From Mastigias papua (lineage: Eukaryota > Cnidaria > Scyphozoa > Rhizostomeae > Mastigiidae), in NCBI GenBank assembly GCA_964019165.1, contig OZ025275.1:12207030-12271029 (forward strand): a DNA stretch of 64,000 nt, given 5' to 3'. Of the stretch, positions 1 through 64,000 are shown one piece after another; the first letter of the stretch is position 1, and each line of letters opens with the position of its first letter. The translations under genes were made by a program, and so were the position numbers. The notes below the pieces were generated by a model that worked only from the letters and a program-made list of their open reading frames with translations, had not been told where the DNA came from and did no database searches.

Positions 1-350
1 ATCAACAAACCAAATCGACATTTCAAACGGTTTTTGTTCCTCTTTATGAACAATACTGCATCTTAAAAGCAAAAGTCAATTTTTTGAAGGATTTTGCATG
101 GCGATTTCCTATTCCTATCACAATGAGAACAATGAATGTGTTTGAATTCCAGTTTGTAACTAATATGTTAGTTGGAGAGATTATTAAATCTATAAAGCGA
201 TTGATGACCCCCCACCCCCCCCCCCACCTGGTCTCATAAAAGATGCTACTCAAATCCTTTCAGCGCGACTTTGTCATATCAAAAATTCATCTCTCGATAC
301 AAGTAATTCTCCATAGTAATTGGAAGCAGCTGAAAGTATTCCCTTGCACA
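1..350. other. no gene seen; short poly-C tract
   Basis: No coding exon can be supported in this stretch. A C-rich run lies near 208-229. The ORF on the - strand across it has no recognisable domain and is treated as chance. Confidence 0.5.
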
Positions 351-359
351 AGCCAGGAT

Positions 360-1015
360 GGATAATTTGACAACTTTAGGCCAAATCTGTACAACTTATC
401 ATATCAAAGGTGATAGAGAAGACTGCACACAAACAACTAATGAATTCTTTAGATGAAAACAACCCACTTTCTACAAGACAGTTTGGATTCAAAACAAGAA
501 TGTTAGCAGAGCTAGCAGCAACACTGTTGTTAGACGATATCAGGAAAAACGTGGACATACAGCTGTTACGTGGTGCTATGTTTATTGATCTTATTAAGGC
601 TCTTGACACCATCAGCCATTCTAGAATGTTAACCAAGCTTTCATCTTATGGCATTACAGCAAAGACGTTAGATTGTTTGAGGATTATTTACTTAATCAGT
701 CAGCACAAGTGGGCAACAATAATGTACTACCAGAAGCTCGGTATTCAAAATCTGGTGTCCTCCATGGCCTAATCCTTTGATACTCCTTATTTTAGTCTTT
801 AACGGCATAACCGATGTAATTGAGACAAACATTGTTAAATATGGTAATGGTACGATTATTGGTGGATATGGATGTTACAAATCTAAGCAAGATCCTCACT
901 AATGAAATGACGAACCTTGAAAAATGGATGGATGAGAATGAATTCATTCTAAACGCGAAAAAAGTAAAAACAGATATGTCAAAAAACATTACTATTGCTA
1001 TGTCATCATAATTGC
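360..1015 (+). pseudogene. LINE reverse transcriptase fragment (decayed)
   Basis: The + strand reads as part of a non-LTR retrotransposon reverse transcriptase. A 120-residue open piece contains a variant of the fingers/palm signature (HKQL, NNPLSTRQFGF, ELAATLLLDDIRKNVD, FIDLIKALDTISHS). The frame then shifts, and DVTNLSKILTNEMTNLEKWM further on matches the region after the catalytic motif, where such proteins have a conserved W near a Leu-rich helix. There is no full-length frame, no endonuclease domain and no catalytic FADD in one frame, so it is a dead 5'- and 3'-truncated copy. This LINE type is common in cnidarian genomes, from memory of the family. Confidence 0.75.
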
Positions 1016-2200
1016 TGCAATCATTTTCAGTTATAAAATAAGACAAAAGATATAACGAACAGCAATTAGTCCCCTTGGGTATTACAGCAAAAATATTTCA
1101 TTGAAGTAAAATATGTGAATTGCCGTGAATGAGCCCTTATGATGTAGCAACATAGAAAAATACCTTTGGATATGAAACAACTAGATTAAAAGAAAATGAA
1201 TAGGCAGCAGATTTTGTCGCTCTACGTAATCGGTCGCTTTTAGAATCAGCCATCTGCTCGGTAAAATGAAGAATTGTCCAAGTTATATTCACAAAGCACA
1301 GGTGCTCCACGAGGATCTATCATTGTTTTTTATTAAGCATTACGATTTTATTCAGAGCTGCAAAAATACAGATCATGCCCAGTTCAAATTTAAAACGATG
1401 TTGTATTGAGAACCTAAGCATAAATATTATAAGATCCAAGTGTCCCCAAGCATAAATTTGAGGATTCCTAACAAATAAAATCAAATAAAAAAGAAAGCAT
1501 ACCAGTTCACAATGACTACTTACAGAAAGACTATGCGGATCATTCAAGGACTCTATTGAAAACATTAAATCACCAACGATTTACACGAAATGATAATCAA
1601 CATTTTATTTCAACGTTCTTTGCGTTCGATTTGGCTTCTTCCTGGTGCCAGATGTAAAGATTGTAGCTAAATAATAAAACTTTATGCCAGTATTTCCCTT
1701 TATAAGCTGCAAAACTGTAGCTTTTATTAATTGTCAATAATTATTGATATGTTTGAGCTTATGAGTAGATATTTTTGCATTTTATGATAAGATTTGCTAT
1801 TGAGAGATGTGCAATGTATTGCACACTGGCCTCCACAGTAATCTTGATAAAATATATAGGACTACTACTCCTCGTTCAGTAGAGTGCTGTAGACAGTGTG
1901 AGGGCTGTCACTAGTAGGAATGAAGATTATTTGCATAGAGATCATACAGTCACACCAACTGTAGTATGGGGCAAATACCCCTGAAGAAGATAAATTCTGC
2001 ATTTTGGCATACAGTGGGACAATTCCAGTAAATACAGTTGGAAAATCTACTGTACAAAAATCGGCAAATGTACAACCGATACCAAAATCTGTAACTCATC
2101 TAGCGTGTCATGTTGTAAAAGTGATCCTTAATTTTAATTGTAGTCATCGTCGAAGAGACCAGATTGCTAACAATGTATATACAGGTATTTAAATCTCCTC
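1016..2200. other. no feature recognised
   Basis: The stretch is AT-rich. The short ORFs on both strands have no recognisable domain, no flanking splice pair that stands out and no sign of coding composition. Confidence 0.4.
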
Positions 2201-2204
2201 TTTA

Positions 2205-2400
2205 ATGCTTCATTTCACGTACACTTTTATAAGAATATAATCTATAAGAATATTGAGGCTCAAAATTCCTGAAATGTAAGACTAACTTCAGAATAAGGCA
2301 TGGCTGAACTTCGTGAAGATTTAGATGCTTTTGTCTTTCTTTGTTTATTTGAGTTCTTTTAGAAAAGAAAACAAGTGTGTGCTTCACTTTATTTTTGTTT
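2205..2400. repeat. interspersed 'TAAGAATAT' repeat, copy 1
   Basis: This belongs to a repeat family seen at least five times here, marked by runs such as TATAAGAATATAGTCTATAAG and 'gaggctcaaaattcctgaaat'. Related copies are at 22880-23210, 31960-32480, 50440-50830 and 63450-63545. No coding capacity or clear terminal inverted repeat was found. It is probably a nonautonomous DNA element, but the class is not established. Confidence 0.55.
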
Positions 2401-2731
2401 TCTATAGATATAAGAGTTTACATTAGCAATTTACAAACTAACAATCTACTTTACAGCACTACGTAGACGAAACCAGTGATTCACTTATACGGTCTGGGAG
2501 TCGCTACGTAATGATGCGACTCAACAACTAATGCTCAAAATTGATTAAATTCAAGAATGATACATAAGAATAATCTTAAGCTCAAAAGCAACACCTTTTA
2601 AGAGTATTCAAGGACGAAAACAGTTAAGTTATCTTATAAAATGTGCAAAATGACCACTAGTTTCGTTTGGTGAATTACGGTCCTGTCATTGAGCTGATCC
2701 CTCTTAGCATTGTGATACAACTCTACTTATG

Positions 2732-3039
2732 CTCTACAAGGCATGTCGTATGATCTGAGCAAAACTTTCCATTCGACCAAGCAAACTTGCATTTTTGTAT
2801 TATGCAATCTAGCAGGGTTTATGAATGAATTACATGCCATTGTGAAGAGTAAAGATGATACACCCTGTTTGGAGAAGGGGGTTGAAATAAAAGTTACCGA
2901 TGAACTGGGCATGGCATCCAAAAATCTGGGCGTGGTTTCTGATAGCGTAGCCGACACTCTTCGATGCATCTGTAATATTGTTGAAAGTATGCCAGATACT
3001 TATGTGGAATATCTGAAAAGTTGCATTATGTGCATGCCG
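2732..3039 (+). CDS. possible isolated coding exon, unknown product
   Basis: An open frame of about 100 codons with protein-like composition ends at an excellent donor (CCG then gtaagc at 3040). A plausible acceptor (ctctacaag) lies just upstream of 2738. The C-terminal part, LRCICNIVESMPDTYVEYL followed by a further Cys pair, has a cysteine/hydrophobic pattern vaguely like a helical disulphide domain, but no family is assigned. No partner exon could be chained to it. It could be a chance ORF; it continues open past the donor to 3138. Confidence 0.25.
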
Positions 3040-3189
3040 GTAAGCCACATTATTTCGCGAAGAATCATAGGACTTTATTTATATGCAATTTCTTTGATGT
3101 TGGCGTACGAATACAAAAATAGCAAACAAGCTAATTAATGCCAACAAAGCAAAACAATATAACAGTAAGTATTATAAGGTTATCTTTAC

Positions 3190-3432
3190 GAGAAAAAATA
3201 AACTATGAAAACCCTAGTCCATTAATAAAAACTTTGCACAATCTGCAGATACAAGTACTTTCTTTCCATGATTTTATTTTCTGTTTAAAATTAGTTAGTG
3301 TGTCAGAGTCCTTAATTTCCTCTGGTAGTGAGGCCCATAAATTGCGACCTATTTACTGGATATTTTCAATTCTATATTTTGCTGTCTTGACATTCGGCAA
3401 TTGCAAATGATTTTTACTTCTCAAATTGTATT
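3190..3432 (-). pseudogene. LINE ORF2 C-terminal relic
   Basis: On the - strand the segment reads YNLRSKNHLQLPNVKTAKY, then after one stop IGRNLWASLPEEIKDSDTL, and ends in a C-x-C-x2-C cluster. This is the usual end of a CR1/jockey-like LINE protein (NLRN..., a Trp-containing LWNSLP motif, FKRxIKxW, then Cys residues). It is closely comparable with the copy at 41838-42210. The upstream part of the element is absent. Confidence 0.7.
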
Positions 3433-3439
3433 GGACATC

Positions 3440-6245
3440 AGTAAATATGTAAATATGACCTGCCGATGAAAAGCAAATTTTGCCGAAGAAATGTTCTTCC
3501 AGCGAGGTAAATGAAACCCCTCGCACTCTCTCCCTCTCAACGGGACTGCCATTGAATCAAATAATGGTGATAAGCTACAAATAAGCTGCATATGAACAAG
3601 AACTTTGGTGAGGTAATACTGACAATGGTCTGAGTTTTACCACATTCAAAGAAAGCTGGTTTCCATCCAAACTTTTTTCAAATCGGTAGAGGTCGCTGTT
3701 AATAGCCTCATTCAAATGACTGGTTTTGTAAGGCTAGTGGAAAACAATGGTGTGTCGTGGAGATTGTGCAAATCGTTGCATAGTCATCAGGGGTGGGAAG
3801 AGGCAACGTTGCAGTTAAAATACGAATTTAATTTCAAGCTACAGAGACTATTGAGAAATTGTTCCCCTGACACATTTTGCGGCAAGGATGGTGAACTAGG
3901 AAAAATGTTCTTTTGGGTTGGGAGTCACCTTCCCTACGTGCCTAGACCTAATTGAAGTACCGTTTGGGAAGGATGAAATTTTACCGTCGCTTCAGAAAAT
4001 TTCATGAAGCTATTGCTTAGGGCCGTCAGGAATTCGACACTTGCCTCCTTGTACAAATGTTATCAGAAACCGGAAGAATTTCAAGCATGTATGTACTAAT
4101 GAAGGCCTTTTTGTACGAATGTTTTCCCATTGCTAGGGAGTGGTAGGCAAAGTGTATACAACGTATACTTCTGATTGGTTGTTGAGAGTGCCTTTTGATT
4201 GGCTATTATTGGCTATTACAAAGCTTGCTTCTGTTCACGGGAGTATATTCGAGTACTTTTGTCATAGGTATTTATTGTTCGAAGAATAAATGGTTCTTCA
4301 AATAAACACTCCTATGACTAAAATACCTCGCTAAAAATGGCGGCTTTCAGCTGTCAAAGGCGTTATCTTTGAAAATCACATTACAAAGTTATCACACTGT
4401 AGATATTGTTGCTTTTTGTCTTTGCAGCAGTTTCAAGTGAGACATACTCTGCAATACCAATGTGTATGTTATGTTTTGAACTTCTCCTTTCACAACTACT
4501 ATACGAGCACAGACTGTAAAGTTATTCCTGTAGTAATCTCCGTCCCCCATACATCCTGAAAGCCCTTGAAATACTCCTATTGTTATTATGTTACATGCTA
4601 AACGTATTTCATGTGCATGTAGAGTTTCCAAATATCACTCAGCTGAAATTGGCTCATACAAAGAAATCTTTTTCCTCCATACGGCAAGAGCTAGTTTACC
4701 AAAAAATTTACCACCAGTGTTAGGCCCAAAATATACTGATTTAGAAATACTGAAATATCATACTCTTGCTTTCAACTATACGTGAGTACACTGTAATTTT
4801 CTCTGCCTTCATACAGATTTTATGTAATCAAATATAGGACTTGTTTGCTGTCAAATTTGCAATTCAAGCAAAGTGGAGATAAGCTTGCTGTTTATCAGTA
4901 TTTTGAACTTTTACCATGATTTCCTGGAAGGGCCATATGGCCCAGCCCCTAATTTCACCCCTACTTATCCAGGAGGGAACTTCCGTTACTTTTTCTGGAT
5001 TCAGCACTAAAAGTTGTGTGGAAAACCATACAGGCTGATTTTTTATTCAAGTTTGATCATAATTCAGGCATGAAAGGGTTAACAGCGTTATAACTTTGTC
5101 TAAATTCCAGCTTGAAGACATGGGAAATATTTTCCGACTAAGATTAAGACATAAGAAGCATCTACAGTGTGATGATTTTGTTGTGTAAATTTTGAAAATT
5201 ACGCTCTTCACATCTGAGAGCCACCATTGTTCGAATGTTCGAATACTTTTGATATGGTAGTGTAGTAGAAAATTCGAATGATATGCTGAAGCTATCTCAA
5301 GCATCTTGATGCAAAACAATTTCGTAGCCAAATGAGGTAAGCCTACAAAAATTTTTTGAATTTGTAAGAGCATTAATAAAATGTACAACATCATTCTATT
5401 TTGACTGAAATTTGCAAAATATAGGTTTGTAGGGGAGAATTTACTCTATAAGCAAGATAAAATGATGTGGGAGGCCTTGACATTTGATGCTTAGGCATGA
5501 AGAAATGTTTGTTGCTGGCAAAGATAGTGTTGAAGAAAATGTTAATATAACACAGATAGACACTGGGATTGACTAAACGCATGAAAATTGTTACACATTT
5601 TTGTAGAGGTTGATCGTGTTGTCAACTAGAACTGTGGAAAAGGGACTTTTAGTTTGAAATAAGGGGTTATCTTAAACCCCATAACTTCTACAAAGCATCA
5701 GAAATCAAGCTGATTTTATATTTCTGTAATATTATGGCAGTACTTTGAACCAATTAAATAAACTTCCTAATAAAGATATTGTAAAACATATTTTTGTGTA
5801 GGCATTTTAATGTTCTCCATGAACTACAGATATAGAGAAAGAGTGCCAAATGTTACACGTGTGATATCCAGTAAAATATAAGCAGTTTTTTAGAAATTCT
5901 TGGCTAAGTTTAGGCACTAGTTCTACCAAATGCAGATAATAGTTAATTTTTGAGTATTAGACACTTGTTCTACCAGAAGCACATAATGTTGATCTTTGAT
6001 ATAGAAGATACATAATAGTGCATATGTGATTACTTTGAATTTTTTGAGTTGAATATGCACTGTCTCTTTATTTGGCTTTAAAAGATCGGATGCCACTGAA
6101 GTAGAGATCCAGTTGCCTTCCCCTGTTGGTGGCAGTGCTGCTTTGTCTGTAAGTTTATTATACTAGAGGTTGCATCTCTGGGACGTCAAAATTAGAAATC
6201 TGGAACTTGCTTAATCTCTTGATGTGGGATCCAGCATACTTGATA
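3440..6245. other. no gene seen; unclassified sequence
   Basis: Only short ORFs without recognisable domains are present. I see no microsatellite, no terminal inverted repeat and no chainable exons. Confidence 0.4.
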
Positions 6246-6251
6246 AGTTAA

Positions 6252-7051
6252 GGCCTGGTAAAACGCTCTCGACTTTTCACTTGACTGAGCTCGACTTTGA
6301 TGTTGAGGAAAAATTGAGAGCGTTTGAGCACCAAGTCGAGATCAGTTCGAGAGCCGTCGAGAGTAGTCGGGAGCAGTCGAGAGTAGTTGAGAGCAATCGA
6401 GAGCAACCGAGAGCAGTCGAGAGCAGTCGAGAGTAGTCGAGAGCAATCGAGAGCAATCGAGAGTAGTCGAGAGCAATCGAGAGCAGTCGAGAGCAGTCGA
6501 GAGTAGTCGAGAGTAGTCGAGAGCAATCGAGAGCAATCGAGAGCAGTCGAGAGCAGTCGAGAGTAGCCGAGAGCAATCGAGAGCAATCGAGAGCAATCGA
6601 GAGCAGTCGAGAACAGTCGAGAGCAGTCGAGAGTAGTCGAGAGCAATCGAGAGCAATCGAGAGCAGTCGAGAGCAGTCGAGAGCAGTCGAGAGTAGTCGA
6701 GAGCAATCGAGAGCAGTCGGAAGTAGTCGAGCAAAGTTTGAAAATGTTCAAAACTTGAATGTAGTCGAGAGTGTTTGAACACCTCCTCGACAAAATTTGA
6801 GTGTAAGCCTCTGCTATCTTTCCCGCCAAAAAGTTGAAACAGCAGATGACTGCTCAACTCCGTTCTAATTGCAGCTTGTGTCGGATACATTACTTTTATG
6901 TGAAATCAAACATGCTTAAAGATTGTGAGATTCAGTCATCTCTAAACACACATTGGGCGCCACAGTGGACAATAATCAGTTCATGTCTCTGCGAATGAGA
7001 TTTGCTCTTGTGAAAATGTCGAAAGAAAAGTCGAGAGCGTTTGAACATCCC
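6252..7051. mobile_element. nonautonomous element with inverted ends around a minisatellite
   Basis: The left end carries AAACGCTCTCGACTTTTC (near 6260-6277). The right end carries its reverse complement, GAAAAGTCGAGAGCGTTT (near 7026-7043). Both are followed on the outer side by a related short G/C-containing end. The interior consists largely of the 10-bp minisatellite listed separately plus flanks rich in TCGAG motifs. No transposase is encoded. I could not find a convincing target-site duplication, so the exact ends are uncertain. Confidence 0.5.
6341..6729. repeat. 10-bp minisatellite, unit GAGAGCARTC
   Basis: There are nearly 40 head-to-tail copies of a decamer with variants GAGAGCAGTC, GAGAGCAATC and GAGAGTAGTC. 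The variants are arranged in a higher-order order (CAGTC, CAGTC, TAGTC, CAATC, CAATC repeating). Because 10 is not a multiple of 3, three reading frames stay open on the - strand and give artificial Leu/Ser/Arg repeat ORFs. Confidence 0.95.
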
Positions 7052-8462
7052 ATACTGGACACCATTCAACATTGCTCACCAAAAATCAAGTATGGTGGCT
7101 CATCGCTATCATGCTAATTTACAAATATTTTTCACATTTGTTTGCAAAATATTTGTTTAAAGTGCGATTCTCACATCTCCTTTACGTTAGACACTGGTTT
7201 CATATCTGTTAAAGATTTAACGTCAACATTTAATTTGAATTTCATTTTGAAGTATGTTCTTTGCTTTTGCTTTGAAATCTTCACTTTGAAAATGAAAATT
7301 GACGAGTGCCTCATCGCTATCAACCTTGATGTCAATCTTGGTCAATTGTCAGTTGCTTCTAGAAGCGGGGGTTGTTGTTTCAACAGAACGGATGGACCTG
7401 TAAAATTTCAAATCAACAGAAGTCTAGCTATTCTTGTCGTCCCATTAGAAAACTCATTATCATTACTCATTATCATTGTGTAATTATTAGATTTAGTAAC
7501 TGCAAATGCAGTCCAGAGCACCTTCTCATATGAAGGCTTCTCAGTACGAAATCTCCATCAATGAGAATCTCTATCAATTTCTTGTAATTAGTGTAAGCAA
7601 GTTCTAATCAGAGGTCCTCATTACAATGATTTCATCTATGAAAATCAAATAAGTTTTAGTAATTTGTCTTACCCAGCAGCAACTATTATCAGAGCATCAA
7701 TTTTCCAAGCTTGGTATAACCTTGAACACGGACTTCAGTTATGCATTTTTGGTAGGGAAGAGTATTAAAAGAGTTTCAAATAGGAACTTACAGAATAAAT
7801 ATAATGAGCCCTCTAATGGGACGGCAGGAATAGTTAGACTTTCGTTATAGCAAAGTAAGTTACTCAGCAACAGTTTTTAATTATGCATGTTGATTGTTTA
7901 ATTAAAGTACGATTGAATGTAATGCTCCTTAATATTCTGTCACAGAAAGGGTGCAATGATTCTTTGGGTGTTGTCTTTGGGCGTGGTTTTCATGCTTAGA
8001 ATTTTCGAGGATGTCAGAAAATTTCCTGGATTCCCTTTCCTTCCCGACTGGAAGAACCTTTCTTACAGGAGAGGAATCGAAAAATTCTTGAATAGTGGAA
8101 TCTTTAACACTTAACAAAAGCTTATCATCTGTTTTGATAAACAACAAGAGCTCATCTTCTGTTTTAGATAAGTTCTTATCTCCCCTTGTTATTTTCAAAA
8201 TAGCCATGAGACATCAAACATACTTATCACATTTGTTAGAAAATCTTCAGTACTGTTTCCCCCTGTTAATTTTCCTCTCTACGCCCCTAGTATTTAGGTT
8301 GTTAACTGTCACTTGTAGTGATCTCTCATTTGCGAAAGTTTTCATCGAATGAGGATTTTCCCATTCTAATGAAACTGTTGTGTATTATCCTTATGCATTT
8401 TCAAAAATTGAAACTTGCTAGTTGCTTTTGAGTAATTCATCGTCTACATTCTATAAAGCATG
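7052..8462. other. no gene supported; a few unassigned ORFs
   Basis: ORFs of 113 codons (7142-7483, +) and 92 codons (7929-8207, -) have no recognisable domains. The second lies 3' of gene A on the same strand, but no link by splicing was found. Treated as unclassified. Confidence 0.35.
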
Positions 8463-8468
8463 TTTAAT
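8463..8468 (-). terminator. candidate poly(A) signal ATTAAA for gene A
   Basis: The - strand reads ATTAAA about 30 nt past the stop codon of gene A. This is the common variant of AATAAA. Position and strand fit; there is no transcript evidence. Confidence 0.4.
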
Positions 8469-8499
8469 TGAGTATATGTTCTTGGCAGGCTTTCATCCT

Positions 8500-8630
8500 T
8501 TAACCATAAATGTATGGTAATGAGCCTCTGCGTCTTCTGCCGGAGCCGCGTCTCCTGTAATAGGATCGACGTCTTGAGTAACCCCTTCGACGGCGTGCGT
8601 ATGGATCATTCTCCTTGAAATGGTCCTGAT
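8500..8630 (-). CDS. gene A exon 3 (arginine-block C-terminus)
   Basis: The acceptor lies in catattttagatatag, followed by ATCAGG as in gene B. The exon encodes D-Q-D-H-F-K-E-N-D-P and then four Arg blocks; the stop codon is TAA at 8500-8502. The DQ(E/D)...NDP lead-in and the RRRR-aromatic spacing are shared with gene B. Confidence 0.85.
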
Positions 8631-8664
8631 CTATATCTAAAATATGACGTTAATAGTAAGCACA

Positions 8665-8709
<45 letters not shown>

Positions 8710-11700
8710 TCTCATCATCATTATCATAATCATCATCATCATCATCTTCATCACCATCATCATCATTATCATCATCATCATCATCATCTTCATCATCATC
8801 ATCGTCATCATCATCTATTTGTTGTTGGCAAGTTTACACAATAACTAAGAAATACAAATTTGACAGTTGCACTTATCAATAATCAAGATCTTAATGTTTC
8901 TTTAGAATGTAGCAAGAGAGGATGATTGCTGTATTTTATCATTAAAGGAGTTCCCAAGAATGCCCCCAATGAACGATTGAGACTCCAGGATCCTTTGCCC
9001 TATTGGTTGGCAAATTGCACAACTTCTTCTATCTCAAATCAGAGTTTACTTCTATCTGTTCGTGGAATGCCCGCACATTGGATGAATTTGAATTGTAAAT
9101 GGCCTTATGAATTTCTGTCAACAGAGACTGGAGATTGTAAATTATGGTTACCAATATTAAGTAAAAGCATTCCAAAAGGAGGCTCATAATTTTTCGTATA
9201 GCAGCCTAAAGATGCGCTTATGTGTATGTGTTATCTCATTATTGCCCGTTTTTCCGGCAAAGCGTATATATCTAGGGAATGTAGCTTACTTACAATCAAT
9301 TTCAGCACCTAGAAATTTAAGGTTATTGTTTATTGGCATTTTTGTACGTTCATTATCTATTCCAAGTCCCCTTTTTCCTTTGAACCAAAGGAGCATTTTT
9401 GGGATAATGCTTGAATCATCTCCCAGTACATAATATAGGTACCATATTTCTTCGAAAGAGACCCCCGGAGCTTCATTTAAAAACAGGCCTTCGAGGTGGG
9501 CGCTCTTTCAAGGGGGGTGCTCATTTCAAAATCGGGAGTAAAATAGCTGTATAGCAACTGCATTCAACAACTTCAGTTAGCACGACTGTTGATTAAACTA
9601 CTTTACACTGAATGACTATGACCATATCAACTTGCAATAGTGACTTTTAGCAACTAATGATAATACATGTAGCACACATTATAGAAAACCAACAGAGTAA
9701 CAACGAAAAGCAATGGAGCTATAGGATACCGGCATGAAAACATAACACACCAAAGAAAATGCACTAAGCATAAAATAGCACTTCATGAAGGAGTAACAAG
9801 TGAAATAGCTAATCTTATCTTATATGCTTTGATATATTATCCAATCAAAATATACCCTATAGTAACAATCATTACAGCACCAATAATGGTAATAATACTG
9901 ACAGTAAATTTGCAAAATGCAAATTTCATCATAGAATGTGATTTTCATTAAAAGGCTGAGTACTGTACAAGTGTAATACTGTAGATTTTTATTGCAGAGA
10001 TAGCTAATGAAGTAACCTAGGCAGGAAAGAAATACCTCGGGTACTAGAACTGCGCAAAGTCAAAGAACAAAAGATTAGAGAAGTGTTTAGAGTCGAGTAT
10101 ATGACTGAAAGTAATTATAAACTTTATGCTACATGGTAGGAATAAAAGTTAACCAATCAATACGTGGGCGGTATCATTATTGAAGTATGGGGAAAGCGTA
10201 GAACGGCCTTCAGAAGGTGAATATTGGATGCACAAAGAACGACGTTCAAAAGGTGAATAGAGAGACCAGAAATGCTATAACAATGCACAACGTATTATAT
10301 TGAAATTTAATTTGACTAGATGTTATGCATCAAGAAAGAAAGATGGTAGAGGTGTCATCGGTTTCTTGATTGTTTAGAAGTAGAGAAATGAAGACATATT
10401 AGGAGTTGTGGATGGCATGCAGGTATTGCGAAAAGAAGAAAGCTGGAACAGAAAGGCAGACAAATGGAGTTTGAGATAGCCCATTGTAGGAACTGATCCA
10501 GTTGCCTAGTAAGTTGAGTTTGCCGGGCATGCATCTAAAAGAAGCATCATCAACTGCCAAGTTCATATTGTCAGGTTTTGATTTGGCGAGTACATAGAAT
10601 ACACGCTTTTTATTATAGGAAAAATACTTTTTGACGTAGATGAAATTTTCTTAAGTCTTTGTTGGATCCCATTTACACGATGCCAGTGTGATGTGGCAAC
10701 AGTGGTATATCTTTTGATTTTCATATACCATATACACGATACAGGTACAAATGTCTATAATTTCTTATCGCCAAAAATTATCAAAGAAAAGCTTAGATCT
10801 TTATAAAGGAGCTAGCAAAGAATGAACCAACATCGATATCTGGCAAGTGAAAATGATTAACTTTGGAACTTAAGCCTTATGATTTTCTTGAAATTCTCTC
10901 CAGATTTTGGCCTCTTTAGCCTCATAGTATTGCAAACTTCTTTCTTTCAAAAAGGTATATTATAATTGATGATAAGGACACTTATCCGTGCCCCTGTATA
11001 GTATCTTTTGATGGTTTACAATGTAAAGATTATGATGGGACAGAATCCAAGAACTAGGACATGTTTGAATTCCAGTTGCCTTAATATCAGCTTAAAATAG
11101 CTTTAATGATTAGAAGGATAAGGAAATGGATCTAATAAGATTTTATTAGCAAAATATCTCAAGCATTTATCTAATTGGCATGGGAAATATTGACATTCAT
11201 GAAGAAATTTGGATCCTGAGAAGAATCATGAGTAGATATCAGCTTTATGGTGAAATAGTTACCTTCATCGTTCACCATATCTTCATCAGCATCTTCCACC
11301 AGCTCATCCTCGTCTTCCGGCATGTCTCTATTCTCATTTCTTGCTGAATTTGGGACAGCAGAGCCTGGAACGAGGTTGAAAAATCTTGATGGATAGATTG
11401 AACAAAGCAATTTACATAATGCAGAGAGATAAGAAGATGGTTAGGTTGTTGATACTGTATTATCTTGCTACTCAATGAAAATCAAGGTGAGAATTTGCGC
11501 ACGTTCATTTTGTCATAGAAAAGTGCAGCATCGCGACGAAAATGTGGATGTGATAAAATTGCTAGAATCTCTTTTTTATCTGCATCACTTGCTGAATCTG
11601 TGACAATAAAGCTTGAAGACTAGATTGAACAAAGTAAACAGCATTTTAAAGAAACGGACAAGACTGTCTTGATGCTTAAATGTCTAGTTATCCAATGAAA

Positions 11701-14562
11701 TGATGTGTGAGAATCGGTACAACATCATTTCGTTTTGGGAAGATGCAGCGTTGCCATGAAAATTTGTACGTGGTAAAAATAACAAGAATCAAGGGTTAAT
11801 TGATTAAGTTAGCACGTGACTACATTCAACCTTGCATCCAACAAATATTGAATCGCACGTTTTGTAGGAGGTGAAACTACCCAACAAATACAGGACGAGA
11901 ATATTCCGCCCCCAAGATAACTTGGAACAGCCCCAGTCACAGAAAAGTCACAAGAGCATCGATGATCCAGCAAAAATTGACAAACATGTATCATACAATA
12001 TGGCTTCAACTTTGAAAAGATGCCAGTTCACCACGATTTTATCATCTGTTGAAATTGAAAATTTGTCAAGCGAATCAGGAAAAAATCTGAAAGTGGAGTA
12101 GAGGACGTATAGAGACAGGTTTTCACCGCCAGTATAAGACAACTTGGTTCGCAAAGTTTTTCAACAATCTTTACCTTAATTTTAAATTGAGAAAAACATA
12201 TCGAGCCATCAAATCACTTGTTCAAACAGTGTCATTGAGGTTACAGTTAAAAGACCAGAAAGTAGTCGAGGCAACGAAATTGAAACATTACAGGGTATTG
12301 TACTTGCTGTGGCACTTGATCAAACCCTCAAATCGCACATTAGAACTGTTTGTAATCTTCTTAGTCAAACGACCCAACAGCAGCGAACAGCACCCCAGAA
12401 CAATGGCACACCGATATTGGATAATCCAATATTTGTCAACACATTCAAGACGTCATTTAGTATTCGTTGCACCATCCATCGAACAAGGTGGCCAGACGAT
12501 CCAAAGTTGGTCATTCAACAAGTGTTTGATGAATATTGGGAGAATGTTGGATGACATGTAGGGTCATATGACAGGGGCTTGTAATGTTTTACTAGCGTAG
12601 CTAAAAAGCATGTGCCACACAGAAGTCCTTGTAATGGGTCTGATTGGCCACAAAGTTCTTTCTAAATAGTATGTTGGTGCTAAAGAACTTCACTATTTCT
12701 CAAAAATGCGAGAACACTTTTTTAACATACTGAAAATCTCTTCTCGTCCGACATTTGTCAGAGTATGAAACGTCGGATAAAGACCGAATTATGAAACTTA
12801 ATTTATAATGAGATGCGGATAGATTCACGTGACAAGGTGAATATTTCGTCTGATTGGACGTACGGTTGGCCGATCAGCACCTATTCACTATTGTTCAGTT
12901 GAAGAGTGCAAGAGAGAGGGGGCTTTCTCGAACAATAGGAGAGTTCTTTCTCGGTGCTCATGGATCTATAGTAAATAACATCTCTGAGGGCACTGTCCTA
13001 GCATCTGCTTGCTCTGAGTCACTTTTTGATCCACTACAGATGTTGTATCGGAACAACTTCTTGTTACACACATGTATGTGATCCAATACAAGACGTGTTT
13101 GCCTAACCGATACATCCTTTGTACCTGCTACCTTTTTTGTCTTGCGAAAACGGGGCACTGTTTTACTTATGCGGATCAAAAGCTGTACCGGTACAGTGTA
13201 GATGCAATTGCACGGAGCACTTTTTGCAACGGATCAAAAAATGATCCGGCACAGTGTAAACGGGGCCTTAGATACAACCTACAGTATGTCTAAAGCATCA
13301 ATGACTGAATCAATGTGAGGGAACAATTTAGTCCACACAGGAATACAGAAATACTTTTACACCTAAAAGTCATGTCCACTGCAATGGCAAAATTTCGTCT
13401 TTAAACGATGTTATTTTATTAAAAGTTCTGCAATCATCCCACGACTGGGTGTCGTCTCTTAGAGACGAATTTATTTTCTGTAGTAAGAATGTTTCAATAT
13501 GTAGATTGGATATTTTATTCAGTGAAAAATCAAGATTTTTTGGTTAAATAACTAGCAATTAGAGGTAAAATCAACAGTGTTGTTGCTGCAATAGTTATCA
13601 TTATCTCTTCTTGATGGAAGAGATTGTAGCTGAAGTATCTAGGTAAAGTAGAGGATCTCAAGAAGGGAAGAAAGTGAAGCTTTCAAAGCTCTCATAAGCA
13701 TGCTTCAATTGAAAGGGAGTTTCATTCACAAATGTAATTCTTCATTGGCTGCTACAAAAAGACCTTTCAGATATTTTTTGTGGCTTGAGTCTACAAATGA
13801 AAGATGCTATTCTTTCATCTCAGAATAGAAGGTTTTGGCTTCAAGCATGTCCATCGATAGGACCGTATTTGAAAAATAAGAGCCGTTATTGATTTTGTAT
13901 CGTATGCGAAAAATATTTCATTGAAAGACCAAATGCACCTATCTTTGTCAAGCAATGGAAAGCTCTCCAATGCAAGGTGGTCTAGATGTAAATGACGGTA
14001 GCTAGCACGCCCTCTTTTCGTATTTTCATACTACAATCATCAATTTTTATGATTATGTAATGAGAGTACTGCGGCATACAAAACTAAATAAGATCAATCT
14101 AAGACCTAAAATGGAACCTACTTCATGCTTTTACGAAGCTACACGGAAACTAGTCATAGAATTTGAAAATTCGCGATGACCTTGAATGCTGCTATCTTCT
14201 AAAACAGTGCATCAAATTACTGCTATAAAGAAGTATACAAGAGAGTAGAACATTTAAGAGGTATGCACTGTTGATTTATCACCAGCCAATTTGACTATCA
14301 GGAAATTGCAGTTCACTATAGCAGAGAATAGTCGCAGTTCTGAAGTTGCAATTCGTTATTAAATAGTTAATCCGAGCCACACCTTGGAGTTCTGTCTAAC
14401 CAAAATTAATTAGCAGGCAATATCGCAGGTAAAGCATATGAAAATATTGTGTAAGCCACTCTTTTAATAACATATTCAAAATGCTACTCAAATAAATAAA
14501 GACATACTGTAGTTTACTGCAACGAAGCAAAGGGCCAACATCAGTACCAAAACAGGCTTCAT
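8500..14562 (-). CDS. gene A: secreted acidic/arginine-block peptide precursor (3 exons)
   Basis: The coding exons are 14508-14562, 11263-11364 and 8500-8630, joined at phase 1 both times, giving 95 residues. Residues 1-19 are a signal peptide (MKPVLVLMLALCFVAVNY), which directs secretion. About residues 20-60 are rich in Asp/Glu (for example DMPEDEDELVEDADEDM). The C-terminus starts DQDHFKENDPYA and is built from arginine blocks (4, 3, 3 and 4 Arg) spaced by GYS, SYY and GSG. It ends in PYIYG, whose final Gly could donate a C-terminal amide. There is no Cys after the signal. Gene B is a paralog with the same exon plan. The acidic-then-basic layout is like cationic antimicrobial peptide precursors (Hydra arminins), where the acidic part neutralises the basic peptide; that function is inferred. 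A polyanion-packing or matrix role is an alternative. Confidence 0.8.
8667..8815. repeat. (CAT)n microsatellite in intron 2 of gene A
   Basis: About 50 trinucleotides, mostly CAT, with scattered CTT, CAC, CGT and TAT variants. On the coding strand of gene A it is (GAT)n and would read poly-Asp. It lies only about 35 nt upstream of the exon 3 acceptor. It gives a false poly-His ORF on the + strand. Confidence 0.95.
8816..11262. other. intron 2 of gene A, remainder
   Basis: No second gene is supported inside this intron. Near 9435-9560 there is a G-rich repeat beginning 'accatatttcttcgaaagagac', containing an imperfect inverted pair (gctctttcaaggggg / cttcgaaagagaccccc). A related end, 'accgtatttcttcgac', occurs at 23250. 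It is probably a MITE remnant. The + strand ORFs at 8926-9189 and 9212-9433 are unassigned. Confidence 0.4.
11263..11364 (-). CDS. gene A exon 2 (acidic segment)
   Basis: The acceptor is ...ctcgttccag and the donor is G|gtaact. The 102-nt exon is phase 1 at both ends. It encodes about 34 residues, dominated in the second half by Glu and Asp with the core PEDEDELVEDADED. The DEDELV stretch is shared with exon 2 of gene B. Confidence 0.8.
11330..11790. repeat. local tandem duplication covering the start of gene A exon 2
   Basis: The segment from about 11340 to 11570 is repeated in diverged form from about 11575 to 11790. Shared anchors include 'cttgctgaatttgggacagc' versus 'cttgctgaatctgtgacaat', 'agattgaacaaag', and a later block with 'gcagcatcgcgacgaaaat' versus 'gcagcgttgccatgaaaat'. 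The distal copy has lost the acidic codons, so it is an exon 2 relic within intron 1. Confidence 0.6.
11870..12560 (+). pseudogene. possible decayed ORF region in gene A intron 1, antisense
   Basis: Two open + strand stretches (11871-12101 and, in another frame, 12309-12554) have protein-like composition, for example CNLLSQTTQQQRTAPQ and TRWPDDPKLVIQQVFDEYW. The frame between them is broken. No family was recognised. A retroelement or captured gene fragment is possible; chance is not excluded. Confidence 0.25.
12700..12870. repeat. interspersed 'GTATGAAACGTCGGATA' repeat, copy 1
   Basis: The copy contains catactgaaaatctcttct, cgtccgacatttgtcagagt and atgaaacgtcggataaagac, followed by 'gatgcgga...cacgtgac'. 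Diverged copies are at 21990-22170 and 51355-51480, and in reverse orientation near 33585-33690. The GTCCGACA...TGTCGGAT arms are partly inverted. The class is unknown. Confidence 0.55.
12871..14507. other. rest of gene A intron 1
   Basis: No exon is supported. A G/C-richer patch near 13120-13265, with repeated 'ggatcaaaa' and 'acagtgta' words and ending 'aacggggcctta', looks like a small nonautonomous element, but its ends are unclear. Confidence 0.35.
14508..14562 (-). CDS. gene A exon 1 (signal peptide)
   Basis: The start is the ATG at 14562-14560. The exon encodes 18 residues with a hydrophobic core and stops one base into codon 19, at a gtatgt donor. Its length (55 nt), split phase and sequence (MK-x-x-V-x-x-x-LALCF) match exon 1 of gene B, which decides the start. 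Confidence 0.8.
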
Positions 14563-14627
14563 CTTCCTTCTTGGTGTATGTCACTAGTCAGCAAATATGA
14601 CATCTGAGCTTTCATAACTTGTGAAAG

Positions 14628-14635
14628 TATTTATA
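14628..14635 (-). promoter_or_regulatory. candidate TATA box of gene A
   Basis: TATAAATA on the - strand lies about 66 nt upstream of the gene A start codon. A start site about 30 nt downstream would leave a short 5' leader. This is a motif match only. Confidence 0.4.
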
Positions 14636-14999
14636 TTGCAATGGGGCCAGGGGCTGTGTTTCCTGGCGCTATCCTTATCTGGTTCAAGAATTAACACCGC
14701 AAAATGGTATTATGTGCTTGGCTGGAGTTTCATTGTTTTCCGTTCCAATTTGTGCTTTTCCTTAACTTTGCAATAACAGTATGTGGAAAAGTACTTTGTT
14801 CTTTGTTTTCTTAAATTTCCAAAAACAGCTTTTTGTTTGAACTCTCCAACCGTGCAGGTTCAGAATCAAGTGGTAAAACGAACTGTTGCATAACCGTACC
14901 CTTGAATAAAACCAAAGCGAAATACAAGTCATAGGAATAGGATTAACAGTCACCCAAAAGAAACAGGTATGTTCTCCACTTCCCCAAATTAAGCAGCTA

Positions 15000-15280
15000 C
15001 AATGCCTGCCAAAACTAGTTGGAACACCCACACAATTGTACTGATTTCCGACTCCTGCCGCTTCTCCTTGACACCACTTAAAATGAAGACCCCCTCCCCC
15101 CCGAAACAATGTTGATTCGATAGCGGAGACCAGTAGCTTTAAAAACACGCATCACTTTTGGCCTTCGAGTTGCCCATATTTGCTTCATACAACATTGTTT
15201 AACGGGGGGGGGGGGGGGATGCTATAGCTCATCTATAGCGTAAATCATAGCAAGTGTTCCAAGACTTTTGGCAGGCATTG
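15000..15280. mobile_element. Tc1/mariner-like MITE, copy 1
   Basis: The ends are inverted repeats, CAATGCCTGCCAAAA on the left and TTTTGGCAGGCATTG on the right, each continued by a TTGGAACAC-type block. The element is flanked by TA (14998-14999 and 15281-15282), the hallmark duplication of Tc1/mariner. The interior has inner G/C-run arms (ccccctcccccccc / gggggggggggggg) next to 'aacaatgttg' / 'caacattgtt'. It encodes no transposase. Sister copies are at 23437-23712 and 61120-61393. Confidence 0.8.
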
Positions 15281-15289
15281 TAGTCATCT

Positions 15290-18150
15290 TGATTCAATTT
15301 GTGAACTTTTAGTTCTTTGATTTATTCCTCCGGCAAAGACAACAATTCACTCCTTTCTTTCTTTCGCTTGGACATCAGAACTCCCAGTAAAGAGTCTCAA
15401 AATAGTGCTTTCTACTCTATGGAAACATATAGGGAACATACACTACTCCTCTATTATGGTATAGCAATAGTGTCAACGAACAGGTCATGATATTTGATAT
15501 CTACACAGGCCATAATGAGCTTCAAGACTTCACTAAAAGCAACATTGATAATATACTGTCACATTTTTTGAACCTGGTCTTATGGGGAAACTGTTTTCTT
15601 CTCTTCAAAATGCATCTTTTTTAATAAGAATCAAGTAATTTGACTTCAATCCCAATTATGCATGTCATTTTGAAAATTTGAGCTTCAAATTATGCATATG
15701 GCATTAATGTCATGATAATTGTGCCATTGAATGAAAAAGGAGAAACAACTTGTAGAATAATGAAAGTATTTTGTGAAAAAGCATACCTGTTTGACATTTT
15801 TTCATCTTTATATCTTTAAAATGCTTCAACATTCTCGCGCAATATTGAAATTGTAAATTCCACAGAGCTACTAGACTATATAATAATATTATTTTCAGAG
15901 ATTACTATGAATAAAATGATAGATAAGAACCGTATATGCACGATTAAATATGTTTTCGTCTCTTGGACTGAATCTTTTCCTCCTGGAACCTTATCTAGTT
16001 ATATTAATTTTTGCGGTGTCTGAGCATCAAAGCTATTCCTTGATGTGTTTGTTGAGTCATAGGATATGAAGAACTTTCAGCCTCTATATACTAATAGTCT
16101 TGATAAGTTCATTCACTTTAAAATCATACGGAATTTAGCTGGTATATGAGATCAACGAACCATTCAATTGATTTTGTGGAGTTACTTAGTTCTTGATAAC
16201 TGTAGCTAGCCTAACGGCTGGCCTCATAGCCATTAATTAGCCAGTATGTTTTGTGTTGTATAGAATGTGCTTTGTGTTTTGCCTGTCGTGGTCTTCAATT
16301 AACTGAAAATCATGCATTCTTGCTTCTCGCAACTCATGCATGTGCATATGAAATGGTATATAGTGCAGCAGATCAGTTGGCCAGAGAGCATATAATTTGG
16401 GGGAAAGTCAAACTTGTGGAAGCTGAGATATGCAAACGCTTCGTCTGATATTGGCTAGGCCATGTTAAAAGGGCTAACACTCACTAAGTTTCTTTAACGG
16501 ATTTTCGTTTGTAGTTTTATTCAAGAAAACTTTGCTACCAATATGGCTAGTCCTAAGTCGTAAATGAACTTTCTTGCAATTGCAAGAAATAGACTCCAAT
16601 AGAAAGATCTCTACATTTGGAAGCTAATGCTATTTTTTCACAAAAAACTGGATAAGTGGTTGAAACGTTGCAGGCTTTTTAACATATGAAAGGGAGAAAA
16701 ATTTCTGACAGACTTTAATAAGCGAAACAATAGGCTTAATGGCACCTGAAAAGAACTCTGAAACACCAAGGTGTTGGCCTGCATACGCGTAAGTGTTAGC
16801 AGTAAGTACCAAATCTATTTCCAAAAATCCTGATATAAAATTTGAAATTTTAGCAACTTTTGTCCCCCCCCCCTACCAATTCGGAACTAACACAAACCAT
16901 AGTAACAAACAGAATCAGCTCCATCTGTATGCCAAATTTCAACGTTGTACCTAACTTGCACCCAGTTGTAGTAAATGACAGTCAAACTTAACCTACTCAT
17001 TGCTGCTTGCGTCCACGATAATGACCGCTGAGCGATAATCGGACAGCTAAAGACGAATTCGTGGTTCATAAAGCTTGATCCAGATATGACATTAGTAAAA
17101 GATTACACTATACGATTGAGCATGAGTGTAAATATTCATTTATTTCAATTCCAAGATTACGTTACGCATGAATAAGTAACACATGGGCAAGAAACATACG
17201 ACAGTTTGTGAAATTGGACGTTTGTTAATATTTTTATAAGCAATGACGGGACTCTCTGGCCAATATAATATCTGTGTTGCCAATTTTTTATTTCTTTGTT
17301 CTTTAATGTATTGGATCAAAGCTTTTTATAGTATTATACATTCTTGTGTGTGTGTGTGTTGGGAGTATTTATTTGAATTTTAGGAAACCATCCTTAACAC
17401 TGGAAGCGATATGTGCATCTTTTTGCTATGTGATGTCTGGTACACGGCATTAGCGTGCGTTTGAGGACGCTAAATTGAAGATACGAATCTAAACTGATTG
17501 AATCTCAAGCAGTTCCTCGTCATATATACATTCTTATATTCCCCTGTTTTTCAATAGAGCATGATCTCAGATGCAATTATCTTGAATTTCTCGCCAATAG
17601 CAACGAAATTACTTTCCCGAGAAAAAGCAAACTTTTTGTCTCAAACAGTAGAACACTAAATACTTGTGATTGTCTGCTCTTGAAAAAATTGTGACTCATT
17701 CCTGGATTCTTCTGTCTCCTTTTCTCTCTTAGAAATATAGAACCCGCTATCTGGAACGAAATTTCGTCGACGTGGGAAAAGGCCCAGTTATCTCAACCAG
17801 TATGATACTAAATATTTTTCTTTGTCTGCTGTAGCAAGAAAAAAATTTACTGTACTTCATTAAAATCGATGTTAATTTAGGTTACCCTAAAATACTTTAT
17901 CTGCGAGAGAACCTAAAAATCCAGTCGCCAATGTAACTTCCGTGAATTTGACACAAAAGAGGATTGGAATGAAAGTAATCGATTTGACAACAAAAAGTGT
18001 GTTATTGGCAATATTCCCACAGAAACCTTAAAATTAGCATCTACCTTATGTTTTAGTGAGGGAACCAAGATTGATAACTAAGTGATTGAACACTATACGT
18101 TTCCGAGCAGCCTTTAAAAAACTGACCTGTCACCTGTCTGTAAGACAGGT
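15290..18150. other. no gene seen
   Basis: No recognisable domain or chainable exon was found. There is a short (TG) run near 17346-17360. The 65-codon ORF at 16251-16448 is protein-like but unassigned. Confidence 0.4.
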
Positions 18151-18159
18151 GAAGCAACA

Positions 18160-19140
18160 ATGACAATGAATTTTCGACCAATAAGTGTTTTGTTAGCAAT
18201 ATCTAAAGTTTTTGAGATGTTGATGTCGAAACAAATCACGCCGTATATTTTCCAAAATTGTCTAGCCTCCTATGTGGTTTTATAGAAAGCGACACAATTC
18301 CTAAGATCCTCTATTTCGTGTTATTGCATAATTTCGTAAGACCTTTGACAAATCAGGCAAAGTTGGAATGTTTCCAACGGACCTTTTAAAAGCCCATAAC
18401 TTTATTCCCATGATTTGCTGTTAGCAAAACTTGAGGTATGTGGTTTCGGCTTAGATAGTTTGAAACTAATGCACAGCCACCTCACAGATGGACTAATGAG
18501 AGTGAAGATAAATGTTACCTACAATAGCGGGCTAGAAGTAAAACCAGGTGTTCCACAGGATTCAGTTCTTGGACCCTACTGTTTAGTTTGTTCATTAACG
18601 ATTTCATCTACTCCATTACGAACTGATGAGTTTGCAACTTTGCAGATGACAACACTATCTACTCTTTGATGATAGTACAGAAAACATTTTCAGATCCTCA
18701 ATGGATATATAACTAAAGCTTTAAAATGGCCCAAGGACAACAGAATGACAGCTAATCCAGACAAATTTCAAATGATCTTCATGGATCGTGAAAATAGTTA
18801 AAAAGTGAGTCTTAAAGTAAATGGATAAACCCATAAAATAACTCAGGTTAAACTTCTTGGAATAGCAACTGATTCATAGCTTCAGTTTCGAAACCATGTT
18901 GAAGCCATTTGCAAAACGACAAACCAGAAAGTAAAGGCATTCTCTCGTTTTGCTAGCTACTTACAAAAATACAAGACTTCCATAATGTCAACTTTCTACT
19001 TTGTCCACTGGTATGGATGTTTTGCTGTAAAACAGCAAATAACAGAAACCGGTTACGCAAGCGTGCCTTGAGAGTGGTGATTATACCTCTGCATATCAAG
19101 AATTACTGGTAAAATCGTAAGAGATAGCGATCCATTACAG
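18160..19140 (+). pseudogene. LINE reverse transcriptase relic
   Basis: In several frames the + strand gives ordered pieces of a non-LTR reverse transcriptase: NFRPISVLLAISKVFEML near 18170, then VKINVTYNSGLEVKPGVPQDSVLGP near 18510-18580, then the catalytic FADDNTIYS in a shifted frame near 18637-18660. These are followed by LKWPKDNRMTANPDKFQMIF, VKLLGIATDS and a final thumb-like HVEAICKTTNQKVKAFSRF. Stops and frameshifts are frequent, so it is inactive. It belongs to a different lineage from the element at 360-1015. Confidence 0.8.
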
Positions 19141-19880
19141 CAACCTGCAAAATGTAATGATCGACATATATGAATGAACCAAATATATTAGCCCTTCTGT
19201 CCTGCCAGAGCTTTTCACGACTAAAGAAATATCTAAGAATGATCTATGAACAAAGAATTTACTCAAGGTACAAAAAGCTCAAGCATCAACATATCGACAA
19301 AGCTCCCTATCATTTAGAGGTAGTATTCTTTAGAGCACTCTGTCAGACAGCACAAAATCTGCAAAAAATGCAAAAAGCTCTAAAACAATCAGGAAAAACT
19401 GGAAGGAAGAAAACTGACATTGGAATATATAAGCAGATAAATTTGTAATTAGATATTTCGTTTTTATTACTTCGTTTTAACTATTCAAATTACCAACTGA
19501 AATAAATTAGTTATCATTTTTATTACTGCTAATTTTTGGCCTTTCTTGTTCTTCTTTTATTTAAATGTGCGATGCTCTAGCTGTTGATATAGGACACCGG
19601 CGCTACCTAATCTCAAAACTCTCTAATGCTATCATTCGAACGATTTATTACATCTTTTGCCATGGAAACAAGCCGTGGAATAGTCCAGAACTTCTTTCTT
19701 TCTAAGATACAATCCATAGTAGTTTTGTTATTATCTGTGTTTTAACTTTTGTTATCGTTAGTAATTTGTTTTATTGTTGTCAGGCTAGCCAATTGTAACT
19801 ACCTTTTTAAGTGAGGTTACCATTGTATGTAGCGGAATATAAAATGAAAGTCTCCATTATGTTCTATACAGCGCAGAAAA
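19141..19880. other. LINE flank / unclassified
   Basis: A 92-codon + strand ORF at 19170-19448 contains LLSCQSFSRLKKYLRMIYEQR and may be a decayed continuation of the LINE just upstream. The remainder shows nothing recognisable. Confidence 0.3.
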
Positions 19881-20390
19881 AGTTTCTAGTATGTTCTTCT
19901 TGAAAGTCGACTAGAATAGTTAACCTGAGATTTCAAGAACCTTTCTCAATGTTCTTGCAGTTCCCAGCAGGGCCGGTTTTTGCATCAGTTCAATCCTGAT
20001 CTTAACTCCTATTTTCTCCAAATTCTGCTCTGCATCTTGTTATACACATCCCAGTGCACCAGCTACAGCTGGAATGACACTGACTTGTCGACGGCCCATA
20101 ATCTTGCAATTTCTTTTTTCAGATCTCCATAGTTCTCTACGTTATGTTTTATCCTGTCATTTCCTGCTACAACTATATCAATGATTAGGCATTCTTGTTC
20201 TGATTTTAATTCCACAGCGATATCTGGTAGTCTATTTTCGATTTTGCATTTCGTTTTAATGCTCAAATCCCACAATAATTCAACGTCTTCATGTGTAATA
20301 ACTCCATCTGGCTTGTGATTATACCACTGTTCAATCCGGGATAGATTGTACTTCTTGAATATCTTCCAGTGAACTAGCCTCGCTACATCG
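19880..20390 (-). pseudogene. LINE C-terminal relic, second lineage
   Basis: The - strand reads VARLVHWKIFKKYNLSRIEQ, then WDLSIKTKCKIENRLPDIAV and ECLIIDIVVAGNDRIKHNVE, followed by YGDLKKEIARLW. This is the C-terminal region that follows the reverse transcriptase in a lineage of invertebrate LINEs (…LWDxxIxTDxxIExxRPDIVV…IIDxAxPxDxRI…YxDLKxEI). It is truncated at both ends and broken by stops beyond this core. Confidence 0.7.
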
Positions 20391-20879
20391 TCATGAAGTC
20401 ATGAAGTGCCAAAAAGCGGGCTTTTTACTGAGAATTTACTGAGGATAATTTTGATAATCATTACTCTACTTTGTCATCGATTGGAACAGCAAAAAGTGAA
20501 CTCCTTCGCAGAGAAGTACGTTGTCTTTTCGAAAACCTTGTAGAGTGGGCTGTTGAAGTGAACACCGACTTCTCATCATCAACACATACAACTCTTTTTC
20601 AATTTCCAATGTCAAATGAAACATAAGATATAGTGAACAAACTTTTATAGCACTTCTTGGTGTCTGGTTCTATAATTTCATTTATGTTTCTCTGTTTTTC
20701 GATACAGCAATTCATCAAAAAGTTGAATACAGCCAAAGTTCAGCCAAAATGTTTGGCCGCCAAAAGGTGGCTTTTCTCGGCCATGGAAATCTGAAACCGG
20801 TCAGATTTTAAAAGTTTGGCTGTGAGAGTGGCCTAAAAGCGGCATCTGCCGAAAACTACTGGGATCAAGTTCTCCATAT

Positions 20880-21360
20880 TCACTCGTCCTTCTCGTATCT
20901 CAAAACATAACAGCTGGCACTTTCTTATCTTTACATCTCACTTGGCCTACAAGTGTGCTTAGTTTTTGACACGTCGTATCAGTCGGCATTATCATTTTCT
21001 TGTCCTTGTTTTCTAATATCACATCTGATCGCCTTGCATTGCAATTCATCCTCATTCGTTATTCCCAGTTACATAGCAAATTCCTGCCATTGAGTTCAGT
21101 TACTTGTCCTAGCTTCCATGTTATAGTATGCCACTTCATGGAATTAACCCATTATCAATCACTCATGTCCATGCCAGTAGTTTTAAAGTGTTATAGAGTC
21201 GTTTGATGTATTCAGATCCTGCTAATTTCTGGCGTTCTGCTAGGTTTTGAACAGTCTCTCTAAAGTCTCCACATATCCAGAGTTTGTCTTCATTCATTAA
21301 TTCTCTCATCGTTTTCATACATTTGGTTCTAACATTTTTTGCACTGCAAATATCCATGCT
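20880..21360 (-). pseudogene. LINE C-terminal relic, related lineage
   Basis: The - strand reads LWICGDFRETVQNLAERQKL, AGSEYIKRLYN and, after stops, CNARRSDVILENKDKKMI. This matches the zinc-knuckle-like and 'RRPDVxLEDKxKK' segments of LINE C-termini. It differs from the neighbouring fragment, so two insertions or a rearranged one are possible. Confidence 0.6.
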
Positions 21361-21989
21361 GCTTTTCTAGCTTCTGTGTTACATCTCAACCACTCATAAT
21401 CATCTTAACAGTATTGCTTTGTTATTTTTCTTTAAAACTGCTTCTTTGCATGACCTCGTTGTTTATTTCTTTTTTGCCCCTCACTCAAGATCTCTTTCAG
21501 CTCTCTCCGCCCTAATTTCTATTCCATGTAACCAACTTTATCAATTATCCTATTTCCTTTATCAAGTTCAACCACTCATGGACATTCACATCGCTTTCTC
21601 TGTGTTTCTTTTCACAGTGGCATCTCCTCGTTGCGAATTTTATTTCTTCATGCGAACATTACCCACTTATTCTTATATGCTTTTCATGTTACATGCCACG
21701 CTACATCATCTCTCAACAGTATAACCTCTCATCAATTGACTGTTATCCATGAAATCCATTTCTTCACAAAACATTCTTCACTATCTTGTCCAATCGTCTA
21801 ATTCAACTTTTCCTAGGCTACATCTACATACATTCATGTCATATCCAGCAACTGGTTTGCTCGACAATTAAATCACTTTCATCAGATTTTGATCATTCAA
21901 GCTAAGTCCGGTTAGATGGTCCAGTTTCTTTCTTATTTCCTTCTTCACTCTTTCTCAAACTCCTTTCACATCTAGCCCAAAATACGTGA

Positions 21990-22170
21990 AAAGTCTGTTG
22001 TTACTACAGAACTTCACTATAGCACGAAACAGCGGGAACATTCTTTTAGCATACTGAAAGCTTTCTCGTCAGAGTATGAAACGTCGGATAACGACCGAAA
22101 GGTGAACTGAAATATATAGCCAGATGCAGTTACACGTGATATGATGAATGATGAGTCTATTTGGCCCTAT
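21990..22170. repeat. 'GTATGAAACGTCGGATA' repeat, copy 2
   Basis: The copy shares catactgaaagctttctcg, cagagtatgaaacgtcggat and the downstream 'gatgcagttacacgtga' with copy 1 at 12700-12870. Confidence 0.55.
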
Positions 22171-22879
22171 GAATGTTGAATAGGTGCTAATTGGCAAGAG
22201 GGATAGCTTTTATTCACCCTTGACACCCCAGAAATTGTATAAGGATTAAATAACGATATTGAAGCAACTCATATCTTGCAAACCTGATATAGCCTACCAT
22301 AACAATGGTGTGTTTTCTATGTTAACGCGCTAATTTTCTCGATACAAAAGTTTTCGATTCATTGGCATCTTTTACTATAATTTTTTGAAATAAATAGACT
22401 TAATTAAGCATTTTACAGTATATGTATTGTTCTTTACTTGTCTTCCATTAGCTTTATCGCTATGGTAGTCGCCAACTTTAAATAAATTGTAAGTAAATAG
22501 ATAAAAAAGACAAATGTCTATTGTAGCTTACAAAGTATAGCAGAACCAACTATATTTTACATTTATTCTACGGGAGTAATCTTTAAGAGTGAGTCGCATA
22601 TACAACCGAAGTAGATCGAATACTGCTATACAGTAACACAGGAATCCAGAGATTGTGACTGAAGTGTCATTGCACGGCTGTGTTTGCTGTTTGAGTGCAG
22701 AATGCAACATGCACTGACTGACATACCTGAGGAGGCAGAGTGCGATTTCTCCAATGTTTTAAAGCCTTGCATCATTACCATGATCATTATCAGTGCTGTA
22801 TTCTAAGAGAGGCTAGGTAGCAAATGCCCCCTGACATAGAATACTCAGTGTTTTGGCATATATATTGGGACGATGCTAT
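22171..22879. other. no feature recognised
   Basis: AT-rich sequence with no supported exon or repeat structure. Confidence 0.4.
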
Positions 22880-23210
22880 GAACTACACATGCCTAATTTT
22901 TCACTGAGCCTCAATACTCTGAAAATTCTCTGATTTTGAGTCTAAGAATATTTTTTAATTATTCTTAATTTTTTAGCGATTTTGAGCATTAGTACCTGTA
23001 TAGACTATATTCTTGTAATAAAAGCATAATGAATCCCAGAGGGGATAATCTAAAATCATACTTGTTTTGTCTTATATAAATTTCAAATTGGCAAAAGTTT
23101 GAACTTGATGAAGCTTGAGCTTTACCTTGTTTTAACATAATTCTTTAATTTTAGAGAATTTAAGCCTTGATGTTTCTATTAACTACGTTCTTATAAAAAC
23201 AGTATGTATG
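22880..23210. repeat. 'TAAGAATAT' interspersed repeat, copy 2
   Basis: It contains 'gagcctcaatactctgaaaa', 'gattttgagtctaagaatat', 'ttttgagcattagtacctgt' and 'gactatattcttgtaata', shared with the copies at 31960-32480 and 50440-50830. Confidence 0.6.
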
Positions 23211-23436
23211 TGAACCACAGATTACAGCCTTTATAAACATTGTGGACTACCGTATTTCTTCGACTATAATTATAACCCCCCCCCCTCAAATAAAATTCTT
23301 AACAAATAACGCTCAGGTAATAATGTAAGCCACACTTGATGATATGCCGCACCCATAGAATCAATAGCTGAGCATTTTTGAAAATTGCCAAACGTGCGCT
23401 GGTATGCATTGAAGAAATGCTGTATAGATCAAGCTA

Positions 23437-23712
23437 CAATGACCGCCAAAACTCTTGGAACACCATGCTTCTTATCTCTATACACTATCTCCCCTTCCCC
23501 CAGTACAATGCTGTAATATGGCTAGGAAACGAAGAAACATTGAGATCTAACTTCACCAAGTGCACCGCACATCCTGGGACATATTCTTTGTTCTTCTCAA
23601 CATTGTTTCAGGGGGGAGGGGGGCTATTTGTGTGAAATACGACAATGAAGCGTTAAATATCTATTTCCTGGCAATTCCACGCTACTGTCCTAACTACTTT
23701 TGGCGGTCATTG
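23437..23712. mobile_element. Tc1/mariner-like MITE, copy 2
   Basis: The inverted ends are CAATGACCGCCAAAA and TTTTGGCGGTCATTG, flanked by TA at 23435-23436 and 23713-23714. TTGGAACAC follows the left end. The interior contains 'ccccttcccccagtacaatg' and 'aacattgtttcaggggggag', as in the other copies. The ORF across it is not coding. Confidence 0.8.
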
Positions 23713-23942
23713 TAGATTGGGCACAGTGTCTTGAAGCATGCAAATACCTGGCTTCAATATAGCTGAGGTTTTATGCGCAAAGGTGGCATGACGGTTTGGA
23801 TAAGAAATGTAAGCCATCCTTGTTTATTAGCTGCCATCGATTATACACTGTAACAAAGTGTGCTAAGAAAAAACCTGAGCCGCGGGTTGTACTGACAGAA
23901 AGGCGATAATCTAACTTGAAGCAATTTCAAAAAAGTGGGGAG

Positions 23943-24475
23943 TTATATATGGAGTGTCGATGTTGACGAAAATACTTTAAATAAATTTTGTGTACTTCAT
24001 TGAAAAAACATACTTTCTTTCATGGTTTCCACATCTTTTTACCTTTTAAATTTCATCGTACTTTTCATCCAACCAACTTAGTTAATTTTCTGTAAACTTG
24101 CTTAAAATTGTCTATACTTGTTCAAATTTTCTATACTTGTAAAAAATTTTCATACTTTCCTCGTTGTCAAAACGAGGGAAGTATAGAGAATTTCAAGCAA
24201 GCATGGAAACTTTTTGATACAATCCTCGTTTTGAAAACGAGGAAAGTATGACAGTTTTTACAAGTATAGAAAATTTGAACAAGTATAGCAAATTTTACGC
24301 AAATTTGCAGGAAATTAACTAAGTTGGTTGGATGAAAAGTACCATGAATTTGAAAAGGTAAAAAGATGTGGGTAGAGTACTGGAAACCATGAAAGAAAGT
24401 ATGTTTTTTCTATGAAGTACACAAAATTTATTGAAAGTATTTTCGTCAGCATCGGCACTCCATAGTTATACGCTT
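23943..24475. mobile_element. large foldback (inverted-repeat) element
   Basis: Two arms of roughly 230 bp each are near-complements. The left arm begins 'atatatggagtgtcgatgtt' and the right arm ends 'agcatcggcactccatagtt'. Both carry the tgacgaaaatact, acatactttctttcatggtt, 'atccaaccaacttagtt' and 'cttgttcaaattttctatac' blocks. A short centre contains the subpalindrome cctcgtt-gtca-aaacgagg and its partner. No coding capacity was found. It is foldback or MITE-like; the superfamily is unknown. Confidence 0.85.
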
Positions 24476-24695
24476 TTTTATAAGGGACTACCTTATAATG
24501 AACCTACAGAATGCCGAAATATTTAAAGAACTTATGCTACTAAAGAAAAATCAAGGAATGTTTCAATTTGAAAATTTTTGTAGCAGCAAACAATGCAGAA
24601 CTAGGAAACTGTTTCCATTCATTTGCAGGCAAGACATGCATAGATCGTTTGCTATGCTTGTTTCAAGTGTTCATTGACCTTCTTTGTATCTATGG

Positions 24696-24947
24696 CAGGA
24701 GCGTCGAAACCGGGGGGCCGGGGGGCACTGGCCTGGCCCCTCCGCTTATTTTGCAAAAAATAATATGTTTCACTCTTTTTACTCATTTTTACAGAAGAAT
24801 GTATTATAAAAGGCCGCTTTTCATTTGCTCATATTCAAAAAGCTTTGAAAATGATGCTGTAGCCAACATAGACAATCAGAATTCCGGACACATCCTCAAT
24901 CCTCGTTTCCAGGCCCCTCCACTTTGCAAGTCGTTTCGATGCTCTTG
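24696..24947. mobile_element. hAT-like MITE
   Basis: The left end CAGGAGCGTCGAAAC matches, in reverse complement, the right end GTTTCGATGCTCTTG with two changes. The left interior is G-run rich (ggggggccggggggc), and 'aggcccctcc' occurs near the right end. The flanking 8-mers are only partly alike, so the target duplication is decayed. The + strand ORF across it is incidental. Confidence 0.6.
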
Positions 24948-27600
24948 TATGGTGGTTATAGCTAAAATCGAAGGCAAAATTCAGACTTCTAATGTGTTGC
25001 TTATGTTTGTATCATTTTTATGGCACTAAATGTGCAGTGAATAACTAAGGAACTCTTGGAACCAGGCCATGAGCTACCTTGGTTCATTATAAAAAAGCTT
25101 GCATTCACTCCTCTCATGCATCCGTGGCTCAGCCACAGGCTTTCTATATATTAATTTCTATAATTGCACGTTGGTAGTCGTGGATGAAGAAATTTTGTGA
25201 GTATTCAGCCTTATATCTTTTGACGCTATACTGCCGAACCCATGACTGAGTTCGTGGGAAATCTTGGCTAGCTATGACGGTGACGTACGAACAAAAATGT
25301 TCACCGCACTAGAGCTTCCCGCTAAGCATGCTGCTTCGAATCACGCGTTGCCAAGTAGAAAGCTCTTATGTGCACTTGGCTATACAAAGTGGTCCCAAAA
25401 TAAATCCCCATGCGAATATGGAGGCAACAGTACCATTCTTGCAAGTATGAATCGATATTAGCCAGTAAATAAGGAAACCTCGGGAGACAATAAATTCTGG
25501 ACAAAGACAATGCTTTCTGTCAATAGCAAGTTCTGATATTGATAACCAAGACACCTCTATTTTCACTTTTGTCATCAATGAATCGAGAGACACAAGGAAG
25601 AGAACGAGCCTAGCTATCAGAGAAACTGCCCTATCCTTACGTATCGTAAGATGAGATTCAACGCATTCATCTTGTGCCATACTGCTTGGTTTTCAATCAT
25701 TTGGCAGATGTCAGAATCTGTTGATCGTAAGTGGTTACATTACATTATCAAGCCACATATACTTCTGTGTGTCAATAAAGTAGCTTCCGTATACTTGCCT
25801 GTAGATTTTCGTTATGGCCTAAGTCATCATTGCGCCATCAATAGTTTACCAATTAGCGAAGTTATGATTAAAGCAAGGTTTTGGTAAATTTTGTTCCATT
25901 TCTGCATCATATATACTGTATATTCTTGTTTATATAAGGAAGCATACTCATGGAGATTTATAAGGAGAAATAGTTATTCGACTGGCCATGATGATGAAGA
26001 TTTATCCTTTGACAGTTTGATCCTTTGAAAATTTTATCCAAACAGAATGCATAAACCGTATTACCTACGAGGTGTATACCACAACTATTTTTTTAATAGC
26101 AATATAGTATTTGATTCATACGCTTTGCTAGACAATGCATTTCGGATAGCTGATAAACCCACTGATACCATGACTGACACCCACAGAGCACATCATTATT
26201 ACTTAGCCATTCCCACATACTGACGAGTGCTGTCCAGTCTTTACAGATTGGATGTGTCGCATCCCACAGCCCCCTCCCACACGTAGACTACGTCCACGCT
26301 ACTTTTCAGAATGAAATTGAAATACTCATTTTTTATAAAGAAAGTGGTTTATTCCAAGCTAGTAGATGGCAACTCATATAGCTAAAACAGTTCAGTACTG
26401 GATTTTGAGACACGAGAGAGTTTACATGCAAAAGTAACATACATGTACAATTCCATTTTTCACGCAATTACGGGACCGGTCATTGTTTATGGCCGGGAAA
26501 GGGGCCGAAGAGAAAGTATTATATGCCCTCGAAAAAGTTTTACCCCACAATTTGCTCAAGTCAAATGTCCTTACTCCACTAACAGAAGACTGTAAAACAA
26601 GGTTGCATGATACTGCAGTTAATATTCTCTATTAAAGAAGAACTTCCGTTGATTATCTTGCTACAAATATGCTTTTATTCATTCATGAAGGATTGGAGCC
26701 ACCAGCCAGTAACTTTGCAACATGCCATGCAGTCTTCTCATTGCTCCTTGTATCCATTTCTTCAAGCACTTTTACACTCAGCTGGTCAATTATCTCCTAG
26801 TGATACACCGTTTCTTTGTATTTGACCTCTTAAACTTCAGTTACCCCACGATTTTCTCTTCGGCCCCCACCCTGGTCATATATAATGACCACCCCTTGAA
26901 CGTCCCTTTTGTTTAATTTTGCATAGATTCCAGTAATCAGGTGGGTACTTCAATGGCATGTATTTCAATGGCATGTTTATATCTGTACTTTTGTGTAACA
27001 CTTCAGTGCTACACAAACGCGAATATTCTTGCTAAGAATGCCTTAGGAAAATTTTAGTACTGAATTCATAAAAAAGCTAAGAAAGTTGCAGTGCTATGCG
27101 AGAAACTTTCTCATGTAAAAACGAGTACGTGGCAGATTTAATAATTTGGCAATTGTGCCAGTTTTCTTTCCGGGTCTAGAGATAATGGATCGAACATTTG
27201 CTGTCAAATTGGCAATCATACACTGTATTGTAAATGAATGCAACTATCTGGAGAATATGCTGCTAATTGTTTCAAAAGTGCATAATCTTCAAAAATAGTT
27301 TATTCGCAAGTAGATATCAACGTTATGTATGTATTATATGAAAATGAAATCAACAAAAATAGCTCTTGACTCATTCACGACACGACAGAGAAAAATGAAA
27401 GTGGCCATACTTAATAGTCCTGCACAAACAACTCATAATAGCATTGCGATAGCATGGTATTGATTGTACTGTAGAAATTGATCCTCCTTTTTGGCCGTCA
27501 GTTCTATCGTCGTCATTTTTACTGCATAGAAGTAAGATGGAAGTATGTAGGTAAGAAAGCAAGGGAAGTTTATTGTCTCTGCCCGGTCCATCCTAATATT
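24948..27600. other. no gene supported upstream of the gypsy element
   Basis: Several short ORFs (for example 25264-25461, 26607-26825) have no recognisable domain. If the receptor gene at 33400 has a distant first exon it could lie here, but I could not identify one. Confidence 0.35.
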
Positions 27601-27610
27601 GAAGGCCTTT

Positions 27611-27677
27611 CAGTGAGACGCGCGCGATCGCACAAGAGCGCGCAGGCACGCGCCCAGCCCAGTTCACGCGCTCGATA
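27611..27677. other. CpG-dense island-like patch
   Basis: About 65 bp with many CG dinucleotides (for example gacgcgcgcgatcgc and cacgcgccc) sits in otherwise AT-rich sequence immediately before the gypsy ORF. A second CpG-rich patch (gggcgcgattggcagcgcgc) lies at 31503-31526, after the element. Confidence 0.6.
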
Positions 27678-30600
27678 TGTTTGCAATTACCCTTGCAACT
27701 CAAATTGAACTTAGCCGCAAAGGAGCCAAATCTCTCACTTGTAGAGGGGGAGAGGATGTCGGTGAAACAAATTTTACAAATAGAGCAAAACTAAAGAAAT
27801 CTATTGCTACTGGTAAATTTCCAGGAGTAGATGTTAAGAAGAAAATTGTATGTTATAGATGTGGGGGTGCACATAAAGCACCAGAATGCAAATTCAAAAG
27901 TGAAAAGTGCCACAATTGTGGTAAAATTGGTCATTTAAAGAAGGTTTGTAAGTCCAAAAGCAAGCCTGCAAAAACAAACTTATTGGAACATATTCCTTGT
28001 TCTACATCAGAGGTAGAAGAGTCAGATACTTGTTTCAGCATTGATCTGTTTGGTATGAATGAATTAAAAGCAACATCACCTATTATGAAGCAAGTAAATG
28101 TTAATGGTAAACCTATGAATTTCCAGGTAGACACAGGTTCCTCTTTTACAATCATGGGGTATGATAAATATGAAGATTTTAAAGACAAATATGGATTAGG
28201 CCAGTTGAAATCAGTGGTTGCTTTTCCAAGGACTTTTACTGGAGAAGAAGTGAAGATGAAAGGACAAGTGACAGTTCAAGTTAATATTGATAAATTTTCA
28301 AAGAAATTGTCAATATTGGTTGCTCCATGTAAAGGCCCTGTATTATTGGGTAGAGATTGGATTAGTGAAATCAATCCAAACATGTATAACCTTTTCCAAA
28401 TGGAATATAAAACGAAGAGTGAAAATAGACAAAGCAAAATTGATGCAATTTTGTCAGAATTCACTGATGTATTTGACAATCATCTAGGATGTGTAAAGAA
28501 TATGAAGGCAAATATTCAAATAATTGACAAGGCTCAACCAGAATTTAAGCAAGCAAGACCTGTACCTTATGCAGTACGTACAAAGGTTGAGGAAGAACTT
28601 GAAAGGTTGCAAGAAAATGGTGTTATAGAACCAGTAGAACAATCAGAGTGGGCAGCACCTATTGTTACTAGAATCAAACCTTCAGGTCAAGCAAGAATAT
28701 GTGGAGATTTCAAAGTTACAATCAATAAAGTTACTAAACCAGATAAATATCCTCTTCCTAGAATAAAGGATGTTTATACCAAACTTAACAATGGGGAAAA
28801 GTTTACTAAATTGGATTTGAACAATGCATTTTTACAAGTTGAATTAGACCAAGAAAGTCAAGAGTATTGTACCATAAATACTCATAAAGGTTTGTTTCGT
28901 TTTACTCGAATGCCATTTGGAATTACTTCAGCACCTTCTATATTTGCTAGATTGATGGATCAAGTAATGCAAGGTCTTAAAGGATGTGCTTGGTTCCAAG
29001 ATGATATAATTATTACAGGTAAAACTGATAAAGAGCACATGGACAATTTAATTGCTGTTTTGTTAAGATTACAGAAATGGGGTATTAAAGCTAAACTTGA
29101 AAAATGTGAATTCATGAAGGACAGAGTGGAATATTTGGGTTATATTATAGACACTGATGGCTTGCAGCCAACTGTTGATAAACTTTCAAAGATTGCAAAT
29201 GCTAAAGAGCCTATTGATGTAAATGAAGTTGAAAGTTTTTTGGGACTTGTCAATTATTACAGAGATTTTATTCCAAATGCAAGTGATTTGATGGAGCCAC
29301 TTAACAGATTGAGGAGAAAAGATGTTACGTTTCATTGGGGTAAAAATGAAAGAGATGCTTTTCAGTCCTTAAAGTCTGCAATTAACAATAGTTCATTGTT
29401 AGTGCATTTCAATCCAAATCTTCCATTGAAGTTGACTACTGATGCAAGTCAAACAGCAAGTGGTGGAGTATTGAGTCACATTTATGCTGATGGATCAGAA
29501 AGGCCCATTGCATTTACAAGTCGTACATTTACATCTGCAGAACGAAATTATAGCAACATTGAGAGAGAGTCACTTGCTGTTATTCATGGAGTTAAGAAAT
29601 TCTATGACTATCTGTATGGACGTTCTTTTACTATTTGCTCAGATCACAAGCCTTTGGAGAAGTTGCTAGGTCCTACTAAAGAAATTCCGCGTATGACATC
29701 ATCAAGAATTCAAGCTTGGGCGCTTTATCTTTCACAGTTTAAATATAACTTTGAGTATAAACCTGGATGCAAGATTCCTCATGCTGATTTTATGTCCAGA
29801 GTGGAAACAGAGAAAGAAACAACATTAGAACATGTTGAAGATCAGATCTCCTCTGATACTATTCTCACATTTGAAGTGTTTGATGAGTATCCAGTGATTA
29901 ATTCAAAGGAAATTGCCAAATATACTAGGAGAGTGGGAAATTTTTCAGTCCTTGAAAGATACATTAAGCATGGATTTCCTGAGCAAAGTCAATGTCAACA
30001 AGAACTGTTACCATTTTATTTTCGCAAGGATGAACTTTCTATTCAAAGAGGTTGTATTATGTGGGGAAACCGTATTGTTATTCCACCATTACTTCGACAA
30101 AGAGTTCTTAATTTACTTCACATTGGACATCCAGGTATAAATCGAATGAAAGAATTAGCACGATCCTATACTTGGTGGCCAAAGATTGACAAGGACATTG
30201 AAGAAAAAGTACGCATGTGCAATAATTGTCAATTTGCTAGAAATAGTCCTGAACAGAATCTAAATCATCCATGGGAGCGAACAGTTAGAGTGGGTGAAAG
30301 AGTTCATATTGATTTTGCTGGACCTGTGGATAAACACATGTTATTGATACTTGTTGATAGTCATTCTAAATGGATAGAGGCTATCCCAATGAAGTCTACA
30401 ACAGCTTCTGATACTATCGAAGTGTTGGAAGAGATATTTGCATGTATTGGTCTTCCTGAAACACTTGTTTCGGACAATGGACCACAGTTTACAAGTGTCG
30501 AGTTTAAATTGTTTTGTAAAGACAATAGTATTCGTCATCTTTACAGTGCACCATATCATCCAAGTTCCAATGGCTTAGCAGAGAGAGGTGTTCAAACAGT

Positions 30601-31204
30601 AAAGATGATGCTTAAGAAAAATTCTGGAGGTTCTTTACAGTCAAGACTCAACAGAAGTTTGTTTGCTTATAGAAGTACACCAAATGCCAGTGGTAAAACT
30701 CCAGCTGAAATTATGTTTGGAAGACAAATTAGAACCAAACTTACATCTTTACGACCTATGGACAATGATGTTAAGATGAAGGGGGCGACTACTTCTGATA
30801 GACAGTTACCGGTTGGTCAACATGTGTTATTTCGCATGTATAAGGATAACAAAAGTTATTGGTATCCTGGAAAGATTGTAAAAAAGTTTGGAAATGTGAT
30901 GTATACTATTCAAGACAGCAAAGGATTACTTCACAAAAGGCACATTGATCAGCTGATAGAGGGGTATATCAGTAATTATACAGATAAAGAGGAATTAGTT
31001 ATACCGCCAATGTCCACGGAAAGAGTGAAATTGGACACTGTACAAACTCAAGTCCAGCCTTCTATAGTGATGGAAACAACAGAACAGATTCAGGGTGACG
31101 ATTCAGCGCTTCAAGATGCTGAGGAACAAAATGTTCAAGAACACACTATACGTAGAAGTGCAAGATCTACAAAGGGCGTGCCCCCTGTAAGACTGGGCTA
31201 TTGA
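27677..31204 (+). CDS. Ty3/gypsy retrotransposon gag-end/pol polyprotein (K02A2.6-like)
   Basis: A single uninterrupted 1175-codon frame carries the enzymes for reverse transcription and integration of an LTR retrotransposon. In order: two CCHC zinc knuckles (C59-C71 and C78-C91); an aspartic protease with VDTGSS (D152); reverse transcriptase with YPLPR near 358 and FQDD near 440; RNase H starting at TTDAS near 587; an integrase HHCC zinc finger near 814-850; a D,D,E core with D in HIDFAGP near 877, D in SDNGPQ near 932 and E in GLAERG near 967; and a GPY/F-like module near 1050-1100. The N-terminal main part of gag is missing, and the first codons may not be element sequence. All catalytic residues are kept, so insertion is recent or the ORF is under selection; recent 5'-truncated insertion is more likely. 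Confidence 0.93.
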   Translation: MFAITLATQIELSRKGAKSLTCRGGEDVGETNFTNRAKLKKSIATGKFPGVDVKKKIVCYRCGGAHKAPECKFKSEKCHNCGKIGHLKKVCKSKSKPAKTNLLEHIPCSTSEVEESDTCFSIDLFGMNELKATSPIMKQVNVNGKPMNFQVDTGSSFTIMGYDKYEDFKDKYGLGQLKSVVAFPRTFTGEEVKMKGQVTVQVNIDKFSKKLSILVAPCKGPVLLGRDWISEINPNMYNLFQMEYKTKSENRQSKIDAILSEFTDVFDNHLGCVKNMKANIQIIDKAQPEFKQARPVPYAVRTKVEEELERLQENGVIEPVEQSEWAAPIVTRIKPSGQARICGDFKVTINKVTKPDKYPLPRIKDVYTKLNNGEKFTKLDLNNAFLQVELDQESQEYCTINTHKGLFRFTRMPFGITSAPSIFARLMDQVMQGLKGCAWFQDDIIITGKTDKEHMDNLIAVLLRLQKWGIKAKLEKCEFMKDRVEYLGYIIDTDGLQPTVDKLSKIANAKEPIDVNEVESFLGLVNYYRDFIPNASDLMEPLNRLRRKDVTFHWGKNERDAFQSLKSAINNSSLLVHFNPNLPLKLTTDASQTASGGVLSHIYADGSERPIAFTSRTFTSAERNYSNIERESLAVIHGVKKFYDYLYGRSFTICSDHKPLEKLLGPTKEIPRMTSSRIQAWALYLSQFKYNFEYKPGCKIPHADFMSRVETEKETTLEHVEDQISSDTILTFEVFDEYPVINSKEIAKYTRRVGNFSVLERYIKHGFPEQSQCQQELLPFYFRKDELSIQRGCIMWGNRIVIPPLLRQRVLNLLHIGHPGINRMKELARSYTWWPKIDKDIEEKVRMCNNCQFARNSPEQNLNHPWERTVRVGERVHIDFAGPVDKHMLLILVDSHSKWIEAIPMKSTTASDTIEVLEEIFACIGLPETLVSDNGPQFTSVEFKLFCKDNSIRHLYSAPYHPSSNGLAERGVQTVKMMLKKNSGGSLQSRLNRSLFAYRSTPNASGKTPAEIMFGRQIRTKLTSLRPMDNDVKMKGATTSDRQLPVGQHVLFRMYKDNKSYWYPGKIVKKFGNVMYTIQDSKGLLHKRHIDQLIEGYISNYTDKEELVIPPMSTERVKLDTVQTQVQPSIVMETTEQIQGDDSALQDAEEQNVQEHTIRRSARSTKGVPPVRLGY

Positions 31205-31500
31205 ACTATTGTACAGAATTGTGTTTCAAGTACTTTATAATATTGACTTTGCTTAAAGGGGGAGTGATGTTGGATATTGATTTTGCCTCTCCTTCGTTTC
31301 ATTGATGTTATTGAAATAGAGGTTATTGATTTATAAAAGTCTTCCTGTTGGATTTCATGAGTTGCAATACTAAGCACGAGGTTTTATGCATCTACACTCT
31401 TTACGTTAAAACATTACAGCTCGCACCAGCTTTATCAAAGATGCACATCTAAGTACCAAGGAAAGTTCTCACAATTCAATGGTTAGCGCTCGCAAACGAT
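31205..31500 (+). mobile_element. polypurine tract and presumed 3' LTR of the gypsy element
   Basis: After the stop codon, AAAGGGGGAG at 31256-31265 is a typical polypurine tract. It is followed directly by TG (TGATGTTGGATATTG), the expected LTR start. The right LTR end is not determined because I find no copy of this sequence upstream of 27677, so there is no 5' LTR to compare with. Confidence 0.55.
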
Positions 31501-31959
31501 CCCGTGGGCGCGATTGGCAGCGCGCGTTAACTTTACTCTTTGAAGGGCCTGTATTGGTTAGCTACGTTTTACCCACCGACTGTCAACTGAAGTCAATTTT
31601 CACTAGAGTCGCGTGTAGCATTGCTTTAATTTGCTTGTCTACCACCTGGGCAAGCCCGTATTTAGTCGATAATTCTGAAATAAGTAATATGCCGAGCTAC
31701 ATTGAAAACGTATAGGAGTGGGAATCGAACTCAGAGCTCAGAAAAATTTTCAGCCTCCTTTCGACTGTCATCTCTTATACCAATCCTTCCTCATTCAAGA
31801 AAATCAAAAGTAACCAAAAGTTTTTGAACTCAATGTATTGTTTGTATCTCTAGGCGTTAGAAAATAGTTCTCTACTTTAAAATAATAGAAATGTTGTACA
31901 CGAATTCTCTTGTATGCGACTACCTAACATTTTTAGCTTTAAAGTTCTTAAGATTTTTC
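31501..31959. other. no gene supported
   Basis: A + strand ORF 31479-31715 contains a hydrophobic stretch (ACSIALICLSTTWASPYL) reminiscent of a signal peptide, but it is not preceded by a suitable Met and ends at a phase-0 donor. It cannot feed the receptor's first known exon. Confidence 0.3.
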
Positions 31960-32480
31960 CATTTTTGGCCTAAGATTGTTCTTGAATTGTTCTTAAATCT
32001 CGGCGATTTTGAGCATTAGTATTCGTATAGGCTATGTTCTTATACTAAAATTGCGTAACTGACACTCCACGAAAAGCTACTGAATCGCATCATAGCATTA
32101 TGATTCAGGCCCGTAGCCAGCTTGAATTCGCAGGGGGGGCACAGCCAATATAAATAATAGATGTATATATAAACATTTATATATATATGTATAAAATATA
32201 CATAAAATTCATTTCTGTAGGGGGGCACAGAGTCAAATTTCACAAGTCAAGGGGGGCCTTGCCCCCCAGGCCCCCCTTGGCTACGGGCCTGTTATGATTC
32301 CCTGAAAGGATAGGTAAAGCTCACAAATGTTTTTGTTTTCTAAAAAAAACTCAAATAAGGAAAACATCTGAGCCTTGATAGAGCGTGAGCCTTGCCATTT
32401 TCTTAAATTATTCTTAAAATTTCAGGGATTTTGAGCCATGATACTCTTATCGACTGTATTCTTATGAAAACGTGTGTAAT
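31960..32480. repeat. 'TAAGAATAT' interspersed repeat, copy 3, interrupted
   Basis: The left part has 'attttgagcattagtattcg' and 'ggctatgttcttatact'. The right part has 'tgagccttgatagagcgtga' and 'gactgtattcttatgaaaac'. A complete hAT-like MITE with its target duplication is inserted between the halves, so this repeat is the older of the two. Confidence 0.6.
32106..32291. mobile_element. hAT-superfamily MITE with 8-bp target duplication
   Basis: The element is 186 bp. The left end CAGGCCCGTAGCCAG and the right end TTGGCTACGGGCCTG are inverted repeats. The direct duplication TTATGATT flanks it at 32098-32105 and 32292-32299. The interior has poly-G runs (caggggggggcacag-like) and a short (TA) patch. 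An 8-bp duplication with CAGG...CCTG ends is the hAT signature. Confidence 0.9.
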
Positions 32481-33232
32481 TCTTGATTGTTTACCAAATG
32501 GATCAACTAACGACTGCCTGCGATGGCATTCTATCAAGCTTGCCAACGATACTTGATGTTTGAGCACCATTTTTATCGATCGGTTTATGGTTACTTAATG
32601 ACGTATAATTATTTTCTGTGTTCCTATTGGTATCGGTTTTCCAAAGCCATCCACATTTCAAGTTATTTCATCATTTTCTTTTTCTGTTTGGTTTTAGTTC
32701 TTTTTCTCAGCTTCATCTTGGCTTTTCATGCATTAAGCAGAATAATTGTGCGGCCAGCACTCATCATTCTTTCATTTATATGCCCCCTGATTTAACGTGA
32801 TAAATGTATGACATGTTGAAAAGTTCCTTAGAGATTGTATCTTTAGTACTTCCTTAGTTTTCGACCTTTTGACCTTCTACATGTAGATTCCTTATAAAGT
32901 GCTTGCTTATAAGAAGAAGTAAATAGTTAGAGAAACTCTATTAGCATTAATTGGATATTTTTCCCTCAATATCCATCCATTTGCAAGGGGTCCAAAGGCA
33001 CCACTTGTGGAAAAGATCTGGTAGGGACAAACCACCCTACCTATGGGCCTGCATATAAATCTCTTCTAATGCTTATTTCAACATATGGAGTCACATCTGA
33101 ATAATGGTATAACAGTTCGTTGCCCTTAGACATCAGGGGCCCTGTCACAGTTAAAGTTAAGCCACAGCTGGGCAATAATTTCTGATAAGGATTTTTATCT
33201 GGGCAATAATTACCTGTCAATTGCTACATTGC

Positions 33233-33235
<3 letters not shown>

Positions 33236-33286
<51 letters not shown>
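33236..33286. repeat. (TA)n microsatellite 1 of the receptor locus
   Basis: About 25 uninterrupted TA dinucleotides, 110 bp upstream of the ShKT exon. Confidence 0.95.
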
Positions 33287-33288
<2 letters not shown>

Positions 33289-33399
33289 TGTGTGTTCTTA
33301 CAGTCATACAGTGTATCATTTTATATTGTGGCACTAAGGCATTTGTATGATGAAGCTCGTTACATTGGTTCGTTTTTTCAGTTCGTCTTACTTTTCTAG

Positions 33400-44356
<10,957 letters not shown>

Positions 44357-44402
44357 CAACTCTACCGTTCCATATGATTGAAAGCACCTTTTGAAAATCT
44401 TA

Positions 44403-44408
44403 AAATAA
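44403..44408 (+). terminator. poly(A) signal of the receptor gene
   Basis: AATAAA about 47 nt after the proposed stop codon. Confidence 0.6.
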
Positions 44409-44489
44409 ATTAGTCTAGCATAGGAACATGGTTTTCACAAAACCAAATGAAAATGAATAAAAATAAGTTTTGATCTTCGGAAGCAATAT

Positions 44490-45040
44490 AGAGCCTGTCA
44501 CACAAAATCTAGGCAAGTGTGCAACTTGATCGATGAAGCGGAAGAAACTTACTAGGCGTGATTGTAGATAAAGATCTGAACCTCAGAGCACACGTACAAA
44601 TGACTCTTCAAAAAAATGAGTCAAAAACATGGTGAATTTTCTCGAATAGCAGCCTACATGAATCCAGATATGTTGAGGTTGAAGATGTATTCTTTCATAA
44701 TATCACAATGCGGCTACTATCCTCTAATCTGGGACAAACTGTAAAGTAAATAGGATCCAAGAGGGAGCATTGCGAATTGCACATAAGGATCTTAACTCAA
44801 GCTTAGACAAGTGGCTGATAAAAACAATTCCGTTACCCTACATCAGAGGAAGCCTACCAACTTTTATGGTAGAAATCTATATGACAAAAACAATTTAAGT
44901 CCCGTATTCATGAAAAGTATATTTGAGGAAATCTGAAACAAATACAGACTTTGGTCAATGAATATCTTGAAATTGCCAAAAGTAAAAAATATTTGCACTC
45001 TTTTATAACAGCTTATTTATGAAAACACTGAGGCTCAATT
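44490..45040 (+). pseudogene. LINE relic
   Basis: Broken + strand frames resemble the post-catalytic part of a LINE reverse transcriptase: an AEE-type start, then FSRIAAYMNPDMLRLKMYSF, ISQCGYYPLIW (compare the usual 'SHFSYCPLVWMF') and NNSVTLHQRKPTNFYGRNLY, and later NNLSPVFMKSIFEE. There are many stops and frameshifts. It starts directly behind the receptor gene. Confidence 0.65.
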
Positions 45041-46009
45041 TTGCCAACAAAATAAGAACGTTTGATGCTTAGTCCCGATGAAAATTTTCACAAGCATTCA
45101 AGTTCTCGCATTCTTTTGGCGAGCAAATTCTGATGATTTTGCTAATAACATTATCTTGTTTTCAAGAGTAACCTGGAGGATTTTCTTAAAAACAAACTTT
45201 TGAGCATTTGAGTTTAACATTATGAACAAATTAAAAACACTGAGCCTCCGCAAAAACTACCTGATTGTTATAAAGAGACATGTTTTTAGATTACTTATTT
45301 TATTTAAATAATACCAATAGTAGCTATCACTGTATCAAAAGACAATAAGCTTTTTCCTACTTTGACAGCCGCATAAAAATCGTGTCATGTCAAAATGTGC
45401 TCCACGCTTTCCTGCCTTTGTGTCATTCTCTTCATTCGGCCAAGGCTAGATGTGCTGAGGGACATAGAGAAGGCCCTAGATGCGTTAAGGGACTCATGTG
45501 GAATTACCTTAATATTCCACCGCTATTCTTTTGTGCCTGGATGGCGCATTTGATTAGCACAGGAGTCCTCTGATCTAAACATTACGAGTTCCAATCTGCA
45601 CAGGGGCCAAACAAAAATTTCCAATTGTAGTAGCCCACTCATGACCTAAGCAGTGTTTAAAATTTGATGTAGATACTCAGAACAACTGATTATTAAATAA
45701 GAAACCTTAAACAGTTCATTTTTGTTTTGTAATTAGCATGATCCATAAGCCATGATGCACCATGATGAGCTCAGATATTCCCAATATCAATATCATTTTT
45801 CCAACGCAGTCAGGTTTTCAGTCGACTATCTCTATGATTTGCTTCCTATTCGCAATGGCATACCATTCCATATATAAATTTATAGAAGTATCTTGGTGTG
45901 AGACTTCGTTTGTTCTTTGAGAATAGCTCTTAATTGTCATTGCTGATTGCAATAAATAACCAGTATGGTATCTCACAATTTAATGCCGGTTTCTGTCGAT
46001 ATGTTTCAT
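45041..46009. other. no gene seen
   Basis: Only short unassigned ORFs (such as 45382-45573) and AT-rich sequence. Confidence 0.4.
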
Positions 46010-46013
46010 CCTA

Positions 46014-46165
46014 TCCCAATCGCAATCTTGATTTTAATCTGTTTTGATTATTGTTAGTGATAATCAGGACAGATTGAAATCAGGATTGAGATTGGGAAAG
46101 GATTTCTCATTGTCAGATATCCTATCCCAATCTCAATCCTGATTCCAATCCTCATCCTAATCCCA
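46014..46165. repeat. nested inverted and direct repeats of a 'CAATCCTGATT' motif
   Basis: The segment alternates 'cctatcccaatcgcaatctt', 'cagattgaaatcaggattga', 'gagattgggaaaggat' and 'tatcccaatctcaatcctga'. The second and third are complements of the first and fourth, so two overlapping hairpins are possible. Further degenerate direct copies follow to about 46165. Confidence 0.8.
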
Positions 46166-47029
46166 GTCGCGATGTGTTTCAAATACAAAGATAAGATATG
46201 CAAATCATTGTGGGATAACGTTTCCAATCCGTCTTCTAAAAGTAGCCCTCCTCGAAGGAAGGATTGGACAGCCCAATTGTGGACCATTTGATATTTCAAT
46301 GAAATGATCCCTGTGTTCTATCTTTCCATGTGGTATGTCAAAGAGGATTTTTGCCATCCAAAAAACTGCGTAGTGATCTTCCAAATGCCATCCCACTATA
46401 ATCTTTCAACACCGCACTTGTAATTCTTTTAGAGGTTATCTCAGTTGAGCATGCTTTGCTCCAGTTTCTTAGGTCAATTGCGTACTGTTGTTTTGTATTT
46501 GGACGGCTATGGCTCTTCTATGTGTCTATGACTTTGGATATTTTGGACATTGGCTTTTAGATGACTGTAGTAAAACTTTTACTAGTACTGTTCCTAGAGA
46601 TTTTCTTTAGGTGAGTGTAGGATATACAATTTGCAAAGGCATGGCTCCCATGACTGGAGAATATCAGCTTAAATTTTGAGAGATTATGAGTTCAATTTTG
46701 TCAGAAAATTGTATAAATCTTAAAATGTGGCATACTCATGAGCTGTATGCTGCTCCGTAGCACCTAATTTTTCTTCTTAAGCTCCTAAAACTGCAAACAA
46801 GCTAAATGAGGCAGAGATGACAAATTTTGATTATTTTACTGACAATATTTTTGTCTGAGGGATGAAAATCCCCAATACTCCAATGGAGAACCGAGCCTGC
46901 CTTTTATTTCTCATTCTCATAACTGACACCTTTCAGGACGATTTAAAGTATTTGTTGTTACTGCATCAGATGGAGAACTATCGGCAATATGATCTGGATT
47001 ACCGGTGTTATTTTATTTTATTTTTATTG
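46166..47029. other. no gene seen
   Basis: A 63-codon - strand ORF at 46205-46396 is protein-like but unassigned; otherwise no structure was recognised. Confidence 0.35.
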
Positions 47030-47300
47030 GCGAATGGCTGATTGGCTAGAGCGCTCGTCTACTACGCGAAAGATTTTACCGTAATTGGTTCCACGTGCAC
47101 CTCAGGCCATATTTAGGATGCTTGCCTACAATCCACCGAACAGCACACGAGTAATTGTTGGCAGCACTTGAGAGGTAGTGGCGACGAGGACAGGAACTGG
47201 CCACCCTACCTCTTTTTGCTGACGGTCATGGATAGCGTCCTTGCTAAAACCTGTTGTCCACTAAGCAAAACGGTTAGCACGATGCGAAATGAAGTGAAGG
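47030..47300 (+). mobile_element. degenerate tRNA-derived SINE, copy 2
   Basis: The head 'ggcgaatggctgattggcta' + gagcgctcgtctactacgcg corresponds to the tRNA-like head of the SINE at 35394, and 'gaggacaggaactggccacc' corresponds to its body ('gaggaaaggaactggtcacc'). The B box is decayed. No target duplication was seen. Confidence 0.65.
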
Positions 47301-47439
47301 ATTTCTCTTCGTTACCTGATATCGCGATTAGGCTGCCTCTAGTCAATCCACATACTCTTGTTGATCACTGAAGGAAAGTAAAGTGCGATCGAACTGCCAG
47401 AGTCATTAAAAATATTCTTCACATGTTAAGTCTATTGAA

Positions 47440-48215
47440 GTTTTTTGACAGTACCAAGGATCAGTCCTAATTGCCCTTAGGGCAAGTCACGTTAATAGTC
47501 TTTGTAAAAAGCAAGTCAGAAACAACATGCATTAGTACGTATATCTATATTTATGGATAAGCCACAGTTAGAATCAACAATGACCACTTTCATAATGCCG
47601 CACTTCAGTTACTGCTCACTTGTGTGGATGTTTCATGATAGGGCAGCGAATAATAAGATCAAAAAAGTTCACGAAAAAGCGCTAAGAAGCATACACACGG
47701 ATATTGCTTCTAAATTCCAAGAGTTGATTAACAAAAGTGACTCAGTATCTGTTTACCAGAGCTCTGTTTATCTGTTTATCAGTATCTACAGCTGCTCTTG
47801 ACCGAAATCTATAAAAAGTAAAATAACTTAAGCCTAACTTTTATGACACAAGTATTTATGGCAGAAGATGTATCATATAACTATCGTGAAAACAATAGCC
47901 TTGCCTTGCCTAAAGCTAAGACAACTGTTTTTGACATAGGCACCATTAGGTTTATTGGGAAAAAATTATGGTAGCCACTACCAATTGAAATCAAAGAGTC
48001 CCATTCACCAGACATTTTCAAACAAAACATTAAATCAGTTAGAAACTTTGATTGCTGCTGAGTATTATGCATAAATTTTGTTCCAAGCTTGGGTTTCGTG
48101 TGGTGAGCTTTTGTTTTAACTAAACTTATTAATTCTGTATAGATGGCTTTACTTAGCATATTACTAGATAAAACAGTCAAATTTGAATAAAGTATTTATT
48201 TATTATTATGATTAT
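47440..48215 (+). pseudogene. LINE 3' end with (TTA)n tail
   Basis: The frame at 47553 reads LESTMTTFIMPHFSYCSLVW, MFHDRAANNKIKKVHEKALR and SIHTDIASKFQELINKSDSV, a classical LINE thumb region. The following frame shift gives FMTQVFMAEDVSYNYRENNS and LWWPLPIEIKESHS. It ends with 'aataaagtatttatttatta' and an ATTATT run, a typical 3' end. 5'-truncated and inactive. Confidence 0.85.
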
Positions 48216-48803
48216 ATTATAAGGCCACCCATCACTTAAGTCACCTCACATGGCAATGCTAAGTTCACCATAATAGTATCATCCCAACTCCTCTTAGGGC
48301 ACTGATTCCTAGGCCAGCCACATCCTGTTATTTTCCCTGGGTCTTCTTAGTGCTATATTCTTCAGCTCTATGCAACACAACAGGTCTTGCACTGTCACAC
48401 CTCATACCTTGAAAGGCCTTCCCCTGTCCCTTTCGTTCACAATGTTCTTATGTTACAGAAAATTCAAGATGATCTCCTCGAAGTATTTTGTCCAGTTTTC
48501 TCTTCTTGATCTCGTCGTTTTGGTCTTCATCCTCACTAACCCTTGACCCCATTTGCAAAATAGGAATGACATGGATTGCTCCAAAACTTAGTAGTATTCC
48601 TTTTCTTTTCAGCTCACCACCCGAAACCCCATTGTTATATTCCCTAGACTTCAATTTAGGAAGAGAGAAAAGCAACCAATGCAAACAAGCCTACCCTTTT
48701 TCTGTCTCGCAACACAACAATCCAAGAATATGATAGGCAGCAACAAACGAAATGATTCAGCAATAGGTCTTGGCTGCACGGGCAATCCATATCTGGCTCA
48801 TAC
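48216..48803. other. unclassified; one acidic/basic - strand ORF
   Basis: The - strand ORF 48448-48684 contains SRVSEDEDQNDEIKKRKLDK near its end. It has no splice or sequence match to genes A or B and no domain, so it is listed only as a curiosity. Confidence 0.3.
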
Positions 48804-48811
48804 AGTCTATA

Positions 48812-49051
48812 CCAATGGTTCCCACACTGGGGTCCGCACTCCTCTAGGGGACCACCGATGGTTTCAGGAGGAACGCCAAGGGTTTCAGGGGACCGCAAGA
48901 GGTTGCCGTCGCTTATTCGACTCGTTGTTTTATTAGCCTGCATCATTTCTGATTTTTATTTTCTGTGAAAGCATATTTATCAAAATATACCGTATTTTCA
49001 TTCCTCCAGGGAACCATCATCTAAAACATAATGGACAGTGTGTGAACCACT
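48812..49051. mobile_element. hAT-like MITE with 8-bp target duplication
   Basis: 240 bp, ending in (C)CAATGGTTCCCACACTG on the left and CAGTGTGTGAACCACT on the right, imperfect inverted repeats of the CAGTGGTTC... type common in hAT elements. AGTCTATA is duplicated at 48804-48811 and 49052-49059. The interior contains 'gtttcagg' direct repeats. No transposase. Confidence 0.85.
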
Positions 49052-49059
49052 AGTCTATA

Positions 49060-49929
49060 GATTGGTCATGCTCTATTGCGGCAATATAAATCTACCGTGG
49101 ATCTTGTAATTGTGGCGTTTGACTTTCATTTCCACGATAGGTAATGAAATGTTCTTTGAAGGAGAGCCGAGATGAAAAACAGCCTCAGATGTATCTAAAA
49201 CAAAGTTCTCTCTTTCAATTCTCGCCAATAAGATTTAGCAAACATGAAGACATGGGGATAAAAACAATCTAGTTTTGTTCAATCAAGGAAATACCACATA
49301 TGTTGTCATTTCACAAAAACAACGCTTGGGTTTTCTGCCCGTTTTCATGAATGGTAATGGACTGGATGCTTCAAAATCTTTCACAAGGTCTGGATTTTGT
49401 TTCATCCACCCATGCTTACAAATCATGCACCGACTTGAAGCTAATCGTGAATTTCAAAAGCTTGCTTTTTTCCAGAACCCGAGGGATTCTCATCTATGCA
49501 TAAATTGCAGTATTGTTATTTTGCATAATCATCAAAATTTCATTTACAAGTTTAGTGTCTCCGTGTACCCAGTATTAATTAACCCATAAAAACAGACGAA
49601 GAATAAGGAAAGCACGTTTTACACGCTCAGCACAATCATTAATAATCTAACAGCAATAAACAAACACAGTACGTCTCTCTCAAGCGTCCTTGGCACTAGT
49701 TTCTAATAATGAAAGTAAAATGTCATTGCCTTTAAATTCATTTCTATCTATAAACATTGAACAATACAAAAAGCACACAGGTGGGAATGTTTTTACAGAT
49801 CCCAAATTCGACCTTCTTTGAAGTACTACTACCATGTATAGGATAGTGTTCCAAACTCTTCTCTCTCTTTTGTTTGCAAAGTTCAATCTAAAGCCATCCT
49901 TCTCGTCAGCAATCCCAGTCTTAACGAAT
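49060..49929. other. no gene seen
   Basis: ORFs 49275-49589 (+) and 49680-49886 (-) are unassigned. Confidence 0.35.
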
Positions 49930-49934
49930 TTCTT

Positions 49935-50400
49935 TCTTATTAATATTATTTTATTATTATTATTAATACTTTATTTCTAAAGTTGGCATGTAAAAGTACA
50001 AAGTAGCTACACATGTATACAAATTAAAGTAAAAGCTAATAAAACAATTCATTCATAATATTAAAACATCGATGTTTGGCTATAGAACGTCCAATCTTTA
50101 GAAGATACCTCCACGGACATTGCTCCCAAGCAATCAAGATATTTTACCTAGCCCACTGAACCGTGTCAGAACCAACAAGAGTTCTACCTGCTCACACCCT
50201 TTCCAAATTTCACAGCCTAATCCCCAAACTCTATCTAACAATTCATTATTCATTCAAAGCAGCTTTAAACTATGAAACGTCTTAGCTTTCTCTTCCCTCA
50301 CGAAGTTCTACAACTTGTGTTCTCTCAGATGTAACAGCAAAAAACTTGCTCTTATCTCCCTCTCTAAGTGGCCTTTCTTTATTGGCATTGATATAGGCAT
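49935..50400 (-). pseudogene. possible retroelement 3' relic on the - strand
   Basis: A (TTA)n-type run at 49940-49970 is at the presumed 3' end. Upstream on the - strand are coding-like pieces (QVVELREGRES, FKAALNE, WEQCPWRYLLKIGRSI) separated by stops. I could not assign the family; the tail plus the decayed frame suggest a LINE. Confidence 0.4.
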
Positions 50401-50439
50401 TGTTGATTGGTTGGCTTTGATCGTCATTTCATGGGGTTT

Positions 50440-50830
50440 AGCTCTACACACTTTTATAAGAATATAGTCTATAAGAATATCAAAGCTCAGAATGGCTAAA
50501 ATTTAAGAATAGTTTAAAAATAGCGCAGGGCTCAAGCTTCATCAAGGCTTAGATTATTGCTTATTTGAGTTTTCTCTAGAAAGTAAGATCAGTGTGAGCT
50601 TCACGTGTCGAGTCTTTTGAGTCTTTACTCTATAATGCTAATCGGCAACTCTTTGGGGAGTGTCAATTGCATACTTTTCTTAGTAAGAATATTGCCCACG
50701 CGAGAATTTATGCTCAGAATTGCTAAAATCTAAGAAAAATTTAAGAGTATTCTTAGGCTAAAAATCAAAACAATTTAAGAATATTGAGGCTCAGCGAAAA
50801 ATTAGGTATTCTTATAAAATAGGTATGTAT
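50440..50830. repeat. 'TAAGAATAT' interspersed repeat, copy 4
   Basis: Reverse orientation relative to copies 2 and 3. It contains 'ataagaatatagtctataag', 'aatatcaaagctcagaatgg', 'gtattcttaggctaaaaatc' and 'tttaagaatattgaggctca'. Confidence 0.65.
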
Positions 50831-51156
50831 TTTGCTCCTATGATCAACACCATCAATTGATATTCCCTTTTCATTCCTTCTGTATTTTCATAGTATTGAG
50901 TCATTAGAGTCTCAGTTAATACTCTCATACAGACACCATTAATGATTAATATTTTCAATGCTGTTTTCTGTATGCAAAACCCATGTTGTCATTGCTTTTC
51001 CGTTCTCTACGCTAATAATTTCTTAATATTTTTAGTCTGACCATTTATCATTATTAGCATCAATGATTACCATCATTTTATATTAGGATTTTGTACATCC
51101 AAAATCTGTGCTGTCATTGCCCTCTCTCATTCCTTGTTTAATTCATAGTCTATTGA

Positions 51157-51336
51157 GCATAGCCGCCAAATGTTTGAGAGCCCTGTCAGGTCTATTTTCT
51201 CCCAACCTAATTGGCTAATCATCATGCAAAATGGGCCTAGTTTCAGCATGCGTGGTCAGAATCCTGCATGTTCATTTGTCGATTAGGTTGTGAGAAGATA
51301 GACCTGACAGGGTCCTCAAACATTTGGCAGCTATGC
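51157..51336. mobile_element. MITE-like element with ~55-bp inverted repeats
   Basis: The left arm AGCATAGCCGCCAAATGTTT + gagagccctgtcaggtctat is complemented by the right arm atagacctgacagggtcctc + AAACATTTGGCAGCTATGCT. About 70 bp of non-repeated sequence lies between. No coding capacity. The target duplication is uncertain, so the superfamily is not assigned. Confidence 0.75.
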
Positions 51337-51354
51337 TAGCCTATTGGCACTATA

Positions 51355-51480
51355 GCATTTCCATTCTTTAGCACACCGAAAATACTTTTTCCGTCCGACA
51401 CTCATCAGAGTACGAGACTTCGGATATCGACCGCAGGATTATCCAATGCGGATGAACTCACATGACACTAGGCCTGCTGG
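51355..51480. repeat. 'GTATGAAACGTCGGATA' repeat, copy 3
   Basis: It contains 'cgtccgacactcatcagagt' and 'acgagacttcggatatcgac', followed by 'atgcggatgaactcacatga', as in the copy at 12700-12870. A reverse copy is near 33585-33690. Confidence 0.55.
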
Positions 51481-52346
51481 GTCCTTCATCCCTTGAGTAT
51501 GATCTTTTTTTAAATCTCTTTTTCATCAAAAAGTAGACAGAACCCGTATACTTCTATAGATGTTTGTTTTATTTCATATTTATATGGCTGGGAAAACATG
51601 TTATTATCATTGTTCCTATTTGGCACTTAAGGCTGGTACCTTTATTTATCACAAGACCACTATCAAAGCTGCTTTAGGACGAGCCTAAGGATCCTTTTTG
51701 TCTGTGCCATTGATGTACACATTCGTTGGTGAACTAGGCGCTCAAGTACGGGGTGGGTCCTGGGAGAGTCTAATCCCTGCCTTTGTCCTTATCAAAAAGA
51801 GTTCCCTTTTTCTTGCAGGATTTTGAAACTGTTTATAGTATTTTTGTTGAGTAGGCCTGCTTATGATTTTTGCTACGCATGAAAGTAAGCAGCGTTTTTC
51901 TTTTTTTGCTATATCTGAAAAATATTAGTTTAAGATACTGAAATCCTGATGTATTGAGTGTGCCCTGTTTATTACTTAGACGCCTGCCATAAGGAATTCC
52001 TGGTTGTGTGCCTGTGAACTGAGACGCAGCCTATTCTTGTATTATCATGCATTATCTCAAAATCAGTATACGCTACCGTGGAATCCTTTTCTCATTTTTG
52101 TACAACTATCTTTGTCAGTTGCGCTTCAGCGTGATGACGATATCAACATGGTGCAGAGTAAAGCAAGTTTGCATTGATACACACTATTATTATTTGCAGT
52201 AAGTGATGAAAAAACTTGAGGCAAAATGATATAAAACTGCGCAACAGTAATGTTTGTGCACTTCAAAATAATAATTAACGTAAAAACCAATGCTCAGAAG
52301 CCAATCCTCCTATCACAAAATGTGATAGATTCTCTTTCTAGGTGGT
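51481..52346. other. 3' flank of gene B, no gene seen
   Basis: No supported exon. No canonical AATAAA was found close after the gene B stop codon. Confidence 0.4.
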
Positions 52347-52537
52347 TTACTTTCCATAGCTACGTCTTCGTCTGATTGATCGGCGTCTTCTGACATAGCG
52401 TCGTCTTCTATAGTAGCGTCGTCTTCTAACATAGCGTCGTCTTCTAACATAGCGTCGTCTTCTAACATAGCGTCGTCTTCTAGAATATCTTCGACGGCGA
52501 AAGAAGAATGGATCGTTTGCATTCAATTGCTCCTGAT
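52347..52537 (-). CDS. gene B exon 3 (RRRRYV repeats)
   Basis: The acceptor is gcttcatattctag, the same context as in gene A; it then reads D-Q-E-Q-L-N-A-N-D-P and eight tetra-arginine blocks. The stop codon is TAA at 52347-52349. A second - strand frame across the repeat reads EDDAML repeats, acidic and equally open; phase and homology to gene A select the arginine frame. Confidence 0.85.
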
Positions 52538-55500
52538 CTAGAATATGAAGCATACACTCATTCACTCAATAAGCTGTTTTTCTCACCGTAAATGTCATTT
52601 CACAGCTCGTGTGTTTTACCAAATTTACCGTGACTATCACTCATTGATTTTGTTGCCAACTAAATTTTCAGCGGATTCCATTCAATAGGTAATTCCACAA
52701 ATTACAGCAGCCTTGAAATCTCAAGTCAGTGCTATTAAATGTCTCTTTCTTGTTTACCAAGAGATAACCATTTAGCTATTCAGAAATTTCTAGGTACTTT
52801 AGAAGTTTAAAAAATAAAAAAAAAATAAAAAAGAAAAAAAATGAAAAAGAAAATAAAATAAAAAATAAAAGTAAAAAAGAATCGATTCATCTGGTTCAAG
52901 TAACGTAGGGTGAAGAGTATAGATACTGGCATTTTCCTGCAACCCTGCCCACAACCACGTGTATCCGAAACTACCAACTGCAATATCGTTTAAACTAGCA
53001 CCATGCTCAATGTAATCCCCCTATTCCAGCTCTCTCGCAGCATCATCTAGAGTATTAGGTTCTAGTTAGAGAAACTGCAGCCATTTCTAGTACATAAGAT
53101 GCTCTCTTGATAGTGTACTGGTCGTAGGAAATTGAGGGTATCTCCAGAGACTTAGACTGGAAAATTTATAGGAGGGGCATGACGGAGATTTTCCGACAAA
53201 GAATAAGACGTGTATTCATATTATGTGAACATCTTTGCTTTCAACATCGAACACTTGGTTGCCCACCTGTGCCCCTCTGTCTATGCGATTGGGTGTCTCT
53301 TATTTCTATATGAAGCAGGGTTTTAAAGGAATATTTCAAGTTCCATATTATTCTCACGGCTGATATATTGAGGAATAATCTTTCATTCTCATGAGAATAA
53401 ACAAACAGCACTTGACGAACAAGCATGCATGACGAACAATGCAGATTTATATATAACACTCTACTGTATAGAGAATACTGTATAGAGAATCTACCTCAAT
53501 AGATTTATCATGTATTCTGCACAGATTTTTCTCTAGTAACACATGCGAGGCTAATACTTGTAAAAGCCTCTGATTCGGAGACATTAACATTATACAACAA
53601 AAGGGGGCAATGTAAGGTGCCTATAGGTACGGACGTGCCGCACCAGCCAATATATTTGCCGTTAATATGGCGTGCATAGTATTGCATTGAACAAAAATCG
53701 TATTTGAAAAGTGTACAAAAAGATCTGTGCTTTGGTATCTTGCTCGAGAACGTATGTATGTAAATTAATATATAAGCTTGCCTGTATTTTAAGTATACTT
53801 TGCTGGCAATGTGCTTATGACACAATTAACATTTGATGCATATTTATAAAGGCAAATTTGCGGAATTGTCGTCATATGTAGCTCAGTCGTGCTCTTTGGA
53901 TTAAAAGGTCTTAGTGGCCTGGCATGGCGAGAAAGCATCCAAAGGCCAGCCTGATTAGGAGTGAGCTTGCATGGTTATCGGCTCTGTCCAGCCGATTTAT
54001 GGCAAGACAGCAATGTATATAAATGGCTTCAAAGCCAGCCCACTCAGTGGTATCCCTCAAACTTGGCCACAGACCTCCGCCTTTAGAAGTCTGCGGAGAA
54101 AGTTCCTGGCAAACAGTTATTTTTGACGAGGTTACTTCAAGAAAATATTATGAAGTAGGACTGGCATTTTATTCACCTACGATATATATGCTCTTCCGAA
54201 GAACAGAGAGCCTGGTTTTTTGACCCCATAGCATGTCTGTAAAGACTGAAATGTTTTGATGTAAAAGATAGGCTCGTTCAAGCACACAAGATTGAGACTT
54301 GCCCAGTGTATACTGAAGACAGGATAATCTCGGCACGGCTAGCCACTATCCAGGCACAGCGCTGCCAAATAAAAAGTGGAAGCTACATATAAAAAATGGC
54401 GGGGCTTAAAACAATTAGTTGCTTGATAAAGACTAGAAAAATTACTGGCTTGCAAAAATTAAGGGGCTGAAGGCCCCCCAACTTCCCTACCGACACCGTG
54501 TCTACTATCAGGCACTGTTGTAGGCCATAATACATAAGGAATGGACAAATTTTAGAATATAGTTTTGGCGATTTTCTTGGCTTCAAACAAAATTTTTGAC
54601 TATGTTCTACTACTGGTCTGTACTCTTGTTTGGTCGGTTTCATATGAAATACTTGCGACTCCAGCTGGTTTAGCCATACAAGCTCATCTAGCTGGACTGG
54701 CTCACCTCCGTGTAAAGTTGCATATATGCTAACTTAGCATTTCCAGATTCTTACTTGACGAGTAAATAGAACTCTGATATCATGAACTTTGGTATTATGA
54801 ACTCTGATATTATGAACTCAGTGGAAGAATCGCTGGTTAAGGCCTATTTTTGTAAAATTTCCTTTCATACCTGCGTCTTTCACCAGCTCATCTTCATCAT
54901 CTGATGCTACGCTGGAATCTGGATCTTCCTCATCCTCTGATGATTCATCACTTTCAACCGGATCTTCCTCATCATCTATGGGCTGGTCATTTTCATCCTC
55001 AGCATATGCCCCTTCTTCCGAAGCTTTATCCTCTGCTGTGACTTCAGCGCGATTGGCTAGCGCTTCTTGCACAGATGATACTTGAGTTACTATTGAAAAA
55101 ATGATAGAAAATGGAGATGGAAAAAGCATATGGTACAATGAAGGATCCACACAAGAAAAGGATTTTGAGGCTTTCAATTGCTTGAGTGAAAGACTCTAGC
55201 TTCCAGTAAAATCGCAGTCGTGCAGAAAGACTTTAAACTACGGGGATCGCACCTGTACCAGATAATGGTGAAAATTTGACGTTTTTTCGTTTAAGATACA
55301 TGAAGCTATAAAAAGAATAGTGGAGAAGGCACGCCAGAACATTTGGAATGCAGCACGATTGACAAGAAACAAACGAGAGTTAACAGCTGTGGGTAGAAAC
55401 TAGGTCCAAAAGACTTAACCAACGATCAAACATGCCTATTTTGCTCGTAACTGTTTGTGTTAGCAGCTACTGCCTTGCTTTGGTTAGTATTGTGGGCCTT

Positions 55501-56032
55501 TTCCTTTCATTCACTTAGCACTGGATGATGCTTCAAGCAAACTGATATAAAACCAAGGTTGAGGGAAAGTTTTATGCACTTCATGTTTGTTTTCAATGTG
55601 CATCTCTACATCCACCACATTCTTAGCGATGGTGTGGCAGGAATGGAGAAAATGATTTCCATACATTACTAAATACTAAAGAGCGCAAAGAATGAACGAT
55701 GACCAACAAATTTGAAACTTTTAAGCATAACAACAATTGATTGTAAAACCTCAGTCCACACTTTGTGCCCAACCACTGCTCTTTGCTCCGCAGTTGTGTG
55801 TACTCTCAGATTTCATTTAGCTAAAAATACTCTCAACTGGCAACAGTATTTAAGACTATGGAATCTAAGAGAAAAATCACCAAATAATTTCATCTTATCC
55901 AACCACTCATGGTGGTACAAACAATATTCTTTCTCCATTAGGTTATACTTACAGTGGTTATTGGAGGATATACTTACCACAGTTAGCAACGATGAAGCAG
56001 AGCGCCAATGCTAGTATCACCAACGACTTCAT
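52347..56032 (-). CDS. gene B: secreted acidic/RRRRYV-repeat peptide precursor (3 exons)
   Basis: The exons 55978-56032, 54871-55089 and 52347-52537 join at phase 1 twice, giving 154 residues. Residues 1-18 are a signal peptide (MKSLVILALALCFIVANC). About residues 19-91 carry roughly 30 Asp/Glu (for example ESDESSEDEEDPDSS). The C-terminus starts DQEQLNANDPFFF, then has eight RRRR blocks separated by YS, YV, YV, YV, YY, YV and SI, ending SYGK. The 18-bp repeat keeps the frame, so a tetra-Arg-Tyr-Val hexapeptide is iterated. Compared with paralog A the acidic part and the basic part are both longer, so charge stays roughly balanced. The RRRR blocks could be furin-type cleavage sites. No known domain; an antimicrobial or polyanion-binding secreted peptide is inference. 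Confidence 0.82.
52380..52500. repeat. 18-bp coding minisatellite in gene B exon 3
   Basis: About six tandem copies of TCGTCTTCTAACATAGCG (+ strand), encoding the RRRRYV unit on the - strand. The copies are nearly identical in the middle and diverged at both ends, indicating recent expansion. Confidence 0.92.
52538..54870. other. intron 2 of gene B
   Basis: It contains an A-rich low-complexity patch at about 52808-52880 and nothing else recognised. Near 54395-54490 the words ttagttgcttgataaagact and 'aggggctgaaggcccccc' suggest a decayed MITE. ORFs such as 54023-54223 are unassigned. Confidence 0.4.
54871..55089 (-). CDS. gene B exon 2 (acidic segment)
   Basis: The acceptor is attttttcaatag and the donor is G|gtatga; 219 nt, phase 1 at both ends. 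It encodes VTQVSSVQEALANRAEV and then a long Asp/Glu/Ser tract ending DDEDELVKDA. DEDELV is shared with gene A. The Ser residues in acidic context are casein-kinase-like sites (inference). Confidence 0.82.
55978..56032 (-). CDS. gene B exon 1 (signal peptide)
   Basis: The start is the ATG at 56032-56030 and the donor is gtaagta, a consensus site. 55 nt, the same as gene A exon 1, with the shared MK..V....LALCF core. Confidence 0.82.
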
Positions 56033-59000
56033 TGTCCTTTCCCTGGTAAGTCAACTTACCAGCGTTAACAGACTTGTGGGAATAATCGCCTTTGCGGCTT
56101 GAATTTATTACCTTAGTGCCAGCGGCCCATAACCTTAGCCCTGCCCTCGTCCACTAAATTGAAAGATGAAACAGATAAAGGCTCGGTTCTTAAATCCAAC
56201 CTCCATGGGCCGAACCTAAACCAAAGGATCTATCCTCAAGCTCAAATCATCACTCTTTCTGTTTCAGCCAGGTGTTTGTATATAATTTTGTCACTTTGAA
56301 GGAGTGTTGCTCTGCTTGACGAGACATATCGCACAGGTTCTCTTTAGTACGGCAACGTTTTTCAGAAAAAAACGCGCCTCATTAATAACATACCAGAATA
56401 CTGAATTACCTGCCACAGCATCAAAAACCCATAGGCCAAAAGTTGTAAATGATAAACGCATGTTAACGTTTAACTTTGTTTTGTAATTACAAAGATAACT
56501 ATCGGACTGGCTTTGCCCCTTGACGTGGCATTCAACTTAGATTTCACCCTACCCGACTGTAAGCCATTCCTTGTCAATGAAGTGGCAACCTTTCAATGCA
56601 GAAATCAGTCAACTTTGAAACAGTTGAACATAAACAGCTTGGTGCCGATCTAAAACTGAGATTTATCGACCTTTTATGAGCGAACTATTTGTGTTTGAGA
56701 CTTGTTGGAGGCCAATGAGAATTGCCAGAAAAGTTTTTCGGTGAAACTCTACGAAATACTTCTCTATATCTTTATCAAATGATCATTGATCTTCATTATT
56801 AGCTTCTGAAAGAGGTTATTTGCAAGAAGTAAAATTTATGTAAATGCACTAGCATTTTGGCACATTCTACCAAATGACCGAAACCATTAGGCCTAGTGTG
56901 CTTTCGAAATAGAAGAGATGCTGAGTAACTAAAACTGAGCTGAAAATACTAAATTATTGGATTTGTCTTTCCTGTGTCAAATAATGAGCATTTTGCTTTC
57001 CATTGGTCTATCTTCTAGTGACCAAATACCCAAATCCGCTTTAGGTGGTAGCTACCATAAGTTGAAAAAACAAACCATATCTTTGTATTTTGTAAAATAT
57101 TATGCGATATTAATGAAAAAGGCCTTTGCAAGGTAGCCAACAAATATTTTTTATTCGAAGCGATTCTGATTATTCTTTTGATAATGTTTTCAATTTTACA
57201 AACCTGAGCTTCTCGGAAATCTTGCATGCAAATCTCTCCTTTGTTTTCACTATTGTTTTTGACCAACCATCTCATGGTTTCAAACAAATAAAACCAGTTT
57301 TCCTGAAATTCATTTAAAATTCACAATAAGCTGCTAAATGCTAGAGTCCTGGAATTGCTGCAATTCATGGACAGTAAAGACTGGTTTTCCTCGAAATTGT
57401 AACAGCAAGTCGTTCTATATCTGGAAATCAATTGATTTAGGTACACTTCTTTAAGAAAAGCAAAAGGAATGAAAGCACAGATTCCTTGTGCTTCAAATAT
57501 CACGTAAGCATTCCAGAACAATATTTCCCTGCCAAAACATTAGCCACAGGGCTCTCTGGCTTTCAGATAGGAGCTGTGGTTATGATAAACATGTGAAAAG
57601 CTCGATATGATCATGATCCATACATCGATTGTAACTGATTCCGATAATAGCTTTTACTATATTTACCAAATCATCAATCTGCTTTCTGAGTACCATGTAC
57701 TAGTTTCGAAATCCACACGAAGGAGCTTTATAGTTGAATGAATTCTCTGAACCCAAAGCATGATTGCAGGGTACAAATATGATGAGAATTCGTTATCATG
57801 TTTTGAGAATTATGAATAATAGACACTAAGAATACTCTTCAACCAAGTAAAAGAGTTTTAAAAATTCTTTAGCGATTTATAACCTTTACTACATTGTAAA
57901 AAAATAGCAATATAACCCATCTTTACAACTATTTCTCTGCAAGCTACCAGAATCTAAAAACTAACAATCAAAAATTAAATCAGTATTTTTGAAGAACAAA
58001 CAGTCTTTAATAATAGGAAATGTCAAGAAAAATACACAAGGTATGGTTCTGGGGTCAGTTAAGATAACTACTATCTAATTGATGTTTTTCCTAGTTTTAC
58101 GGAAAATATCATATTACTATGTGACAGAGCAGCACTGACCTATTTGCGATCTAAAGAATCGAAAAGCACAGTAATTTTTTTATTCTCCTGTTTGTTTCTC
58201 ACATAGAAGCTGATAATAAAATATCCAGATTGGTCTCTGTAAACCTGCGGGTTGTAAAAATTCCAAAAACATTAATTTCAATTTCCTTAATACTTTCTTA
58301 TCAATCAGTCGTTTTGTAAAAGCTGTCTTACCAAGTAAATCAAGAATTTCTGAAGTAATTGCTAGTTTTGACAAGGGAGACTTTGGAATTATGTTAAAGT
58401 ATAAACCAATGTTATTTCTGCTTATATTTAGGAAGTTATGTAAGCAGTTAACGTACGATATACTTAATTCCTTTGTTATTTGTTACGACAAGGTTCATTC
58501 CCTATTTGTTGGGTTTTAAGAAGATTGTCCAGTTGACTGGCAATGCTCTCTTTAATTGGTATTTGTCGCACTATTTGAGTTGACCTTTTTCAATACTGGA
58601 GACCCTGTTCAGCATTATAGAAAAGAGAAGGAAAATATGTTTACTGGAAGGGAAGAGCAGCACGTTGCTTAGGTTTGATAACAGAGCATCAATAATGTGA
58701 CCGAAAGTAGCATTTCTGCTATAGTGAAATTTAATGTAGTGGAGCTGATGTAGTGAATGTGAGAAGTTTACCCTATGGGTCATTACTACATAGCTGAACT
58801 CCCATTAGTTATCTGTGAATGGTTCGCTACACTTTTCTAGACTGTTTTTTATTTTATCGATAATATATCCATTCTAGCCATTAGCATTGCACTTAAAGAA
58901 CGAAAAGTTGTAGCAATCGGGACCAGTTTCTGAGTATGACTGTGGCAACTGGAAATACTCCCGACAGCTTTGACTGACACCAAGCCCTTTTGTACTGTTG

Positions 59001-59069
59001 ACTATACGTAATACTCTGATTGTCAGTCTTTACCAATCAGGTATTGAAGGCTTGCTAATGTTATCATAC
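56033..59069. other. upstream of gene B; no other gene seen
   Basis: An A/T-rich 'aataaattcaa' on the - strand about 75 nt upstream of the gene B start could serve as a TATA-like element, but this is weak. Remaining ORFs (57015-57317, 58180-58374, 58571-58783) have no recognisable domain. Confidence 0.35.
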
Positions 59070-59385
59070 TTCTTAGAGAAGGATCAATGCATTACAGTCC
59101 ATGGTCGGAAATTCTGAATTAACGAAAGCCACATATGGTGTACCGCAAGAGTCCGTACTAAGACGCTTATTTTTCCTAATTTTTCGCTACCTATCAATAT
59201 CTCGAGCAAATTAATTTCTTCCTCTATGCAGTTGATACCAACACACATAACCACTATGAAGCATTAGCGAGTATTGTACTAAAAGCGAACATTAAGCTAA
59301 GATATTTGAATGAAAATTGGTTAAATACAAACAAACTATCGGTGGATATTAGTAAATTAGTTTATCTATAACGCCATGTAAAAAG
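59070..59385 (+). pseudogene. LINE reverse transcriptase relic
   Basis: KATYGVPQESVLRRLFF (the GVPQGSVLGPLLF motif) is followed, after a frame break, by FLYAVDTNTHNHYEALAS in the position of the FADDT catalytic motif (the second D kept in altered form), and LRYLNENWLNTNKLSVDIS, the 'W...N.L..N..KT' region. Broken and catalytically dead. Confidence 0.75.
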
Positions 59386-60729
59386 CACCAACTGTACAGA
59401 ATTTCGCATGAATCCGGGCTACATTTTGTTCCAGGTTGCAGGAAGTATCTAGAGCAGAGAGATATATGTGGTCTGATGACTGATATTCCGGCTTTTGTCT
59501 CCTGATTCACACTTAGTCACCCTTGATAATACTCTCTACAGCCTTGAGCTAACAGCTGGCTTCGAATATAGAACCTTGATCAGGGCGAAAATTCAATATA
59601 CATGAGAGCCTTTGAGTATTCGAACAGCTTGCTACAAGTTCGCTGTATATGTTAAAAGACCTAAAATGTGACATTACGATAATGCAAGACATTACATATA
59701 ATGACGGACAATAACCCCAGTGCAACGAGAACAACATATCATATATTCTATCATTGTAGTAAAGACTGAAACTCTCAAGAGCTTCTCATGATACAAGTTT
59801 TATCTTCTGTATTAGTGAAGTTCACAGTTTTGGGCTTAGTAGAATATTCGATGAATTTTTCTTTAATATTATGATTATAATAATATTATTCTACCCTCAT
59901 ATCCATTTCACTGGACACTTCAGTAAAGCTGGGCAAACCAAGGGCAGAATATTGGTATTTTAAGACTTCTTCTGGACAGTAATCTTAGTTATATCATCTG
60001 AGATAACCCTCCATGAAACTCAAGATGACTTGCGATATCCCAACCATATATACTCTTACTTGATTCTTCAGTTTTTATCTACCACTCTGAGTCATATCAT
60101 TTCTTCAATATGGCATTACTATGTTACAATAAATTTGCACAGAGAACCAAGAATATTAAGAATTGTTTGCCTATTTTCAAAAATCTGAAACTACTAAAAG
60201 TTCCTGATACATTACGCTTCCGTTATAGAAGTTTTTATGAGTCTGTGTAGGATTTAGTTTGCTGTTGTCCAGATCCACAACACCAAGACCTGCATTGGAT
60301 ATATATCCTAAAATTATTGCAAAGGCTAAGTCTTACGTGACGAGCACGGCAAACTGACATCCGTTGAAAGCAAAGACATTGAGTAATTGATGGAGCCTTT
60401 GACATCTGATTGAAGATTCATAATTAATTCGTACAGAAGTTTAAAAGTAAGTTACAATACCTTTTTCATGCGGTCACCATCAATCATGACTTGAAACATA
60501 TAGAAGTATACTCCACAATTTTTTGAAATTTTTGAATTCTTGTTTCCCTAATATATTTATTGTTGGCCAATGGGCGGTTCTCTCTCCTGGATACTATTTA
60601 GAGCTTCTTGTATGATAGGGAAATGTAATATATTTAGGTCATAGGCTCATAGTATTTCATTTATTTATTTAATATTTGTCATTTAATATTTCATATTCAT
60701 CATGCTACATTAGTGTTTAAGTGGGTAAA
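59386..60729. other. LINE-derived or unclassified sequence
   Basis: Near 60110-60250 the + strand reads YNKFAQRTKNIKNCLPIFKN and LKVPDTLRFRYRSFYESV, compatible with a LINE thumb remnant. The rest has no recognisable content. Confidence 0.35.
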
Positions 60730-61080
60730 TAGAAGTATATACTAGCAGAACAGAAACAAACAAACAAATATTAAACTGTTCTACCAGAAGGTCATGTTTG
60801 GGGTCATAGTTCAGAGATTGTTTATTTCTATATTCAGTTTACTTTATTGGTCCAAGAGCCAATTTTTCAGTTTTTGTTTATAAAGGTGAGTAGATTCCAC
60901 ATTTCTTGTATCGTTTGAGATATCGTTCCAGACCTTTGCGCCGAGATTTTAAAGCATGGTTTGGGTATTTGCAAATCGTCAGATCTATTCTCCGTGCCAA
61001 AACTTTCCCATGGTTTTGTATGTGTAAAAACTTTTTTACAGCATCGACTTCATTTTCTCAGTAAGCTCCTAAGTCCTAAG
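60730..61080 (-). pseudogene. LINE ORF2 C-terminal relic
   Basis: The - strand reads GAKVWNDISNDTRNVESTHL and YKQKLKNWLLDQ before a stop, the typical 'G.K.WN.I...I......FK..LK..LL' end of a LINE protein. Upstream frames are broken; a short A/T-rich tail follows. Confidence 0.7.
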
Positions 61081-61119
61081 TGTTGATTCCTACCTAATCA
61101 CTCATTTGAAGACGACCTA

Positions 61120-61393
61120 CAATCAATGCCAAAAGTCTTGGAACACTTACTGTATTTTTTGACCTGGCTGGTGAGCGTTCCCCTCTCCGCTTGAAGACAA
61201 TGTTGATTTATACAGGTTTTATACACAGTACATAAGTCAAAGTGCTTTCACACAACTGTCAGCTAACCCAACCCTCAATTCAACATTGTTCTGGGGGGTA
61301 GGGGGCGTAATCCGTTGTGCTTCCCGGAATCTCATAATTGTCACATAAAATGCTGCAGTCAACGGGTGTTCCAAGGACTTTTGGCAGTGATTG
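61120..61393. mobile_element. Tc1/mariner-like MITE, copy 3
   Basis: The left end CAATCAATGCCAAAAGTCTT + GGAACAC and the right end GTGTTCCAAGGACTTTTGGC + AGTGATTG are inverted repeats, flanked by TA at 61118-61119 and 61394-61395. The inner 'gacaatgttgattta' and 'caacattgttctggggggta' arms match copies 1 and 2. Confidence 0.8.
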
Positions 61394-61652
61394 TAGCTTT
61401 CGGCATCGGTATAAAAGCAGACTTTCCGCTAGGACAGCCATGCCATTTTCAAATGAAATTACATGAATATTTGGGAATTTCAAAGTTGAATTACATGTTT
61501 AAATCCTTACATTTGTTATTACTACAAAATTATTTCCATAAATTTCTGCTGAACTTATAACTGAATGATTTGTACATTGTTGTTCGTGAGTTTGTTCTTC
61601 TTTTTATGTTGAATTCATCAATATAACTGTACAGTTACAGTGGAACATTCTA

Positions 61653-61916
61653 ATGAAAGAAAGATCAACCAGTTACATTTTCCCCACAACGTCACGGACT
61701 TTCATCAAGATTCCCAGGGGTTATGATGACGCTTTTACACTTTTTTATACGAAACTTGGATGGGTACCAAGTATTAGAAGTTCCTTAATTTGGTATGAAA
61801 ATTTTGGCATTCTAGTACTTGGTTTCTTCATTGGTTTCTTAGTTTTGGGACCCAACATAGCCTTATTGTTTGGAAGTCAAGCATTTCCAGATGGATATAG
61901 ACGCCGATCGTCATGA
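61653..61916 (+). CDS. possible terminal exon or small membrane protein, unknown
   Basis: An 87-codon ORF with a clear hydrophobic segment (FGILVLGFFIGFLVLGPNIA) near residues 51-74 and a basic end (YRRRSS). An acceptor-like 'gtacagttacag' lies just upstream and AATAAA about 46 nt downstream (near 61962), so it could be the last exon of a + strand gene whose other exons are not seen. No family was recognised. Confidence 0.3.
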   Translation: MKERSTSYIFPTTSRTFIKIPRGYDDAFTLFYTKLGWVPSIRSSLIWYENFGILVLGFFIGFLVLGPNIALLFGSQAFPDGYRRRSS

Positions 61917-61969
61917 AAGAGGATCAAAATCAAAAGTTGCAATCTTTTCCAAACAATGTCAAATAAATT

Positions 61970-64000
61970 AAAACTCATAATAACTGTTTACAAAAGGGCT
62001 CATCATCTATTTTCTGTGCATCAGATTTTTAATTTTTCTTGAACATAGCACTAGAGTTTCTTAAATACTAGTTTCTTATCTAAAAAACCTTGTAGCTTAG
62101 GTTGTATCATATTAGACGATAGGATTTTTGCCAGTTAGCGCCTTTGTCTTTGATAAACGCAAATGTTTGGAAAATCTAGCTAGGTTTTATTGATCACAGC
62201 ACTGTGAAGTATTGGCCATCGAGTATTCCTCAAGTGGTCACGGTTACTGAAATGCTAATAATATCACGAATTTCCAGTGCTGGGCGTGGTTTCTGTAGTG
62301 TGCTTTCGTCATTTGGTCTGTTATCCTCGTTCTCTTGTGGTGCATATTTGAGTTCGTATCAGGTTGAGTAGCCACAAGATGTGGTTGAGACATTTTTCAT
62401 TCCTTATTGGTTAAAATTTGGCTAAAATTTCAAATTACTTGGGAAACATCAGGAGTGTGGACCTAAGGTATGTTTCCTTAAACTTTGGGGAAAGATTTAA
62501 TTTGCAGGCTAGGTGTACTGCCAGAGGCATAGATAGGAAAATTCATTGGAGAGGAAGTAATTGAAGAAATTCCGACAAAAAATAAAGTCACACTCACTCT
62601 CTATGAGAGTCTTTCTTCTGAAACCTCACGGGCATTTCAGCCATTGATTTTCATACTTAACTTCTTTTTTTTGAATATGCCTGGGTTTTCAAGCATAGTA
62701 AACTTTAGAGTATTTCTTGTTATAGTGGTGAGTTAGCCCCCTGACCACTGCCCTGACTGGTTGAACGGTAACTGAGGACCGCCATTGACTGATCACCTCA
62801 ATTGTACCAACAAGCTGTGCTTGCCGTTAGTCTTTTTTCATTTATTATTAGTTTTGTTGAAATGAAAAAGTAAAACAATCTGCATTTAATCATTATACTC
62901 TACAGTTAGGAAGGTTACAAGGATGTTTTTTGTGATCCTTTGCAGATAAAGAAGATCCTACTTATATACCTATTCTTAGCTCAGTATGCTATTTGGTAAA
63001 CAACGTGTATTTTGCCAAATACGTAAAATAACTCAGTGCACTGTGAATGAACTAGAACTAAATTCATTAATTATTATTGATGAATTATACGTTGAGTAGG
63101 CTCAATTGTCAATGATAGTGAAAACAGATGATAGTGAAAACAGTGCAAACATTGTGTCAGACGACATTTCTATCAAATGCTTTAATTATTGGTGCGGATA
63201 CAATATAACGAACGCTGTGTCACTACTGTTTAAGTCATGCATTGAGCTTAATTGAAGTAAGTGCTTTGTCAATCCACCTTTGATAATACGAACCATGTTT
63301 TTCAAACTGCTTTATCTTACATTTTTGTCCTTACATTTAAGTCTTGACACATAGCGTAACATTGATTGAATTTCAGTATCGCTGCCTTTTGTTCAAATGT
63401 GTCACAAACGTTTCTGGCATTTTGGTTGCGTCAATCCATGCCCTTGCATGTTTTTTTCATTTATAAGAAGCAAGTTTATAAGAAACGTGAGACTCAAATC
63501 GAGCAAAAATTAAGAAACATTTAAGAAACACAGGCAGGCTGAGTTTCGAAAGTAAACTGGAAAAATCTGTTCTTGCGCCAAAATGTTTTATCAAACTGGA
63601 AACAAAATACAAAGAACTTCAATCTGCAAATGTTTTTAGCTAAAAATTATACTTCTCGTCTCACATTTTCCTTGTTGCTATAAGAAGTTTCAAAAATTTT
63701 AACAAACATATTGTATATTCTACATAGATATGCTATACTAACATATTATATAGCATATTTTGTGATCTTTGTACTAAATCTGATATAAATTCTGATGGAT
63801 ATCAAAGCTTAATCCTCTTTATCAATTATAAATCTTGGGAGTTAAAACATGTTTCAAACTCTAGATATTTTGATTTCTAACTCCAAAACATGTTCTCATA
63901 TTTCCAGGAAATGCCAGCAAATCTAGCTTAGAATAACCCATGACCCGTCAAGGAATCGAATACACATGCTTTCCACAATTCCTTTCTCTATTTGTATTAG
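61970..64000. other. no gene seen; partial 'TAAGAA' repeat
   Basis: Near 63450-63545 'tttataagaagcaagtttat', 'gagactcaaatcgagcaaaa' and 'cattaagaaacatttaagaa'-like words resemble the interspersed TAAGAATAT family (copy 5, diverged). Nothing else was recognised. Confidence 0.4.

Follow-up and report, generated by a model that had tools for sequence, protein, structure and literature searches.

Putative secreted poly-arginine precursors with an arminin-like layout, encoded by a multi-gene family in the jellyfish Mastigias papua

Introduction

In Hydra, most precursors of antimicrobial peptides (AMPs) have a bipartite charge and AMP families are clustered and fast-evolving, the arminins being confined to this genus (PMC10945409, in excerpt). 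Arminin-like precursors are composed of a signal peptide, an acidic N-terminal part and a basic C-terminal part with a C-terminal Gly for amidation (PMC12013895, in excerpt), and arminin is listed with 88 aa (PMC11820242, in excerpt). According to the excerpted text of a 2025 review, aurelin of Aurelia aurita is the sole AMP isolated to date from scyphozoan tissue (PMC12194522).

Here we analyse 64,000 nucleotides of the scyphozoan Mastigias papua (contig OZ025275.1, positions 12,207,030 to 12,271,029), referred to as the window, in which a sequence-only reading had proposed one gene for a secreted precursor, here gene A.

Gene structure and local paralogues

The three-exon model with matching phase proposed for gene A holds in all its features (Table 1): both introns are phase 1, and the predicted precursor of 151 aa joins a signal peptide to an acidic segment (16 Glu and 14 Asp) and to a repeat of 32 Arg ending in SYGK, an amidation-type end. 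Exon 3 encodes 63 aa, with YS, YV, YY or SI as linkers between the RRRR blocks, and an alternative acceptor of exon 2 at 55089 would add three residues. The claims that the Arg frame becomes visible only once spliced, and that the order is signal, acidic, basic, were also borne out, and both recur in paralogues. Because these paralogues carry the same plan, the gene anatomy as read from the DNA is near certain to be correct.

Table 1. Positions, in the window, of the predicted exons and promoter-like boxes of genes A and B
Feature	Position	Strand	Remarks
Gene A, promoter-like box GCCGCTGG..ATAAAT	56103..56126	-	94 bp upstream of gene A ATG
Gene A, exon 1, start codon and signal peptide MKSLVILALALCFIVANC	55978..56032	-	donor GTAAGT, phase 1
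Gene A, exon 2, acidic segment, 30 Asp/Glu per 70 residues	54871..55080	-	donor GTATGA
Gene A, exon 3, DQEQLNANDPFFF then eight RRRR blocks, end SYGK and stop	52347..52537	-	poly-Arg array
Gene A, spliced precursor	56032-55978 + 55080-54871 + 52537-52347	-	151 aa
Gene B, promoter-like box GCCCCTGG..TATAA	14631..14654	-	92 bp upstream of gene B ATG
Gene B, exon 1, MKPVLVLMLALCFVAVNY	14508..14562	-	donor GTATGT, phase 1; paralogue of A
Gene B, exon 2, acidic segment, 14 Asp/Glu per 34 residues	11263..11364	-
Gene B, exon 3, DQDHFKENDPYARRRRGYSRRRSYYRRRGSGRRRRGSLPYIYG and stop, short Arg array, C-terminal Gly	8500..8630	-

The window contains two family members, genes A and B, and genes C, D and E lie up to 80 kb to its left on the same strand, with the same three-exon, phase-1 plan. 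A hydropathy scan found a hydrophobic exon 1, a candidate signal peptide, in all five. From A to E, Asp/Glu account for 30/70, 14/34, 44/97, 24/69 and 20/60 residues of exon 2, and Arg for 32/63, 14/43, 88/156, 116/193 and 234/412 residues of exon 3. Each exon 3 holds 1 or 2 Lys; Cys is absent from that of A-D and occurs twice in that of E. The linkers measure 2-4 residues (e.g. YV, SL, SF, AHV, SYV, WV), and a DP-aromatic junction recurs among the paralogues. A promoter-like box lies 88-94 bp upstream of the ATG in four of the five genes (A, B, C and D), its pattern occurring 5 times over the two strands of 264 kb taken together. The multi-gene nature of the family and the second member in the window had both been overlooked by the sequence-only reading. 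An additional acidic exon, unpaired with either an exon 1 or an exon 3, was seen near -55.1 kb.

The pairing of signal exons with poly-Arg exons is beyond chance. Both strands of the 264 kb were scanned for an ATG followed by K/R, a hydrophobic stretch and a near-consensus phase-1 donor; the minus strand gave 5 matches, each 5' of one of the five poly-Arg exons, and the plus strand a single match unlike the others. The pattern was written after gene A had been seen, so that only genes B-E test it. Control scans in phases 0 and 2 returned 4 rows on the minus strand and 1 on the plus strand, and relaxed phase-1 settings returned 21 rows, including the five, and 12 rows, respectively.

The arrays also have an acidic EDDAML frame, which was rejected as the product: a stop separates acceptor and array in A (IRSN-stop) and C (RIN-stop), and in D and E the frame is broken by 13 and 24 stops, respectively, whereas the short exon 3 of B has none. 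No stop interrupts the Arg frame in any of the five local genes. A chance open frame was rejected on account of the paralogues and the promoter-like box.

Arrays elsewhere in the genome and C-terminal ends

A genome search located 12 places with poly-Arg arrays, spread over four contigs, six of these places being weak. Outside the local group the arrays lie on C12, C1, C8 and C23, and two members of a second cluster show the full gene plan. The C1 member has a cationic, Lys-rich head, DPVIGALGKLAVKAVKKLASKKKKK, whose 18-residue core reaches an Eisenberg moment of 0.51, a value attained by 164 of 10,000 shuffles.

Of the local precursors, four out of five, all but that of D, have G or GK at the C-terminus (Gly-Lys in A, C and E). 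Across the 13 arrays read in the genome, a Gly or Gly-Lys end is found in five (A, B, C, E and C1), and other ends in D, both C23 arrays, C8 and four arrays at 4.98-5.19 Mb; amidation would thus not be general.

The acidic and basic residues of exons 2 and 3 balance in A (30 versus 33) and B (14 versus 15). They do not in C, D or E, the last with 20 acidic versus 235 basic residues, which makes simple intramolecular neutralisation untenable for the long members.

Comparison with databases and known precursor families

Three unnamed database proteins, P0002, P0003 (source 'merc') and P0004 (source 'ncbi'), have the same layout, with a signal-like start, an acidic part and Arg/aromatic repeats in a single reading frame, although their E-values rest on biased composition and the matches of P0003 and P0004 are weak. 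P0003 and P0004 also end in G or GK. Compared with the local genes, their arrays are shorter and their linkers include W, C or H. No Pfam match above the curated cut-off was obtained for A, B, P0002, P0003 or P0004, and a PDB search for the family gave nothing convincing (best E 0.12). Among the matches listed from the open-licence PMC literature, in the excerpts covered, there is no description of such a family, and this jellyfish family of poly-Arg precursors is apparently undescribed so far.

The likeness of gene A to arminin-type precursors, suggested earlier, was upheld, the order of signal peptide, acidic N-terminal part and basic C-terminal part being that of Hydra arminins and Trichoplax arminin-like precursors (PMC10945409, PMC12013895, both in excerpt); the comparison is of layout only, and no sequence relation is claimed. 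In the same excerpts, arminins occur as tandem paralogues, as do the present genes, with lineage restriction in Hydra, and carry a C-terminal Gly for amidation, an end seen here in part of the members. They differ in the mature part, which here would consist of RRRR blocks and aromatic/hydrophobic linkers in tandem over up to 412 residues. Aurelin is likewise a secreted jellyfish defence peptide, if the family has the defence role that we infer, but it is defensin- and toxin-like (PMC12194522, in excerpt). Membership in an aurelin- or defensin-like group was rejected, as exon 3, with the Cys counts given above, provides no Cys-stabilised mature domain.

Neither silaffins nor protamines accommodate the family. 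Silaffin precursors of diatoms combine a signal peptide and an acidic propart with strongly basic repeats, as do the local genes, but their repeats are Lys/Ser-based, polyamine-modified and deposit silica; membership was rejected because of the scarcity of Lys in the local arrays, even though the C1 head is Lys-rich. Protamines of fish and cephalopods are nuclear proteins that share the four-arginine blocks; they are not known to have an acidic secretory propart, nor those of fish a signal peptide, and they were rejected because each of the five local genes has a signal exon. Cnidarian neuropeptide precursors were rejected for want of repeated copies each followed by Gly and a basic residue: among the local arrays, Gly precedes a basic residue only in a single linker of B and, in A, C and E, at the C-terminus.

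Possible functions

We put at about even the probability that, judging by sequence, the family comprises arminin-like, lineage-specific, tandemly duplicated secreted defence precursors with a poly-Arg/aromatic repeat as mature part; the defence function itself, which we infer, would be about as probable. The acidic segment may keep the polycation harmless within the secretory pathway and then be cut off near the DP-aromatic junction, members that end in Gly or Gly-Lys may undergo C-terminal amidation, and the repeat of Arg and aromatic residues may bind anionic microbial surfaces. Such removal, amidation and binding would yield an arminin-like host-defence peptide, whose potency may scale with repeat number. 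A secreted defence or polyanion-binding peptide had also been the suggestion of the sequence-only reading. The defence reading is supported by a match in design to the Hydra AMPs, most of whose precursors have a bipartite charge and whose families are clustered and fast-evolving (PMC10945409, in excerpt). Further support comes from the gene anatomy repeated in the five local members and in two of the second cluster, the common promoter-like box, the arrays on other contigs, the Gly or Gly-Lys ends and the cationic C1 head. Counting against it, acidic and basic residues do not balance in C, D and E, amidation would be confined to part of the members, and RRRR blocks are themselves ideal furin-type sites, so that an intact array would need a protected route.

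The main rival to the defence reading is a structural polycation, which we regard as possible, if rather unlikely. In stinging capsules, mucus or attachment cement, the arrays would act as multivalent stickers, and a polyanion condensed by them would form a gel or coacervate. Candidate polyanions are capsule poly-gamma-glutamate, sulfated mucus and the family's own acidic parts, so that the acidic part would be a partner rather than an inhibitor. Arg with Tyr/Phe/Trp is a classic sticker pair, array length ranges from 14 to 234 Arg over the five local genes, arrays of 100-230 Arg far exceed the usual needs of antimicrobial peptides, and the repeats of D are near-identical, as in repeat-based materials: when shifted by 17 codons, 151 codon pairs show only 8 base differences. 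However, short members occur (43 residues in exon 3 of B), Gly or Gly-Lys ends and the amphipathic C1 head resemble bioactive peptides, and Cys for cross-linking is scant in the local arrays.

A broader proposal, speculative and rather unlikely, unites material and killing: a genome-wide family of secreted poly-arginine/aromatic block polymers, each produced together with a polyanionic partner and having its valence set by repeat number, would form a tunable polyelectrolyte material that also kills microbes. If true, it would be a kind of secreted protein new to description, with possible uses as capsule matrix, mucus gel or cement. 

More generally, a polycationic, repeat-expanding multi-gene family of precursors would be a large part of jellyfish secretion, easily missed because its frame appears only after splicing and simple-sequence filters may hide it. 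The natural length series could be used to relate activity to the number of repeats, and a further question is by what means a cell secretes 234 arginines without cutting or precipitating them.

A protamine-like or nucleic-acid-binding secreted protein, for instance of gametes or egg surfaces, is improbable; the RRRR blocks resemble those of fish protamines, but the five local members each have an acidic segment as well as a signal-peptide exon. Germline expression alone could not separate this explanation from an AMP, since the periculins of Hydra are germline AMPs with bipartite charge (PMC10945409, in excerpt). Very improbable is a multi-copy neuropeptide-like precursor in which RRRR blocks are cleavage sites, linkers the products and SYGK the source of an amidated end: basic blocks do regularly flank short spacers and A, C and E end in Gly-Lys, but linkers of 2-4 residues are too short and variable for known peptide ligands, and nearly all lack Gly before the basic block, GSG in B being the exception.

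Scarcely credible is a minisatellite by-product, that is, frames left open by chance within repeats of the AGAAGACG type, with no gene, since signal exon, acidic exon, phase-1 junctions, promoter-like box and DP-aromatic junction all recur in paralogues and the repeat differences of E fall 49/16/73 on codon positions 1/2/3 (373 pairs, not independent), against an 18-bp array found by TRF in gene A, an acidic frame also open through that array, and differences spread evenly over codon positions in A (10/7/11 of 40 pairs), C (21/14/20 of 77) and D (2/2/4 of 151), by which no selection for the frame is shown.

Mitochondrial observations

A siliceous sponge as host and a silaffin-like role were both dropped, the mitochondrial contig favouring a medusozoan. 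A mitochondrial frame, putatively polB-like by its position and a motif, had no Pfam match. A second COX1 type, on contig C121, has as its first PDB match a chain that is presumably from a plant, followed by fungal-type ones, so that a dinoflagellate symbiont as its source is not established.

Structure of the poly-arginine precursor gene

Gene A, a poly-Arg precursor gene, is, as judged from its sequence, one member of a multi-gene family whose exons encode, in order, a predicted signal peptide, an acidic segment and an Arg array. The sequence-only reading had joined three exons in matching phase, with a part of about 73 residues including some 30 Asp/Glu and an RRRR repeat of 32 Arg ending in SYGK, and these claims were borne out. 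The frame reads through as a 151-residue precursor with two phase 1 introns, 30 acidic residues fall within 70 (73 with an alternative acceptor), and eight RRRR blocks are separated, in order, by YS, YV, YV, YV, YY, YV and SI. Acceptor choice for exon 2 is ambiguous, the alternative AG 9 bases upstream giving 154 residues. The acidic frame of exon 3 was rejected as a product, since a stop codon directly after IRSN, between acceptor and array, means that this particular splice cannot reach it.

Features of the gene family and its surroundings (window coordinates unless a contig is named; negative values lie left of the window; C12 carries the window, and C1, C8 and C23 are other contigs of the assembly)
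Feature	Position	Strand	Residues	Asp/Glu in exon 2	Arg in exon 3	Content or array end
Gene A	56032-52347	-	151	30/70	32/63	GK
Gene A exon 1	56032-55978	-				encodes MKSLVILALALCFIVANC
Gene A exon 2	55080-54871	-	70			16 Glu, 14 Asp
Gene A exon 3	52537-52347	-	63			DQEQLNANDPFFF, eight RRRR blocks, SYGK
Gene B	14562-8500	-	95	14/34	14/43	G or GK
Gene C		-	272	44/97	88/156	G or GK
Gene D		-	280	24/69	116/193	RRRRV
Gene E		-	491	20/60	234/412	G or GK
Second cluster, four arrays	C12 4.98-5.19 Mb					GDVEN, GDAQA, GDAQA, GDAKADL
C1 member	C1 9.737-9.743 Mb					G or GK
C23 pair	C23 6.525 and 6.589 Mb					ends otherwise
C8 member	C8					ends otherwise
Orphan acidic exon	about -55.1 kb (C12 about 12.152 Mb)					GYGAQEATEDDPNEVKVEDETAEG...ESEG
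Arg-rich repeat	about -85.1 to -85.3 kb	-				ICSRRRNCSRRR, Cys linkers
GAT microsatellite	8681-8833	-				Asp run
Ig/CUB-like set, left	-94.8 to -86.7 kb	+				
Ig/CUB-like set, window	34796-42000	+				
Gypsy-like retroelement	27617-31201	+				1,195-codon open frame
Tandem repeat	6251-6905	-				LDCSRLLST

A home cluster of five genes

An acidic exon at ~11.3 kb and a short Arg exon at ~8.6 kb resemble parts of gene A and belong to gene B. In the 264 kb searched (the window and 100 kb either side), further Arg arrays on the minus strand lie at about -26.5, -47.5 and -78.5 kb (genes C, D and E), and the 100 kb right flank holds no array of the gene A kind. A scan of the 264 kb for signal-peptide exons with a phase 1 donor gave five matches on the minus strand, one ahead of each array, and one dissimilar match on the plus strand; controls in other phases returned four and one rows, and relaxed settings 21 and 12, on the minus and plus strands, respectively. 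The length given for gene E uses the exon 2 form -67988..-68167, two alternative forms yielding 498 and 513 residues.

Alignment of the five upstream regions pointed to a common box, GCC[GC]CTG followed after 5-25 bases by TATAA or ATAAAT. The pattern occurs five times in all on the two strands of the 264 kb, and four of these copies precede the start codons of A, B, C and D by 94, 92, 88 and 88 bp, respectively; being derived from these same regions, it demonstrates common sequence and is not an independent test. It is absent upstream of gene E. AATAAA or ATTAAA lies <1 kb from the stop in all five genes, which carries little weight in AT-rich DNA.

Codons 13 apart in the gene E array differ 49, 16 and 73 times at positions 1, 2 and 3 (373 pairs; 55 codon pairs differ synonymously and 53 non-synonymously), as would be expected of a maintained Arg frame. 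No such pattern appears in the arrays of A (10/7/11, 40 pairs), C (21/14/20, 77) or D (2/2/4, 151). Pairs within an array are not independent of one another. Genes A and C show four synonymous and two non-synonymous differences across 36 codons, which are small numbers.

Between genes D and E lies an acidic exon with splice-like ends; partner exons were looked for and none was found, so it is possibly the remnant of a decayed sixth gene. A further Arg-rich repeat, with neither a signal nor an acidic exon assigned to it, lies left of the window. The GAT microsatellite, just upstream of gene B exon 3, may illustrate how acidic exons arise.

Members elsewhere in the genome and in databases

A protein search of the assembly (346.8 Mb, 172 contigs) with gene A exon 3 gave 23 matches at 12 places: genes A-D, four in the second cluster, one on C1, two on C23 and one on C8. 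Half of these are weak (best E-value 0.03 to 0.84: B, 5.133 Mb, C1, both C23, C8), and on direct reading every one is an Arg array. Gene E is missing from the matches, so the 12 places are a minimum; counting E as well, the arrays read number 13. The second cluster contains two full models, MQVKQLLLLAGIVAVALHNVVAENEQ, with 40/92 acidic residues and 55/96 Arg, and MQVKLLLLLIGLCAISWHKVTAQYEE, with 38/99 and 62/116, both with phases 1 and 1 and weak exon 2 donors (GTTTTT and GTTTGA). The C8 member holds acidic part and array within a single open frame. The search for signal exons covered the home cluster, the two modelled genes of the second cluster, C8 and C1, and on C8 and C1 it gave no defensible candidate.

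The basic exon on C1 opens with DPVIGALGKLAVKAVKKLASKKKKK, a Lys-rich amphipathic stretch ahead of an RRRRYV array ending in RRGRRGRRGRRG; the helical moment of its 18-residue core is 0.51, while shuffled versions average 0.23 and 164 of 10,000 of them equal or exceed the observed value. A candidate acidic exon lies ~3.9 kb upstream. On C23, two alike RRRFIS/RRRSSF array exons ~64 kb apart, in opposite orientation and with the common start EPRAWGSRRRGGW, are by sequence a third subfamily.

Linkers vary from locus to locus (YV, IF, IYY, SL, AHV, WV, FI, FV, WSS). Genes A, C and D and the second cluster share a junction in which DP precedes aromatic residues and Arg blocks; it is modified in B, E and C8, lacks the P in the database proteins P0002 and P0003, and is absent from the C23 arrays.

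In protein databases, with only about 8,000 candidates scored per search, the whole gene A protein matched P0002 (158 aa, E 5.4e-7) and P0001, which is one of the window's own frames. An alignment of gene A protein with P0002 matched P0003 (180 aa, E 8e-4), and a six-sequence alignment, at a cut-off relaxed to 0.01, matched P0004 (129 aa, E 1.2e-3). P0002, P0003 and P0004 each combine, within one frame, a start resembling a signal peptide, an acidic stretch and repeats of Arg and aromatic residues. Biased composition inflates scores, so common descent with them is likely rather than proven, P0004 being the least secure. The source of P0002 and P0003 is 'merc', probably a set of marine metatranscriptomes, in which case both are transcripts with the signal/acidic/poly-Arg design.

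Possible functions

According to one paper, most Hydra antimicrobial peptide precursors are bipartite in charge, and their families are multi-copy, clustered and young, arminins occurring only in Hydra (PMC10945409). Arminin-like precursors of Trichoplax are described as having a signal, an acidic N-part, a basic C-part and a C-terminal Gly (PMC12013895). The jellyfish family matches this plan in its signal, acidic and basic parts, and 4/5 local members (5 of the 13 arrays read) have a Gly or Gly-Lys end. Plan and ends together favour an arminin-like defence role, a reading by analogy that we would accept or doubt in about equal measure. Against it, charge balance is lost in long members (20 acidic vs 235 basic in E), RRRR blocks invite furin-type cleavage, Gly ends are limited to some members, and arrays of >100 Arg surpass the need of an antimicrobial peptide. 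These points keep a structural polycation role for the arrays in play, as a less probable alternative to arminin-like defence.

To our knowledge, secreted RRRR-aromatic arrays have not been reported as a family, and none is described in the open-licence papers among the matches listed. The precursor plan has precedents; neither the repeat array nor its expansion is known to have any.

The mitochondrial contig and other features

On one strand of the 16,455 bp contig C172 lies COX1, in which TGA encodes Trp; the opposite strand has cox2, atp6, cox3, nad2 and nad5, names apart from COX1 being assigned by reading translations. The COX1-side end holds two additional frames. A Pfam search with the polB-like frame gave no match. 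Standard ARAGORN (10,000 bases read) found two tRNAs, Trp-UCA and Met-CAU, and its laxer mitochondrial mode two more (Ser, Tyr). This layout agrees with the plan published for Craspedacusta, discomedusan Scyphozoa and Staurozoa, in which two gene clusters have opposite polarity, trnM and trnW are the only tRNA genes, and one end bears two extra ORFs (PMC3519871). By this evidence the host is a medusozoan, probably a scyphozoan. Contig C121 has five matches to another, divergent type of COX1, three of them full-length and two partial, with one TGA within the long ones.

Two alike sets of exon-like frames carry Ig-like segments, at or near the Pfam cut-off, and CUB-like segments, weak and below cut-off in the left set and recognized by eye in the window set; after the left set comes a receptor-like tail rich in Tyr motifs. 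The Gypsy-like retroelement shows, by eye, zinc knuckle, protease, reverse transcriptase and integrase. The tandem repeat of ~200 codons, with its motif in two overlapping frames, is probably a minisatellite.
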